From the NCBI GenBank assembly GCA_023301765.1, contig JALZUC010000002.1, forward strand, positions 1-64,000: a DNA stretch of 64,000 bases, written 5' to 3'. The first letter of the stretch is position 1. Every line of letters begins with the position of its first letter. A model generated the notes under the pieces. It did no database searches. It was not told the DNA's origin and saw nothing but the letters and a program-made list of their open reading frames with translations. Source of the stretch: Akkermansiaceae bacterium (GTDB taxonomy: Bacteria; Verrucomicrobiota; Verrucomicrobiia; Verrucomicrobiales; Akkermansiaceae). Shown here in pieces: positions 1 to 64,000 of the stretch. Made by a program: the position numbers and the translations under genes.

Positions 1-135
1 TAGAGCGATAAAAACAAGCTCACCAAAATAATGCTTTTTATTACCTCCGACACGAGGGTCTTCAATTACTTTGAAGCTTTCCGTCCCCTCAGGAAAGCCA
101 CCTGAATAATCTATTTTATTTGGATTTCTAGGCAT
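1..135 (-). CDS. ISAs1-family transposase, N-terminal 45 codons only
   Basis: The frame starts at ATG 135-133 and runs open off the left edge. The visible residues include FKVIEDPRVGG, then HYFGELVFIAL. This matches the N-terminal region of ISAs1/H-repeat transposases, where a DPR motif is followed by a basic stretch and a hydrophobic helix. The catalytic residues lie outside the window, so activity cannot be judged. The start codon is embedded in a perfect hairpin (135-160). A degenerate copy of this same N-terminus is found at 21216-21350 and shares RN..KID..GGF and the later GG..H pattern. Confidence 0.65.
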   Translation of the reverse strand, partial: MPRNPNKIDYSGGFPEGTESFKVIEDPRVGGNKKHYFGELVFIAL

Positions 136-160
136 TGGGCAACTCTGGCAAGTTGCCCAA
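135..160 (-). promoter_or_regulatory. Hairpin over the transposase start codon
   Basis: Perfect 10-bp inverted repeat: TTGGGCAACT at 135-144 and AGTTGCCCAA at 151-160, with a 6-nt loop. In the minus-strand transcript the A of the transposase ATG is the last paired base. The structure would hide the start region, as is known for other insertion sequences that limit translation of read-through transcripts. It has no T tract, so it is not a terminator. Confidence 0.5.
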
Positions 161-271
161 ATAGTACAATCCTTTATTTTGTTAATGTTTCCCTAGCTGG
201 ATGACCCTGTTATAATAACATGTATTCCCGTATTGAAAGATTTCATAAACCTGCCAGAGTCCGCTTTACAT

Positions 272-1369
272 ATGTCCAACAGCTTCGGTCAAATTTTCCG
301 TATTTCCACATGGGGTGAATCCCACGGCGGCGGTGTAGGTGTCGTCATCGATGGTTGCCCACCACAAATTGAACTTTCAGAGGAAGAAATCCAGATTGAT
401 CTGGATAGACGCCGCCCGGGTCAGAGCGAGATCGTAACCCCACGTAAAGAAAGTGATACCTGTGAGATCCTCTCTGGCGTTTTTGAAGGGAAAACCTTAG
501 GAACCCCTATCGCAATACTGGTACGTAATAAAGATCAGCGCCCCTCCTCTTATAATGAGATGAAGGATAAATACCGGCCTTCTCATGCAGATTACACTTA
601 TGACGCTAAGTATGGCACACGCGCATGGCACGGCGGTGGACGAGCATCTGCCCGCGAGACTATTGGCCGTGTAGCTGCTGCTGTAGTTGCTAAGAAAGTG
701 CTCGCTAAACTCTACCCTGGCATAAAAATCCTTGCTTGGGTGAAGTCGGTAAAGGATATCGAAGCTCGCGTAGACCCTAATACTGTCTGCTCTGAGACGA
801 TCGAATCTAATATCGTACGCACTGGTGACCCCTCTGCGGTGGAGCCAATGACAGATTACATAAAGCAGATGCGCTCTGAAGGAAACTCCGTAGGAGGTGT
901 GGTAGAGTGCGTAGTCCGAAAAGCACCCACCGGGCTGGGTAACCCTGTATTTGGTAAACTTGAAGCCACGCTTGCGCAGGCCATGATGAGCCTCCCAGCA
1001 ACTAAGGGCTTTGAAATAGGCTCTGGCTTTGAGGGTACCCAGCTTACTGGAGCTGAACATAATGACGCCTTCTATATGGAAGGCGAAACTGTACGTACTT
1101 GCAGTAATCGCTCCGGTGGAGTTCAGGGCGGTATTACCAATGGTGAAAATATTTCCTTCCGTGTAGCATTTAAACCCACGGCAACAATCATGACTGAACA
1201 GAAAACTGTAAATTCTGACCATGAGGACACGGAACTCAAAGGCCGAGGAAGACACGACCCCTGTGTTCTCCCCCGTGCTGTTCCTATTGTAGAGGCTATG
1301 ACGGCACTCACCCTGTGTGATCACGCCCTGCTGCACGCCGCCCAGTGCGGCTCTGTAAAAAATCTATAA
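272..1369 (+). CDS. aroC: Chorismate synthase
   Basis: Catalyses the last step of the shikimate pathway, turning 5-enolpyruvylshikimate-3-phosphate into chorismate with reduced FMN. The protein opens with [17 protein letters not shown], the family's N-terminal signature, and carries the RxSARET motif (GRASARET) and a C-terminal [13 protein letters not shown] block. At about 365 residues it has normal length. An upstream ATG at 233 would add 13 residues before the conserved MSNSFGQIF start, so the ATG at 272 is preferred. The gene lies just behind the end of an ISAs1-like element and 10 bp ahead of the CvpA-like gene, which may be co-transcribed. Confidence 0.96.
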
Positions 1370-1379
1370 TCTAGTCACT

Positions 1380-2207
1380 ATGAGCTTATCAGACCTTGGG
1401 GTCACCGGCATCATTTGTCTGGTGGTTCTAGTCTTTACCGTGATTGGCTTTTTAAAAGGCCTCATCCGCACAGCACTAGCTATGGTGTGCCTCGCTACCT
1501 CGGGCTATGCTGCGCTCTGGGCTAATGAACACACTAGCCAACTCACAATACCCTGGGCAAATGCCCCTACCCCATGGCTTCCCAAGATCGCCGCCTTGGT
1601 TACCGGTATCATTGTATTCTGTACCCTACGCTATATCTTTAAGTTTATTGTTAACCCTTTTAATAACTCAGATACAGGTAAACGTTTTGGATTTGGCCTA
1701 TCCGCAGCTCTCGTTTGCCTATTGATAGGAATACTCATTCTCTGGGGTGTATTTACGGGCATTCGCTATAAAGGAGGCCTTTCCGAAATACGCCATACGC
1801 GCCATCTGGCAATGAGGGATAAAAACTCAAACGACACTACAGTATCAGAACCGTGGATACTGAGCACTAAACGCTCACTAGACTCATGGTCAGCTGGGAG
1901 ATGGCAGCGTAAGACTGACCCCTTTCACACTCCAGGGCAGCTCAAGCTTTGCCGGTTACTCATTATGTATCAGAACACAGGGATGCGGGTAAAAATGCTC
2001 ACACACGCAGAGATTCACCGCGTGCTCAATAACCCAGTATTTATCAAGCTAGCCTTTGATAAGAGTCTCCAGGAGATACTGCAGTCATCCACTCCAAAGG
2101 TTATTTTAAGAAACCCTCAAATCCTAGAGATTCTGGCAGACAAGAGACTGGTAGACGATATTCTCGCTCTAAAAGGGGCTCTACTCACATCCATCAATCA
2201 AGATTAA
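1380..2207 (+). CDS. CvpA-like membrane protein
   Basis: Protein of 275 residues with about four hydrophobic segments in the first 130 residues and a soluble C-terminal half. The N-terminal pattern (DLGVTGIICLVVLVFTVIGFLKGLIRTA) resembles CvpA-family proteins, which start with a short polar stretch, a helix and a GxxKG turn. CvpA homologues are inner-membrane proteins linked to colicin V export and envelope stress; the exact activity is unknown. The C-terminal 120 residues are rich in charged helices with repeated 'NPxxL/I' patterns and match nothing I know. It starts 10 bp after aroC. Confidence 0.55.
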   Translation: MSLSDLGVTGIICLVVLVFTVIGFLKGLIRTALAMVCLATSGYAALWANEHTSQLTIPWANAPTPWLPKIAALVTGIIVFCTLRYIFKFIVNPFNNSDTGKRFGFGLSAALVCLLIGILILWGVFTGIRYKGGLSEIRHTRHLAMRDKNSNDTTVSEPWILSTKRSLDSWSAGRWQRKTDPFHTPGQLKLCRLLIMYQNTGMRVKMLTHAEIHRVLNNPVFIKLAFDKSLQEILQSSTPKVILRNPQILEILADKRLVDDILALKGALLTSINQD

Positions 2208-2234
2208 ACTCATCCGCCCTCAGCGCTTAGGGCT

Positions 2235-2276
2235 AAAAAAAGCTCCACAACGGGTATAGGATTACCGCTGGGGAGC
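2235..2276 (-). terminator. Rho-independent terminator of the cytochrome c gene
   Basis: On the minus strand GCTCC...GGAGC closes a hairpin that continues inward with CA/TG and CGG/CCG pairs around one mismatch, followed by seven T residues. It lies 28 bp beyond the cytochrome stop codon and separates it from the convergent CvpA-like gene. Confidence 0.75.
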
Positions 2277-2303
2277 CTGATTATTGGAAATACCTCTTTC
2301 GAA

Positions 2304-2750
2304 TTACTTCTTTTTAGTAAGCTCCTCGATCTTCGCGCGTGTGACCGGCTCTTTTACATCTTTCCACTGTTCACGGTATTTTGCAGCTTCCTCCTTGGTG
2401 ACCGCACCAGCGGTGTTTCCAAATGACTGGCGTACGTAGCTCATTATCTCAGCTAGTTTCTGATCATCTGTATATATAGCCTCAAGAGCACCCATCATCC
2501 CCATATATTCATTACCTTCTTTTTTGATTCCCTTGAGAATAACGAGAGCTAGCACTGAGGCGTCACTTGTAACAGCTACAGACCCTACTAGTGACGGCGC
2601 CATTTTTTGATTTCCCAGAGGCAGGCCCTTGCCATCGGCATTATGACATGCAGCGCACGTTGCGTAGGCCGCTTTACCTGCAGTGTCATCAGCTATAGAT
2701 GTTGATACAGCAAACGCCATTATGAGAGGAGTAATAAGGAATTTTTTCAT
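2304..2750 (-). CDS. Small periplasmic c-type cytochrome
   Basis: A 148-residue protein with a signal peptide (basic MKK, hydrophobic core, cleavage probably after SIA, about residue 20). One haem site, CAACH, lies at residues 32-36. Glycine- and methionine-rich MGMMGAL near residue 85 could give the axial methionine. The C-terminus is a lysine-rich helical tail. It is a single-domain class I cytochrome and probably shuttles electrons in the periplasm; the partner is unknown. The gene stands alone with its own terminator. No Shine-Dalgarno motif precedes the ATG. Confidence 0.85.
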   Translation of the reverse strand: MKKFLITPLIMAFAVSTSIADDTAGKAAYATCAACHNADGKGLPLGNQKMAPSLVGSVAVTSDASVLALVILKGIKKEGNEYMGMMGALEAIYTDDQKLAEIMSYVRQSFGNTAGAVTKEEAAKYREQWKDVKEPVTRAKIEELTKKK

Positions 2751-3228
2751 GATAGTAATATAATAGATTCAGGAGTGCTTTAACAATATTAAGTAAAAAC
2801 AAGGTGCCACAACCTCCACTAATTGCCAATGGATTTTTAGAAATTCGCACTAGCTTGAATCTATTACGTGTTTGTTGGCGGGGCTGTCTACGTGTAAACA
2901 GTAGAATTTATTAATGTTAATATAAGCGAAACACCTCACTACCGAGATAGTAAATTCAAACCGCAGATTATGGAGTATCATCGGGGGGATGAATTCCATC
3001 ATACTAAAGTCAGTCAAAATTTAATTAGTAAAGTGACTGACGCTGTGTCCGATGATGTAAAGTTTAGGTGTTAGAAAAAACGTAAAGCAGTAGCTGGTGA
3101 TTTAAGAAAAACCGGCCCTTAATCAAAGATTGGGAACATAAGGTAATAAAGCCATAATGCCCCTTATGTTTAATAACCTATATATGGTCTGAAGGGATAC
3201 GCCCCCCTTCGTATCCACTAAGGTAATC

Positions 3229-3250
3229 AACTCGATATTCATATCGAGTT
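3229..3250. repeat. Perfect 22-bp inverted repeat
   Basis: AACTCGATAT and ATATCGAGTT are separated by TC, giving a near-continuous palindrome with no T tract. It could be an operator-like protein site, the end of a lost mobile element, or a recombination site. No adjacent intact gene explains it. Confidence 0.5.
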
Positions 3251-3258
3251 AAAGTCAT

Positions 3259-3480
3259 ATCTTGAACCCGAGCGCTACCTGCGCAGCTTCCTTCCCGATT
3301 TCGCAGCTGTCATCAACGAAAAGCACAGCTCCAAATCTTTCAGGTAACAGATTTTCGAGAACCGTCACGATGGTATCTGCTCGAGCACGATCGCTCGTAA
3401 CAAGAATATCAGAGCTGCTACCGCAAGCCTTATCTACTCACAGTTTACTAACCGTAAGGCCAATGAAATACTCGCCAGAA
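3259..3480 (-). pseudogene. Possible gene remnant with one in-frame stop
   Basis: Read on the minus strand, this stretch gives a protein-like sequence that includes DILVTSDRARADTI and, near the end, AVLFVDDSCEIGKEAA. It is broken by a TGA at about codon 23 and has no convincing start. The hydrophobic strand followed by VDDS and a helix recalls the late acidic motif of HAD-like phosphatases or a receiver-like fold, but the stretch is too short to assign. It may not be a former gene at all. Confidence 0.25.
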
Positions 3481-3585
3481 CATTGCTCGAAAGGAAGAAA
3501 CCGACTGCATGTCATCGCTCAGTTCGGATAATCTCATTAACAACTATCAAAAAATGCCTCATCCCAAACCTTGGTCTAAACCCAA

Positions 3586-3620
3586 TAAAAAGACCGCCAA
3601 TTCCTTAGAAAATGACGGTC
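3586..3620 (-). terminator. Terminator downstream of tRNA-Pro
   Basis: On the minus strand GACCGTCA pairs with TGGCGGTC (one G-T pair) around a 13-nt loop and is followed by TTTTTA. It starts seven bases after the encoded CCA of tRNA-Pro, so it ends that transcript. Confidence 0.75.
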
Positions 3621-3624
3621 AAAT

Positions 3625-3703
<79 letters not shown>

Positions 3704-3922
3704 TTACCAATATAAAAACACCATCTGGGAGGACGGCGGGCAGAAACTCCATGATTAATGGCAAACGATCAAGGTTAAAGTGATAAATCTTTTAAAAAAG
3801 TATAGCCCCACACTTAATCAACTCTATTTACAAAGTGAAAAACACCCAAAGTATAAGCACAGAACACCACTATCTGGAAATCTACGATCTGACGCTCAGC
3901 TCTAAATCACACAAATAAACAG

Positions 3923-4942
3923 CTACCTCTCCGCAGACATTAATGAACGGATACTCTTATACTGAGCACTCCAAGCATCTTTACTATACCCGCCAGAGAG
4001 GGTCATCACATAAGATACACCATACTTTTTACACGCAGCCACGATCATTGCATCACGCTTCTGAATCCCCTCATGCGTCATCTTTCCAGATGCCAGTGGA
4101 TCACCAGCCAGCGCATCACAGCCAGCTACGTGAAATACAATATCTGGCTTAGATGTCAAAAATAGCTCATTTAATCGGCTTTTTAAAATAGCCAGATACT
4201 CTGCATCGGTGATTCCCATCTTAAGCCCTATATCCTCATCCCCCCTCTCCTTCGGCACTGGATAAATACCGCTCTGATGCATGGAAAAAGTGTAAGTGCT
4301 AGAGTCTCCTTTTAGACACGTAATCGTCCCGTTGCCCTGATGAATATCAGTATCAATAATAAGCGCCCTTCTAATTAGCTTTTCCTTCTGAAGCACACGG
4401 ATAGCTATCGGCACATCCGCAATAATACAGAACCCCTCCCCCCGGTCAGGCTTAGCGTGATGAAACCCTCCACCAAGATTAAATGCCATCTTAGAGTCAG
4501 CCTTCAGTGCCTGCCTAGCCGCCATAATCGTCCCACCTGCCGCTTTTCGAAAACGACTAACTATCATATCATCTATCAACCTATCAGGTATCACTCTGAG
4601 CTGAGGTGCCTCCAGATAGCGCGCCACATTCCGAGTATGTTTCAGACTTTTCAAATAAGTCTCAGAATGGATTAGTAACATCTGTTCCCGCGTAACCTCC
4701 TCCGGCTCGATCACACTCTCCTTAGTTACATACCCACACTCGTTCAGCCCCCTATAAATCTTATCATACTTTGCTACATCAAAGGGATGCAGCTTCTCCA
4801 TACCAAAGACGCTAATCTTATATTTACTAGAGTAAACTACAGGTATCTCACTCACTTTTTCTACCTCACCCCCCCAGGAGCAACTTATATTAACAACACC
4901 CAATACCAGCCCAGTAAAACCATTCAGTAACTTACACATCAT
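3923..4942 (-). CDS. Exported histone-deacetylase-family amidohydrolase (class IV-like)
   Basis: Zinc-dependent deacetylase fold. The catalytic set is complete: His-His dyad at residues 161-162 (GGGFHHA), zinc ligands Asp199 and His201 in DTDIHQGNG, Asp276 in GCDALAGD, and catalytic Tyr319 in SGGYS. The HQGNG form, rather than HHGNG, is typical of HDAC11-like class IV enzymes. The N-terminus (MCKLLNGFTGLVLGVVNIS) looks like a Sec signal peptide, which is unusual for this family and would put the enzyme in the periplasm. A perfect lipobox is not present. Likely substrates are small acetylated amines or sugars, but none can be named. It stands alone and is divergent from the next gene. Confidence 0.85.
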   Translation of the reverse strand: MMCKLLNGFTGLVLGVVNISCSWGGEVEKVSEIPVVYSSKYKISVFGMEKLHPFDVAKYDKIYRGLNECGYVTKESVIEPEEVTREQMLLIHSETYLKSLKHTRNVARYLEAPQLRVIPDRLIDDMIVSRFRKAAGGTIMAARQALKADSKMAFNLGGGFHHAKPDRGEGFCIIADVPIAIRVLQKEKLIRRALIIDTDIHQGNGTITCLKGDSSTYTFSMHQSGIYPVPKERGDEDIGLKMGITDAEYLAILKSRLNELFLTSKPDIVFHVAGCDALAGDPLASGKMTHEGIQKRDAMIVAACKKYGVSYVMTLSGGYSKDAWSAQYKSIRSLMSAER

Positions 4943-5106
4943 CAGACTATGCTACATTTCGCACCCCTGGATCATAATCGATTATGTCGATAGTTACATC
5001 ATCTCAGGTGATCCGTTATAAAATACAGCCCATTTTCTCATCACTTCTGTGATAGTAAAGCTCTCCCACCACCTTATACTAATATGTAAACAACCCCAAC
5101 TTATCT

Positions 5107-5721
5107 ATGACTACTACAGACACATCCCCTGCCATCACATCAGCCCACCGTGGTCGAAAACGTAACCTCCTTATAATCTTTGGCATTCTCGCCCTCCTTA
5201 TGGTTTCCGCCAGCGCCACATACTACTGGTGGAGTAATCGGCCCATCACCCCCATCGTCCTTAATCAGCAAGAACAGCTTACACTCGATAAAAAAGTAGC
5301 CACCGTACAAGAACGAACTTACCAAGCTGGAGGTAAAACCCTCATCCTTACGGAAAAGGAAGTAAACGCTCTATTCCATCACAATACTGGCATGGGCGAC
5401 CAAGTTCGGTTCGATTTCGCAAATAGCGCCATCCACGCCCGCATACGTACCAATTTAGATGCAGAGATTCCTGTATTAGGTGGCCGCACCCTCAAGGCTA
5501 AAGCTCGCTTTAAACTCGTCGATACTGAGAGTAACCCCGCCATCATCCTTGATGACCTCACCGTCTGGGGGCTCTCTCTTCCAAATGCTTGGCTGGCTGA
5601 TTTAAAGGGGCAGAATCTTATCTCTAAACTAGGTATCAATCTCGAGCAGAACAGGATCACAGAAGGTATCAAAGACATCGAAGTCGATCATGGTAAAATC
5701 ACCATCACGCTGGCTGATTAG
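5107..5721 (+). CDS. Membrane-anchored protein of unknown function
   Basis: This 204-residue protein has a basic N-terminus (HRGRKRN), one transmembrane helix at about residues 20-42, and an extracytoplasmic beta-rich domain. The LTEKEVNALFHHNT segment followed by alternating strands recalls DUF2140/YpmS-like proteins, in which a short helix precedes a sheet of lipid-binding type; this is only a resemblance. A strong terminator follows directly, so the gene is probably transcribed alone. Confidence 0.7.
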   Translation: MTTTDTSPAITSAHRGRKRNLLIIFGILALLMVSASATYYWWSNRPITPIVLNQQEQLTLDKKVATVQERTYQAGGKTLILTEKEVNALFHHNTGMGDQVRFDFANSAIHARIRTNLDAEIPVLGGRTLKAKARFKLVDTESNPAIILDDLTVWGLSLPNAWLADLKGQNLISKLGINLEQNRITEGIKDIEVDHGKITITLAD

Positions 5722-5748
5722 CCTGAAACAGTATGCTCCTATATTAAA

Positions 5749-5782
5749 ATGCCTCCACTCCATAAGTGCGGAGGCATTTTTA
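5749..5782 (+). terminator. Rho-independent terminator
   Basis: ATGCCTCC at 5749-5756 pairs with GGAGGCAT at 5770-5777, followed by a T run to 5781. It ends the transcript of the preceding membrane-anchored gene. Confidence 0.85.
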
Positions 5783-6030
5783 TGGGGTGAAATAAATTAT
5801 TGCCAATCCACCTAAGTTACATCACATTATCACTCGTCAGGAAGATGTGGCGGTCAGGAATCTTTTATCTCCGCCAATCAGGACTCAACTCCAAGGGCTA
5901 GCGAACTTGAACGCCCCAGCTGGACATTGATCTCCCCCCCCACAGCACGCTACGTGCTTGGCGTCATCCTTACACGTCCCCCATGGCACCCACTTCATAA
6001 ACGAAGTATTTCATTCCCTACACTCTATCT
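5783..6030 (+). promoter_or_regulatory. Long leader region of rho
   Basis: About 250 bp separate the upstream terminator from the rho start. The last 150 bp are C-rich and G-poor in places, with a run of eight or more C residues near 5935, a small GCACG/CGTGC hairpin just after it, and no start-proximal Shine-Dalgarno motif. Rho autoregulates by terminating in its own leader in other bacteria, and such C-rich single-stranded RNA is the kind of site it binds. That it does so here is an inference. Confidence 0.35.
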
Positions 6031-7806
6031 ATGAGCGATTCATCTACACAGGACACACATCCTGACGCCCCTGAAACCAAGGCTAAGGCCGAGGTAGCTA
6101 AAGCCCCTGCCAAGAAAAAAACAGCCAAGAAGGCTGCCAAAAAAACGGCAAAAAAGGCAACCAAGACTACCGCTAAAAAAGCGACCAAAAAAACTGCTAA
6201 AAAGGCAGCTAAAAAGGCAACGTCTAAACAAGCCGAACTTATACTAGACTCTCCAACTCCTCCGCCCACTGAGACTAAACCACCAGCTGAAACTAAGAGC
6301 TTATCAGCCACACCAGCCGAGGCGCCCGTAACTATTGAAACAGCTGAAAATACTGACCAAAAAAGAATGGGCCGAGTCAAAGGTCTCGGGAAAGTAACAC
6401 ATAGACAAAGAGAGACCCCACAAGAACACACCGAACAAGATCAACAATCTCCTCAACCGGAAAGATCGCCAAAGAAAAGGCAAGGTAAAAACCGCCAGCG
6501 CAATGACAGCCAGCGCAATGACAGCCAGCGCAATGACAGCCAGCGCAATGACAGCCAGCGCAATGACAGCCAACGCAATGATCGTCAGCGTAATGACCGA
6601 CGTAATAATAAACGCCAAGGGCAACAGACACGAGAACGCCCACCACGCCGTGAGACAGTTCTAACCGGTGACCCTGTAGCCGTAAATGGCATGCTGGAAA
6701 TCGCTCCAAAAGGCTTTGGCTTCTTACGCGTGCCAGAGAAGAATTTTGAGCAATGTAAAAAAGACGTCTTTGTCCCACCGGACTTCATCCGCACCCACGG
6801 CCTGCGCGCTGGAGTCTGGATCAAAGGGGTCTGCCAAGACGGCCCACGCGGCCCACAGCTAACCAAGATTGAAAGCGTAAATGACATCGCGCCGGAAGAA
6901 GCCTTTAAGCTTCCCCACTTTGAGGAACTTAAGGCGATCAACCCGGATAAACGCATCGTATTTGAAACTACCCCAGAGCGGTTTACCACACGAGTCCTAG
7001 ACATGGTCTCCCCCGTAGGCCGTGGCCAGCGTGGACTCATCGTCTCACCACCTCGCTCTGGTAAAACCACCCTACTCCTTCACATGGCAGAGGCTATTAG
7101 AGAGAAATATGATGAGTCTATCCACTTGATCATCCTCCTTGTAGATGAGCGCCCTGAAGAAGTTACAGAATTCAGACGTACCCTCCCCGGAGTAGAAATC
7201 TATGCCAGCTCTAACGATGACCCAGCACGTAACCATGCACGCATTTCTGAAATGTGTATTGAGCGTGCTAAACGCCTCGTTGAAGGAGATAAAGACGTTC
7301 TCATACTCATGGACTCCATCACACGCCTAGCTCGCGCCTATAATACTGGCGGCGGCAGCGGGAGCGGTGGAAGAGGCAGAGGAAACAAAGGCCGCGGCTA
7401 CCAGTCCGGAGGTATCGTAGCAGGAGCGTTAGAGCTTCCACGTAAGCTCTTTGCCGCTGCACGAAACACCCGTCAGGCAGGCTCCCTCACTATCTTAGCC
7501 ACCGCGCTCATCCAGACAAACTCACGTGCTGATGAAGCTATTTTCCAAGAATTTAAAGGCACAGGTAATATGGAGCTCGTCCTAGACCGCCGTATTGCTG
7601 AGCAGTATATCTACCCAGCTGTAGATATCTTTAAATCTGGCACCCGTCGAGAGGAACTCATCATGGCAGAGCATCAGCTTGATAAAATCAACCTCATCCG
7701 TAGAGGCCTAGCTGGCCACCGCCCAGAAGAAGCTATTGAGCGCTTACTCTTTTTCATAAAGCGCTTTCCTAACAATGCCCAGATGCTCCTAGAGATTAAG
7801 GGGTAA
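6031..7806 (+). CDS. rho: Transcription termination factor Rho with long basic extensions
   Basis: Hexameric RNA-dependent ATPase that ends untranslated transcripts. The core is complete: a cold-shock-type RNA-binding domain ([11 protein letters not shown]) at about residues 215-290, Walker [11 protein letters not shown] near 340, Walker B-like [15 protein letters not shown] near 430, and the C-terminal SGTRREEL motif. The protein is 591 residues long, against about 420 in E. coli. The extra N-terminus has an AKKA/TKKA repeat tail (about 25-66) like histone H1, a proline-rich linker, and a QRNDS pentapeptide repeat (about 156-190). The loop that normally reads VPASGKVLTGG is replaced by a longer glycine/arginine stretch ([11 protein letters not shown]). 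Confidence 0.97.
6496..6600 (+). repeat. 15-bp tandem repeat inside rho
   Basis: Five exact copies of CAGCGCAATGACAGC (6496-6570) are followed by two diverged copies (6571-6600). Each codes for Gln-Arg-Asn-Asp-Ser or -Arg. The unit is a multiple of three, so copy-number changes would keep the frame and only alter linker length. Confidence 0.95.
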
Positions 7807-7878
7807 ACAACAGCTCTACTGTCACCAGTCACTGGTCAATTAACCCACCAATGACAAATACCTAATTAACTATCAAGA

Positions 7879-9675
7879 ATGAGTACAGAACTCACAAGGA
7901 ACTTTTCTATCATCGCCCACATCGATCACGGCAAGACCACCTTATCGGACCGACTGTTAGAGCACACTCAGACTATCTCCGAGCGCGAGCAGCAAGACCA
8001 GCTACTCGACGCCATGGATCTAGAGCGAGAGAAAGGCATCACCATTAAGTCTCATCCTGTTGCCATGAAATACAAGGCAAAGGACGGTATAACTTACAGC
8101 CTAAACTTACTAGACACCCCCGGCCACGTGGACTTCTCTTATGAAGTAGCCCGTTCACTCGCAGCCTGTGAGGGCGCTATCCTAATGATTGATGCCGCTC
8201 AAGGCGTAGAAGCGCAGACTATGGCCAATCTCCACTTAGCCATGGAGCAAGACCTAGTCATTATCCCTGTCCTTAATAAAATTGACCTCCCTGCAGCGGA
8301 CGTTGAAAAAAGCAAACAACAGCTAGAAGACATCCTCGCCATCCCAGCGGAAGAAGCTATCCCAGCCTCCGCTAAAAATGGTATTGGTATAGAAGATATA
8401 CTCGAAGCCGTGGTGGCGCGCGTCCCCCCACCAGTGGAAAATGAAGACAAGATCCTTCGCGCCTCCGTCTTTGACTCCATCTATGACCCCTTTCGTGGAG
8501 TTATCTCATACGTCCGCGTCTTTAGTGGCACCATCCAGCCACGCCAGAGAATCAAACTCTTTGCCACAGATAAAACCTATGAGGTCAAGGAATGCGGAGT
8601 CTTCACGCCTAAGATGTCTAAACGTGATCAGCTCATCGCCGGTGATGTAGGCTACGTCATCGCCAATATGAAATCTGCGGATGAAGCCAAAATTGGGGAC
8701 ACCCTCACAGACTCCACCCACCCATGCCCAGAGGCTCTGCCCGGCTATAAGGAAATCCAGCCTATGGTCTTCTCCGGTATCTACCCGGTAGACAGCTCTG
8801 ACTATGAAAATTTAAAAACAGCCATGGGTAAACTACAGATAAATGACGCTGCATTTACCTTCATGTCGGAGAGCTCATCAGCGCTCGGCTTCGGCTTCCG
8901 CTGTGGCTTCCTAGGCCTCCTCCATATGGAAATTATTCAGGAGCGCCTGCGCCGTGAATTTAACATGGACGTCATCTCCACCTATCCCTCCGTGATCTAT
9001 GAAGTCACTAAGACTAACGGTGAAGACGTCATTATTGATAACCCCTCTTTCCTCCCCGAGGCACAAGAAATCGAAGATATCCGCGAGCCCATGGTCCGTA
9101 CATTCATCATGGTGCCCAGTGACTACATCGGAGATATTATGTCCTTGGTCATGGAAAAACGTGGTGAACTCACCCATACGGAAACTATTGACGACCTCCG
9201 TGTCATGCTTACCTGTGAACTCCCACTCGCGGAGATCCTCGTAGACTTTAATGACCGTATGAAGTCCATGACTCGTGGCTACGGCTCCATGGACTACGAG
9301 CACTGCGGCTACCGCTCCGCTAAAATGGTGAAGATGGACATGCTCATCGCCCAAGAGCCAGTGGAAGCCTTCTCCACCATCGTCCACCGTGACAAAGCAG
9401 AGACCTATGGCCGTCAGCTCGCTAACAAGCTCAAGGAAGTCATCCCTCAACAACTCTTTGTAGTCGCCATCCAAGCCTGTATTGGAGGTAAAATCGTCGC
9501 TGCAGAACGTATTTCCGCCATGCGGAAAAACGTCACCGCTAAGTGCTACGGCGGTGATATTTCTCGTAAACGCAAGCTGTTAGAAAAACAGAAAAAAGGT
9601 AAAGAGAAGATGAAGCAATTTGGAAAAGTTAGCATCCCTCAGGAAGCCTTTATCAAAGTGCTAAAAAACGACTAA
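7879..9675 (+). CDS. lepA: Elongation factor 4 (LepA), ribosomal back-translocase GTPase
   Basis: Translational GTPase of 598 residues, normal length. G1 is AHIDHGKTT at about residues 13-20, G3 DTPGH near 80, and G4 NKID near 133. The C-terminal LepA-specific domain is present, ending in the family's basic tail (RKRKLLEKQKKGKEKMKQFG). EF4 acts on stalled or mistranslocated ribosomes and aids ribosome biogenesis. It lies 72 bp after rho in the same direction. No terminator is visible between them, so co-transcription is possible. Confidence 0.97.
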   Translation: MSTELTRNFSIIAHIDHGKTTLSDRLLEHTQTISEREQQDQLLDAMDLEREKGITIKSHPVAMKYKAKDGITYSLNLLDTPGHVDFSYEVARSLAACEGAILMIDAAQGVEAQTMANLHLAMEQDLVIIPVLNKIDLPAADVEKSKQQLEDILAIPAEEAIPASAKNGIGIEDILEAVVARVPPPVENEDKILRASVFDSIYDPFRGVISYVRVFSGTIQPRQRIKLFATDKTYEVKECGVFTPKMSKRDQLIAGDVGYVIANMKSADEAKIGDTLTDSTHPCPEALPGYKEIQPMVFSGIYPVDSSDYENLKTAMGKLQINDAAFTFMSESSSALGFGFRCGFLGLLHMEIIQERLRREFNMDVISTYPSVIYEVTKTNGEDVIIDNPSFLPEAQEIEDIREPMVRTFIMVPSDYIGDIMSLVMEKRGELTHTETIDDLRVMLTCELPLAEILVDFNDRMKSMTRGYGSMDYEHCGYRSAKMVKMDMLIAQEPVEAFSTIVHRDKAETYGRQLANKLKEVIPQQLFVVAIQACIGGKIVAAERISAMRKNVTAKCYGGDISRKRKLLEKQKKGKEKMKQFGKVSIPQEAFIKVLKND

Positions 9676-10600
9676 TTTCCAGTCTGCACAAAGGGCTTAT
9701 CCAATCTTAGAGCTAAAGTATTACGCTCACGGCTGAAATGACGATTATTCACACTCTACCTCTCTAATTACCCCACTAAAGCCCGGCGGATAAGCTCTGA
9801 GCTATTGCCGATGTACTCATGTGGGAGAAAATAGATGAGGATGATTACTGTGACTATAACTCTAGATTTCATCTTCCACAAAGATACTTCTGATAAGCCA
9901 TACCTCTCTACCCATAACTCGTCTTTAACGAGCCTAACAAAGATTACACATTAGCAATATGACTCAGTCAACATCCGTGTAATCAAAGCAGAATTGCTTG
10001 AAAAACTTGGCTATTTCCTCCTACCACAGGAGCTATTCCCCGACATTACTCAAACAAGCAATATAGACACAGAAGGAGAGAGAGAGAGTCATTCTATACT
10101 CAAAGGGTTTCAGGATACATTGAACTACAGCGATCGTAGCACCATCCTCACAGAGCCTGAGGAGGACACACTACTAAAATTTCGCCTCTATAATGGTGGT
10201 GGACTAGACACAGACACTCATCAAGTATAACGAAATCCTCTGGCATAAGCTAATCCACCCTGATTACAGCTTCCATACTCAAGGCACGCAAACCAGTAGT
10301 CTGCGCATTATTAATAATACTAAAAAAATCGTGCAAACTCTCTCTCATGACCTGGATTAATACCAGATCATCGCTTTCACGCATTGGTATTCACCACTCC
10401 TCCTTCAGTATCTGCTAATGCCATGATTAATTCCAAAAAGTAAAGACACCCTCACGCGCACGCCATCCACAAATTTTCTCAACGAAGATCAGAAAAAACG
10501 GTTGCAATCTCTGGGGGAATCCGATAATCATCCCGCCCGTGCAGCACATTTCAGAGTGACTGACACAGGATTTCATTCATTTTCAACTTAACGCCAAGCC
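9676..10600. other. 925-bp gap holding decayed coding sequence
   Basis: No intact gene is visible between lepA and rplS. The plus strand carries several open frames with stops between them. The best one (9971-10230) resembles the N-terminal helical domain of type I restriction methyltransferases. A second stretch (10231-10358) encodes a plausible but unrecognised peptide containing LIHPDYSFHTQ. A DnaA-box-like TTATTCACA at 9745 is isolated and probably chance. Confidence 0.5.
9971..10230 (+). pseudogene. Relic of HsdM, type I restriction-modification methyltransferase subunit
   Basis: The frame reads KAELLEKLGYFLLPQELFPD, a stretch of polar residues, then ILKGFQDTLNYSDRST, TEPEEDTLLKFRLYN. 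HsdM proteins have the same order in their N-terminal domain: a GYF-P-LF block, a helix with an S-x-GT-like turn, and an E-S/P-E-D acidic block before a LF-D-D-D/N motif. The methyltransferase motifs (NPPY) and HsdR/HsdS are absent, so only about 85 codons remain. Assignment is by eye from the motif order. Confidence 0.45.
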
Positions 10601-10948
10601 ATGAACATCATCGATAAAATCGAAAACGAGCAGCTCAAAGACGTCGCAGACTTCAATGTAGGTGACAGCCTCAAAGTTCACACCCGCGTTGTAGAAGGCG
10701 GTAAAGAGCGTCTTCAAATATTTGCCGGCCTCTGCATTGGTAAAAAAGGCAGCGGTCTGAATACCTCCTACACCGTCCGTAAAATATCATCTGGTGAAGG
10801 TGTCGAGCGTGTATTTCCTCTTCACACACCACGTGTTGCCAAGATTGAAGTTACTCGCCGTGGTAAAGTTCGTCGTGCTAAGCTAAATTACCTTCGTGAC
10901 CGTGTTGGTAAGCGTGCACTCCTTGTAAAATCTGCAGATGGTGAATAA
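10601..10948 (+). CDS. rplS: 50S ribosomal protein L19
   Basis: The 115-residue protein matches L19 throughout: [22 protein letters not shown], the [14 protein letters not shown] block, and a C-terminal [20 protein letters not shown]19 sits at the 30S-50S interface. Many bacteria place it behind trmD, but here trmD is 24 kb away. A textbook terminator follows directly. Confidence 0.98.
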
Positions 10949-10971
10949 TTTCCATTAGATATAATTTTTTC

Positions 10972-11000
10972 AAAAAGCCTCCTGTCATGGGAGGCTTTTT
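10972..11000 (+). terminator. Terminator after rplS
   Basis: AAAAAGCCTCC at 10972-10982 and GGAGGCTTTTT at 10990-11000 form an 11-bp stem with a 7-nt loop and a T run. It is near-symmetric but mainly serves rplS, since no minus-strand gene abuts it. Confidence 0.93.
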
Positions 11001-11056
11001 GTGTGTAAAAAGGCTTCTGTTTACTAATGTGAGCCACCCCTAAGACACCCAGCCCC

Positions 11057-12001
11057 ATGCGCATCCCCATTTCCATTACTATACCAGCCTGTATCTTCAT
11101 GGCGGTATTTGTATTCTGGCTCGGCTCTAAGGATAAAGATTACATGAAGCCTCCTACACCAGAGCGGCTCGCAGAAATTTCTAAAGAATGGGAAAAAAAA
11201 CGCCCCAATATCCCACCACCAAAACCTATCAATGCCGCTCTGCTCGCTGACCCTACCCCCATCATACCCAAATTCCCCTCATTACCTCTAGGGGACAAAG
11301 GACAGCTAATATCTTCAGAAGATCTATTCACAGCTCCAGCGCTAGCTGAGTATGGCACTCTAGGTGACAAAGGAGCAGGTGCAATTATTCAACTGGCTAC
11401 TTTTCTTACAAACAAAGCAGAATATCAACGGGCTCTACTCGCATGGGAGCGTGTGCTCGATACTGCTAATCCTGATACAGAACAAAGAAAAACCACAATC
11501 TTAGCGATCCAGCAGCTCCGTAACAGTCTCCCCCCATGGAACCCTGATTCCATGACAGATATTAATATCACACTACACGCAAAGACCTCACTCAAAGATA
11601 ACGAGGCCCTAATCAAAGCTCTAAGAACTACCGCCGGTATTATAACTGAGGCCTCAGGCAATACCCTGAAAGTAGCCACTCAAACATCATTTATACAAGA
11701 AACAGAGCTGAAGCCGCCACCTACTCCCATAACTATCTGGTTTTCGCATACAGTTAGCAAAAAAGAAAACATCACAGCAGAAACACATCCCATCTCCTTT
11801 ATGCTAGATCCGGAGCAGCCAGAAGCATTAGGCGCTCAACTAACAGGTGCAGTATACTCTCTCCTCCGTAGCTACCTAATCTCTAAAACCAACTTCACGC
11901 ATCTCCCTGCCTCCCCCATAGAGATAGTAGCTGAGAACATCCTTAAACAACACGTCACCCGTCTCATGTGGCGTGAATTTGCGCTTAACATACAGCCATA
12001 A
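11057..12001 (+). CDS. Membrane-anchored hypothetical with a TPR-like segment
   Basis: A 314-residue protein. Residues 5-24 form an N-terminal membrane anchor or uncleaved signal (SITIPACIFMAVFVFWLG). A proline-rich periplasmic linker follows, then a helical pair around residues 115-165 (AIIQLATFLTNKAEYQRALLAW), which resembles one or two TPR units. The C-terminal half is mixed alpha/beta with no motif I recognise. It probably binds other envelope proteins; function is unknown. Confidence 0.65.
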   Translation: MRIPISITIPACIFMAVFVFWLGSKDKDYMKPPTPERLAEISKEWEKKRPNIPPPKPINAALLADPTPIIPKFPSLPLGDKGQLISSEDLFTAPALAEYGTLGDKGAGAIIQLATFLTNKAEYQRALLAWERVLDTANPDTEQRKTTILAIQQLRNSLPPWNPDSMTDINITLHAKTSLKDNEALIKALRTTAGIITEASGNTLKVATQTSFIQETELKPPPTPITIWFSHTVSKKENITAETHPISFMLDPEQPEALGAQLTGAVYSLLRSYLISKTNFTHLPASPIEIVAENILKQHVTRLMWREFALNIQP

Positions 12002-12054
12002 GCGCCACTAATGACTTTAGCACACAGAGAGGTCTAAATTTATAAAGAGAGCAT

Positions 12055-12086
12055 AAAAAAACCTCGCCACCTATCGAGCTGACGAG
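12055..12086 (-). terminator. Terminator of the TPR gene
   Basis: On the minus strand CTCGTC pairs with GGCGAG (one T-G pair), followed by G and seven T residues. It lies about 55 bp past the TPR stop codon. Confidence 0.7.
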
Positions 12087-12142
12087 ATTTGTAAGATATT
12101 ACCCTATTAGTCGCTGAAAGCCACTATAGTAGCTGGATCATG

Positions 12143-13534
12143 TTAGTAGGAGTTCTCAACACGCTGCGCCACATCACGGTAGCCATAGTCAACTTCGTAG
12201 ATCTGTTTAAAGCTATCAAGGGCTGATACCTTATCATCCATATCTTCATGGATAAGTCCCTTTTCATAAAGAACCTCCTTCTTAGTGCCATCCATAGCAT
12301 GAAGGTCGGCTAGCGCATCAGAAAGCTGCTTAATAGCAAGGTCGTGCATATTTTTAGCACGGAATGTACGGCCTAACAGTAATAGCACACGTGTCCGGAT
12401 ATGGGGATTCCTTGTAGCCTGCTGCAAATGGGGAATTGCATCACTATGACTCCCTGAGTTAAACAACGCCAGACCTAGTTCGTAGCGGAGCTGAGGATCC
12501 GTAGGGTTTCTATCCACACGGTCTTGTGCTTCCGTTACCTGACTAGCGGTACGCTCAGCCGTGAGGCTTTCATACTGATTACGGATTTCCTCGTTCTCAG
12601 GATTTGCTTCCATATTCTTACGGAGTTCATCTAGATGAAATTGACCTGCTTTGTCCTTCATGTAGACAGCCTTATTTTCAAGTGCCACATCTTTGTTAGA
12701 AAGTTCATAGGCATACTGAAAAAAGGAATACGCATTAGGCCAGTCTTCTAGCTGCTCGTATAGGCTAGCTATTTCTTTAACCAACTTGAGGTTCCCATTA
12801 TCTCCTGCATACTCTGCAGAGAGTTTCTCCAGCTTTTCCATCATCTGGTCCTGCGTCATTGCCGCCCGGTTAGCAGACTCCTGCTCAGCAGCCTCATCAG
12901 AGTTCTTCATGACATCTCGGAAGCTGTCAGCCTCTTCCCATTTTTGCTTCTTCATAGAAGCACGCGCCGTTGCATCCTTAGAACCCTTGGCGGCACTTAT
13001 ATCGCTGCTATCTTGTTTTACAATGTCATTATACACATCGGCAGCCTCATCAGGCATATCTCTTACAAGATAATATTCAGCGAGTTTGTGCAGCAGTTGC
13101 GTATTTTCAGGAGATCCACTACGAACAGTTTCCAATGCGAAAGCAGCGGTATCCTGAAAGTTCATTCTAATTGCACAGTCATAAAGCATATCGTTAGCCT
13201 GACCATCAAAAGGCGACTTCGCCAGTTCTACCTCCAGAGCCTCCATAGCGGCAATAGGGTCCTTCTTCCCAAGTGACGGGATTTTCATTAATGAGAGACC
13301 ACTACCACCAAAGAGCCCTTTTTTCTTTTTCTTACCTGCATTCTCACAAGCAGCAGCCTTTCGCGCAAGTCTGCGGGCATCTACAAAGCCGGGGCTATCC
13401 TTGAGCACAGCATGACAAAGGCTGATACTGTAGCTGAAGTTATTCAACTCGACGGCACTCTGAGATTTAAGCCACAGGGCCCTAATATTTGCTGGCAATT
13501 CGGTCTCTGTAACTTCCTTAAAATCGTCTGACAT
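12143..13534 (-). CDS. Tetratricopeptide-repeat protein
   Basis: A 463-residue soluble protein made almost entirely of TPR-type helix pairs, for example ALETVRSGSPENTQLLHKLAEYYLVRD, SLYEQLEDWPNAYSFFQYAYEL and ELGLALFNSGSHSDAIPHL. Residues about 67-85 carry a basic glycine-rich linker (GKKKKKGLFGGSG). There is no signal peptide or membrane segment, so it is cytoplasmic. It is probably a scaffold; partners cannot be deduced. The gene stands alone with its own terminator. Confidence 0.85.
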   Translation of the reverse strand: MSDDFKEVTETELPANIRALWLKSQSAVELNNFSYSISLCHAVLKDSPGFVDARRLARKAAACENAGKKKKKGLFGGSGLSLMKIPSLGKKDPIAAMEALEVELAKSPFDGQANDMLYDCAIRMNFQDTAAFALETVRSGSPENTQLLHKLAEYYLVRDMPDEAADVYNDIVKQDSSDISAAKGSKDATARASMKKQKWEEADSFRDVMKNSDEAAEQESANRAAMTQDQMMEKLEKLSAEYAGDNGNLKLVKEIASLYEQLEDWPNAYSFFQYAYELSNKDVALENKAVYMKDKAGQFHLDELRKNMEANPENEEIRNQYESLTAERTASQVTEAQDRVDRNPTDPQLRYELGLALFNSGSHSDAIPHLQQATRNPHIRTRVLLLLGRTFRAKNMHDLAIKQLSDALADLHAMDGTKKEVLYEKGLIHEDMDDKVSALDSFKQIYEVDYGYRDVAQRVENSY

Positions 13535-13842
13535 AGTTATTCATTGGGTTAACTGATACGTAGCATGGAGTCATGCAAGTAACTGTATCTCTATGGGGAG
13601 AATCATGGCTAAATGAGCCTACTTGGCAAGCACCCTCCTCTACTTTTCACACAAAGGTATTCCTATCGGGAGCACATTTATATTTCACTGTGAAATAGCT
13701 CCACGCTCATCCTCACGTCCATGAGCACAAACTGTATTGCAAATACTGTAGCCCGCTGAAGAAAAACTACAAGTAACGTCAACCGATGGAACTTAAGAGG
13801 TGAATATTGTGTCGCGCAGGACTGCTAGCAGAGTGTAACACC
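13535..13842. other. Gap upstream of the small hypothetical gene
   Basis: Intergenic DNA with a short palindrome (ATTTCACTGTGAAAT near 13681) and a short plus-strand stretch encoding HPHVHEHKLYCKYC, which is histidine- and cysteine-rich but lies between stops. Nothing intact is seen. Confidence 0.4.
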
Positions 13843-14163
13843 ATGACCCCTGTCATTTCCCAGCGTTTAAAAATACCAGCGGCTTCGTTCAGGCTTGTTT
13901 TGTTTATAGTTATTGGTTCTGGTTTGTTGTTTAAGCTAGGCTACGCTGACGCTATTGCTACGCCGAATAACCAGCCAATAGCTATTTTAATGATCTATGG
14001 GGAATTTCCGTTTAAAAGGCGATCAAGCATAGTCTACCTGCCCACCAATGAAGACTCACCACTTCGCCTAACGGGTGAAAATCAAACCACTCTAATTTAT
14101 CTTAGTTCCCTGCCCCTCCTACTCCCTAGTCCTCGTTTTATTAACCACGCAGCCACACACTGA
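13843..14163 (+). CDS. Small hypothetical protein with a signal anchor
   Basis: About 106 residues from the ATG at 13843; a TTG at 13807 would add 12. The N-terminus has a basic patch and a hydrophobic segment (FRLVLFIVIGSGLLFKLGYADA), a plausible signal peptide with cleavage after ADA. The remainder is short, ends in a low-complexity leucine/proline stretch and has no recognisable domain. It could be the truncated head of a larger exported protein. Confidence 0.35.
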   Translation: MTPVISQRLKIPAASFRLVLFIVIGSGLLFKLGYADAIATPNNQPIAILMIYGEFPFKRRSSIVYLPTNEDSPLRLTGENQTTLIYLSSLPLLLPSPRFINHAATH

Positions 14164-14233
14164 AACCTAAGATCATAAACCTTGGCAAATTTTAGTATTA
14201 GGCATTTAGTAGCGCATCACTATACTCAATTAC

Positions 14234-15355
14234 GTGCACGATCACACCAATACTCACCTCATTTCCCCTCCACGTTCTTGGGCTGAAATAAGTCTTGATA
14301 ATCTCGAGATAAACTACGCTTTTGCCCGTAGAAAAGGTGATACGATGGCTGTCTTAAAAGCTGGTGCATATGGCCACGGCATCATCCCAGTTGCCAAAAA
14401 GCTAGAATCACTACCTGAAAAAGAAAGGCCCTGTTTTATTGGTGTTGCCAGTGTTATTGAGGCGCGTAAATTGACAAAGGCTAAGCTACAAACTCGAATC
14501 TATTTATTAGGGGCCAGTTGTTCTTTCGAGCGAGAAGAAATAGTCATGCAGCGTTGGACTCCATGTATTTCTAGTATTGCTGAAGCTCAAGACTTTGATC
14601 GCCTCGTAGCGGCAGCTAGAGGTGCGCCGCTGCCAGTTCATTTAGCTGTAGATACTGGTATGGGGCGCGGAGGCTTTCTGCCAGATGACATACTGGCTTG
14701 TATCGATTCACTATGCAGCCTAACTAACCTTATCATTGAAGGTATCGGATCGCACCTGCCATCAGCTGATGAGGATGAAAAATTCACCCTCGATCAGTTT
14801 GAGTTATTTCATAGCGTAATCAACAAGCTCGGTAGTGATCGATTTCGCTATAAGCATTTAGCCAATAGCGCAGGTATACTCGCCTATAAAAGCCTCTACA
14901 CTAACCTCCACCGCCCAGGCCTCATGCTATACGGCATCTCTCCAATACCAGAATATCAACGGCACCTGTCTCCTATCATGACCCTTAAGTCCAGAGTTTC
15001 CTTATTACGTAAACTACCTAAAGGTCATGGTATTTCCTATGGGAGAGAGACCATATTAGAAAAAGAAACCAAGGTAGCTACAGTAGGTATCGGTTATGGC
15101 GATGGCTACCCTCGTGCGTTATCCCTAAAAGGGGCTGACGTTTTTATATCTGGCCAACGCTGCCCCCTGCTGGGACGTGTAACTATGGACCAGATCATGG
15201 TAGACGTCTCTGAGCTTAATCACTGTGAAGAGGGTGATGAGGTAGAGTTGTTTGGCGAAAATATTTTAGTCAGCGAGATTGCCCGCTTAGCTGGATCTAT
15301 CCCATGGTCTATTCTGACAGGCATCACACCTAGAGTAACAAGATTTTATAAATAA
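14234..15355 (+). CDS. alr: Alanine racemase
   Basis: PLP enzyme that interconverts L- and D-alanine for peptidoglycan. The PLP lysine lies at about residue 41 in VLKAGAYGHG; most homologues have KAN/KAD here. The second-domain tyrosine block SYGRET and the VGIGYGDGYPR motif are present. Length (373) is normal. It starts with GTG. The nearest upstream gene is the doubtful small ORF; tamB follows after 105 bp. Confidence 0.96.
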   Translation: MHDHTNTHLISPPRSWAEISLDNLEINYAFARRKGDTMAVLKAGAYGHGIIPVAKKLESLPEKERPCFIGVASVIEARKLTKAKLQTRIYLLGASCSFEREEIVMQRWTPCISSIAEAQDFDRLVAAARGAPLPVHLAVDTGMGRGGFLPDDILACIDSLCSLTNLIIEGIGSHLPSADEDEKFTLDQFELFHSVINKLGSDRFRYKHLANSAGILAYKSLYTNLHRPGLMLYGISPIPEYQRHLSPIMTLKSRVSLLRKLPKGHGISYGRETILEKETKVATVGIGYGDGYPRALSLKGADVFISGQRCPLLGRVTMDQIMVDVSELNHCEEGDEVELFGENILVSEIARLAGSIPWSILTGITPRVTRFYK

Positions 15356-15460
15356 TCTCGCAGTGATATGTGACAAGCCTCCGTTCATAGAGCATCATTA
15401 CTTTATGAAATCGCGGGTGAAATAAAGCACCATCTCATACTATAGTAAGTCCACTCACAC

Positions 15461-18400
15461 ATGTCTGATGAAGAAATAAATACCGATACTCACGCAGTAT
15501 CTGCTACATCGAATAATAAACCCAAGTCCAAGATCAGGCGCTGGATATTAGGACTTAGTCTTTTTATCCTTATATGCGTCCTTATTAACGGTCCCTTAGC
15601 ACGCTTGCTAGTAATCTATGGAGTTAACAAAGGGCTAGAACTCCAGGGTATGAATGGTAGTGCCGAGGTTTCAGGCTCCCTTTTAAAGGGAATCTCCATT
15701 CATAATCTTTCATACAAGGGGAAAGAAGGTATTCAGTCATTAGAAATAGATGAACTATCTACAAGCTACCACTTCACAGAAATCTTCAGTGGGAGTATCC
15801 GTAGCCTTGGACTAACTAATGCTAAGATCATCGTTGATTTGGATGCTTTCCCAGCTACCGAGAAAAAAGAGAAGTCGGAGCTTAAAATCAGAAAAACTCT
15901 AACTAGTCTTCACCGCTGGATCAGCCAGCCAGATATAACCATCACACATATAGATATAAGCATAGTAAAGTCTGATGAAAAACAAGCACACTTCCTACTA
16001 CCCTCGCTCAAACATCAAGCCGCATCTAACAAATTCTTTATTACCGGTTTTAGCGCCAGTGACCGGCAAGAAAGAACCACTCCCGTCCAGAACATCTGCT
16101 TTATCTGGGAAGAAGAATCTATTCAAATTGATCGATTTGAAGCTTTCCCAGATCTTGCGGTAAAAGACGTAAAAGTAGATTGGAGTAAAGAGATTAACGG
16201 CAGAGGTGTTCTGCTGTTTATTCAATCACAACTACAAGTCATAGCCACTCCAGATAACATCACGGCAAAACTATCTAATGGGAATATTGAATGTTCCAAA
16301 CTTACTGAACGTTTTGGCCTAGAGCTACCTGCTGACTTTACCCTCGCAGGGCTCAACATCGATCTTATGAACTGGCAGCAAGCCATCCCTCAGTGGAATA
16401 TACACGCTAATATAAAACTCTCCTCCGCATCTTACCAAGATTATAGATTATCAGAAACATCCATTCAGTTTAAACAGAAGGATCATAACTACGAACTGGA
16501 GACTAAAGGCACCCTTAACGGCAGCCCCCTCACTATTCTAACCGAGGGTAAATGGCTATCTCAAGATCCGGAGCAGTGGTGGCAGAATACCGCAGCAAAC
16601 TATTTAGTAGAGCTCCCTAGACTGGGATCTCTCACTAAAAAGTTAGAAGGAATACCCAAAAAACTAGAACTAAGCTCCACCGCTATTTATGCGAAAGGTG
16701 AAGTTACGATCACAGACTCACAACTCACTGTAGCTACATTAAAAAGTCAGATCAAAGGTATCATCGCAGATAAAACCTCAATCCTTCCATTAGATATAGA
16801 AGCTCGTTATCTAAACAATGGAGAAAGTCACGCTAAACTAACTGCATCACGAAACGGAGCTTCTGTGCTAGACCTCAATGCCAGCTATCACCTTAATACG
16901 CAAGACTACCAAGCATCCCTCACGCTCAAAGACACTACCCCAAAATGGATCAATGCACTATTTTCCACAATGGATACAGGAATTACGCTAGATGGGCCGC
17001 TTGATCTAACCTGGAACGGCCACGGAAACCTGCAAAACTTCAATGACCCGAAGGTAAAACAAAAAGGGCAGCTCAGTATAGCGAAACTGCAGATCGCGTT
17101 ACCAGCCCAGCCTACGCTCGATATTCAAACTGAAATTAAATACCATTGGCCAGAATCACTTGACGTTTCCAGTCTCAAAGTTCGTGAAGGAGAGTGGCTA
17201 GGCTCAGCTAAACTCTTATGGAATGGTGAATTTATTGATATTACCACTATAGAAATCAAAGAGGCTGACAAGAAACTAGCGAGCATCAGTGGACAACTCC
17301 CATTCCATAAAGATATCACTAGCGTCAAAACATTCCTAAAACAGAAAAAAGACTGGGACCTCACCATCAAAACAAACGATATCACCCTGAATGAGATCGA
17401 TGGATGGTTAGACATAAATCCCCTCAAAAAACTTACTGGAATAACTAAGCTAGACGTAAAACTTAGCGGCTCGCCCAGCAAGCCTGAGATTCAAGGCTCC
17501 ATAGTAGCTGATAATATTAAAGTCACAGATGACACACGCCTCTCTCCGCTACATACTGCCTGGGAATTTTACACTGATAGTGAAAAGCTCTACATTAATG
17601 GCAAGCTACTAGAAGGTAACGACCCACGACTTTCTTTTGTAAGTATATTACCCTTCACTGTTTCAGCTTGTTTAGATGACCCTAACTTCCCCACCCAGTA
17701 CATTAACAATGCACCAATCTCCGCAAAATTACAAATAGACACTCTCTCACTCAGTAGACTTAAGTCTTTTGCTCCTCAATTAGAGAAAATCGAAGGCTCT
17801 ATTAACGGTAAAGCGACATTGGCAGGTACTCTCGCAAAGCCCACTTACCTAGTAGATCTAGACGCTGATATCCCCCTTATCCAAGTAGCCAAATCTGACA
17901 TCGGTGATATCCGCAAAATTAAAATCAATACGAAGCTTACTCAGCAAAAAAAGATAAATACACAACTTACGGCCCAAATTAACGGCGGTAAATTTGAGGC
18001 TGGAGGAACTATTGATATCGATGATCTTAACACACCTGTTTTTGATCTTTATCTACGCACAAACTACGCCCTGATCCACCGTGATGACATGCTCTCTGTA
18101 CGAGCCAACTCAAATTTAAAACTCAAAGGTGAAATAGCCGATGCCACTCTCAGTGGCAGCATAGGCATCGTAGAGTCACTGTTTTATAAAGACATTGAGT
18201 TAATCCCCATAGGTGTCCCCTCTTCAGAAGTTGCAAGAGTCGAAATGCCAGCACTCTCTAAAAGAAAGGGAACCGAAGAACTACCAATACCCAAGCCTTT
18301 TGATTCATGGAAACTCGACCTAACAGTAAAAACAGATGACCCCATACTGATCCGTGGTAATGTCGCCTCTGGCAACCTAACATGCTCAATAAAGGTAGGT

Positions 18401-18964
18401 GGAACTCTTGCCAAACCAGAACCTCTAGGCACGGTTCTGGCCAACCAAGTAAACGCCAAACTCCCATTCAGTATTTTAAAAATCCCCAAGGGTGAAATCA
18501 CATTCACACCAGAAAACGGTCTCGACCCTACTCTTAATATTCAAGGTAAATCCACTGTGGGTAACCATGATGTAAGCCTCTTTGTCTACGGCTCCGCCAG
18601 TAACCCTAAAACTACCTTTACATCTTATCCACCTCTCCCTGAAGCAGATGTGATGACACTCATCGCCACAGGTACAACTACTGCTGGTTTAGAAAACCGT
18701 AGTGTGGCTACTTTCAAAGCATTCCAGATTTTCCTTAAAAAAATCCAACAACGTAATGATAAGCCCGATGGTAACCAACTCTTTAAAAAACTACTCTCAG
18801 GCATTGATGATCTGAACCTTAACGTCGGTGAGACAGATCCATTTACTGGCCGTAAATTCACCTCTGCCACAGTGGATATTCACCCTCACTGGAACTTAAC
18901 AGCACAGGTCGATGACACCCAGCAGACTCGTGGCCTCATTGTCTATGTAATCAGATTTCGCTAA
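15461..18964 (+). CDS. tamB: TamB-like translocation and assembly protein
   Basis: A large periplasm-spanning protein (1,167 residues) with an N-terminal membrane anchor at about residues 27-47 and a long repetitive beta-strand body of the AsmA/TamB type. The C-terminal DUF490 domain includes the LNVGETDPFTGRKFTSATVDIHP-type end that contacts the outer membrane partner. TamB helps assemble outer membrane proteins and moves phospholipids between membranes. Its stop codon directly abuts the tamA-like start, as in the classic tamBA pair, though the order (tamB first) is the reverse of E. coli. Confidence 0.88.
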   Translation: MSDEEINTDTHAVSATSNNKPKSKIRRWILGLSLFILICVLINGPLARLLVIYGVNKGLELQGMNGSAEVSGSLLKGISIHNLSYKGKEGIQSLEIDELSTSYHFTEIFSGSIRSLGLTNAKIIVDLDAFPATEKKEKSELKIRKTLTSLHRWISQPDITITHIDISIVKSDEKQAHFLLPSLKHQAASNKFFITGFSASDRQERTTPVQNICFIWEEESIQIDRFEAFPDLAVKDVKVDWSKEINGRGVLLFIQSQLQVIATPDNITAKLSNGNIECSKLTERFGLELPADFTLAGLNIDLMNWQQAIPQWNIHANIKLSSASYQDYRLSETSIQFKQKDHNYELETKGTLNGSPLTILTEGKWLSQDPEQWWQNTAANYLVELPRLGSLTKKLEGIPKKLELSSTAIYAKGEVTITDSQLTVATLKSQIKGIIADKTSILPLDIEARYLNNGESHAKLTASRNGASVLDLNASYHLNTQDYQASLTLKDTTPKWINALFSTMDTGITLDGPLDLTWNGHGNLQNFNDPKVKQKGQLSIAKLQIALPAQPTLDIQTEIKYHWPESLDVSSLKVREGEWLGSAKLLWNGEFIDITTIEIKEADKKLASISGQLPFHKDITSVKTFLKQKKDWDLTIKTNDITLNEIDGWLDINPLKKLTGITKLDVKLSGSPSKPEIQGSIVADNIKVTDDTRLSPLHTAWEFYTDSEKLYINGKLLEGNDPRLSFVSILPFTVSACLDDPNFPTQYINNAPISAKLQIDTLSLSRLKSFAPQLEKIEGSINGKATLAGTLAKPTYLVDLDADIPLIQVAKSDIGDIRKIKINTKLTQQKKINTQLTAQINGGKFEAGGTIDIDDLNTPVFDLYLRTNYALIHRDDMLSVRANSNLKLKGEIADATLSGSIGIVESLFYKDIELIPIGVPSSEVARVEMPALSKRKGTEELPIPKPFDSWKLDLTVKTDDPILIRGNVASGNLTCSIKVGGTLAKPEPLGTVLANQVNAKLPFSILKIPKGEITFTPENGLDPTLNIQGKSTVGNHDVSLFVYGSASNPKTTFTSYPPLPEADVMTLIATGTTTAGLENRSVATFKAFQIFLKKIQQRNDKPDGNQLFKKLLSGIDDLNLNVGETDPFTGRKFTSATVDIHPHWNLTAQVDDTQQTRGLIVYVIRFR

Positions 18965-20974
18965 ATGATTCGTAACTTACCATCACTCCTACTAGCACAC
19001 TATGTGCTCCTTTCCCCGTTTACAGGGGGGCTAGGGGCAGCCGAAATACGTATTAAAGGTATTCCTGCGGACAAACTTGATGAATTAGTTACCAAAGTCA
19101 AACCACGGTTAGATTTCATCAAAACACGTGAGGCTTCAAGCTGGCGTGCTGATGATGCAGCCTTCTTTTTTGAACGCCTAATGGTTCGTGCAGGTCACGT
19201 TAATGCACAGGTAGAATGGAAGTTACCTGGTGGTAATATAATAGAACTAAAAGTAATCCCCGGAGTTCGTTATAAATACGGTGTGATCAAAGCAAACCAA
19301 CTAGGCCCACTTACCCATGAGTCTCTCAGAGATTACTTCCTCCAGCCACTTGTGGAGACTGAGGCTGTAAAGGTAGACAAAGCTCCTTATATATCAGAAT
19401 ACAGCGCTAAGGGCGCTCACAATGTAGAAAATTTCCTGAAATCTCAAGGCTACTGGCAAGCTAAAGTAGCTTTGATAAATGAGAACTACAATCACACACG
19501 AAAAAGAGTAATCGTAAACCTCAACCTAACAGAAGGCATTAAATTTACACTCACCCCCCCCACTTTCAAGAACCTTCCAGATGAGGAAATAAGAACACTT
19601 ACCTCCCAGTTATCCACGCTCGTCGGTCAGACAGCGAATAGTCAGAATATGAATCAAATGAACGCGACTGTAGTTAATTACTATCGCACGCACGGCTACC
19701 ATTTTGCCCAAATTAATGTAGACGCAATTCACAATAACGGGCGAACTACTCTCGCCTTTGATATACAAAGAGGAAAAAGATACATTGTAAATGACATCCT
19801 TGTTGAGGGTAATAAAAAAACAAAAAGCAGACGTATCCGACGCTTTTTTGATGGGCTAAAGGATAAAGACTACGATGAAAATGCTGCCGATAAAGCCGTA
19901 ACTAAAATCCTGAACACAGGCGCTTTTGTCAGTGCCACACTTAGCACTACCCCCACGCCTGAAGGCATACTAGCCCTGCAAATAGAGGTTAAAGAAGCTG
20001 ATGCTAAATCGTTCCAGACATACACGGGTCTGGGGTCATTTGAAGGGTTTATTCTAGGTGCATCATATACAGATTTAAATCTGAGAGGTAGATTACTTAA
20101 GTTTAATGCCCGTGGTGAATTAAGTGAACGTGGATTTCTGGGTGAAGCCAGCCTGAGTGAGCCGCACTTTGCCGGAGAAGCTATTCAACTCACGCTACGC
20201 ACCTATCTACTCCAAAGGCTCTTCGAAGGCTTTGACAAGACTGAGGGAGGTATTGAAACCAGCCTCTCCATCAAATACCTAGACCATTATACCAGTCGTC
20301 TCTACCTAGGGGTCTCTCAGGTGAATACATCCACTACATCTCTAAGCGCTCTCGAACTAGGGCCTGAAAATTACCTGCACACCCGCGTCGGCACAGAACA
20401 AACCATAGATTTCAGGAATGACACCATCCTTCCAAGCGAGGGGTTTTTCGCCAAAGGCTCCTATGAATTTGGCAATATCAGTGGTGACGCATCTACCACT
20501 TATCAAAAAATAAACTTTGATAGCTCCTATCGCTTTATTCTAGCAAAAAAACACTTTCTAATGACCCGCTTCAGCACGGGAGCTGTATTTGCTCAAGATA
20601 CAGAAAATCTACCTATTGATATTAGATTATTCAATGGCGGCCCAGATTCTGTTCGGAGCTTGGAATTCCGTGAGCTAGGACCACGATCACTATCAGATGA
20701 TCCTCTTGGTGGTGAAGCATACTGGAATACCAGTATAGAATATATTCACTCCATTAGTGATCCTATCAAAGGCGTTTTATTTTTTGATGTGGGACAAGTT
20801 TATGCTGACTCTAGCGACTGGGGTAGTTTTTCAGACCCCAGCTATGCTGCAGGTTTCGGACTACGAATCGACCTCCCTATCGGCCCAGTGCGCCTCGAGT
20901 ATGGTCATAATCTTAATAGAAGAGATGGTGAACCCAGCGGCACTGTTCACTTTTCCATAGGGTCGAGCTTCTAG
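18965..20974 (+). CDS. tamA: TamA/BamA-type outer membrane assembly protein (Omp85)
   Basis: The 669-residue protein has a signal peptide (RNLPSLLLAHYVLLSPFTGGLGA), POTRA-type repeats to about residue 345 (for example YIVNDILVEGNKKTKSRRIRRF) and a C-terminal Omp85 barrel. The barrel shows the lid-lock motif region RLFNGGPDSVRSLEFRELG and VRLEYGHNL, and it ends in phenylalanine as outer membrane barrels do. It starts immediately after tamB. BamA is a close alternative, but pairing with TamB favours TamA. Confidence 0.88.
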   Translation: MIRNLPSLLLAHYVLLSPFTGGLGAAEIRIKGIPADKLDELVTKVKPRLDFIKTREASSWRADDAAFFFERLMVRAGHVNAQVEWKLPGGNIIELKVIPGVRYKYGVIKANQLGPLTHESLRDYFLQPLVETEAVKVDKAPYISEYSAKGAHNVENFLKSQGYWQAKVALINENYNHTRKRVIVNLNLTEGIKFTLTPPTFKNLPDEEIRTLTSQLSTLVGQTANSQNMNQMNATVVNYYRTHGYHFAQINVDAIHNNGRTTLAFDIQRGKRYIVNDILVEGNKKTKSRRIRRFFDGLKDKDYDENAADKAVTKILNTGAFVSATLSTTPTPEGILALQIEVKEADAKSFQTYTGLGSFEGFILGASYTDLNLRGRLLKFNARGELSERGFLGEASLSEPHFAGEAIQLTLRTYLLQRLFEGFDKTEGGIETSLSIKYLDHYTSRLYLGVSQVNTSTTSLSALELGPENYLHTRVGTEQTIDFRNDTILPSEGFFAKGSYEFGNISGDASTTYQKINFDSSYRFILAKKHFLMTRFSTGAVFAQDTENLPIDIRLFNGGPDSVRSLEFRELGPRSLSDDPLGGEAYWNTSIEYIHSISDPIKGVLFFDVGQVYADSSDWGSFSDPSYAAGFGLRIDLPIGPVRLEYGHNLNRRDGEPSGTVHFSIGSSF

Positions 20975-20986
20975 AACTCTAGATAC

Positions 20987-21021
20987 AAAAAAAACTCGAC
21001 ACACACGAGGCATGCCGAGTT
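20987..21021 (-). terminator. Terminator, orphaned from the lost outer membrane protein gene
   Basis: On the minus strand AACTCG pairs with CGAGTT around a 17-nt loop and is followed by a run of T. It may also serve tamA from the other side, with a poorer T tract. Confidence 0.65.
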
Positions 21022-21049
21022 CATTTAATAGAATATTACTCCTAGTAAA

Positions 21050-21154
21050 TTAGAAGCTTACAGAAGCTGAAATACCATAAGTTACCTCATCACCCTCGCT
21101 GATACCTGCGCTGCTATTATCAAGAGCGTCAAATCCTTGGCTGAATGTAGATTC
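21050..21154 (-). pseudogene. C-terminal tail of an outer membrane beta-barrel protein
   Basis: Thirty-four codons after an in-frame TAA read GFDALDNSSAG and then EVTYGISASVSF before TAA. Alternating residues and a terminal phenylalanine are the hallmark of the last strand of an outer membrane barrel. The body of the gene is gone, while its terminator is intact 30 bp further on. Confidence 0.6.
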
Positions 21155-21160
21155 TTAACC

Positions 21161-21181
21161 TGCTCAATAATGCATTGAGCA
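21161..21181. repeat. 8-bp inverted repeat at the relic junction
   Basis: TGCTCAAT and ATTGAGCA are separated by five bases. It sits exactly between the outer-membrane-protein tail and the transposase relic, so it may mark a deletion or insertion junction. Confidence 0.5.
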
Positions 21182-21215
21182 AACACTTTGCTACCCAGTA
21201 AAGAAAACGGAGTTA

Positions 21216-21414
21216 TGTTATCATTGTCTCTTTGGCGGACATATTATGCCTAAACTTGCCCCCAATACAAATATCTACACTAGCCAGAAAACCTCTCACC
21301 CCATCAGAAAAACCTCCCATACAATCTATTTTATCCAGATTTCTGGAGATGTAACTACTCAGACCAGCACCTCAAATACTTATTCTGCAAACATGCCTCT
21401 AATCGCCCTCCCTG
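21216..21414 (-). pseudogene. Decayed head of an ISAs1-like transposase and IS end
   Basis: The minus-strand frame 21350-21216 reads ISRNLDKIDCMGGFSDG and then CIGGKFRHN. Position by position it matches the transposase head at 135-1, sharing RN..KID..GGF..G...F....D....GG...H. The start codon has become ATC. A CCCTG at 21410-21414 sits about where the IS end would be expected from the spacing at the left edge of the window. A stop (TAA) ends the frame at 21213. Confidence 0.7.
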
Positions 21415-21532
21415 TAACCTAGCAACTAAATTAATGGAGTGTTCATTTTCTAAGGTTCACACAAGGACTTAAAATCAAAGGAATACACAAAAAGTATCGC
21501 CAAACTTACTACTGCTTGGTTTTCTAAAACCT

Positions 21533-22903
21533 GTGGAAAATAGAGCAACAACCGCTATACTAGGAGCAGGAATCACAGGCCTAAGTATTGCCCATAGTCT
21601 TACTAACTCAGCTCAGAGCTGCCATGTTTTTGAGAGATCAGACCGGGTAGGTGGCGCCATACAAAGCACACTTGAAAATGGCTACCTAGCAGAAGACGGC
21701 CCTAATAGCCTCCTGCTAAAGGATACTCGCGTCGCAGAGCTATTCGATCAAATAGGACTGAACGGCACAAAAATTCAAGACACCCGCCCTGATGCTCATA
21801 ATCGTTTTATAGTAAACCAAGGGACCCCCTGCCAGCTACCCACCTCTCCATTAAGAATGCTCCGCAGCCCCCTCTTCGGCCTAAGCGGACTACTCAGAAT
21901 CGCCAAAGAGCCCTTCATCTCTCGTTATAAAAGTAAGCACGAAGAAAGCTTTGCTAACTTTGTTAGACGCCGCCTAGGTAACAATATGTTAGAAAATGGC
22001 GCAGCCCCATTTGTAAGTGGTATCTATGCTGGCGATCCTGAAAGCCTCTCTATCCGCCACGCTTTCCCTCGTCTATGGGCAATAGAAAATAACCATCGGT
22101 CCATTCTTATGGGAGCCTTGGCTATGCGCAAGACTAAGCACGCCCCCCCTCATAGGCTATCCCCGACGCGGACTATATCCTTTCACAGCGGTCTATCAGA
22201 ACTGCCTCAAGCACTTGCAAGAAACCTCCCTCAAAACACACTAAAGCTTAACACTAAAATCTCCGCTATTGAGCCATGTGACGGCGGCTGGCAGATCTCA
22301 TGGACAGATCTTCGGGGGGAACAAAAATCGGCACATTATCAGAAACTTGTTATTACTACGCCCCATCACGCCATAAGCACACTGCCCTTACCTCATGAAA
22401 TCATCCAGCAACTCGCCCCGGTGGCAGCTATCGAAGCTCCACCTGTCACCAGCCTCGTACTTGGCTTTAAACGCCAACAAGTAGCACACCCCCTCAATGG
22501 CTTTGGTATGCTTATTAAATCGTCAGAAAACAGCCCTCTACTCGGAGTCCTTTTCTCATCAAGTATGTTTGAAGGCCGGGCACCGGAAGGCCACGTCACT
22601 CTGACATGTATGATGGGCGGCACTCATCATCCGGAGTATGCTGAGAATTCTGATCAAATCGTCCTCGCTGAACTTAACAAACTGCTCGGTATCACAGCCG
22701 CCCCCACCTTCCGCCACCGCACTCACTGGCAGCACGCTATCCCTCAGTATAATTTAGGCTATCAGAAAGTTCTTAACGCCCTATCTTTATGTGAAAAATC
22801 TCACGCTGGGCTTCACTTCGCCGGCAGTTACCGTGGCGGCATTTCAGTGACTGACTGTATCATCAACGGTCTTACCTTAGGTAAACACCTCAGTAAAAGG
22901 TAA
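21533..22903 (+). CDS. hemY: Protoporphyrinogen oxidase (oxygen-dependent type)
   Basis: FAD-dependent oxidation of protoporphyrinogen IX (or coproporphyrinogen III in some lineages) in haem synthesis. The N-terminal dinucleotide fold reads AILGAGITGLSIAHSL, followed by VFERSDRVGGAIQS. Typical blocks follow: EDGPNSLL, NGAAPFVSGIYAGDP and the C-terminal GLHFAGSYRGGISVTDCI. At 456 residues it has normal length. It starts with GTG at 21533. Haem demand fits the c-type cytochromes in the window. Whether it takes the proto- or coproporphyrin substrate cannot be told from the sequence. Confidence 0.92.
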   Translation: MENRATTAILGAGITGLSIAHSLTNSAQSCHVFERSDRVGGAIQSTLENGYLAEDGPNSLLLKDTRVAELFDQIGLNGTKIQDTRPDAHNRFIVNQGTPCQLPTSPLRMLRSPLFGLSGLLRIAKEPFISRYKSKHEESFANFVRRRLGNNMLENGAAPFVSGIYAGDPESLSIRHAFPRLWAIENNHRSILMGALAMRKTKHAPPHRLSPTRTISFHSGLSELPQALARNLPQNTLKLNTKISAIEPCDGGWQISWTDLRGEQKSAHYQKLVITTPHHAISTLPLPHEIIQQLAPVAAIEAPPVTSLVLGFKRQQVAHPLNGFGMLIKSSENSPLLGVLFSSSMFEGRAPEGHVTLTCMMGGTHHPEYAENSDQIVLAELNKLLGITAAPTFRHRTHWQHAIPQYNLGYQKVLNALSLCEKSHAGLHFAGSYRGGISVTDCIINGLTLGKHLSKR

Positions 22904-23038
22904 GGCTAAGTGATCTTAATTACATACTCCATATTAACAAGAAACCACGCCATCTACACTTTGTAGCTTTCAAAAGTCTTGCGGAATGAACTATCCACCG
23001 CTAGACCCACCCACACTTCACTAAGAAAACACCCCATT

Positions 23039-23890
23039 ATGTCAGGATTTTTCACAAAACTTCTAAACAAAGTCACCAATAAAGCCGAAATCGATTGGGA
23101 CGAGCTTGAAGCCGATCTCATAGGAGCTGACCTAGGCGCCCGCACGGCCATGGCCATCATCGGTGACCTTCAAGATATGGGCCGCAAAATTTCCAGTAAT
23201 GACATCGTCACAGTCTGTAAACAGCACATCGTGGGAATTCTTAAAGAAGACTCCGCCCCACTCACCCCGCGCAATGATGGTAAACCTCTTGTCATCCTAG
23301 TAGTCGGCGTAAATGGCACTGGAAAAACCACATCATCAGCAAAACTTGCTCACCTTCTTAAAAATCAAGGACACTCTGTTCTGCTCGCAGCTGCGGATAC
23401 CTTCCGTGCTGCCGCTGTAGAGCAGCTCGGCCGCTGGGGCGAGCGACTTGACATCCCCGTAGTCAAAGGCGCGCATAATGCAGACCCTGCATCCGTCTGT
23501 TACACCGCCCATCAACAAGCCATTAACAACGGCACCCAATTTCTCATCTGTGACACCGCTGGTAGAATTCACACTCGCCACAATCTCATGCAAGAGCTCG
23601 GAAAAATCGAGCGCACCATCGGCAAGCAAGATGAAGGTGCCCCGCATCAGAAATTTCTCGTCGTAGATGCCACCACTGGGGGTAATGCCCTAGCTCAGGC
23701 CAAAGAATTTAACAAAGCTATCGAGCTGGACGGACTTATCGTAACAAAAATGGACGGTTCCGGAAAAGGTGGTGTAGCTGTTCTTATTCAGAAAGAACTA
23801 GATCTTGCCACTCGTTACATCGGCCTAGGCGAGGAACCGGAACAATTTAAGATCTTTAACAAAGAAGAATTTGTAGAGGCTATTCTCTAG
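23039..23890 (+). CDS. ftsY: Signal recognition particle receptor FtsY
   Basis: SRP-GTPase that docks SRP-ribosome complexes at the inner membrane. NG domain only, about 283 residues, without the acidic A domain. Motifs: GVNGTGKTTSSAKLA (G1), DTFRAAAVEQL, DTAGR (G3), TKMDGSGKGG (G4 region). An ATG at 22979 would add 20 residues, but MSGFFTKLLNKV at 23039 gives the usual amphipathic membrane-targeting helix, so it is preferred. Confidence 0.96.
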   Translation: MSGFFTKLLNKVTNKAEIDWDELEADLIGADLGARTAMAIIGDLQDMGRKISSNDIVTVCKQHIVGILKEDSAPLTPRNDGKPLVILVVGVNGTGKTTSSAKLAHLLKNQGHSVLLAAADTFRAAAVEQLGRWGERLDIPVVKGAHNADPASVCYTAHQQAINNGTQFLICDTAGRIHTRHNLMQELGKIERTIGKQDEGAPHQKFLVVDATTGGNALAQAKEFNKAIELDGLIVTKMDGSGKGGVAVLIQKELDLATRYIGLGEEPEQFKIFNKEEFVEAIL

Positions 23891-24429
23891 TTTTTAACAC
23901 CACTAAACTTTGTAAGTGTGACGCATAGTAAATAAAAGACCCCGCTTACCTTTTATTTTAATAATAAGTTAGAAGCCCTCTTCTTCCTAATAAGACACCC
24001 CCTCAGTCTCATAAAACAGCACTTCGGGTAATCTTTTAATATTTACACACTCCTGCATCCGCTAAAACTTTCAGTACCCTGGCACTTGCTACACAACTAG
24101 GAGACATCACAACCTCTGCCATCCACGCTGGTAGCAGCTCTTCACGTCCAGATGAAAATTTTCACATTACCGCAGAGGACGCAGAAAAACTCCGCACTCA
24201 TGACCGCGCCCCATCTTCACTAAAACACTCGCGCAACTATCCAACCACATTTCCAGCAACCGTCTGATTTCATTAAAAATGCATACTAGGCTATACGTAA
24301 ATCAGACAAAAGATTTCATGTTCCTTTTTTGTTTAATACTCATCAAATTACGAAGATTGCAAATGACTTACTCCTTGACTTGAAACCTGCATGGTGGACG
24401 CTCAGAACTAGGAACGATTCTGACAACCT
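23891..24429. other. 540-bp gap with a possible EtfA relic
   Basis: No intact gene. Plus-strand frame 24040-24267 stays open for 75 codons without a start. It is described separately as a possible electron-transfer-flavoprotein relic. The rest is AT-rich and featureless. Confidence 0.4.
24040..24267 (+). pseudogene. Possible relic of electron transfer flavoprotein alpha subunit
   Basis: The open frame contains TPASAKTFSTLALATQLGDITTSAIHAGS. This resembles the EtfA N-terminal pattern of KPAS.K.L.AA..LGGDIT.LVAG. Further on, NYPTTFPAT resembles the DYTH...PATTFGKN block, but the conserved glycine and lysine are lost and stops follow. The order fits a decayed gene with internal deletions. The resemblance is by eye. 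Confidence 0.35.
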
Positions 24430-25308
24430 ATGCGCTTACCTCTGATCCCACTTTTTGCCATCTCCCTCCCACTCTTAGCCTGTGCTCAGACATCTAAGAC
24501 CCCCAGCCCCCCTAGCGAGGCCTATACTCCGCCAGCGATTAAGGTGGCCACTATACCCCTCAAGCCCGCCCCAGTAGTTGCAGCACCTCGCGTCATTGTA
24601 GTCGACTATAACACTGGCCGTGTTTTATATGAAAAAAATGCAGACGCCCAATGTGCCGTGGCCAGTACTCAGAAGCTGATGACCGCACTTTGCGTATGGG
24701 ACACTGGAAATATACAGAAGCGCTTCACCATCACTAAGAAAGATACCTGGGTAGAGCCTACCAAGTTAGGTATCCTACCCGGTCAGGTATACACCCGCCG
24801 TGTTCTATTAGGCGCACTTCTGGTAAAAAGTGGTAACGATGTCGCACGCGCGCTCGCACGTGACAACGCCGGCAGTGAAGCTACATTCGCAACCGTTATG
24901 AATGCCAAAGCACGTAGCCTAGGTATGAATAATTCTAATTTCCTAAATCCACATGGTCTCACCACCAAAGGACAGTACTCCACAGCCAGAGACATGTCTA
25001 TTTGTGCTCGCGCTGCTTATGCAAACTCGACATTCCGAGGCATTATGAATACCCGCGACTACTATTTTAAATTTTCTAACGGAACAACCAAGCACCTTAC
25101 CAATACTAACAAAGTTCTCAAACGACTCAAATACTGCAACGGCATGAAAACAGGTACCACACGTGCCTCCGGTAGATGCCTAATCTCCAGCGGTGAGCTA
25201 AACGGCCGTACCGCCATCGTCGTTGTTCTGGGTGCCACCACAGCTACAGTCTGGAATGATTCAGAGAAACTACTTCGCTGGGCACTTGAGCGCCCTGCAT
25301 CTCAGTAG
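24430..25308 (+). CDS. D-alanyl-D-alanine carboxypeptidase (S11 family)
   Basis: Low-molecular-weight penicillin-binding protein that trims the terminal D-Ala of peptidoglycan stem peptides. The N-terminus is a signal peptide with an LLAC lipobox near residue 18, so it is likely a lipoprotein. Catalytic motifs: STQK (SxxK) at about residues 78-81, SGN near 133, KTG (MKTGTT) near 239. Length 292. A short proline-rich linker follows the lipidation site. bioF starts 11 bp downstream, so the two may be co-transcribed although unrelated in function. Confidence 0.93.
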   Translation: MRLPLIPLFAISLPLLACAQTSKTPSPPSEAYTPPAIKVATIPLKPAPVVAAPRVIVVDYNTGRVLYEKNADAQCAVASTQKLMTALCVWDTGNIQKRFTITKKDTWVEPTKLGILPGQVYTRRVLLGALLVKSGNDVARALARDNAGSEATFATVMNAKARSLGMNNSNFLNPHGLTTKGQYSTARDMSICARAAYANSTFRGIMNTRDYYFKFSNGTTKHLTNTNKVLKRLKYCNGMKTGTTRASGRCLISSGELNGRTAIVVVLGATTATVWNDSEKLLRWALERPASQ

Positions 25309-25319
25309 GTTAAGCTATC

Positions 25320-26438
25320 ATGCGCCAGCCTGAAGACGAACTCAGATCCTTAGAGCTAGCATCTCTGCGCCGTAGACTAACAGAATATAACACCCAGTTA
25401 GTTGATTTCTCTTCTAACGATTATCTTGGACTCTCTACACACCCGCGCCTGATCTCAGCATTTCAAAATGCAGTTGAAAAATACGGTGTCGGTGCGCAAG
25501 CCTCACGTCTCATCTCAGGGACAAAATCGCCGCACCTTAAGCTAGAAGAGCTCATAGCGGAAGCAAAAGGCACCGAAGCCGCCTTAAGTTTCGCTAACGG
25601 CTATACCACAGCCATTGGGGTGCTCTCCGCCTTATTAAGTAAAGGTGACACTGTAATCTTGGATAAACTCTGCCACGCCAGCCTAATTGACGGCGCCCGT
25701 ATGAGCCAGGCAAACATCCGCGTTTTCCCTCATAACAATCTGAAAAAACTAGACCGCCTACTAGAGTCTAGCACACAGAATGCTGCACCAGATTCACGTA
25801 TCCTCGTAGTTACAGAGTCCATCTTCAGTATGGATGGAAATACGGCCAATCTAGCAGAAATATGCACCCTCACCCAAAAACACGGATGTTTACTAATGGT
25901 AGATGAAGCCCACTCACTAGGTGTAACCGGACCCAGTGGTATGGGCCTCGCAGAAGAGCTGAACCTCACCCACCAGATTGACTTCCACATGGGGACACTC
26001 GGAAAAGCAGCAGGCGTCGCGGGCGGTTACATCGCCGCATCACGTAACTGGATAGATCTTATTTTAAATAAAGCCCGCTCATTTATCTACTCCACAGCGC
26101 CACCACCAGCACAGGCTGCAGCAGCACAAGAAGCCATTGAGATAATCCGAAGCAGCGAAGGCACCACCCTAAGAGCTAAACTCTGGGAAAATATCCACTT
26201 TTTTCACCACAACACCTCCTTACCGCAGACTCCACAGTCCCCTATCATCCCATGGTTAGTAGGTGAGTCAGAGGCAGCTCTTATACTTTCGCAGAAACTA
26301 AACAAAGACGGCTTCCTCATACCCGCTATCCGCTACCCTACAGTCCCCCGCAACACAGCTCGCCTGCGGATCACCATAACTGCAGCTCACCAGCAAGCAA
26401 ACCTCTTAGCACTAGCCAAACGACTCAGTCAGGAATAA
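25320..26438 (+). CDS. bioF: 8-amino-7-oxononanoate synthase
   Basis: PLP-dependent condensation of pimeloyl thioester with L-alanine, first committed step of biotin ring assembly. Family blocks: FSSNDYLGLSTHP near the N-terminus, SRLISGT, the HASLIDG region, VDEAHSLGVTG, and the PLP lysine in GTLGKAAGVAGG near residue 228. Length 372 is normal. No other bio genes are nearby, so it could also be a related alpha-oxoamine synthase; the motifs favour BioF. Confidence 0.88.
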   Translation: MRQPEDELRSLELASLRRRLTEYNTQLVDFSSNDYLGLSTHPRLISAFQNAVEKYGVGAQASRLISGTKSPHLKLEELIAEAKGTEAALSFANGYTTAIGVLSALLSKGDTVILDKLCHASLIDGARMSQANIRVFPHNNLKKLDRLLESSTQNAAPDSRILVVTESIFSMDGNTANLAEICTLTQKHGCLLMVDEAHSLGVTGPSGMGLAEELNLTHQIDFHMGTLGKAAGVAGGYIAASRNWIDLILNKARSFIYSTAPPPAQAAAAQEAIEIIRSSEGTTLRAKLWENIHFFHHNTSLPQTPQSPIIPWLVGESEAALILSQKLNKDGFLIPAIRYPTVPRNTARLRITITAAHQQANLLALAKRLSQE

Positions 26439-26516
26439 AAATCAAGTTCAACTAGCGAAAAAATGACAACTCTTAAGCTGGTCAAAAGCGCTTCCAGATA
26501 TTAACCCATAACCGTC

Positions 26517-27464
26517 ATGACCACTGAAACCCTCCAAGAAGTTCGCGTATTTGCCCCTGCCACCGTTGCTAACGTAGCGTGTGGCTTTGATGTACTCGGC
26601 TTTGCCATTGATGCACCAGGAGATGAAGTTGTAGCACGCCATTCAGACAAACCAGGACTTCGCATTACTAAAATAACCGGCGACAATGGTAAACTACCTA
26701 AAGACCCTGAAAAAAATACCGCCGGTGTAGCCGCCCTAGATCTACTACGCCACCTCGGTATGAGCGATCGCGGTATCGAACTAGAAATTCACAAAAAAAT
26801 GCCCTTTGGCAGTGGCCTAGGCTCATCCGCGGCATCCGCTGTAGCAGGTGTCTACGCTGTCAATAAGCTCATAGGTGAGCCACTGGCTAAAAAGCAACTC
26901 CTCCCCTTTGCCATGCAAGGTGAAGTAAGTGCAGACGGTGCCTGGCACGCCGATAACGTAGGCCCAAGTCTACTAGGAGGCATCGTCTTTATCCGCTCTA
27001 ACCAAGAATTAGACATAGCTCAAATTCCCGTTCCTAAAAATCTCTGGGCAGCCGTAGTACACCCAGAGATGGAAATCCTCACCAAAGTAGCACGTGAAAT
27101 CCTCCCCTCCGACATACCCATGGTTAATGCCACTCAGCAGATTGGTAACCTAGGAGGTCTAATCTGCGGACTTATCCAAGAAGACTACGCCATGATCGGC
27201 CGCTCCATTCACGACGTCATAGCAGAACCACGCAGACAAAAACTTATCCCAGAGTTCTACAATGCCAAAAGAGCAGCCATGGCCCAAGGAGCTCTTGGCT
27301 TCTCCATCTCAGGAGCTGGCCCTAGCGTATTTGCCCTCTGTGAAGGACAAGACATAGCCGAGCGAGTAGGCGCAGCAATCGCTGGCGTATTTGATGCAAT
27401 CGACCTTGAAAATCAGGTCTACGTCTCCCAAATCAACAAGGAAGGCGTCCACGTCATTTCTTGA
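26517..27464 (+). CDS. thrB: Homoserine kinase
   Basis: GHMP-family kinase that phosphorylates homoserine on the way to threonine. The N-terminal VFAPATVANVACGFDVLGFAI and the ATP-binding PFGSGLGSSAASAVAG motif near residue 100 identify it. The C-terminal FSISGAGPSVFALCE motif is present. Length 315 is normal. The DnaA-box-rich gap begins directly after it. Confidence 0.95.
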   Translation: MTTETLQEVRVFAPATVANVACGFDVLGFAIDAPGDEVVARHSDKPGLRITKITGDNGKLPKDPEKNTAGVAALDLLRHLGMSDRGIELEIHKKMPFGSGLGSSAASAVAGVYAVNKLIGEPLAKKQLLPFAMQGEVSADGAWHADNVGPSLLGGIVFIRSNQELDIAQIPVPKNLWAAVVHPEMEILTKVAREILPSDIPMVNATQQIGNLGGLICGLIQEDYAMIGRSIHDVIAEPRRQKLIPEFYNAKRAAMAQGALGFSISGAGPSVFALCEGQDIAERVGAAIAGVFDAIDLENQVYVSQINKEGVHVIS

Positions 27465-27980
27465 TAAGAGACTGGTTTACAAAGATATTTCTCACTTATT
27501 ACCAAGTTATTCACATTGTTACGCCGCAATGTCATACATGGTCCCGTGCCTAGTATATAAAGGCCATTTTCTATTGTGAGCTGCCAGATTTAAGTCTAAA
27601 TCATCACCGGGTTTCTTTCTGCACCCACACACTAGAAAAATAAACTTAACTAATTAACGTTAAGCAGGTTACTTAAATAAACCTCTAACAACGAGTATTT
27701 ATAAATTATCAATTTTAGTTAAATTCTTACTAACAATAAGGTTCTCGTCTAAAATTAAAAAAGCACACCTTTCGCCTCTATTAAAATTTAATTTTAATGA
27801 ACAAATCGATAGTATCTTAACTAATCCCAAAGTTATTCACAAACTAGTCAAACGAACAGACTTCATACCCCATTCCTTCTAAGTTAGTTAGATTGTCAAG
27901 AAACATTAACTATTTTTCTGGTCAGCCCTAAATTTTTCATCTATGGTCCTCGTAATCCTTTATCCAGAAAAACTTTTAGC
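27465..27980. other. AT-rich gap with DnaA-box-like sites (left cluster)
   Basis: No gene is visible. Exact TTATTCACA (fits TTATNCACA) occurs at 27507-27515 and 27833-27841. Each is preceded, 11 bp upstream with an AG spacer, by a weaker 9-mer: TTATTACCA at 27496 and TAATCCCAA at 27822. The middle is very AT-rich, with repeated TTAACTAA-type words and a TTAACGTTAA palindrome near 27653. The layout matches the larger cluster at 31014-31404. Confidence 0.5.
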
Positions 27981-28625
27981 ATGATTACACAAGCAGACCG
28001 CAAGCAACACTTAAACGTGTGTGACACCCAGATGGAAATGAACCCTCAGGGAGCTATCGGCTCCAGCCCGCTAACGGAAGACTTCACAGGAAAACTTAAA
28101 GAAGCTCAAACTCAACTGGAACAACTTCAGCAACAACAAGCAGAAGTAGAACGTCAGCGTCAGGAGCTCCAAGAACTTAATGAAAGCAAAGAAGAGTTCA
28201 TCCACGGTCAGGTAGAAATCTCTGAAAAACTTACCACCGCCGTAACAGCCATGGATCGCGAGATCTTTGCTGCACGCCAAGAGATCGAAGAACTCGAGCA
28301 AGCTCGTATTTGTTTTGCTGACCATCTGGAGAAAATTAATCAGCTAAATCCAGATGGCTGGAATAATGAAAGCCTACAACAGGACCTTACACGCGCCCTC
28401 TCTGTGCTAGATCTTGCTGAAGATGAATTTGAACAAGCATGTGATCACTTCGCTGGAGGCCGCAGTGCATCTATCTTCGGAGCCACTTCAGCCAAACCTA
28501 AACGCGCTGCCAAAGCAAATACTACTGATAGTGATTTTCTGACAATGTTCCAGAATGGCCTCGCATTTAATCTCCCTGTTGTTCTCCTAGGTGCTCTTGC
28601 ATTACTAGTTTACGCACTGAAGTAG
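27981..28625 (+). CDS. Coiled-coil protein with C-terminal membrane anchor
   Basis: A 214-residue protein. Residues about 32-110 form a glutamine/glutamate-rich coiled coil (heptad-like LKEAQTQLEQLQQQQAEVERQRQEL). A less helical linker and a basic PKRAAKA patch follow, and the last 18 residues form a single transmembrane helix (LPVVLLGALALLVYAL). There is no signal peptide, so it is tail-anchored with the coil in the cytoplasm. Together with the next gene it forms a pair of tail-anchored coiled-coil proteins. Function unknown. Confidence 0.75.
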   Translation: MITQADRKQHLNVCDTQMEMNPQGAIGSSPLTEDFTGKLKEAQTQLEQLQQQQAEVERQRQELQELNESKEEFIHGQVEISEKLTTAVTAMDREIFAARQEIEELEQARICFADHLEKINQLNPDGWNNESLQQDLTRALSVLDLAEDEFEQACDHFAGGRSASIFGATSAKPKRAAKANTTDSDFLTMFQNGLAFNLPVVLLGALALLVYALK

Positions 28626-28651
28626 GCTGCTAACACGTCCCTCCCTCACCC

Positions 28652-28984
28652 ATGAGTTCTAAACGGACAACTCCTGAAGCAGGGTCACCTCTAGGCTCTT
28701 TGAGTGCCCGTGAGCGTGAGCTGCAGCAGCAGATTGACCAGCTTCAGGACTTCGTAGAACACGGCCCGGAGCGCGAGCGTCAAGCAGAGGAAGAACGCCT
28801 CCGCACGCTTCCCCCTCCTTCAGAAATTCAAGACCGGCTGAGGGAAAGAAAGTTTATGGACCAGCTCAGCCGTGGTGAGCTAAAAAATGAAATCCGTAAC
28901 CAGACAAAGAGTGGCCTGCTGCTACTCTTACTCATTTTAGCAACACTCGCAATCGGTTGGTGGATATACCAGACAGTGGCCTAA
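28652..28984 (+). CDS. Small tail-anchored coiled-coil protein
   Basis: A 110-residue, highly charged protein with a helical REREL-type coil at about residues 18-50 and a C-terminal transmembrane helix (LLLLLLILATLAIGWWIYQ). It lies 27 bp behind the first coiled-coil gene and shares its topology. The two may form a hetero-coiled-coil membrane complex; this is inferred from shape and adjacency only. Confidence 0.7.
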   Translation: MSSKRTTPEAGSPLGSLSARERELQQQIDQLQDFVEHGPERERQAEEERLRTLPPPSEIQDRLRERKFMDQLSRGELKNEIRNQTKSGLLLLLLILATLAIGWWIYQTVA

Positions 28985-29055
28985 CCCACTAAAAGCTGCC
29001 TAGCACACACAGATCACACTTGAATCTTCACTAGGATACCCTCAGCCTCATCTGC

Positions 29056-29346
29056 ATGAGCAAAGAGAATATCGATGTCCGCTATGTCGCTGATTTAGCA
29101 CGTCTAGATCTTAGCGATCAAGAAACCGAGACATTCCAAGGTCAGCTGGAATCTATCATCGGCTACATCAACAAACTCAAAGATGTAGACATAGAGGGTA
29201 TCGAACCCATCGCTCTGAGCACACCGGTATCTCACGGACTACGTGAAGACACCTCTCAATCAAACCTTGGACAAGCAGACCTCCTACAAAACGCGCCCGA
29301 TAGCACCAAGGGGCAAATCCGCGTCCCAAAAGTAGTAGATGCATAA
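29056..29346 (+). CDS. gatC: Asp-tRNA(Asn)/Glu-tRNA(Gln) amidotransferase subunit C
   Basis: Small 96-residue subunit that stabilises GatA on GatB. Matches family pattern: VRYVADLARLDLSDQE near the start, and the LREDTSQ...LLQNAPD block near the end. gatA follows 40 bp later; gatB is not in the window. Presence of the complex implies that Gln-tRNA(Gln), and possibly Asn-tRNA(Asn), is made by transamidation. Confidence 0.95.
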   Translation: MSKENIDVRYVADLARLDLSDQETETFQGQLESIIGYINKLKDVDIEGIEPIALSTPVSHGLREDTSQSNLGQADLLQNAPDSTKGQIRVPKVVDA

Positions 29347-29386
29347 TGCCCCCTCCTGCACTAATCACACAGACTTTTAAATAACC

Positions 29387-30811
29387 ATGTCTCTAGCATC
29401 TCAAAGCATAACCAGCCTTCGTAGCCAGCTAACCAATGGTGATATCACCCCTAGTGATATTCTTGATTCTTTAGCACAAGCTATCGATACCACAAATGGC
29501 AATGTAGGCGCCTACCTCACTCACGATCTGGAGTCAGCAAAACTGGAAGCAAACACCGCTGATCTTAGTAAACCCCTGGGAGGTATCCCCATTGCCATTA
29601 AAGATAATATTAATGTCCTAGGCCAGCCCTGCACTTGTGCATCCAAATTTCTTGCTGGCGGCTACACTGCCCCCTATGACGCCACCGTCATTGCACAACT
29701 ACGTAGCGCCGGAGCTATACCATTTGGCAGGACTAACATGGATGAATTTGCCATGGGGTCTGCCACTGAAAGTTCAGCTCTGGGGCAAACTACCAACCCT
29801 CACGATATAACACGCGCACCCGGTGGTTCATCCGGCGGCTCCGCAGCAGCAGTAGCCGCCCACAGCGCTATCGCAGCCCTCGGCTCAGATACAGGAGGAT
29901 CCATCCGCCAGCCTGCCAGCCACTGTGGCGTAGTAGGCCTAAAGCCATCCTACGGCAGAGTCTCACGCTATGGCCTAGTAGCCTTTTCATCCTCACTTGA
30001 TCAAATAGGCCCCATCACACAAAATGTGGCAGACTCCGCTTTACTACTGAATGCCATCTCTGGCCATGACCCTGCAGACTCCACCTCACTACAAGACAAT
30101 ACCCCTGATTTTACCGAAGGGTTAGACCGTGGTGTAGCGGGAATGAAACTCGGCTTACCCAAAGAATACTTTGCCGAAGGTATAGACCCCGACGTTAGAA
30201 AATCCGTAGACGCCTCCATTGCCAAGCTAGAAGCTGCGGGAGCTGAGCTCGTAGAAATCTCCCTCCCACACACAGACTACGCCGTAGCCACCTACTACAT
30301 CATCGCACCCGCTGAAGCAGCCTCTAATCTCTCGCGCTTTGATGGCGTGCGTTATGGAAATCGCGCTGAGCAGCCCGAGGATATACTAGACCTCTATCGC
30401 CGCAGCCGTGCAGAGGGCTTTGGATCAGAAGTAAAACGCCGTATTATTCTAGGAACCTACGTCCTCTCCTCAGGCTACTATGATGCCTACTACGGACGTG
30501 CACAGAAGGTCCGCACACTCATACGTCAGGACTTTGATAATGCCTACGAGCAAGTAGACGCCATCCTCTCGCCAGTGAGTCCCTCCGCAGCCCCCCTACT
30601 CGGCGCGCATAAGGATAATCCTCTGCAACAATACCTCGCAGATATCTACACCATCTCAGCTAACCTCGCGGGCATCTGCGGTATCAGTGTCCCCTGTGCC
30701 CCCATCACCTCAGACACAGGCACAAAGCTCCCGGTAGGTCTCCAAATTTTAGGCCCTCACATGGGGGAGAAAAAACTCCTCCAGATTGCCTACGCTGCGG
30801 AAAACACATAA
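29387..30811 (+). CDS. gatA: Asp/Glu-tRNA amidotransferase subunit A
   Basis: Amidase-signature enzyme of 474 residues that releases ammonia from glutamine. The catalytic lysine is in AIKDNINV (about residue 69), and the glycine/serine-rich signature GGSSGGSAAAVAA plus SDTGGSIRQPA carries the cis-Ser and acyl Ser. The C-terminal domain has the GLQILGPHMGEKKLLQIA block. The terminal part is slightly shorter than E. coli-like homologues but complete. It is directly followed by the DnaA-box-rich gap. Confidence 0.97.
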   Translation: MSLASQSITSLRSQLTNGDITPSDILDSLAQAIDTTNGNVGAYLTHDLESAKLEANTADLSKPLGGIPIAIKDNINVLGQPCTCASKFLAGGYTAPYDATVIAQLRSAGAIPFGRTNMDEFAMGSATESSALGQTTNPHDITRAPGGSSGGSAAAVAAHSAIAALGSDTGGSIRQPASHCGVVGLKPSYGRVSRYGLVAFSSSLDQIGPITQNVADSALLLNAISGHDPADSTSLQDNTPDFTEGLDRGVAGMKLGLPKEYFAEGIDPDVRKSVDASIAKLEAAGAELVEISLPHTDYAVATYYIIAPAEAASNLSRFDGVRYGNRAEQPEDILDLYRRSRAEGFGSEVKRRIILGTYVLSSGYYDAYYGRAQKVRTLIRQDFDNAYEQVDAILSPVSPSAAPLLGAHKDNPLQQYLADIYTISANLAGICGISVPCAPITSDTGTKLPVGLQILGPHMGEKKLLQIAYAAENT

Positions 30812-31506
30812 GCAAAGCTGTATCGCCGCTAGGCAGTAAGCCTACTGGCTCAGCTTACGCATGCTTAGTGTTTACCTCTTCATTTAAGGACTCTCCTCAT
30901 ACACAGAAGGCAGGGTCACCCATGAAGAAGGCATCATATTCCGGCTGCCTGATCCTCTACTAATCTCTATTCCAATAGAAGATTTATCTATATTTGCCTC
31001 TCTAAGGTAAATGTTACTCACAACTTACTCGCAAGTTATTAACAACCTAACTTATTCACACCTCTTACGGTAAGGGCTAGAGTAAAAAGAAATTTACACT
31101 CATTGAGTGAATTATTAATTACTCAAAAATTTACCCTAAAATCATTGTGAATAACTTGTTATTAATTTTCTGAAATCTTCATTCCATCAAACAAAAAATT
31201 GATGTGGAAATATCCCTATACCCCCACCTCATATCACTACCTACCTCTGTGATTAACTCCCAGGGACCACTACCAAACAACCTGGCCACTTAACTCATAC
31301 AAAGGGGCTTATTCACAATTATATTAGATATCGCTTGATTCACAAACAGCCTAGAAAAACGAGGTAACTACACTTATTCACAGTTTACTAGGAAGTTATT
31401 CACATTATGTTTCCACACAAATAGGTCTCTCAAAGTAGTATTGGCCACTATCACCAAATCTAAGCTATTACTCAGTTCACCCAGAATAAAGACAACCAAC
31501 ACGCGT
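30812..31506. other. AT-rich gap with phased DnaA-box-like sites; candidate replication origin
   Basis: No gene is visible. Exact TTATTCACA lies at 31052, 31146 (minus strand), 31309, 31374 and 31396. Weaker 9-mers are spaced 11 bp apart: TTACTCACA 31014, TTACTCGCA 31025, TTATTAACA 31036; TTATTCACA 31374, TTACTAGGA 31385, TTATTCACA 31396; and on the minus strand TTATTCACA with TTAATAACA 11 bp away. Two-base spacers are AC, AG or GT. The stretch 31080-31190 is very AT-rich and could unwind. E. coli oriC uses the same 11-bp phasing of weak DnaA sites. dnaA, dnaN and gidA are not nearby, and no strand-bias switch is obvious. Confidence 0.55.
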
Positions 31507-32260
31507 ATGCCTAGTCCACCTTATCTTGACCGTATTCTCCTAAAGGAAGGCATTATTACAGATGATCACAAATTCCCGTTCAATCTTCCGTTCGTAAGAG
31601 AACTGGACATTACTTTCGACAATGAGGTCAGTTTTTTAGTTGGAGAAAATGGGTCGGGAAAATCAACAGTAATAGAGGCAATAGCACAACTTTGTAGACT
31701 ACCCGTTGGAGGAGGAGGAAGAAACGATTTGGCGGGTGAAAACAGCCCTCATGCGAAAAGTGAACTAGCTCCTGCTTTATTAGGTAGCTTCTTTACCAAG
31801 CCTAAGGATGGCTATTTCTTTAGGGCAGAGTTTCAGGCCCATTTTGCATCTCTTCTTGATCAGCGTGCTGAAGATCCAGACTTTCTTGGAGATCCGTATA
31901 GTCGATATGGAGGTTGTTCACTTCATAGGCGTTCTCATGGAGAAGCATTTTTGTCAGTTTTTTGAATCATGGATGAGGCCAGGTATAATCTTAATGGATG
32001 AGCCTGAAGCCGCGTTATCACCTCAAAGACAATTGAGTCTCCTCAGGATGATGTCGGAATTAGTTCAGCAAGGTGGCACGCAATTAATTATTGCACCCCA
32101 TTCCCCAATTTTACTTACATTTCCAGGTGCGAGTATCTTTAATTTTGTTGATGATGAATTAAAGAAAGTAACCCTTGAAGAGACGGCTCATTTCCAGATA
32201 ACAAAGGGCATATTGGACAATCCTGAGAGGTATTGGCGGCATCTGAGGAGCGTAGAATAG
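31507..32260 (+). pseudogene. AAA/ABC-type ATPase (COG3910-like) with a frameshift
   Basis: Walker A FLVGENGSGKSTVIEAIAQL lies in frame 1 and the Walker B-like GIILMDEPEAALSP with the following APHSPIL block in frame 2. Frame 1 stops at 31963 immediately after a run of six T (31958-31963). Removing one T joins the frames into a 250-residue protein of normal length for this family (short SMC/RecF-like predicted ATPases). This may be a real mutation, programmed slippage or a sequencing error. Codon use is less C-rich than neighbours, which suggests transfer from elsewhere. Confidence 0.75.
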
Positions 32261-32331
32261 GCTAACAAGATACTGTTGGAAATCCGCTACCCACCTTACG
32301 CCATTTAAAAGATGGCGAATAACAAGCAGCG

Positions 32332-32697
32332 CTATCCAGCTTGATCAACCTCCCACTCAATCACTGCACCCTCAGCCCAGAGATCCTCGAGGCCGTAGAG
32401 CTCTCTCATTTCCTGGTGCATCACGTGCACCATAACATCAATGTAGTCTAATACCATCCAACGTGAGTCAGCCCCGCCTTCTGCCTGCACAGGACTAGAG
32501 GAATGCTCCTTAATGACAGTCTTTTCCACTTCTCTCATAACCGCTTTAAGATGTGGCAATGAAGTTCCTGAGCACACCACCATGAAATCGGTCAGAGAGG
32601 AAATACCTGTAAGGTCGAGAACGCAGATGTCCTCGGCCTGAATTTCCTCCGCAGCGCGAGCGCATGCGATGGCGAGTTCTTTACCTTCAATAGCCAT
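32332..32697 (-). CDS. rsfS: Ribosomal silencing factor RsfS
   Basis: Binds L14 on the 50S subunit and blocks 70S joining when nutrients are low. The 121-residue protein has the family motifs: AEDICVLDLTGISSLTDFMVVCSGTS, then WMVLDYIDVMVHVMHQEMRELYGLEDLW. The start codon lies only 20 bp past a strong terminator-like hairpin (32718-32751), leaving little room for a promoter, so expression may depend on read-through from the tRNA-Ala transcript. Confidence 0.95.
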   Translation of the reverse strand: MAIEGKELAIACARAAEEIQAEDICVLDLTGISSLTDFMVVCSGTSLPHLKAVMREVEKTVIKEHSSSPVQAEGGADSRWMVLDYIDVMVHVMHQEMRELYGLEDLWAEGAVIEWEVDQAG

Positions 32698-32717
32698 GGG
32701 TGTGGATGTGTTTCGAT

Positions 32718-32751
32718 AAAAAAGCCGCTTGTTACAGAATGAACACGCGGC
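32718..32751 (-). terminator. Terminator or attenuator between tRNA-Ala and rsfS
   Basis: On the minus strand GCCGC-g-TGTT pairs with AACA-a-GCGGC around an 8-nt loop, followed by six T residues. It lies 34 bp after the tRNA and 20 bp before the rsfS start. Confidence 0.8.
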
Positions 32752-32784
32752 AAATATATCAGAGAATTAAATAAAAAAGGGAAA

Positions 32785-32857
32785 TGGAGCATAGCGGATT
32801 CGAACCGCTGACCCCCTGCATGCCATGCAGGTGCTCTACCAACTGAGCTAATGCCCC
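32785..32857 (-). tRNA. tRNA-Ala (GGC)
   Basis: Acceptor stem GGGGCAT/ATGCTCC includes the G3-U70 pair that is the alanine identity element. The anticodon loop ATGGCAT gives anticodon GGC. The T-arm AGCGG-TTCGAAT-CCGCT is perfect. The discriminator is A and the CCA end is not encoded, unlike the Pro and His tRNAs in this window. Confidence 0.95.
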
Positions 32858-32974
32858 CTTTTGATTTCCTTACGTTTTGTCTACCTCTAGTATACCCAGA
32901 AAGAAAACGAAACGTGAAGGGGAGTTATCCCACGCTGAAGTCTGTGACAAGATGTTTTTTAAAAAAGAATCCCC

Positions 32975-33832
32975 TTACTCTGCAGCCTTGCGTAACCAAG
33001 ATGTTATCTCACCTGCTGCAATCATTGTTTTTTCTAACCGTCTAGATCTCTGCCCCTCCCATGCCTTAGCTGAAAATACAGGGTGAGTGATCCAGACTGA
33101 CTTCACAGCCCCTTCAGGCCGCACTGCACCATCTTTTAAAAACGCCCACCATGCCTCATCTTCGTCAGAGTTAGTCTTCACTTGCCATGCTTCACCTGTA
33201 ACCTCAGGTTTAGTTTGCATCGTTTGAATACCAATAATACCATCGCATACCTCACTTTTTGCCAAACAGCGCTGCACCAACCAACGGTTTTGCTCTATGG
33301 CACTCTGCCCCAGCGGAAGAAATACAAACCGAATCGTGCGATCCAGTTTATCTCTGCCCATAGATGAAGCCAGCATCATAAGAGTGGAAGTAGCATTAGC
33401 ATCTGCGATCTCTGCTGACCCAGCAAACGAAACAGCCGCTATAATCACACGTTCGGGCGTTTTCTGCCCTCGCACATCCACCCAGAGACTCTTCCACAAG
33501 AGACCATGTCGAGCCTCACCATCGTCTTTCCTCACAAGAAACCCCATATTCTGTGGCCCCAACCGCCCCTCAATCATAGAAGCCGCAGACCTAAGCCCCG
33601 CTCTACCCTCCTCAGAATCCACATCTCTCACCCCTATTCTGTCAGTAAACTTTCCTACCATATCATCAAGGTCACTCACACGTAATCCATGGGCCCCGAT
33701 AACTACCCGATTCTGTTCATCACGACGCTCGTTGTGAAAATACATATACATGAAAATGATCGTTCCCAAAACTACTCCTACGGGAAGAACCATCAGTATA
33801 ACTTTGTAGCGCTTAGGTGATGAATCAGACAT
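32975..33832 (-). CDS. Membrane-anchored protein with an M28-peptidase-like fold lacking metal ligands
   Basis: The 285-residue protein has one N-terminal transmembrane helix (about residues 9-30) and an extracytoplasmic domain. The order VIIAAVSFAGS, ADANATSTLMMLASSM, DRTIRFVFLPLGQ resembles M28 aminopeptidases, which have IVGAHYDS, GANDNASGVAALLE and RTIRFVFFGGEE. The H/D of the first block, the D of the second and the EE of the third are all replaced, so zinc-dependent catalysis is unlikely. It lies 15 bp behind lpxB and is probably co-transcribed; the role is unknown. Confidence 0.65.
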   Translation of the reverse strand: MSDSSPKRYKVILMVLPVGVVLGTIIFMYMYFHNERRDEQNRVVIGAHGLRVSDLDDMVGKFTDRIGVRDVDSEEGRAGLRSAASMIEGRLGPQNMGFLVRKDDGEARHGLLWKSLWVDVRGQKTPERVIIAAVSFAGSAEIADANATSTLMMLASSMGRDKLDRTIRFVFLPLGQSAIEQNRWLVQRCLAKSEVCDGIIGIQTMQTKPEVTGEAWQVKTNSDEDEAWWAFLKDGAVRPEGAVKSVWITHPVFSAKAWEGQRSRRLEKTMIAAGEITSWLRKAAE

Positions 33833-33847
33833 AATTAAATAATAAAT

Positions 33848-35011
33848 TTAGAGTATTTGTGCTATTTCTGCTGCAGCTCGATCATGCGAACCGAGATCCC
33901 CTAGCTTAGATGAGGTTTTCAGTAATTTCACACGAAGATCATCTCTCTTAGACTTACTCTCAAGAAGTTCAATTAGTGTGTTTTTCAGCTGATTAGGCTC
34001 AGCCTCGCTCTGAATAAACTCCTCCACGATCTTTTCCCCAGCAAGGATATTTACCAGACCTATAAAATCGACTTTTACTAGCATTTTTCCAATAGCCCAT
34101 GTCGGCCACGCCACTTTATACACCAGACAATACGGTAACCCCAGCGCCGCTGCCTCAAGAGTAGCTGTACCACTCGCCACCACCCCACAAGTAGCACGCT
34201 GCATAAGAGCATGACTCTCCCTCACTGTGACCTTAATAAGATCATCAGCAGGTAACCCTGACTTAGCTATGATCTCGCGCATACCACCAGCTAATTTTTC
34301 AGAAGCGGCTGCTGCCTCATAGCGCCAGTCCGGATGATGAACATTCATCCTTCTCACCGTTTCTACCATAAGAGGGAATAGGCGGCTCACCTCCCGCTCA
34401 CGACTACCAGGGAACAAGCCTACCAAGCCCTCAGCACGCACTACATCGATTCGCTTCTCCTCTAGTTCATCCACCAAAGGGTGACCTGTGAAAACAGTCT
34501 TCAACCCTGCAGATTCAAATATCTCCTGCTCAAAAGGGAAAATACAAAGCATCAGATCCAGAGTCTTTGCCATCTTAGGGATACGTCCCTTATTCCACGC
34601 CCACACCTGCGGGCTAATATAGTAAACTATCTTAGTATCCGGCAGCCTCTCCCGCACAGCATTTGCAAACCTAAGATTAAACCCAGGATAATCAATTAAC
34701 ACTAAGACCTCTGGGTTAATACTAATCACCTGCTCCAGCATCTCTGCAAAGCGTTGCTTAAACCACTTATAATGCTTCAAAACCTCCACAATCCCCATCA
34801 CCGCAGCATTTTCTACCCAGTCATCAACCCCCTCACCACCCACAGCCTTCATCATCTCACCACCTACACCGAAGAACTTCACCGTAGGCACACGCAAGCG
34901 CAGAGCCTCCATAAGGCAAGCCCCGTGGGTATCCCCACTAACTTCACCGGCCACAATATAGATGGACTTACTCACGGGCAATATCACTAGCGTGTTACGA
35001 AAAAACTTCAA
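33848..35011 (-). CDS. lpxB: Lipid-A-disaccharide synthase
   Basis: Glycosyltransferase family 19 enzyme that joins lipid X and UDP-2,3-diacylglucosamine to form the lipid A disaccharide. The start of the fold is SIYIVAGEVSGDTHG. YYISPQVWAWNKGRI, VGLFPGSREREV and SGTATLEAA are family blocks. It shows that the cell has an outer membrane with lipid A. A TTG at 35011 has a GGAG eight bases upstream, one of the few Shine-Dalgarno-like sites here. A GTG at 34975 is the alternative and gives a more typical N-terminus. It is divergent from trmD with about 30 bp between starts. Confidence 0.95.
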   Translation of the reverse strand: MKFFRNTLVILPVSKSIYIVAGEVSGDTHGACLMEALRLRVPTVKFFGVGGEMMKAVGGEGVDDWVENAAVMGIVEVLKHYKWFKQRFAEMLEQVISINPEVLVLIDYPGFNLRFANAVRERLPDTKIVYYISPQVWAWNKGRIPKMAKTLDLMLCIFPFEQEIFESAGLKTVFTGHPLVDELEEKRIDVVRAEGLVGLFPGSREREVSRLFPLMVETVRRMNVHHPDWRYEAAAASEKLAGGMREIIAKSGLPADDLIKVTVRESHALMQRATCGVVASGTATLEAAALGLPYCLVYKVAWPTWAIGKMLVKVDFIGLVNILAGEKIVEEFIQSEAEPNQLKNTLIELLESKSKRDDLRVKLLKTSSKLGDLGSHDRAAAEIAQIL

Positions 35012-35041
35012 ACTTCAATCTCCAAACCTCACACTTTATTC

Positions 35042-35716
35042 ATGCGCATCGATATCATTACCCTCTTTCCGGAGATTGCACTCGCCCCACTCAGTGAGAG
35101 CATCATCCACAGAGCTCGGAAAAATGAACTAGTAAATATTCATGCTCACCAACTTCGAGATTGGGCCACCGGTAAACACCGAAAAACTGATGAATACCTC
35201 TGCGGTGGCGGCCAAGGCATGCTACTCAAGCCCGAGCCCATCTTTGCCGCTGTAGAAGAGCTAAAACAGCCCCATACCAAAGTCATCCTCATGACCCCTC
35301 AAGGAACCCCCTTTAAACAACGTCATGCGCAGAGCCTATCCAGATCCGAGCACCTCATCATTCTCTGTGGTCATTATGAAGGTGTAGACCACCGCGTGAT
35401 TGAAAACCTAGTAGATGATGAAATATCAATTGGTGACTACATATTGACAAATGGTGCCATCGCTGCAGCCATAGTTACCGATGCTATTGTCAGACTCATA
35501 CCCGGTGCCCTAGGCGATGCCAGATCACCTGATGAAGAATCCTTCACAGACCCTTATATGTTAGAAGCCCCAGCCTACACTAAGCCGAACGACTTCCGTG
35601 GTTTAAAAGTCCCTGAAGTGCTTCTCAGCGGAAATCACAGCAACATAAAAAAGTGGAAAATAGAACAAGCTCTAAAAAGAACAAAGGCTAATCGCCCTGA
35701 CCTACTAGACAGCTAA
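35042..35716 (+). CDS. trmD: tRNA (guanine-37-N1)-methyltransferase
   Basis: SPOUT-class enzyme that makes m1G37, preventing +1 frameshifts, notably in tRNA-Pro. Family motifs: RIDIITLFPE at the start, GGGQGMLLKPEP, CGHYEGVDHRV, the knot region EISIGDYILTNG and a C-terminal PEVLLSGNH block. Length 224. It is apart from rpsP, rimM and rplS, with which it is usually grouped. Its stop overlaps by four bases the end of the convergent small gene. Confidence 0.96.
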   Translation: MRIDIITLFPEIALAPLSESIIHRARKNELVNIHAHQLRDWATGKHRKTDEYLCGGGQGMLLKPEPIFAAVEELKQPHTKVILMTPQGTPFKQRHAQSLSRSEHLIILCGHYEGVDHRVIENLVDDEISIGDYILTNGAIAAAIVTDAIVRLIPGALGDARSPDEESFTDPYMLEAPAYTKPNDFRGLKVPEVLLSGNHSNIKKWKIEQALKRTKANRPDLLDS

Positions 35717-35973
35717 TCTTTCCCCAGCATCCTATCAATTTTAGTGACCAGTTTATGCGGGCAGCGACCACGCTGATACTTATTCCACATAATCTCACGG
35801 AGTTTCTCCAAAAGCTCCACAGGTATAGGATCATGGTGATCCCACTCCTCATCCCCCTTCATCTGAGAGTAGAGTTTCCACTCGCCTGCATGGTAGGTGG
35901 CACGGAACATTTCTGTGCCCTCATCATTTTCCTCTCTCCATTGGTGCTTCTGCATACCGCTTTCTATAGCCAA
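35713..35973 (-). CDS. Small conserved-looking hypothetical protein
   Basis: A charged 86-residue protein with a tryptophan-rich N-terminal part (WREENDEG, HAGEWKLYSQM) and a helical C-terminus (LLEKLREIMWNKYQRGRCPHKLVTKIDRML). No membrane segment. A second ATG six codons in is an equally good start. It overlaps the trmD stop by 4 bp tail to tail. The composition and lack of overlap with a better frame support a real gene; function is unknown. Confidence 0.6.
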   Translation of the reverse strand: MAIESGMQKHQWREENDEGTEMFRATYHAGEWKLYSQMKGDEEWDHHDPIPVELLEKLREIMWNKYQRGRCPHKLVTKIDRMLGKD

Positions 35974-36105
35974 TTTTTATCGTATTTGAATGAGAAACTT
36001 CCACCTATTCCTATGATTGACTCATAGCAGCCTACCACCAAGAATACCTAAAATACAAAAGCTCGTTCTAATTACCCTATCAGAAACCGCCCACACACAC
36101 TCATC

Positions 36106-36831
36106 ATGCTAAAAAAGACGGTAAGTAGAATACTAGATCTCATCTATCCGCCCTCATGCCATCTGTGCGAGTGTAGCCTAATAGCAGGCAGCCATCTATG
36201 TGATACCTGCCGTCATGAACTTAGTCCTATCGAGCCCCCATTCTGCACTCGCTGTGGTGAATCTTATGACGGACAAATTAACACCCCATTTACCTGCCCT
36301 AACTGTCATCAGTTAGACTTCCACTTTGATTTTGCCATTGCAGCACTTCACAGTGACGGTGGAGGTAAGGAGCTAATACATGATTTTAAATACATGCGCC
36401 AGATTCACTTAGCTGCAGAGCTCGCTAAACTAATGAACACCCCACTTAAAGACTCACGTTTCCGTCCCTACCTAACTAATGGACTACTAGTCCCAGTTCC
36501 ACTGCACTGGATGAGGCAGCGGAAACGGCGTTTTAACCAAGCTGAGGAAATCTGTAAAAAACTCTCTGCACAAACAAATATTCCACACCTCTCAGCACTT
36601 AAAAGAATACGTAACACCCAGACCCAGACTCGCCACAACCGGGCAAAACGACTAGAAAATCTAAAATCAGCCTTCTCAATGACAATGAGAATGAAAGCTA
36701 GGATCCAAGGCAAGCACATCATCCTAATTGATGACGTCTTTACCACCGGCTCCACCGCCAATGAATGTGCCAAAATCCTCATGCAGAATGGTGCGCAGAA
36801 AACAGCTGTGCTCACGGTATTACGTGGATGA
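36106..36831 (+). CDS. ComF-family phosphoribosyltransferase-like protein
   Basis: A 241-residue protein with an N-terminal double zinc ribbon (CHLC, CDTC, CTRC, CPNC in the first 70 residues) and a C-terminal phosphoribosyltransferase fold with the PRPP loop IILIDDVFTTGSTANE. The RRFNQAEEI motif is typical of ComF/GntX. Homologues act in DNA uptake during competence or in use of extracellular DNA. No other competence genes are nearby. It overlaps no neighbour and rnc is convergent. Confidence 0.93.
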   Translation: MLKKTVSRILDLIYPPSCHLCECSLIAGSHLCDTCRHELSPIEPPFCTRCGESYDGQINTPFTCPNCHQLDFHFDFAIAALHSDGGGKELIHDFKYMRQIHLAAELAKLMNTPLKDSRFRPYLTNGLLVPVPLHWMRQRKRRFNQAEEICKKLSAQTNIPHLSALKRIRNTQTQTRHNRAKRLENLKSAFSMTMRMKARIQGKHIILIDDVFTTGSTANECAKILMQNGAQKTAVLTVLRG

Positions 36832-36987
36832 CGCCATCACTAGCGAACCAGTAATTCTGGCACTACCACCCAGCACCGGCACAATCAGCCCCCTGTCAGG
36901 AACATCTCCACAAAAATTACTGCACCCAGCTTATAAGTCACTGCAGATAATACCTGTAAACCACCCGCATCTACACCACCCAGTAAA

Positions 36988-37686
36988 TCAGGATTCATCA
37001 CTAACACACAGCCACTCGCGCTTAATAAGCGCATCACAAGCAGCCCTCGCCTCTGCTTCCTTTTTGGAATTACCCTCCCCACTTCCCAGTAGATACCCCT
37101 TCCACCTCACCTCAACAATAAATGACTTCTGGTGATCTGGCCCATCCGCACTAATCACAGCATATGTTGGCCCCTCAGCAGAGATCGACTGCAGCACCTC
37201 CTGTAACTGACCCTTAGGATTTTGCTCCTCAGGAGACTTCGCAACAAGATCAATGGCAGAAGAACAAATATTATCAATCGTCTTACGTGCAGCATCCAAG
37301 TCACCATCTAGATAAATAGCTCCAATAACAGACTCAAAAGCATCTGCTAACGTTGATGCTCGCTGCCTTCCGCCAGATATCTCCTCCCCCCTCCCCATCA
37401 TCACATAACTCCCCAGGTCCATCTCATTGGCAAAGGCCCGAAGAGCCTCACGAGATACAAGTCTGGCCCTAAGCTTAGTAAGACGTCCCTCAGGAAAGTT
37501 AGGAAATAAAGCATACAGCTTTTCAGTAAGAACCAACTGTATGACAGCATCACCAAGAAATTCTAATCTCTGGTTATCAAATCGAGGTTTATGAGTCTCG
37601 TAAGCAAGGCTGGGATGGGTCAGAGCCTCCTCTAATAACAACGGATTCTTAAACTTGTATCTAATAACTTCTTCTAATGATCGCAT
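36988..37686 (-). CDS. rnc: Ribonuclease III
   Basis: Double-strand-specific endonuclease for rRNA precursor and mRNA processing. The catalytic signature NQRLEFLGDAVIQLV is near residue 37, the second acidic site is ADAFESVIGAIYLD, and a C-terminal double-stranded RNA-binding domain ends with the KKEAEARAACDALI motif. Length 232 is normal. It lies downstream of tRNA-His on the same strand. Confidence 0.96.
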   Translation of the reverse strand: MRSLEEVIRYKFKNPLLLEEALTHPSLAYETHKPRFDNQRLEFLGDAVIQLVLTEKLYALFPNFPEGRLTKLRARLVSREALRAFANEMDLGSYVMMGRGEEISGGRQRASTLADAFESVIGAIYLDGDLDAARKTIDNICSSAIDLVAKSPEEQNPKGQLQEVLQSISAEGPTYAVISADGPDHQKSFIVEVRWKGYLLGSGEGNSKKEAEARAACDALIKREWLCVSDES

Positions 37687-37818
37687 GATAAAATAGAGTT
37701 GTACACTGATAGCTATATACTAATGAGCGGAAATTTATCAGATACAGGTATAACAAAAAGAACTAACTATCCAGCAGCCTATATTTCCTCGGTTACACCT
37801 ACCGTAAAAATAAAAAAA

Positions 37819-37894
37819 TGGGGTGACTGACGGGGATCGAACCCGCGACAACCGGAATCACAATCCGGGGCTCTACCACTGAGCTACAGTCACC
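37819..37894 (-). tRNA. tRNA-His (GTG)
   Basis: The extra G at position -1 (37894) is encoded and faces discriminator C73, the bacterial histidine identity pair. The acceptor stem is GTGACTG/CAGTCAC, the anticodon loop is TTGTGAT, the T-arm is GCGGG-TTCGATC-CCCGT, and the CCA tail is encoded (37819-37821). Confidence 0.96.
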
Positions 37895-38006
37895 ATTATT
37901 TAAATACCCAACTCGAAGAACAGAACAAATCTTCAAAGGGGCGCGGCAGGAGATAAGGCAATCATCGCACCTTGCAAAGTTAAAAATTAAAGACAATTAA
38001 AAAAAT

Positions 38007-38612
38007 CTACCTCAAAAAGTCCTTCACCACCTTTTTATTAAGGAAAACAATCACCACCACAGGATAAATACTCACCATAATGACGCTAAAAACACTACCG
38101 ATCCCTTGTAAACCAGAACCTAAGCCTCTCTGATCAATCGCCCCTGGTTTATCACTAGTTATCTGAGCCACAGCCTCCTGTAGCTCAGCGCCAGCACCGA
38201 AAGTAACCACCACCATCACAACCCCAGCGACAATACGCAGCACCGCCCAGATAATGCTTAACTTCTGCCCCCAACCTCTACGCTTAAGCAGCCCTATACC
38301 CGCAATCAATAGCATAAGACCAAGCCCCACTCTGAGCCCCCCATCAATAAATGTATAAACCGCCATCGTATTATACGTCTCTGAAAGTGCCCCCACCACC
38401 TCCGCCTCACTAGCTACCGCAGTAAACAAAGCCTTCATTACAAAAAATGACCCCATCGAAATAACAGCACCCAGCACACCTATACCCGCATAGCAGATAT
38501 TAATAATACCAAAAACCTTAGGTATAGAAGTAGTCACTGAAGCTACAAACTCAGGAGGCACCGCGCTCATATTATTCTTCGGTGTTTGGTAAGGAGACTC
38601 TGGATAATTCAT
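38007..38612 (-). CDS. Four-helix membrane protein of unknown function
   Basis: About 201 residues from the ATG at 38612 (an upstream ATG at 38630 adds six). It has a proline/serine-rich N-terminus (MNYPESPYQTPKNN) and four hydrophobic helices: near residues 32-62, 85-106, 115-138 and 175-195. This arrangement is common in small verrucomicrobial integral membrane proteins; no domain is recognised. It is divergent from tyrS. Confidence 0.65.
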   Translation of the reverse strand: MNYPESPYQTPKNNMSAVPPEFVASVTTSIPKVFGIINICYAGIGVLGAVISMGSFFVMKALFTAVASEAEVVGALSETYNTMAVYTFIDGGLRVGLGLMLLIAGIGLLKRRGWGQKLSIIWAVLRIVAGVVMVVVTFGAGAELQEAVAQITSDKPGAIDQRGLGSGLQGIGSVFSVIMVSIYPVVVIVFLNKKVVKDFLR

Positions 38613-38702
38613 CTCACCTACCCTAAGCACCCAATCTGATACCAGTAAAGCCTCATCTTCCTACTCGACACCGGGGCCTCTTCCATACAACCTCCGCGCG
38701 CC

Positions 38703-39887
38703 ATGAGCCATACCGCCGAAGACGCCCTCGCCACCCTCACCGCAGGAACAGCAAAAGTTCTCAGCGAAAAAGAACTCCTCGAGAAACTTAATCTAGGCCG
38801 CCCACTACGCATAAAGCTAGGAGTCGACCCCACAGCTCCAGACATCCACCTTGGGCATACCGTAGCTATTGAAAAACTGCGGCAATTCCAAGAACTAGGC
38901 CATCAGGCCGTGCTCATAATTGGAGACTTCACCGCCACTGTAGGAGACCCCACAGGCCGCTCAGCCGCACGCCCCCCCCTCACTCGTGAAGAAGTTCTCG
39001 TGAATGCAGAAACCTACACCACACAAGCATTTAAAATTCTCGATAAAGAAAAAACTGAAGTTGTCTACAATGGAGAATGGTTCCGTAGCATGACCTACGA
39101 ACAAGTCTTAAAACTTAACTCACGCGTTACCATGCAGCAGATGCTCCAGCGTGAAGACTTTAAATCACGCATCGAAAAAGGCCAAGAAGTCCGCCTCCAT
39201 GAAGTCCAATACCCAATTATGCAAGGCTGGGACTCCGTAGAAATTAAATCCGATGTAGAAATCGGCGGCACAGATCAGCTTTTTAACATCCTTGTCGGTA
39301 GAGACCTACAAAAAGAAGAAGGCATGCCGCAGCAAGTAGTCATACTCATGCCACTACTAGAAGGCCTCGATGGTGTTAAGAAAATGTCAAAATCCTCGCA
39401 CAACTACATCGGAGTCAACGAGCCACCAACAGAAATGTTTGGCAAACTCATGAGCATATCTGACAAACTCATGGACAGATACTACTCACTCCTCCTCGGC
39501 TCAAATCGAGACCCATCCCTGCACCCCATGGAAGCTAAGAAACAACTAGCCGTCAGCATCACCGCGCGATACCACAGCAAAGTAGACGCCACCGAAGCAC
39601 GCGACACATGGGAAGCACGCTTCTCCAACCGTGACACCGCAGCCGGAGCCCTAGAAATCTCCATCACTGACACCCCATCAGAGGCTAATGTCATCACCCT
39701 CGTAGCCCACGCCTTCGAAGCCGCCTTCAAGCTAAAAAAATCCAACGGCGAACTACGTAAACAATTTATCACCACCGGAGCAGTCCAACTAAATGGAGAA
39801 AAACTCACTGATCCCATGGCCACTGTCGCTCTAAAATCAGGGGACATCCTCCGACTTAGTAAAAAACACTCAGTCAAATTCACCTAA
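38703..39887 (+). CDS. tyrS: Tyrosyl-tRNA synthetase
   Basis: Class Ic synthetase of 394 residues. The HIGH-type motif is PDIHLGHTVAI, with GDFTATVGDPTGRS after it, and the KMSKS loop is KKMSKSSHNYIG. A C-terminal S4 RNA-binding domain follows (TTGAVQLNGEKLTDP). The sequence type is closer to the TyrZ-like group than to E. coli TyrS. The 166-residue hypothetical lies 30 bp downstream in the same direction. Confidence 0.97.
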   Translation: MSHTAEDALATLTAGTAKVLSEKELLEKLNLGRPLRIKLGVDPTAPDIHLGHTVAIEKLRQFQELGHQAVLIIGDFTATVGDPTGRSAARPPLTREEVLVNAETYTTQAFKILDKEKTEVVYNGEWFRSMTYEQVLKLNSRVTMQQMLQREDFKSRIEKGQEVRLHEVQYPIMQGWDSVEIKSDVEIGGTDQLFNILVGRDLQKEEGMPQQVVILMPLLEGLDGVKKMSKSSHNYIGVNEPPTEMFGKLMSISDKLMDRYYSLLLGSNRDPSLHPMEAKKQLAVSITARYHSKVDATEARDTWEARFSNRDTAAGALEISITDTPSEANVITLVAHAFEAAFKLKKSNGELRKQFITTGAVQLNGEKLTDPMATVALKSGDILRLSKKHSVKFT

Positions 39888-39916
39888 TAACTTTAAAAAT
39901 CTAATCACCTAATTTC

Positions 39917-40417
39917 ATGCACGCATACGAACTCTTTACCGCCGTTAAGCCCTCCATCGTCCAAGACCTATTTATGTGGATGCGCGAGGAAGACCGCAAC
40001 CTCTACAAAACGGCACTCACCAGCCTCGCAAATAACCGCAAACTCCGCCCTGCATTCATTCAGAAAAAAACAGTCGTTGATCAAATCACATGGATGCACA
40101 AAACACTACAGCTCAAGACCAGTGACATGATCGGAGAGCACATCCTCCAAGTCTACTTCATGCAAGGCCAGCCAAAGATGCTCGCTGCCTTCTGCGACGG
40201 CCTCGAAATCCCCCATAACGGTAAAGGTCAAGTCGACGGCGAACTACCAGAAAACCTTGATGCTAAAAAGCTTAAAGCATCCATTGACACCCTGATAGAG
40301 CAATTTGACCCTGCCCTAGTTTCACTCTACCTACACACCTTTAACATCCAAACCCCGGATGGCTGGGGAGAGCTAAGTAAAGCTCTTAAATCAGACAACC
40401 GCCTGAAACTAACCTAA
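39917..40417 (+). CDS. Conserved-looking hypothetical, all-helical
   Basis: A 166-residue soluble protein, mostly helical, with no signal or membrane segment and no motif I recognise. Features include a tryptophan-containing helix (VQDLFMWMREEDRNLY), IQKKTVVDQITWMHKTL and a C-terminal helix (LVSLYLHTFNI). It sits between tyrS and the mre cluster, 30 bp behind tyrS, so it is probably co-transcribed with tyrS. Confidence 0.65.
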   Translation: MHAYELFTAVKPSIVQDLFMWMREEDRNLYKTALTSLANNRKLRPAFIQKKTVVDQITWMHKTLQLKTSDMIGEHILQVYFMQGQPKMLAAFCDGLEIPHNGKGQVDGELPENLDAKKLKASIDTLIEQFDPALVSLYLHTFNIQTPDGWGELSKALKSDNRLKLT

Positions 40418-40484
40418 AGAAATTTCTAAGGAATCTTCGCTTAGATTGAAAAAGCCCTGTCAATCAAGCGTTTAAAAGTCTTAC

Positions 40485-40514
40485 AGCTTGACCTATAGTA
40501 GCTAAAATCAGATA
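40485..40514 (+). promoter_or_regulatory. Possible sigma-70-type promoter for the mre cluster
   Basis: TTGACC is followed after 17 bp by GATAGT, a partial match to TTGACA/TATAAT, about 165 bp upstream of mreB in a 257-bp gap. It is the only reasonable pair noticed there, but by eye only. Confidence 0.25.
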
Positions 40515-40671
40515 GTCACTCAGCTTCCTGAGAGAAAGAAACGAGTTGGGGCGGCATGGTTCTACCATCAACCTGCTGACACGCCTCAGGAAACCCCCAA
40601 GGGCCGAATCCCTCCATAGATTTGACCACCAATACAAAAATCTCTTAACCATTTCATTTTCAACAACATAA

Positions 40672-41721
<1,050 letters not shown>

Positions 41722-41755
41722 CACCTCCGGATACTCCATCTAACCGGAAGTCACC

Positions 41756-42583
41756 ATGAAGCCGCAGAACTTGATCGCCCTTCTCCTGTTTATCACAGGT
41801 GCTGCATGGGCGCTCACTCGGAGCGAGCAGACCGTTCGCAACATACAAAAAACCTACTATAACAGCATCAGCTACGTCGTTAAAAGCGGCTCTACCTTTG
41901 AAACTACTGCATCCGAATTTATTAAAGAAGCAGAGCACTCAGAGGCATGGAAAGCTAGATTTAACCTAGCCAAAGAGGAATTGGACAAAAAGCGTATGGA
42001 AGTAGCTCACCTGCGCAAACTTGAAGAAGAAAATGCCAAACTCAGCCGAGCACTCAAATTTCAGCAAGAGCAATCTTTTAACATAATAGCTGCTAAAATC
42101 ATCCGCCGCCAGCCCTCTACCTGGTGGCACACCGTCACGATTAATCGTGGTGAACAACAAGGCATTGGCGTTCAGCTGCCCGTTCTCTCTCCAGAGGGAT
42201 TAGTAGGCAAAGTCGATGCCCCATCCGAAGATACATCCACCGTAATTCTGCTCACAGATGAAAAGTGCAAGGTCTCAGCGAAAGTTGACGGCACTCCTGA
42301 ACTTGGCATCCTTAGCGGACAAAGAGGCCTCACTGGACAAGACCCTGTCCTTCAGCTGAACTTCTTATCGAAAGACGCTGACATCACCCCTGGCATGCTG
42401 GTATTCACCACCGGCCGAGGAAAGCTCTTTCCGCCTGATATTCTTCTCGGTACAGTCCTATCCTTTGAACCCGGACCCCTGTATGGAGAAGCACTCGTCA
42501 AGCCAGCGGTGGACTTTGCAGCACTACATACCGTGTTTGTAAAATTACCACACTCCCCAAAAGGAGTCAGCCCGCTAGACTAA
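41756..42583 (+). CDS. mreC: Rod-shape-determining protein MreC
   Basis: Single-pass periplasmic protein linking MreB to wall synthases. Length 275. One N-terminal membrane helix (residues about 4-20), a coiled coil (about 60-100, ELDKKRMEVAHLRKLEEENAKL) and the paired beta-barrel domain with VLSPEGLVGKVDAPSEDTSTVILLTD and GMLVFTTGRGKLFPPDILLG blocks. It lies 34 bp behind mreB. mreD follows after 7 bp. Confidence 0.93.
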   Translation: MKPQNLIALLLFITGAAWALTRSEQTVRNIQKTYYNSISYVVKSGSTFETTASEFIKEAEHSEAWKARFNLAKEELDKKRMEVAHLRKLEEENAKLSRALKFQQEQSFNIIAAKIIRRQPSTWWHTVTINRGEQQGIGVQLPVLSPEGLVGKVDAPSEDTSTVILLTDEKCKVSAKVDGTPELGILSGQRGLTGQDPVLQLNFLSKDADITPGMLVFTTGRGKLFPPDILLGTVLSFEPGPLYGEALVKPAVDFAALHTVFVKLPHSPKGVSPLD

Positions 42584-42590
42584 ACGAAAC

Positions 42591-43187
42591 GTGTTTAAAT
42601 ATATCATCAGCATAATCCTGCTCACTCTGGCCTCCTGCTTACTACAGCAGTTCCTGCCAGCGATAGGAAACCTACATGGTGCAAAAGTGCTCATTCTCCC
42701 GCTCACCTTTCTTTGTGCTGCGGTGACAGTGGACTTTGCCACCATGCTGATACTTGCCTACCTCTGTGGATTCCTATGGGATGCCCAGCACACACTCGGA
42801 CCACACGGAGGTGACCCAGAGGTTTATAAAGAACAAGTTGAATCGATTAGATTTGGATATAGTATTATTCTCTACGCCATGATGGGCCTTCTCATGCAGG
42901 GGATCCAGCCTCTATTCCGCAAAGGTAAGTGGCATATCTCCTCGCTACTATCAGGTATTGCCATTTTTCTTTATCTATTTTCAGAGTATCTTCTCATCAA
43001 CTTTGTTCGTGGTGACTTTGTATTCCCCTCTACCGTATTTTACCGTATTTATCTTACCAGTGCTCTTACCATGCTCTTTTCGCCACTTGTATTCTGGGTC
43101 ATCTTTCAACTAGCCAAATTCTCTCAGCACACCATCCGCTATCATGGCCTAAAACGAAACCGCCGATACATCGTCAACCAAGCATAA
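42591..43187 (+). CDS. mreD: Rod-shape-determining membrane protein MreD
   Basis: A 198-residue integral membrane protein with about five helices and a GTG start 7 bp after mreC. Sequence identity within the MreD family is low; the FLWDAQHTLGPHGG loop after the third helix takes the place of the usual G-x-x-x-D motif. Assignment rests chiefly on position between mreC and the PBP2 gene and on topology. A long charged loop after the helix pair (GDPEVYKEQVESI) is unusual. Confidence 0.85.
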   Translation: MFKYIISIILLTLASCLLQQFLPAIGNLHGAKVLILPLTFLCAAVTVDFATMLILAYLCGFLWDAQHTLGPHGGDPEVYKEQVESIRFGYSIILYAMMGLLMQGIQPLFRKGKWHISSLLSGIAIFLYLFSEYLLINFVRGDFVFPSTVFYRIYLTSALTMLFSPLVFWVIFQLAKFSQHTIRYHGLKRNRRYIVNQA

Positions 43188-43208
43188 GAAACCAACCAAC
43201 TTCCTCTT

Positions 43209-45305
43209 ATGGAGCCACGCTACCGCCTCAGACTTTACCTCCTCACCGCTCTGATCCTCATTGGATTCGGATCGTTGTTAACTAGGCTGTACAATTACCA
43301 AATTGAAGAACGCCCACGCTTCCTCAAACAAGTTCCATCTAACTACACTGTCACCATTCGCGAGCCAGGTATCCGTGGTGACATTACAGACCGGAATGGC
43401 ATCATACTCGCCAATAACCTCCGTAACTATGCAGTCGTCTTTAATCTTGATGACATACGTGCTGATTATAAAAGACACCTCATCGAAACGGGAGGCAAAG
43501 ACAGCATCAAAAATTTCCGTAGTATAAAAACCTCCCAGATTGTGAACGACTGGGTTCGCCCCAAACTGGCGCTACACAATCTAGATAAAAACTACAGCAC
43601 CCGCGCACTAGATACCCACTACATCACCCACGGTGGCATCGTCCCCTTTACCTTCCGTAATGACCTCACCTATGATCAATTTGCCTACTTCGCAGAGCAT
43701 AATCTAGAGCTCCCCGGAGTCGAGCTTCGCGTACGCCCGCGCCGACATTACCTCTACGGATCACTCGCCTCCCACGTCCTAGGGTACGTTAAGCAATGGG
43801 AAAAAGGAGCTATCTCTCCGGAAGAAAGGCGTAAATTCAGACACTACACTGGAGATAGCTCAGGAATTGCTGGGGTAGAAGCCACAATGAACGAATACCT
43901 AACAGGGGCAGAAGGTATTAAAACTCTCCTCAAAAATGAAAAAGGCGAAGTCATGCAAGTAGCTGATTACATTAAACCTGACGTAGGTTCGCGTGTAGAA
44001 CTCACCATAGATGCTAGACTACAATGCCTAGTTGAAAATACCCTTCGCCGAGTAGGCCGTGCAGCAGCTGTAGTTATGGACCCTAATACAGGCGAAGTGC
44101 TCGCCATGGCATCCGTTCCAGACTTCACCCCTAGCTTCTTTGTCCCCAGCATAAATCCAGAAGCATGGCAAAGCTACAATACCAACACAGCTCGCCCACT
44201 TATTAACCGAGCTATCAATAATTTCACCCCAGGCTCCACCTTTAAACTCCCCACCGCTATAGCTGCCGCTACACACGGACATGCCTATGACACAGAAGTC
44301 TGCCCCGGCTACGTCACCTATGGAAAGATCAACGTCCGCTGCTGGAAGCGATCAGGACACGGCACAGTAGGGCTTCAAGAATCTATCCAGCGCTCATGTA
44401 ACTGCTACTTCATGCGTGTAGCTAATAAAATCGGCGCAAAAAAAATGCTCAATTCCTTTCAACTCCTCGGATTTGGTCAAAAAACAGGTATAGAACTCCC
44501 CTCTGAATCCCCAGGGTTCATCCCAGGGAATCGCTACTGGAAGACTGAGATGCGCCCCGGAGCTTCAGTTACTCCTGCCATTACAGGCATGATGTCTATT
44601 GGTCAGAGTGACAGTGCCTCCAGCCCCCTCCAAATGGCAGCGATGGTCTCCACGATTGCCAACGGAGGTCGCTACTACAAGCCACGTATAGTGAAACGTG
44701 TAGTAAATCCCCACTCCGGAGTTCTCGTGCATAACCACCCACACCTCAAAGTAGACCTACTACAAGAAGGCCTAAAACCAGACCACCTAGAACGTATCCG
44801 CAAAGGTATGTGGATGGCTGTTAATCAAGAAGGCGGCACCGCACGCCGCAGCGCAGTAAAAGGTAGGGAAGTTGCCGGAAAAACAGGGACAGCACAGACT
44901 AATGACATGGGCATCAAATCTAATGATGCATGGACTGTAGCATTTGCCCCGTATGAAAAACCTCAGTACGTAGTAGTTGTAGCAGTAAAAAGAGGCTCCA
45001 GTGGCAGCGCTGTAGCAGGCCCACTCACCCACCTCATTCTACGAGGTCTCTTTGCCAGCGAAGAAGGGCTTAAACTTCCATTAACCAAAATGAAAGAATC
45101 TAAAGGTAACTTTATCGTCCATGAGAAAATAGACCTCCCAGATGAAGGAGGCTTTATTGACCTCGCCTACGAAGATGGTGGCGAAACAGGAAATGAAATC
45201 TCTGATATTCCCATGACCCCTCTAGGCATCGAAAACCGCCCCCCCCTGCTCCCTCAACCAACGATAGCACAACCAGCAGATACGGAAGGCTCCCAAACAC
45301 CATGA
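43209..45305 (+). CDS. mrdA: Penicillin-binding protein 2, elongation transpeptidase
   Basis: Class B PBP of 698 residues. One N-terminal membrane helix (about 8-26), a pedestal domain, then a transpeptidase domain with SxxK in PGSTFKLPTAI (near residue 340), SxN in RSCNCYF (near 395) and KTG in AGKTGTAQT (near 557). A proline-rich tail follows. It crosslinks the lateral wall with RodA, which is not encoded next to it here. It starts 21 bp after mreD. Confidence 0.95.
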   Translation: MEPRYRLRLYLLTALILIGFGSLLTRLYNYQIEERPRFLKQVPSNYTVTIREPGIRGDITDRNGIILANNLRNYAVVFNLDDIRADYKRHLIETGGKDSIKNFRSIKTSQIVNDWVRPKLALHNLDKNYSTRALDTHYITHGGIVPFTFRNDLTYDQFAYFAEHNLELPGVELRVRPRRHYLYGSLASHVLGYVKQWEKGAISPEERRKFRHYTGDSSGIAGVEATMNEYLTGAEGIKTLLKNEKGEVMQVADYIKPDVGSRVELTIDARLQCLVENTLRRVGRAAAVVMDPNTGEVLAMASVPDFTPSFFVPSINPEAWQSYNTNTARPLINRAINNFTPGSTFKLPTAIAAATHGHAYDTEVCPGYVTYGKINVRCWKRSGHGTVGLQESIQRSCNCYFMRVANKIGAKKMLNSFQLLGFGQKTGIELPSESPGFIPGNRYWKTEMRPGASVTPAITGMMSIGQSDSASSPLQMAAMVSTIANGGRYYKPRIVKRVVNPHSGVLVHNHPHLKVDLLQEGLKPDHLERIRKGMWMAVNQEGGTARRSAVKGREVAGKTGTAQTNDMGIKSNDAWTVAFAPYEKPQYVVVVAVKRGSSGSAVAGPLTHLILRGLFASEEGLKLPLTKMKESKGNFIVHEKIDLPDEGGFIDLAYEDGGETGNEISDIPMTPLGIENRPPLLPQPTIAQPADTEGSQTP

Positions 45306-45400
45306 CCAACCGCTAGCGAATCATTTCAGCATCACAATCAATCCCTGCCAAATCAGGCACAAAAAATACTTTATCCACTTTATTTAAAACTTACAAAATC

Positions 45401-46993
45401 ATGATTACCAAAATCAAACAAGCCCTAGGCCTAGGTACTCCCACACCCCTAGAAGGCACATCTCTCGTTATTAACTCAGAAAGACTCGAGCGCCGCGTAG
45501 CACTCATCGAAGAAGGTTCACTTGAAGAATACAACATCGAACGTGAGGGAGACCTCAATATCGTAGGGGGTATTTTTAAAGGCACCGTAAAAAATATCGA
45601 ACCAGGCCTAAAAGCCATGTTTGTAGATATCGGCCTAGATAAAAATGCCTTTCTTCACTTCTGGGACGCCATACCTGCCGCACTCGATAGCGGGCTAGAG
45701 GAAATCCAGCGCGATGGCCAAAAGAAGAAAAAGCAAAAACCAAAACGCATTACCTCAAAAGACATTCCCAGCATATACCCACAAGGATCTGAAATTATGA
45801 TTCAGGTCTCCAAGGGCCCCATAGGAAATAAAGGCCCTCGTGTGACCACTAACATCTCCCTAGCTGGACGCTACCTCGTTCTCATGCCCTACTCAGACCA
45901 GTTTGGTATATCACGTAAGGTAGATGACCCTAAAGAGCGTCAGCGCCTACGCCGTATCATGCAGAAACTACAAGTGCCTGAAGGTATGGGCATCATCATG
46001 CGCACCGTAGCCACTGGCCAGCGTGCACGCCACTTCGTCCGTGATCTGGCCATGCTCCTAGAGCAGTGGTACGCCGTAGAAGATAAACGTGATAATAACC
46101 CAGCCCCCATCTGTGTATTCCGTGAGCCAGACCTCATAGAGCGCAGCGTTAGAAGCTTCCTCACTGATAATCTAGGTCAAGTCATCTGTGATGATGAGCA
46201 GATGACCACCCAGATGCGCGAACTCGCCGGCCGTATCTCGCGCCGTGCCAAGCGCCGTATCTACCACTACCCTAGCAGACAATCTATCTTTGGGAAAATC
46301 GGTATACAAAAACAGATCGACGAAGCGTTCTCTCGCCAAGTCTGGCTTAAATGTGGCGGCTACCTTGTCATTGATGAAACCGAGGCCATGATCACCGTAG
46401 ACGTAAACACGGGCCGGAACAAAGGCTCTAAAGACGTCGATAAAATGCTACTGGAAACCAACGTCGAAGCCGCTGAAGAAGTAGCTCGCCAGCTACGACT
46501 CAGAAACATCGGTGGCCTAGTAGTCGTAGACTTCATTGACATGCGTCACCGCCGTGATCAGCAAGCCGTTTACCGAGCCATGCGCGAGCGCCTCAAACGA
46601 GATAAGGCAAAGACTCAAGTACTCCAGATCTCATCCATTGGGCTTATGGAAATGACGCGCCAACGTTTAAATGAATCACTACGCGATAGCCTACTAGAAC
46701 CATGTCCATACTGTCAGGGCCGTGGCCGAGTAAAAACTCCTATGACCATGAGTGTAGAAGTGCAGCGTGCACTAAACACAGTCATACAGCGTGGTGAAGG
46801 AAACCTAGGAGACCTCATCATTGTCGTTAGTACAGAGGTGCTTAACCGCTTTAAAAATGAAGACTCAAACCTCTTTATTGAACTTGAGCGCGCGCACAGC
46901 GGCCGTCTTATCTTCCGCACGGACCCAACACTTCACCGTGAACGCTTCGCCATTATTGATTCAGAGACTGAGAAAAACCTCCACCAAGCCTAA
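45401..46993 (+). CDS. rng: Ribonuclease G/E-family endoribonuclease
   Basis: A 530-residue enzyme that cleaves single-stranded AU-rich RNA and matures 16S rRNA. It has an S1-like domain near the N-terminus, the catalytic DNase I-like part with ITVDVNTGRNKGSKDVDKML and VVVDFIDM (metal-binding aspartates), and the zinc link CPYCQGRGRVKTP. The length fits RNase G rather than the longer RNase E with scaffold tail. It closes the mreBCD-mrdA run, as mre-linked rng does in proteobacteria. The frame stays open for 116 codons after its TAA. Confidence 0.95.
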   Translation: MITKIKQALGLGTPTPLEGTSLVINSERLERRVALIEEGSLEEYNIEREGDLNIVGGIFKGTVKNIEPGLKAMFVDIGLDKNAFLHFWDAIPAALDSGLEEIQRDGQKKKKQKPKRITSKDIPSIYPQGSEIMIQVSKGPIGNKGPRVTTNISLAGRYLVLMPYSDQFGISRKVDDPKERQRLRRIMQKLQVPEGMGIIMRTVATGQRARHFVRDLAMLLEQWYAVEDKRDNNPAPICVFREPDLIERSVRSFLTDNLGQVICDDEQMTTQMRELAGRISRRAKRRIYHYPSRQSIFGKIGIQKQIDEAFSRQVWLKCGGYLVIDETEAMITVDVNTGRNKGSKDVDKMLLETNVEAAEEVARQLRLRNIGGLVVVDFIDMRHRRDQQAVYRAMRERLKRDKAKTQVLQISSIGLMEMTRQRLNESLRDSLLEPCPYCQGRGRVKTPMTMSVEVQRALNTVIQRGEGNLGDLIIVVSTEVLNRFKNEDSNLFIELERAHSGRLIFRTDPTLHRERFAIIDSETEKNLHQA

Positions 46994-47005
46994 CAAAATA
47001 ATACC

Positions 47006-47344
47006 ATCGCTAAGAGTAAAACCATTCAGATTGATGAAGTAGTCACAGGTGACAAACCCTCATCAAATCAAGAAACTCGTTCTAGACCCACTAGTCGGAG
47101 ATTTGGCGCTGCATCCGCCTCTGCACCAGAAGATCTATTTACCAGCCTCAGAAAGTCTCTGGGCTGGAAAACGCGACTCACCCTCTGGGGCACTCAGCAG
47201 TTTCTCTACCTTCGCAGTAAACCATGGGGGAAATGGGTCATCATACCACTCACCCTGTGCGCTGTGATCTTAGCTATCCCAGTAGCACTGATATTCATTA
47301 TCATAATGGTTACCCGTTCATTTCTACGCTCATTCTCACGGTAG
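47006..47344 (+). CDS. Small membrane protein frame without an ATG/GTG/TTG start
   Basis: In the same frame as rng and separated by its TAA plus four codons, 112 codons remain open to TAG at 47342. From ATC at 47006 the product begins (I/M)AKSKTIQIDEVVTGDKP and goes on to a basic linker (GWKTRLTLWGTQQ). It ends in a hydrophobic helix (VIIPLTLCAVILAIPVALIF) with a basic tail. This looks like a real tail-anchored protein. No ATG, GTG or TTG precedes the helix in frame. ATC as start, a mutated ATG, or stop-codon read-through of rng are the options. Confidence 0.5.
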   Translation: MAKSKTIQIDEVVTGDKPSSNQETRSRPTSRRFGAASASAPEDLFTSLRKSLGWKTRLTLWGTQQFLYLRSKPWGKWVIIPLTLCAVILAIPVALIFIIIMVTRSFLRSFSR

Positions 47345-47398
47345 AGCATCCCCATTCGGACGCTGGACAAATCCGCCTTTATTTTTAAGCTCCATATC

Positions 47399-48361
47399 GT
47401 GAGCCTCACTCTGCACTCAGACTTTTTAAAACTCCAGAACTCCGAGCCCTATCTACTCGGTATTTCTGGAGGTAGAGACTCCGTGGCCTTACTCCACCTA
47501 TTATTAGAAAATAATTATAGTAATCTAGTCCTCTGCCACCTTAACCATGGACTACGGGGCGAAGACGCTACCGGTGATGCTCAACTAGTCAGCGAACTGG
47601 CTGAAAAATACCAACTTCAAGCTGAACTCGGCCATACTGACATCAAATTATTAATGCAGCAAAATAGCCAGTCTATGGAGACTGCAGCACGTCATGCCAG
47701 ACACCAGTTTTTTGCACAATGCGCCATAAAGCATAACAGTTCAAACGTCCTCCTAGCTCATCATGCCGATGACCAGGCAGAGACAATACTCTTTAACCTG
47801 CTCCGTGGATCAGCAGGCCTACGAGGTATGTCCTACCAGACTCAATATAAAATCAATGGTATAGATATTCAGTTTCTCAGACCACTCTTAACTATATCGA
47901 GGGCTAACATAAACGCCTATCTGGAAGAGCATAACATCCTTTATCGTGACGACTCCACTAATGCGGAAGCCATCGCCACCAGAAACCGCCTCCGTAATGA
48001 AGCTATTCCATTATTAGAAAATATCATGGGCAGAGATATTCGGCAGCCACTCCTACGTGCAGAAAAAGTTATCAGCCTAAACGAGCTAGCACTAAAACAA
48101 GAGCTAGCTGGCTATCAGCTAAAGGACCCCCAAGGCCGCTTATTTCTTCCCACAATCCAGAGCCTCTCCCCCGCCCTCCAAAGAATAGCCCTGTATGATT
48201 ATTTTAAAGCTCATCAGGTCCCTGATATTAGTGACCGGCTCCTCACTCAGAGTCTAACATTACTAGAAAAAAATCCGGGGAAATCTAAAATAAACCTCCC
48301 TGGTGATTCTCACTTCCGTAGAAAAGAAAAACGTCTATTTATAGAAGGGAAAAAAAACTAG
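47399..48361 (+). CDS. tilS: tRNA(Ile)-lysidine synthetase
   Basis: ATP-dependent enzyme that changes C34 of the AUA-reading tRNA-Ile to lysidine. The PP-loop motif is LGISGGRDSVALLHLL (residues about 21-36; usually SGGxDS) and the second motif is HHADDQAETILFNLLRGSG-like. Length 320 corresponds to the catalytic and linker domains with a short C-terminal part. GTG start. dtd follows 4 bp later, so the two form a tRNA-quality pair. Confidence 0.94.
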   Translation: MSLTLHSDFLKLQNSEPYLLGISGGRDSVALLHLLLENNYSNLVLCHLNHGLRGEDATGDAQLVSELAEKYQLQAELGHTDIKLLMQQNSQSMETAARHARHQFFAQCAIKHNSSNVLLAHHADDQAETILFNLLRGSAGLRGMSYQTQYKINGIDIQFLRPLLTISRANINAYLEEHNILYRDDSTNAEAIATRNRLRNEAIPLLENIMGRDIRQPLLRAEKVISLNELALKQELAGYQLKDPQGRLFLPTIQSLSPALQRIALYDYFKAHQVPDISDRLLTQSLTLLEKNPGKSKINLPGDSHFRRKEKRLFIEGKKN

Positions 48362-48365
48362 CCGT

Positions 48366-48818
48366 ATGCGAGTAGTTATCCAAAGAGTATCAGAAGCTAG
48401 TGTGAGCATTCAGAATCAAATCTCTGAGAAAATCCAACGAGGACTCCTTGTTCTATTAGGTATTACTGAGGGTGACACCAGCGAAGACATTGACTGGCTA
48501 GTGAGAAAAATTACCAAAATGCGTATTTTCCCAGACACTGAAGGTAAAATGAACTTATGCCTTAGTGATATAGCAGGAGAACTTCTTATCGTCAGCCAAT
48601 TCACCCTCTATGCTAATAGTAAAAAAGGTAATAGGCCTTCATTTATAAGGTCTGCACACCCTGATACAGCCATCCCACTCTATAACGAATTCCTAACAAC
48701 AGCTGCGCAGGAACTTGGAAAACCCTGTGCCAGTGGTGAGTTCGGAGCTGACATGCAGATTACCCTTATTAATGACGGCCCCATCACCATCACGATGGAC
48801 TCCAAAGACCGCGAATAA
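48366..48818 (+). CDS. dtd: D-aminoacyl-tRNA deacylase
   Basis: Removes D-amino acids (and glycine from tRNA-Ala) wrongly attached to tRNA. The 150-residue protein matches throughout: MRVVIQRVSEASVSI at the start, LLIVSQFTLYANSKKGNRPSF with the SQFTL motif, and the cross-subunit motif N-D-G-P-I/V-T (NDGPITITMDS) near the end. It lies 4 bp behind tilS. Confidence 0.97.
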   Translation: MRVVIQRVSEASVSIQNQISEKIQRGLLVLLGITEGDTSEDIDWLVRKITKMRIFPDTEGKMNLCLSDIAGELLIVSQFTLYANSKKGNRPSFIRSAHPDTAIPLYNEFLTTAAQELGKPCASGEFGADMQITLINDGPITITMDSKDRE

Positions 48819-48822
48819 TCTC

Positions 48823-49848
48823 TTATTTTTTGAGCCTTACCGCTGTGCCGCAATACGTGCAGTAAATCCAGTTATACAATAAAGTATGTAGCGCCGTAGG
48901 TAAGATATAGCCTAATAGCGAAATACGGTGAGCCTTTCTATGTTTAAGACACTTCTTCGGAGCATATAACCGCTGCCCACAGATTCTACAGCGTGCACTT
49001 ACTCCCCAAAAAAGATAAGACACTGCAGATGCTAATAGAGCAGACGCAATACCTACCACATACCAAATTGTACTTTGCCCACTATAATACTCAAACAATA
49101 GTAACAATGGAATCATCACAAATGTGGCAATAAGTGACATAGTAACACATGTAGTACAAAATGCCGCCACCCTTACTCGGACAGGATTAGAATGTAAAAC
49201 ACCACGGATAAAACGTCTAGACTCTGGACTTAGCCCTTTGTTCAAATCTTTACTTACTGAAATCACCTCACGAGAAACCCCGCGCTCTAAGGGTTTAACT
49301 GAATGAGCCTCTACATCCATCTGGTCAAAACTACGGATTCTTGAAGTATCAAGTCCTCCCCCCTTCATAAACATCCTATTTTCTGGCTCCTCAGCCATTA
49401 CAACGGTGGCACTTAGCGTAACATTAGTATCCTGATCACTCTCACGCTCTGTTAAGCTCACAACCGCTGGTATACTCTTAACAGCAACCTCACTTTTTCT
49501 AACCACTGAATCAGGCAATAACTCAGCTGCATGGGGGACCGCTAGCATCACCGCCATGTCATTATCTTCTCTTAAATTAGCAACTTCAGCCCCTAGATTA
49601 ACTTCAGCCACATCTTTAACTACCTCCCCCAGTTCCGCGTCTGGTAAAAGAGCTTTCTGCCATTGCAATATTTGCTCAATAGTCGGTGTATTCTCTAAAA
49701 TAGAAAATTTATCATTAGCCTTTATCAGTTCAGGGTGAAGCTCCTTTACTTCCACAGAAGTAAGATCATCAACATCCAGATAACCTACCACCCCCAGTAA
49801 CTCTGTAGCATCACAGGGAATATCAAGGACATCTTGGATTTTTGGCAT
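48823..49848 (-). CDS. Membrane protein with DUF4332-like N-terminus and zinc-ribbon-like tail
   Basis: About 341 residues from the ATG at 49848. A TTG at 49872 would add eight. Residues 1-65 (IPCDATELLGVVGYLDVDDLTSVEV, then TIEQILQWQKAL) resemble the helix-hairpin-helix-like DUF4332 domain, followed by a low-complexity acidic linker. Two transmembrane helices lie near residues 225-270. The tail has CRICGQ, a CLKH pair, another hydrophobic segment and CTYCGT, which look like split zinc ribbons. Function unknown. It is tail-to-tail with dtd. Confidence 0.6.
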   Translation of the reverse strand: MPKIQDVLDIPCDATELLGVVGYLDVDDLTSVEVKELHPELIKANDKFSILENTPTIEQILQWQKALLPDAELGEVVKDVAEVNLGAEVANLREDNDMAVMLAVPHAAELLPDSVVRKSEVAVKSIPAVVSLTERESDQDTNVTLSATVVMAEEPENRMFMKGGGLDTSRIRSFDQMDVEAHSVKPLERGVSREVISVSKDLNKGLSPESRRFIRGVLHSNPVRVRVAAFCTTCVTMSLIATFVMIPLLLLFEYYSGQSTIWYVVGIASALLASAVSYLFWGVSARCRICGQRLYAPKKCLKHRKAHRISLLGYILPTALHTLLYNWIYCTYCGTAVRLKK

Positions 49849-49941
49849 AGGAGGGGAAGGTCTAAATCGCAACTAAAGTAGCGAATTAAACCTACGTAAC
49901 AAGCATCATCTCCAAGTGCTGCTCAAATAGTCACAATTATT

Positions 49942-52599
49942 TTAAAGAGTTTTATATATCGCCTGTAGCTGCTCTAATTTTTGACTCCATTCATCACGCC
50001 GCTCCTTTTCGCGCGCTACTAAAGCTTCTGGAGCTTTATCAACAAAAGCAGAGTTACCAAGCTTAGCATCACACTTTTTCACCTCACTTTCGATTTTTGA
50101 GATCTCCTTATCCAGTCTAGATTTCTCCGCCTCCATATCAATAAGTCCGTCAAGAGGGAGGTAAATTTCACCCACATTCGTTACGGCTGCAGGTGTTCCT
50201 TTCGGAGCATCATAAGTATCCTGAATCTGGATTTCACCACCAGCTAACAGGCCTAATACATCTGCCTCCACAGCCAACCATGAAGGAGCCTTGATAATAA
50301 TAAATTTTACATCCTTTCTCGCGGCCACATTATATTCAGCCTTAAGGTTACGCATACGTCCGGCTGTAGTATACACGGCCTCTGCACGAGTATCAGGCTC
50401 AGCCTGAGCGGAGACCAGAGACCCCATAGGGAGAAGCTTCTCCATGAGAAACTCCCCCTCCTTCACATAGCCCATACGCGCAGATAACTCCTCAGTAATA
50501 TGCGGCATATATGGATGAAGAAGCTGTAGATAACGCCCCATTACAGCGTCAAAGACAGCAAGCGTAGTATTCCGCGCCACCGCACTAGCAGAGTCACGTA
50601 AATCACCCTTCACCGCCTCTAAAAACTTATCGCAGAACTCACTCCAGAGGAAATCATAAAGTTGCTGCCCTACATCATTGAACCTATAGTCGGCATAAGA
50701 CTGCTCAAGACTGATAACGAGGGCATCTAACTTAGTAGCGATGTCTATGTGATACGGACGTAGCCCCTGCTCAGGTAGCAGACCCTTAAGGTCATCAGCC
50801 CCCTCAGCCATCTGGCGGAAACGGCAGGCATTATAAATTTTATTCGCAAAATTTCTACCCTCAGCCACCAGTGCTTCATCAAACCTAACATCTGTTCCTA
50901 TAGGTGCAGTTCTGAGTAAACCAAAGCGAAGTCCATCCGCTCCGTATTCATCCATAAGGTCGATAGGATCTGGTGAATTACCCAGCTGTTTGGACATCTT
51001 GCGTCCCTGATTATCGCGGATAATTGAAGTAAAGAAAACATTCTTAAATGGAATCTCATCCTTACAGTAGAAGCCAGCCATGATCATGCGGGCCACCCAG
51101 AAAAATATAATATCCGGCCCGGTAACAAGGTCAGCCGTAGGATAAAACTTCTTCTGTTCACCATCACTCATCGTAGCAAATGGCCACAACCAGGAACTAA
51201 ACCATGTATCCATAACATCCTCATCACGTACCCAGTTTTCAGTATCAACAGGAGGCTCAGCTCCTACATAAATATCTCCAGCCTGCATGTCTGCCACATC
51301 TAAAGATTCAGCAGCCAGAAGGTCTGCTGATTTCTCTTTCCTATACCATACAGGGATCTGGTGCCCCCACCATAGCTGCCGGCTAATACACCAGTCCTGA
51401 ATGTTCTCCATCCAGTTTGCATGTGTCTTAGCCCAGCGTGCAGGACGGTATTGAATATCACCACTAGCCACAGCATCAGCAGTCTGCTCCACACATGGAT
51501 ACCTGAGGAACCATTGCATCGAAATACGTGGCTCGATAGGCACATCTGCACGCTCTGAATACCCTACATTATTATCATACTCCTCAACCTTGATAAGAAG
51601 CCCTAGCTCATCAAGCTTCTCTGCTGCCTTTTTACGAGCTACAAAGCGATCTAAGCCATCAAGATCCGCACACTCAGGGCAGTTCACTGAGCCGTCAGCA
51701 TGCAGTATATCGATGATTTCAAGCTTATGGCGTTCGCCTATTTCAAAATCTGCCTTATCGTGTGCAGGAGTGATCTTCAGCGCACCCGTGCCAAACTCCA
51801 CATCCACGTGGTCATCTGCAATGATGGGGATCTCAGCTACCGGGAATGGACGACGCACCTTTTTTCCCACCAGACTTGCATAGCGTTCATCACTAGGGTT
51901 TACCGCCACAGCCACATCACCCATCACCGTTTCTGGGCGCGTAGTAGATATTTCAAGAAACTCACCGGGGCTATCCACCAGCTCATACTTCATAAAATAG
52001 AGCTTCGACTTTTTCGGTTTAGCGATAACCTCCTCATCTGAAAGTGCCGTCAATGAAACTGGACACCAGTTCACCATTCTTTTACCTCGATAGATAAGGC
52101 CATCATTAAAAAGTTTGGTGAAAATATCAGCCACCTGAGCTGAATAACTTTCATCCATCGTAAAACGCTCACGCTCCCAATCACAAGAACAACCAAGCCT
52201 CTTAAGTTGCTTGATGATGATACCTCCATGCTTTTCCTTCCAGTCCCACACACGCTCCAAAAATGGCTCACGTCCAAGATCACGCCGGGTCTTTCCCTCC
52301 TCCTCGCGTAGCTGTTTCTCAACCTTCGTTTGCGTAGCAATACCTGCATGGTCTGTACCTGGTAGCCATAGCACCTCCTTACCCTGCTGGCGGGCGCGGC
52401 GGGCAAGAATATCTTGAATCGTATTATTTAAAACATGCCCAAGGTGTAAAATCCCCGTTACGTTAGGTGGAGGGATCACAATAGCGTAACCCTCTTTTTC
52501 AGATGACTCATCTGCATGGAAACACTGATTCTCCAACCATGAAGAATACCACTTTTTTTCAACCTCCTGGGGTTCGTAAGCCTTGGCTAGTTCAGACAT
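49942..52599 (-). CDS. valS: Valyl-tRNA synthetase
   Basis: Class Ia synthetase of 885 residues with editing domain. HIGH motif PPNVTGILHLGHVL near residue 46. The KMSKS loop reads GRKMSKQLGNSPDP near 531, with Gln replacing the last Ser as in some families. The CP1 editing region (TTRPETVMGDVAVAVNP) is present. The C-terminal coiled-coil arm ends the protein (EKSRLDKEISKIESEVKKCDAKL). It stands alone; tsaD is divergent. Confidence 0.97.
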   Translation of the reverse strand: MSELAKAYEPQEVEKKWYSSWLENQCFHADESSEKEGYAIVIPPPNVTGILHLGHVLNNTIQDILARRARQQGKEVLWLPGTDHAGIATQTKVEKQLREEEGKTRRDLGREPFLERVWDWKEKHGGIIIKQLKRLGCSCDWERERFTMDESYSAQVADIFTKLFNDGLIYRGKRMVNWCPVSLTALSDEEVIAKPKKSKLYFMKYELVDSPGEFLEISTTRPETVMGDVAVAVNPSDERYASLVGKKVRRPFPVAEIPIIADDHVDVEFGTGALKITPAHDKADFEIGERHKLEIIDILHADGSVNCPECADLDGLDRFVARKKAAEKLDELGLLIKVEEYDNNVGYSERADVPIEPRISMQWFLRYPCVEQTADAVASGDIQYRPARWAKTHANWMENIQDWCISRQLWWGHQIPVWYRKEKSADLLAAESLDVADMQAGDIYVGAEPPVDTENWVRDEDVMDTWFSSWLWPFATMSDGEQKKFYPTADLVTGPDIIFFWVARMIMAGFYCKDEIPFKNVFFTSIIRDNQGRKMSKQLGNSPDPIDLMDEYGADGLRFGLLRTAPIGTDVRFDEALVAEGRNFANKIYNACRFRQMAEGADDLKGLLPEQGLRPYHIDIATKLDALVISLEQSYADYRFNDVGQQLYDFLWSEFCDKFLEAVKGDLRDSASAVARNTTLAVFDAVMGRYLQLLHPYMPHITEELSARMGYVKEGEFLMEKLLPMGSLVSAQAEPDTRAEAVYTTAGRMRNLKAEYNVAARKDVKFIIIKAPSWLAVEADVLGLLAGGEIQIQDTYDAPKGTPAAVTNVGEIYLPLDGLIDMEAEKSRLDKEISKIESEVKKCDAKLGNSAFVDKAPEALVAREKERRDEWSQKLEQLQAIYKTL

Positions 52600-52698
52600 G
52601 GCGCGGTTTTAGCCAAAGCCACCACTAATTGTAAAGGAAACTCACTCCTCATGTAAAAATGGCTGTTCATCATCGAAATTAGCAGTAGATATGCAGAC

Positions 52699-53730
52699 AT
52701 GCCCACGATGATCCTAGCCATCGAATCCAGCTGTGATGAAACAGCCGTAGCCATACTACGTCATACCCCTGAAAATGAGGTGGAAATACTCTCTTCAGAA
52801 ATCTCCTCACAGATAGACATCCACCGTGAGTTTGGCGGTGTAGTTCCAGAGCTAGCCAGTAGAAATCACTCGCTAAATCTTCGCCCCCTCATAGAGACGG
52901 CATTAGAAAATGCTCAGCTCAAAATACAGGATATTAGCGCCTTTGCTGCCACCTCTGGCCCCGGCCTCGCATCCTCACTTCTCGTTGGTAACACCACAGC
53001 CAAATCACTCTCTGTAGCCACCGGCACCCCATTTATATCCGTCAACCATATGGAAGGGCACCTGCTCTCCCCCTTCATAGAGCAGAAGAAACTCAGCTCG
53101 AACCTAGCCCTCATCGTCTCAGGAGGCCACACACTACTCATACACATGAAAGACTTTGGCGACTACCACCTACTCGGCAGCACCCGTGATGATGCCGCTG
53201 GAGAAGCCTATGATAAAGTCGGGAAAATGCTCGGGCTCCCCTACCCAGGAGGACCTGAAATTGAAAAACAAGCCAGAAACGGCTCACCTACCGCCTTTAG
53301 CTTTCCTCGGTCCATGATAAAAAACGGCCTCGATTTCTCCTTCTCTGGCCTTAAGACCGCCGTCCTCTACCAATTAGAAAAATTAGACCCAGCAGAAGGT
53401 CGCCCCCCAAAAGAGGCTATTCCAGATCTCTGCGCCTCATTTCAGGCCGCCGTTATCGATATACTTGTCACCAAGACTCTACGTGCCGCGCAATCATGTG
53501 GAGAAAAACTGATCACACTCTCCGGCGGAGTTTCCTGTAACCAAACACTACGCAAAGCCATGCAGGAAGCCTGTATGAAAAACGGACTAGAATTACTCAT
53601 CGCCCCCCCAGCCATGTCTACGGATAATGCTGCAATGATCGGATTTGTGGCACTACACAGTCACCTTCGTGGACATAACTCCAGTTTACACGAAGACATC
53701 AATCCCAATCTACGTCTCGCTCAGCACTAA
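52699..53730 (+). CDS. tsaD: tRNA N6-threonylcarbamoyladenosine transferase TsaD
   Basis: Transfers threonylcarbamoyl to A37 of ANN-decoding tRNAs with TsaB and TsaE. Motifs: LAIESSCDETAVAI (phosphate loop), the metal-binding VNHMEGHLLS, GGHTLLIHM, and the C-terminal SGGVSCNQTLR. Length 343 is normal. Neither tsaB nor tsaE is nearby. The OmpA-like gene starts within 100 bp downstream. Confidence 0.97.
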   Translation: MPTMILAIESSCDETAVAILRHTPENEVEILSSEISSQIDIHREFGGVVPELASRNHSLNLRPLIETALENAQLKIQDISAFAATSGPGLASSLLVGNTTAKSLSVATGTPFISVNHMEGHLLSPFIEQKKLSSNLALIVSGGHTLLIHMKDFGDYHLLGSTRDDAAGEAYDKVGKMLGLPYPGGPEIEKQARNGSPTAFSFPRSMIKNGLDFSFSGLKTAVLYQLEKLDPAEGRPPKEAIPDLCASFQAAVIDILVTKTLRAAQSCGEKLITLSGGVSCNQTLRKAMQEACMKNGLELLIAPPAMSTDNAAMIGFVALHSHLRGHNSSLHEDINPNLRLAQH

Positions 53731-53811
53731 ACCACGTAAATAGAGCCCTTGCACTCGTTTAAAAAAAACGCTAAACCCCCTCTACACCTAACGGCCCCAC
53801 ACCTTCCCACC

Positions 53812-55104
53812 ATGGATAATAACGATAAATCGCTAGCCACCCTACCCTCAGACCAGTCACCACAATCTGAGCCACACCCACACACACCATACCCCCAGGC
53901 AGCACCACTACGTGCAGGTGGAAATCAAGGCATCACTACAGCACTAATCGTAATCGTAGTCGCGCTACTCTTTATCCTCCTCATATTCTCTCTAAACAGC
54001 AATGGCCTCTTCGCGCAGAAAACAAAAGAAGACACCACCACTTTACTAGCGCGTAATGCTCAACTTCGAGCAGATGCAAATGCCGCCCGTCAGGCACAAG
54101 GACTGCCACCTTATCCAGATGGCGCAAATAGTGCCCGCACCATGGCTGATCGAATTCAGCGTGACGCCACCTCACTCGCATCACTCACCAGCCAATGGGA
54201 AAAAGAATTCGCCCGCAAAGATGAAGCCCTCCGCAAACTCGAAATGGAGCTATCAGCACACTCGCAAAACTCTCAGCAACTTTACGGCCAGATTGCAGAG
54301 CTGCAGAAACGTCTCGCGGCAGCTGGAGATGCCAGCACACAGGTCATTAGTCTAAAAAACAACCTTCAGGACTCTCAAAATCAAATCAGCCTCCTCCGCC
54401 AGCAACTAGACACCCATCAAGGCCGCCCCACCAACGATCAACTTGCCGCCCTCAATCAACAACTGCAAGCCAGCGAAGACAGGGCCCAAAAGCTAACACT
54501 ACAAATTGATGGTCTATTAAAATCTAAACAAGACAGCGTAGAACTTAATAAATATAACGAAGCACTGGCTGAGTTAGAAAAAATTCGCCCACTAGTTAAT
54601 ACTCAACGGTATGAAATCCAGCGCCTACGAGCACTACTAGACAGGTCTAATCTCTTTATCGACTCCTACAAAGACCTCCCGGCCGAAGCAGCCACTCTCT
54701 TCGAACGCCTTCGCGGACTAGAAGAAACCAACCCTCAGCAGCTAGCCTCAGCCTACCAAAGTATAGGAAAGGCACTTAACGCACGTATCGTTCACCGTCA
54801 GACATTCTCTGTAGGCTCCTCGCAAGTCCCGTTCACTCGTGAAGCTATCATACGTGAAGCAATCACTAAAAATAAAGGCACCCAGAGCTTTTACCTCGTA
54901 GTAGGCTACGCATCACAAACAGGTGGTAAAGAGGCTAACCGCGAACTCTCCGCCAAGCGTGCCACCACAGTAGCATCCATGGTAAACACGATCAAAGATA
55001 GCGGCCAACAAGTAAAAGCCGTCTACCTTGGAGAAACAAAACGTTTCTCCGCAGAGGACAATCAGGCGAACCAAATCTGCGAAGTCTGGGAAATCAAAAA
55101 GTAG
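53812..55104 (+). CDS. Membrane-anchored coiled-coil protein with OmpA-like C-terminus
   Basis: About 430 residues. The TTG at 53749 is a less likely start. A proline-rich cytoplasmic N-terminus is followed by one transmembrane helix (about residues 44-64) and a long coiled coil (about 85-280, heptads such as LQDSQNQISLLRQQLDTHQ). The C-terminal domain reads YLVVGYASQTGGKEANRELSAKRATTVASMV, resembling the OmpA peptidoglycan-binding fold, though its final NRR motif is altered to NQICEVWEI. It may link the inner membrane to the wall. Confidence 0.7.
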   Translation: MDNNDKSLATLPSDQSPQSEPHPHTPYPQAAPLRAGGNQGITTALIVIVVALLFILLIFSLNSNGLFAQKTKEDTTTLLARNAQLRADANAARQAQGLPPYPDGANSARTMADRIQRDATSLASLTSQWEKEFARKDEALRKLEMELSAHSQNSQQLYGQIAELQKRLAAAGDASTQVISLKNNLQDSQNQISLLRQQLDTHQGRPTNDQLAALNQQLQASEDRAQKLTLQIDGLLKSKQDSVELNKYNEALAELEKIRPLVNTQRYEIQRLRALLDRSNLFIDSYKDLPAEAATLFERLRGLEETNPQQLASAYQSIGKALNARIVHRQTFSVGSSQVPFTREAIIREAITKNKGTQSFYLVVGYASQTGGKEANRELSAKRATTVASMVNTIKDSGQQVKAVYLGETKRFSAEDNQANQICEVWEIKK

Positions 55105-55109
55105 AACAG

Positions 55110-55988
55110 CTACTCATGACTCTGCTTGGCCGCCTTGATTGTGTTAGAAATTAACATCGCTATCGTCATAGGCCCTACCCCTCCAGGAACAGGAGTAATT
55201 GCAGAGCACTTAGGTGCTACTTCATCATAAGCCACGTCACCCACAAGACGGTAACCACGCTTTGCTGAACTATCCTCTACGCGGTTAATACCCACATCGA
55301 TTACCGCAGCCCCCTCCTTCACCATATCCGCAGTGACGAAGCCCGGCATACCGATGGCAGCCACAATGATGTCTGCACGGCGGCAAACTGCGGCTAAATC
55401 CTTTGTCCGAGAGTGTGCTACCGTAACCGTAGCGTTCCCCTCCTTACTCATGAGCAGCAGTGCCATAGGTTTTCCTACAATCATGCTACGCCCTATTACC
55501 ACGGCCTCAGCACCAGATGTTTCTACCCCTGCATCCTTAAGCAGGCGCATACAGCCAGCTGGCGTGCAGGGCACAAAGCCTGAAGCATCCTCCAGGGCAA
55601 GTTTTGCTACATTCTCAGGGTGAAAGCCATCCACATCCTTCGCAGGATCAATTGCCCTTACAATGGCACCCTCATCGATCTGTGGTGGTGGCGGTGATTG
55701 CACTAAAATCCCATGAATACTGGTGTCCGCATTCAGTGCTAACACCACATCTAACACCTCCTGATGAGTAGCATCCTCTGGAAGCTCGATCTTTCGTGAG
55801 TGCAGCCCCAGCTCAGCGCATTTACGCACTTTAGATGCCACGTAGACCATTGATGCGGGGTCATTACCCACAAGTACTACAGCCAAGCCCGGAGTGACCC
55901 CTGCAGCTTTTAAACTCTCGATTTCCTGCCCACACTCGGCCAGGACCTTTTTGGCCACTACTTTACCATCAATAATTTTACTCATCAT
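55110..55988 (-). CDS. folD: Methylenetetrahydrofolate dehydrogenase/cyclohydrolase
   Basis: Bifunctional one-carbon enzyme making 10-formyl-THF and NADPH. Residues near 50 carry [13 protein letters not shown] with the catalytic Lys (KVRKC context). The Q-S-P-P-P motif (VQSPPPPQ), VDGFHPENV, the NADP loop [11 protein letters not shown] and the C-terminal [15 protein letters not shown] follow. Length 292 is normal. It overlaps the upstream acyltransferase gene by the ATGA four-base overlap, so the two are translationally coupled. Confidence 0.97.
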
Positions 55989-56668
55989 TCTTTAGGAAAT
56001 TGTTTTTCGTCTGGAAGGTCATCTACACCCTTACGTAGCGTATCCTCTACTCTACTTCGGTAGATTTCAAAAGTATTCCTATCTAATTTAGCAGGTATAT
56101 CTATCAACTCATCAATATGAATGATAACAGTGCTAAATGGCTTAGGAATATGCAGCCGATCCCAGGTTTTTACACGCCAGCTTGAAGAATAAGTAAAGCG
56201 TAACGGAATGATAGGCGCACCTGATGATTGCGCTAACTTAATCACGCCAGGCTGCAGGTGATACCTGGGCCCACGCGGCCCGTCCGGCGTGATGAATATT
56301 TGATCTCCAGCCTTCAGAGCATTTTTCAAAGCAATAAGTGCAGCCACACCACGGCGCGAGCTAGAGCCCCTCACAGCTTTTACACCAAAGGCGTTAACCA
56401 GAGATTCTATCACCGCCCCATCTTTACTCGCACTCGTGAGCGCACTAGCCGGAGCCTTACCTCCAAATTTCATAGTATTCATCGGAACAGTAAGAAGGCC
56501 GTTATGCCAAAAAATCCAAACCACAGGTTTAGAAATCTGCCCTAGTCCATACGGATCTTCTAATCGACACCGTATAGTAACCCCTAACAGTTTAATAACA
56601 AAAGCTGCCAGTCTACCAGCTAAGCGCTGCTTCCATGCCCCCCTAATTTCAGATTTATTCTTCATCAC
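55985..56668 (-). CDS. DUF374-type lysophospholipid acyltransferase-like protein
   Basis: A 227-residue membrane-associated protein with an N-terminal amphipathic/hydrophobic segment ([15 protein letters not shown]). Its motifs are [41 protein letters not shown] and [19 protein letters not shown]. These are the DUF374 family blocks of the LPLAT superfamily, related to lipid A acyltransferases. It likely transfers an acyl chain to lipid A or a lysophospholipid. lpxB elsewhere in the window shows the substrate pathway exists. Confidence 0.85.
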
Positions 56669-56844
56669 TATCTATTGAAGCACTATCATCAAAACCACCT
56701 TTTTCCCTCAGACCAATGACTAACGCACTCCCCATCTGGTTTGCTGTAATCATTCCAATAATATACATAAAAATAACCGACACCTGCCAGTGCTCCATTG
56801 AATGCCAGCTCACTCACACTTGGCAAGCCAAGGTATTACCTTTC

Positions 56845-58086
56845 TCACTCTATTATCTTATAGATCGCCCACGTAGTAAATGTGCTAATAAGGATAATCA
56901 TTCCCCATCCCACTATTTTATCCCGCCTAATAGATCTTGGCCTCCGAAATGAAGTCGACTTAGGGAACACCACACCTGCATAAATCATACCCGTGAATAA
57001 ACCGCCAGCATGAGCCGCATTATCGATAAAGCTCATCCCTAGAATCCCCATAATTACCATCAAGATTACCCCCGCTAACAACCGTCGCTGAGCAGACCTT
57101 GGCACCAAACGGGTGTGTATCTTTTCAAAAACTAACATAAACCCCAGCAAACCCAACAACCCTCCAGACGAACCCACCGCTATCTTATCAGGAATCCAAT
57201 AAAAAGAAGCTGCTCCACCCACCCATGCAGAACATACAAAAACAATCAATAAATGAGGCCAACGCGCCAGCGACTCAGCTCTTCTACCAAGATAAAGAAT
57301 ACCACCTGCATTCATGATAAGGTGCAGCACATTTCCATGTAATAACGGAGCAGTAAACATCCGCCAACCTGCATCACCATCTGTAATATCAGGATAATTC
57401 AAAGCCTGTAACTTAAGTAAACCAGCCCTCAAAATAGACGGCTCAATTCCCGCAAAACTTCTATCAATATAGAATTGAGCTAAACCCACCAGCGTTAGGC
57501 ACCCTATTAAAAAGTAAGTCACCGGCACCTTACAACGCTGTAACCAAGCATCAAATAAAGCCTCAGGAACCTCTCTAGCCACATCACCAAACTCGGTATT
57601 CATAAGGCGCCGCCGAGTTTTCCAAGATTCATAAAGTGGCAGTAACCCAAAGATTAACAAAAGCAATGCGGCTAAACCTGTTAACTGACTAGAAAAAAGA
57701 GCACGAACACTCTCCCCATTAGTCGTCCACTCTTTAAAAGCAAACCAGACCACAGCGATACCAAAAACGAGGCACATACGCTTGCCATCACTGGCATCAC
57801 TAGCCGCAAACCTCGCCTGCCTCTTACGTAAAACTTTATAAAGACTCGGCACCGACTCGGGGACCACTAAGGTATCCTTCTCAGGAGTCCACACGAGATT
57901 GAGTCCCGCGCCTAGATTGGCCACTTTCTCAATAAGCTCACTCTCACTACATGCTGAATGCTCAGCACCTTGACTATCGATCAGCCCATAGTCCGTATCA
58001 ACAGGCTTCGTAGGAAATACATCACTACGCCCCCATACTGGAATATCCTCCAAACTCCCCCCATCATCTCTGGAGGGACTACCCAC
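56845..58086 (-). CDS. Rhomboid-family intramembrane serine protease
   Basis: A 413-residue protein with a GTG start. The first 90 residues are polar and unrecognised, then there are two helices and a polar stretch before the rhomboid core. The core has GNVLHLIMNAGGILYLGRRAE, the active-site Ser in VGSSGGLLGLL (about residue 303) and the His in DNAAHAGGLFTGM (about residue 353). These make the Ser-His dyad. Substrates are unknown. It lies 9 bp behind secG and may share its transcript. Confidence 0.88.
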   Translation of the reverse strand: MGSPSRDDGGSLEDIPVWGRSDVFPTKPVDTDYGLIDSQGAEHSACSESELIEKVANLGAGLNLVWTPEKDTLVVPESVPSLYKVLRKRQARFAASDASDGKRMCLVFGIAVVWFAFKEWTTNGESVRALFSSQLTGLAALLLLIFGLLPLYESWKTRRRLMNTEFGDVAREVPEALFDAWLQRCKVPVTYFLIGCLTLVGLAQFYIDRSFAGIEPSILRAGLLKLQALNYPDITDGDAGWRMFTAPLLHGNVLHLIMNAGGILYLGRRAESLARWPHLLIVFVCSAWVGGAASFYWIPDKIAVGSSGGLLGLLGFMLVFEKIHTRLVPRSAQRRLLAGVILMVIMGILGMSFIDNAAHAGGLFTGMIYAGVVFPKSTSFRRPRSIRRDKIVGWGMIILISTFTTWAIYKIIE

Positions 58087-58095
58087 TGGAGTAAA

Positions 58096-58533
58096 TTACT
58101 GATTTGAGCCTGTATCAGGCACAGTCGGTACTGCAGGAGTGGGCGGCACTGCTGGTGCTGTAGGCATCTCCACAGGAGCATCATCTTTTAACGCCTCTGG
58201 GACTATTGCAGGAGTGACCTCTTCTGTAGTCTCTGTAGAGTCATCTGACATGTCCGCCGTTGTGTTCTGGCGCTTACCAATAAGAATTGCTAACACTAGA
58301 GTGATTACAAAAAACAACGTACCAAGATAAACAGTACCCTTCTGAAGAACATCTGTGGTACGTGCTCCAAAGGCTTGATCAGTAAGGCCTGAGCCGAACG
58401 CAGCCCCTAGCCCTTCCTGCTTAGGACGCTGCATAAGGACTACAAGCGCAAGTAAAATACAGATGATCACGTGGATCACCAAAAGCAGGTTAATCGAAAT
58501 GTTGAGCCAGTTGGCAGCAATTAAAGGTATCAT
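58096..58533 (-). CDS. secG: Protein translocase subunit SecG
   Basis: Small Sec-channel subunit with two helices (residues about 12-34 and 68-88). The conserved loop VLMQRPKQEGLGAAFGS with the QxGGLG-type pattern and GTVYLGTLFFVITLVLAI mark it. At 145 residues it is longer than most SecG proteins because of an acidic, proline/valine-rich tail. It lies 65 bp behind panD. Confidence 0.93.
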   Translation of the reverse strand: MIPLIAANWLNISINLLLVIHVIICILLALVVLMQRPKQEGLGAAFGSGLTDQAFGARTTDVLQKGTVYLGTLFFVITLVLAILIGKRQNTTADMSDDSTETTEEVTPAIVPEALKDDAPVEMPTAPAVPPTPAVPTVPDTGSNQ

Positions 58534-58598
58534 GGGCGCGGGAATATGCTAAAGTGATTACGTGTTGTAAAGCCGCGATTTTGCGGTTTAGTTCATTT

Positions 58599-58946
58599 TC
58601 AGGCAATCGTGCGGATCACCTCGTTGTGTTCATTGCATACCACCTTCTTTGGCGTGATAGCCTTTTCTGATATTGCAAAAGACATGATAGTCACTCGCTC
58701 TCCTGCTTTAATAATGTGAGCAGCACCACCATTCATGATAATCTTACCTGTGCCTGGCACCCCCGCTTGCGCATAAGTTTCCAAGCGCCCGCCCTTAGAA
58801 GCAGAAGTCACGAGCACACGCTCACCCTCTATAAGCCCTACTGCATCCATTAGATCAGACGGGATTTCTATACTGCCTTCATACTCGATATCCGCTACTG
58901 TTACACAAGCACGATGAATTTTTGATTTAAGGAGAACTAGCTGCAT
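58599..58946 (-). CDS. panD: Aspartate 1-decarboxylase
   Basis: Makes beta-alanine for pantothenate. The 115-residue proenzyme self-cleaves between Gly24 and Ser25 (IEYEGSIEI) to form the pyruvoyl group. The active-site Lys9 and Arg54-region (GGRLETYAQ) are present, as is the NGGAAHIIKAGERVTIMSF block. A further ATG at 59003 would add 19 residues not found in the family, so MQLVLLKSK is the start. It is divergent from ychF with about 87 bp between starts. Confidence 0.96.
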   Translation of the reverse strand: MQLVLLKSKIHRACVTVADIEYEGSIEIPSDLMDAVGLIEGERVLVTSASKGGRLETYAQAGVPGTGKIIMNGGAAHIIKAGERVTIMSFAISEKAITPKKVVCNEHNEVIRTIA

Positions 58947-59033
58947 GTGCGCAAAGAACCTGTTATGTGCGCCAAGGTCAATTTTCAAATTTACAAATTG
59001 CAATTATCTCCATTCCCGATTACCCCACGCAGC

Positions 59034-60149
59034 ATGCTCAAGGCAGGAATAGTAGGTCTACCCAATGTCGGAAAATCGACACTCTTTAACGCAGTCACCC
59101 GTACCCGTAATGCGGAGGCTGCAAATTATCCATTTTGCACTATTGATCCCAATATCGGAGTAGTCACCGTTCCGGACGATCGCCTCAGTGTATTAGGTGA
59201 AATTAGCAAAACTGAGAAAATTATCCCTGCCGCCATAGAATTTGTAGATATCGCAGGTCTGGTAGAAGGCGCCTCTGAAGGAGCTGGGCTTGGTAATAAA
59301 TTCCTCGCCAACATCCGCGAAGTTGACGCCATTGTGCAAGTTGTCCGTTGCTTCGAAAATGACGACATCATACATGAACTAGGTAGCGTAGACCCCATCC
59401 GCGATATTGAAATCATCAACTCCGAGCTTATTCTCTCTGACATCGCCGCCCTAGAGAAACGTAAAACCTCCCGTGTCAAAAAAGCCAAAAGCGGTGATAA
59501 GGAAGCCAAACGTGAGATCGAACTAATCGAGCGCCTCATGCCTCACCTTGACGCAGGTAAGCCAGCCCTCACCCTAGAGATAAACGACGATGAAAAACTT
59601 ACCTTACGTGATTTTTTCCTCCTCAGCTCTAAGCGCACTATCTTTGCCTGCAACGTCTCTGAAGACGAACTAGCAGAAACACAAAAGAACCCAGATGGAC
59701 AAGCCATGGTAGCCAAAGTCCGCGAGTATGCTGCAGCCTCACACGAGGCAGAAGCCGTTGTCATTTCCGCCCGTATCGAAGAAGAACTTGTAGAGCTAGA
59801 CAAAGAGGAAGCAGCAGACTTTCTCGCTGATATGGGTATCACAGACTCTGGAGTATCCACCCTCATCAAGGCCGTTTACCAGCTCCTAGGCTTACAAACC
59901 TACATCACTAGTGGTGAAAAAGAAACTCGCGCCTGGACCATCCGCATAGGAGACAAGGCCCCGGCCGCCGCTGGAGTCATCCACGGTGATTTTGAACGAG
60001 GCTTTATCGCAGCTGAAGTATGCGCCTACGATGACCTTGTAGCAGCAGGCTCCAAGTCAGCCGCAAAAGAAGCCGGTAAATTACGTATCGAAGGTAAAGA
60101 ATACGTTGTTAAAGACGGTGATGTTGTTGAATTCAGATTTAACGTCTAA
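59034..60149 (+). CDS. ychF: Redox-regulated ATPase YchF
   Basis: Obg-related P-loop ATPase that binds ribosomes and affects the oxidative stress response. The N-terminus is MLKAGIVGLPNVGKSTLFNAVT, with PFCTIDPNIGVV and VDIAGLVEGASEGAGLG. The C-terminal TGS-like end reads HGDFERGFIAAEV and VKDGDVVEFRFNV. From the ATG at 59034 the length is 371. An ATG at 58947 adds 29 residues absent from the family and is rejected. Confidence 0.97.
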   Translation: MLKAGIVGLPNVGKSTLFNAVTRTRNAEAANYPFCTIDPNIGVVTVPDDRLSVLGEISKTEKIIPAAIEFVDIAGLVEGASEGAGLGNKFLANIREVDAIVQVVRCFENDDIIHELGSVDPIRDIEIINSELILSDIAALEKRKTSRVKKAKSGDKEAKREIELIERLMPHLDAGKPALTLEINDDEKLTLRDFFLLSSKRTIFACNVSEDELAETQKNPDGQAMVAKVREYAAASHEAEAVVISARIEEELVELDKEEAADFLADMGITDSGVSTLIKAVYQLLGLQTYITSGEKETRAWTIRIGDKAPAAAGVIHGDFERGFIAAEVCAYDDLVAAGSKSAAKEAGKLRIEGKEYVVKDGDVVEFRFNV

Positions 60150-60575
60150 ACAGCCACCCTGTTAAGCCCAAGGATCAGGTCTAATCTTGGATACATCTCT
60201 AAAGACCTCATGAGCTGAACGATATCCAAACTTTTTCTTCTACTTATTAGTAACGGGAAGAAACTCAGCTTATTTTTAAATACCCACCTAATAGGCGGAG
60301 GGCTATCTATGTTACCAACGCCATCGCAAGGCCCGCACTCCATACTTAGCCATGGAGAATGACCATTGAAAAAATGGAATATCACGATTTCATTGATTTC
60401 CTTTTGCCCGATAGATGCCATTTGTTTTCAGTATGACGTCATCAAAGTCATGGCCGCCACTAATATGCCCTGAGGTCACATTTTGATACTGAGCCATAAT
60501 CGTCCCCTCATAAATAAAAACCTGTCTGTAGATAAAAAATCGACATATTTCTGATATCTGAGGAGTATTACATTT
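60150..60575. other. Gap upstream of the PVC cytochrome gene
   Basis: A minus-strand frame of 91 codons (60421-60146) is open here (FHFFNGHSPWLSMECGPCDGVGNI), and another frame starts MAQYQNVTSGHISGGHDFDDV at about 60499 and stops after 35 codons. Neither matches a known family, and together they look like one frameshifted relic rather than a gene. Near the right end GAGGAGT at 60561-60567 is a Shine-Dalgarno-like site for the next gene, rare in this window. Confidence 0.4.
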
Positions 60576-63500
60576 ATGAAACTGTCTTTCCTCATCTGTT
60601 CTTTAGCAGTAACGCTCTGCCTCACGCACCATATACATGCCCAAGCAAAAGATAAGGAAAACAGAGGCGAGGTAACAGGCCTAATCAATGTAGCCCAGAT
60701 CCCTAATGTAAAGATTAAGAATGACGGACTCACCATCCTTTATGGTGGAGCCATGGTGGCAAAGCTTCAAGAGGAAGGAACCTTTGAAAGCTACATGCAG
60801 CTCGCTAATGCGGGAAAAAAGATTCAGTTCCGTTCATGCGCCTATGTGGGTGATCAGGTGGGCTTCCGTATCCGAGCATCACGTTTTGGGCTCCACCTTA
60901 AATACCTCCTTAAGCAATGGGACGCAAACCGTGTGATAATGGCTTTTGGAGGGAATGAATCCCACGCAGGGGCTTCAGGTTTAGAAAAATTTGAAACCCA
61001 GTTAGAAACCTACATTCAGCTAATAAAGGAAAGGCATAGTAAGGCAGAATTCGTCCTCGTTTCCCCCACTGCTGCTGAAAAAGTCAGCCACATTCAAGGT
61101 GTGAATATTACCCAAAGAAACAATGATTTAAAACTCTACTCTGTCGCTATGAAAAAACTGGCATCTCAGCACAGCATCAAATTCATTGACCTCTTCACCC
61201 CTACTGCCGAACTCTTCATGGCAAGTGATCACACCTACACCGTGAATACTCACAACCTTTCTAACAAAGGAAGTGCCACAGTAGGAAAAATTCTTGCCAC
61301 AGCTTTCAAAGACGAGGAAACAATAAACTCTTTCTCTCCTGATTCAGATGTATTTAAATCTGTCCAAAAAATGGTGCAGCGTAAAGCTCTGGAAGTAGCC
61401 CAGTCCTACCACCCAGCAAACGGCATCAGCTACTACGGCCTTAGAAAAAGAACTTACGAATACAACACCGAAATCCCTCACCATCTCAAACTCGCAAACA
61501 TTCTCGATGAATCCATTTGGCAACAAGCTGGCAAGAGTAACTCAACTGTAAGTTTCCCCGAACTCCCCATTTATATCTTAACCAAGCTTCCCAACAAAAA
61601 ACCAAAAAATGGTCTAGGGATAGTGCAGTCATCAGTAGAAGATCTCAAGGACTTCAAAGTCGCAAACGGTTTTTCTATCAATTGTTTTGCCTCCAGTGAA
61701 GACCATCCGGAGCTCATTAATCCACTTCAAATGCAGTTCGACGGTCGCGGTCGCCTCTGGGTAAGTTGCTTCTCCAGCTACCCACACCCAGTCCCTGGAG
61801 AACTTTCCAACGATACTATCCTCATCTTTGAAGACACCAATAACGATGGTAAAGCAGATAAGAAAACCATCTTTGCTGACGGATTAGACCTACCTGACGG
61901 ATTTGCATTTTATAAAGACGGTATTATCACCTCTACAGCACGTAAGCTCTACTACCTTGCTGACTCAGACGGTGACAGCAAAGCGGATATAAAAGAAGAG
62001 TTCATCCGTGGTTTTGATAACACAGACACCCATCACAGTGGCTACTTACAGAGATCTCCACAGGGTGACCTCATTCTATCTGAAGCCCTCTTTCACCGAG
62101 GTCAGTTCGAAACACCTCATGGAGTCGTTCACACTAAGGATACTTGCATCATGTCGCTTGATATGGATACCAGAAAGCTCACCATAGAACAACAGAGCGA
62201 ACACCCTAACCCATGGAAAGTCACCCATAATCAATGGGGTGAAACAATACAGTTCTATGGTGGTGGACAGATCGTTGACTCCCAGATCTACAATATGGCT
62301 ACACCAATGGGAAGTGCTTCACCAGCAGCCCTCGGCATGCCCTTCCGTTATGGTAAAGGTGTTTCCGCATCATTCGTAGAAAGCCCAGCATTCCCTAAAA
62401 CCTGGCAAGGCGGACTCCTAACAACACACCTTTTATCTACCAATGAAGTGAACTTCACCCCTCTTAGAATAACGGATGGAGCCTACAAGTCTGCCGGTAG
62501 AAGAACCACTCTCGTAAAATCAACTAATAAAGTATTCAGACCTACTGACATTGTCTTTGGTCATGATGGAGCTCTATACATTTCAGACTTTTACTACCCT
62601 ATCATTGGGCACGCACAGCACTCTATCAGACATAAAGACCGTGACCATGCTAACGGCAGAATCTGGAGAGTCACCCACAACGACACCCCTCCTCTAAAAA
62701 TTCAAAATCTAGAAAAAAAGAACACTCAAGAACTCATCAAAGAACTGCAAAATCCATTCCTCGCTATCCGCGAAGCAGCCCGTATTCAGTTAGAAAGAAA
62801 GCCTACAGCAGAGGTTAACAGCGCACTAGCTTCCGCAGTCAAGGCTCACACCAAAGACGACTACTACGCATTAGAACTCCTCTGGCTCATGGAACGTCAG
62901 AAAAACTTTTCTGACACCTCGCTCATCAAAAAACTTCTCACCTCATCTAAGGAGAAAATAAGAGAATCTGCTACTCGCTCCCTACGCTGGTGGGCTGATT
63001 CACTAGGGTCAGAAGCCGATACTATAATCACAACACTTGCTACTGATGAAAGTGACCGTGTAAAAATCAACCTTGCCACAAGTATTTCTCATTTACAGCT
63101 AAGAGATCCAAAGTTCATAGCTCTGGGAGCTAAAATCACCGCCACCCCCGGAACGCCCCTTGCCATCAAGAAAGACATGCTCACATGGAAAGACCGCCCT
63201 GCACTCGCAGCAGAATTTCCAATTTTAGAAATTTCGAAAGACTCATTTATAAAAAAATCTACCTGGACTATGAAAAACAAAAAGTCTGGTTACTTTTTCT
63301 TTAAACACAGCAAAGATAGTTTACTCAACATTGGCCACACAGGTAATCCGCAGATGAACCTTACTATCAATGACACCCCTCTTCTCATTGCCAGTGGTTC
63401 CCCTCACGCTGCAGAGTCTCAAAATATTTTCTCAGCAAAAAAAGGGATCAATAAAGTAGAATATACCATTACGAATGGTGCACGTAATGACAGACCATTT

Positions 63501-63899
63501 AAAATCTACATTGCTGATAAGACGGGAAATAAATCACCTAGCCTTACACTCCCCATACAGGAACAAAATAAAGAGTGGGAAGCCGCCTACAATAAAGTGG
63601 CCGAAGCAGACTGGAGGAGCTTCGCGGTAAGAACGTTCAAACAAAACTGCGCCAACTGTCATAATGTTGACCAAAGAGCAGTAGGCCCAGCACTCAAAGG
63701 TCTCTTCGGAAAAAAGCAGACTATCATTAGCCAAGACGGCACAAAAAAAGAAATTATAATCGACGATTACTACATCCGCAGAGCCATCATCGACCCTCTC
63801 GCAGAATACCCAGAGGGCTTTGCTCCCGTCATGGTGAAGATGCCACTTAATGACAAAGAAGTAGATATTCTCGTCCGCTGGATCAAGGAACTTAAATAA
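60576..63899 (+). CDS. PVC-type haem-binding multidomain protein with pseudo-SGNH domain and C-terminal cytochrome
   Basis: Exported protein of 1,107 residues. Order: signal peptide (1-24); SGNH-hydrolase-like domain (about 45-250) with FGGNESHAG and the terminal NTHNLSNKG block, but the nucleophile motif reads YGGAMVAKL, so the serine is missing. Next comes the PVC membrane-bound dehydrogenase-like propeller (about 350-690; QFDGRGRLWVS, DTNNDGKADKKTIFADGL, FDNTDTHHSG). HEAT-like helices (about 710-870) and a beta domain follow. Last is cytochrome c with CANCH at 1025-1029 and a likely Met ligand in PVMVKMP. Such proteins abound in Planctomycetes and Verrucomicrobia, often for sugar or polymer oxidation. 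Substrate unknown. Confidence 0.9.
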   Translation: MKLSFLICSLAVTLCLTHHIHAQAKDKENRGEVTGLINVAQIPNVKIKNDGLTILYGGAMVAKLQEEGTFESYMQLANAGKKIQFRSCAYVGDQVGFRIRASRFGLHLKYLLKQWDANRVIMAFGGNESHAGASGLEKFETQLETYIQLIKERHSKAEFVLVSPTAAEKVSHIQGVNITQRNNDLKLYSVAMKKLASQHSIKFIDLFTPTAELFMASDHTYTVNTHNLSNKGSATVGKILATAFKDEETINSFSPDSDVFKSVQKMVQRKALEVAQSYHPANGISYYGLRKRTYEYNTEIPHHLKLANILDESIWQQAGKSNSTVSFPELPIYILTKLPNKKPKNGLGIVQSSVEDLKDFKVANGFSINCFASSEDHPELINPLQMQFDGRGRLWVSCFSSYPHPVPGELSNDTILIFEDTNNDGKADKKTIFADGLDLPDGFAFYKDGIITSTARKLYYLADSDGDSKADIKEEFIRGFDNTDTHHSGYLQRSPQGDLILSEALFHRGQFETPHGVVHTKDTCIMSLDMDTRKLTIEQQSEHPNPWKVTHNQWGETIQFYGGGQIVDSQIYNMATPMGSASPAALGMPFRYGKGVSASFVESPAFPKTWQGGLLTTHLLSTNEVNFTPLRITDGAYKSAGRRTTLVKSTNKVFRPTDIVFGHDGALYISDFYYPIIGHAQHSIRHKDRDHANGRIWRVTHNDTPPLKIQNLEKKNTQELIKELQNPFLAIREAARIQLERKPTAEVNSALASAVKAHTKDDYYALELLWLMERQKNFSDTSLIKKLLTSSKEKIRESATRSLRWWADSLGSEADTIITTLATDESDRVKINLATSISHLQLRDPKFIALGAKITATPGTPLAIKKDMLTWKDRPALAAEFPILEISKDSFIKKSTWTMKNKKSGYFFFKHSKDSLLNIGHTGNPQMNLTINDTPLLIASGSPHAAESQNIFSAKKGINKVEYTITNGARNDRPFKIYIADKTGNKSPSLTLPIQEQNKEWEAAYNKVAEADWRSFAVRTFKQNCANCHNVDQRAVGPALKGLFGKKQTIISQDGTKKEIIIDDYYIRRAIIDPLAEYPEGFAPVMVKMPLNDKEVDILVRWIKELK

Positions 63900-64000
63900 C
63901 TGACAACCTATCCCAACCATCTAAAACTAACAGACTACCACACACTGCTAGTTTTTCTTATCTCAATCGGTGACCACACAAGTTGGACAGGTTTAAGCTC

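Follow-up and report, generated by a model that had tools for sequence, protein, structure and literature searches.

A phased array of DnaA-box-like sites outside the predicted oriC of an Akkermansiaceae bacterium: a putative species-specific DnaA-box cluster

The window analysed here is a stretch of 64,000 nucleotides from an Akkermansiaceae bacterium, taken from the start of one contig of its draft genome. Within it, gatA ends at position 30811, and a gene for an AAA ATPase (AAA_21/AAA_15/AAA_23 type, SMC/RecF-like) starts at 31509 and runs to 32260 on the plus strand. A single frameshift close to a T6 run, at about 31955, interrupts the ATPase gene and reflects either a pseudogene or a sequencing error. 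The gap between the two genes holds a dense array of DnaA-box-like 9-mers at 31014-31404, 100-500 bp upstream of the ATPase start. The open reading frames flanking the array are gatA, the ATPase gene and rsfS, and no rep gene was found among those beside it. No RNA gene was detected in the gap at Rfam gathering scores, and a promoter scan of the gap gave promoter-like matches no more often than expected by chance. The gap also contained no match to the IHF consensus, the consensus used being that of E. coli.

The array consists of five exact copies of TTATTCACA and four copies with one mismatch. The exact copies start at 31052, 31309, 31374 and 31396 on the plus strand and at 31146 on the minus strand, in line with a preliminary description that had counted five exact 9-mers in 350 bp. 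Weaker boxes start at 31014, 31025, 31036 and 31336 on the plus strand, and at 31157 and 31248 on the minus strand. By 9-mer matching, the array begins with a triplet of weak boxes in 11-bp steps (TTACTCACA, TTACTCGCA and TTATTAACA; 31014-31044, plus strand), followed by an exact box at 31052-31060. On the minus strand, a composite doublet, TTAATAACA-AG-TTATTCACA, places a weak box 11 bp 5′ of a strong one (31146-31165), and a single box with one mismatch, TTAATCACA, lies at 31248-31256. The plus strand carries a further exact box at 31309-31317, a one-mismatch box, TGATTCACA, at 31336-31344, and two exact boxes with a degenerate 9-mer between them at 31374-31404, arranged as TTATTCACA-GT-TTACTAGGA-AG-TTATTCACA. 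The 11-bp phasing described previously was present at 31014/31025/31036 and at 31146/31157. In the third group, 31374/31385/31396, the outer boxes are exactly 22 bp apart, or two 11-bp steps, but the middle 9-mer, TTACTAGGA, is very weak, with four mismatches. A module resembling 31374-31404 is present in another member of the genus (G012 C3:448004-448033). The segment at 31080-31190, which had been called AT-rich, measured 77% A+T. It lacks a DnaA-trio adjoining a box, and neither such a trio nor a parS-like site was found anywhere in the array.

The gap was compared with 1000 dinucleotide-preserving shuffles of its 697 bp. It contains five exact boxes (shuffle mean 0.017), nine boxes at up to one mismatch (mean 0.32), 14 at up to two mismatches (mean 3.65) and three same-strand pairs exactly 11 bp apart (mean 0.008); none of the 1000 shuffles reached the observed value in any of these counts. 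A scan of the 2.457-Mb draft genome found 34 exact copies of TTATTCACA, five of them in the array, which is the densest cluster of this 9-mer in the genome. At 34 copies per 2.457 Mb, the family-wise probability of finding five within 400 bp is about 1e-7. The density and helical phasing of the array are thus real and beyond chance.

A strict search of the genus with AAG fixed proved too tight for counting doublets, and a position-wise offset test was therefore used instead, on 96 exact TTATTCACA sites from the genus and its relatives; these had been gathered for box density, not phasing, and are not a random genome sample. A weaker box was found 11 bp upstream of the exact sites, with a peak at offset -11 only, where the mean box match was 4.06 of 9 positions, compared with 2.56 (z 7.9). 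The signal was the same with 91 sites, when the array in the window was left out. Of 384 genomes of the class, 29 contained the composite TTATTNNCAAGTTATTCACA and none the reversed control pattern. In 12 of the 28 composite loci outside the genus, the composite preceded a region of DnaA homology by 23-360 bp and was in each case on its 5′ side. A stricter composite had 14 matches in about 85,000 species genomes. Thirteen were in records titled Verrucomicrobiota or subgroups of it; the remaining record is titled only 'bacterium', and its site precedes a DnaA N-terminal domain. The occurrence of the composite across the class, the absence of the reversed pattern and the link to dnaA promoters, together with the partner at offset -11, indicate that the array sites are very probably DnaA boxes, as first proposed. 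DnaA is by far the likeliest ligand, given the match to the classical DnaA box, the presence of such sites at dnaA promoters and oriC, and the intact box-binding domain IV (PF08299) of the DnaA of this genome. A different DNA-binding protein, shared across the class and recognising the same site, is far less likely.

The array had also been put forward as a candidate replication origin, with the caveat that dnaA and dnaN are absent nearby; both genes do lie on another contig (C12). The skew evidence on oriC comes from stretches of this assembly and from contigs of relatives. GC skew was negative in every 4-kb bin over the first 124 kb of the contig that carries the array (C2:1-124000), and within these 124 kb there was no minimum or inflection. 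A location of oriC at dnaA-dnaN on C12 was rejected, as no box cluster is found there. A module beside ribD, at C17:31850-32110, contains boxes whose spacing is nearly fixed (21/146/59 bp), a parS-like CACGTGGAAC, an AT-rich stretch labelled DUE, and a strong box with a DnaA-trio-like run, TAGAAGAAGAAGA, after it; the unit of box, DnaA-trio and DUE lies at 31.87-31.93 kb of C17. The module is conserved in all nine genus members aligned, this genome among them. A search of relatives for box clusters at which the skew changes sign led to G012 contig 2, where the skew goes from -0.17 to +0.17 at 26.0 kb, at a four-box cluster adjoining ribD and a short PurA-like gene. The family member G047 has one contig of 3.18 Mb, and its cumulative skew, computed over 280 kb spanning the change from negative to positive, reaches its minimum near 1.24 Mb. 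At this place, at 1,237,894-1,238,026, there are four boxes and a trio-like run, flanked by dnaN and ribD; dnaA is at the contig start, about 1.24 Mb from the module. In the genome studied here the skew at the C17 module rises only from -0.15 to about 0, and in G008 it flips at the module for only 8 kb; later inversions nearby may account for both. On these comparisons, the predicted oriC is beside ribD on C17, not at the array.

A PurA-like gene, a parS-like site and a DnaA-trio-like run accompany the putative family oriC beside ribD, as seen at C17:31850-32110 here and at C1:1237894-1239850 in G047. Away from this module, the skew of the genome studied here turns sharply from negative to +0.19 at C1:6000-8000, with five DnaA-box copies in the surrounding 9 kb; this is perhaps an inversion joint.

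The adjacency of gatA and rsfS was seen only in this genome. In relatives of the genus the two genes are on separate contigs or about 17 kb apart, and the gap therefore looks like a rearrangement joint. The array was absent from every gatA neighbourhood compared, so that the gap between gatA and its neighbour does not keep it in relatives. As its position is not shared, the array could be a recent or transient accumulation. Box clusters were found at other loci, 3′ of rsfS towards mraZ in G013, G009, G007 and G011, and before dnaB in G003, G005, G010 and G013. A cluster of similar spacing lies in G011 C66, and dnaB of the genome studied here has one exact box 60 bp upstream. Alignment of the array with the rsfS-mraZ clusters showed common box types and nothing alignable beyond the boxes, and a forced alignment with the dnaB-promoter clusters likewise gave no homology beyond them. 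The clusters share a box grammar and no alignable sequence, which suggests that cluster position turns over fast. No such clusters were found upstream of the AAA ATPase homologues in G016 and G024.

A conserved composite doublet, TTATTACCA-AG-TTATTCACA, also lies after thrB in the window (27496-27515, plus strand), and the same thrB-gatC gap contains a second conserved exact box at 27833-27841 on the plus strand. In six species CAAGTTATTCACA is kept and a second GTTATTCACA follows about 327 bp on, in surrounding sequence that has diverged. Judged by this conservation, the CAAGTTATTCACA core is a phylogenetic footprint. The region 27496-27841 can thus be described as a conserved pair of AGTTATTCACA-type sites in diverging surroundings.

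Some further arrangements were observed in relatives. In G003 (C107:2431-2530) and G005 (C121:1638-1718), TTATTCACA recurs every 18 bp in three to five copies, unlike the 11-bp arrays. Relatives of genus g3 (L152-L154, 1501-1553) have an 11-bp-phased array (offsets 0/11/22/44) that immediately precedes a small winged-helix-like gene and is near phage-like and CRISPR-like genes. A small gene 3′ of rsfS in G013 (C1:261365-261600), with equivalents in G009, G007 and G011, encodes FPDYKxxxVxHFPD repeats and has a conserved box directly after its stop codon.

The array groups more DnaA-box matches into about 400 bp than chance would allow, and it lies outside the oriC module on C17. It is most probably an extra-oriC DnaA-box cluster particular to this species, which would titrate DnaA or be under DnaA control. 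The titrating or regulatory role offered earlier as an alternative to an origin thus remains the best reading, while datA in the strict sense is unsupported, the IHF consensus being absent from the gap. We infer DnaA binding at the array, its titration or regulatory function and any effect on the timing of initiation. DnaA would bind the strong TTATTCACA boxes first, and as DnaA-ATP rises the in-phase weak boxes 5′ of the strong ones would be filled cooperatively. The array would then hold several DnaA molecules, sense DnaA-ATP, or both. As it has no box-plus-trio unit, it should sequester DnaA and should not open DNA. The likeliest outcome would be titration of DnaA away from oriC together with DnaA-responsive control of the adjacent AAA ATPase promoter, which bound DnaA could repress or activate, much as may occur at the clusters that the same genus keeps before dnaB. 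That the array could control the ATPase gene, itself frameshifted, is proposed from position alone. A wider and more tentative possibility is that the phased doublet of Verrucomicrobiota, a weak box 11 bp 5′ of TTATTCACA, serves as the building block of a regulon and titration network that is distributed and evolves fast (dnaA, dnaB, the rsfS-mraZ gap and thrB-gatC), in which the array would be the main DnaA sink of this species, independent of an oriC separated from dnaA.

Other explanations account for part of these observations. That the array is chiefly an operator of the ATPase gene, bound by DnaA or another repressor and with no global titration role, fits its place 100-500 bp before the gene and the clusters before dnaB in relatives. 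We consider this rather unlikely, as the G016 and G024 homologues have no upstream clusters, the gene is frameshifted and promoter-like matches are at chance level. Several strong boxes in less than 1 kb outside oriC, as in datA (PMC5295017), could also point to a datA or DARS homologue in the strict sense, which would work in the same way, by IHF-assisted hydrolysis of DnaA-ATP or by nucleotide exchange. Homology of sequence or synteny is not expected across phyla, and the gap lacks the IHF consensus, at least in its E. coli form, making this reading improbable.

An origin at the array would explain why the densest TTATTCACA cluster of the genome has phased weak sites and an AT-rich segment. 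It is very improbable in view of the monotonic skew over C2:1-124000, the lack of a trio adjoining a box and of a parS-like site, and the absence of the array beside gatA in relatives; the conserved module lies beside ribD on C17, exactly where the skew of G012 flips and that of G047 has its minimum. Direct repeats beside an ATPase gene in a synteny break might also be the remnant of an integrated replicon, an iteron-type plasmid or phage origin. The adjoining open reading frames include no Rep gene, the 11-bp-phased 9-mers match the DnaA box of the host itself and the composite recurs at dnaA promoters, so that this too is highly unlikely. The preferred reading of the array remains an extra-oriC DnaA-box cluster.

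Such a cluster has parallels in known systems. B. subtilis has six extra-oriC DnaA-box clusters, whose joint removal leads to early initiation, and datA and DARS are known extra-oriC DnaA sites of E. coli (PMC5295017). The array resembles the B. subtilis clusters in having DnaA boxes grouped outside oriC, several clusters per genome; it differs in belonging to another phylum and in its marked 11-bp phasing with weak partners, and its role is putative. Like datA, it has five strong boxes in less than 1 kb away from oriC and is a candidate for negative control of initiation, but the gap has no IHF consensus and the position is not conserved across species of the genus. Its weak 9-mers with 2-bp spacers recall the low-affinity arrays of E. 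coli oriC (R4-C1-I3-C2-C3), which are filled cooperatively from strong boxes (PMC6727663). Unlike those arrays, it has no skew extremum and no DnaA-trio unit, and is very probably not an origin. It shares the composite TTATTNNCA-AG-TTATTCACA with sites upstream of dnaA in other Verrucomicrobiota, where one doublet precedes dnaA, whereas here a multi-doublet array precedes an ATPase gene.

A cluster of DnaA boxes can be the densest in its genome without marking the origin, and predictions of origins from box density alone can be misled in this way. Most knowledge of DnaA titration and of extra-oriC clusters comes from E. coli and B. subtilis, and the array is a sequence-defined candidate from the Verrucomicrobiota. 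It offers a recognisable composite site, a clear predicted oriC for comparison and natural variation of cluster position within one genus.
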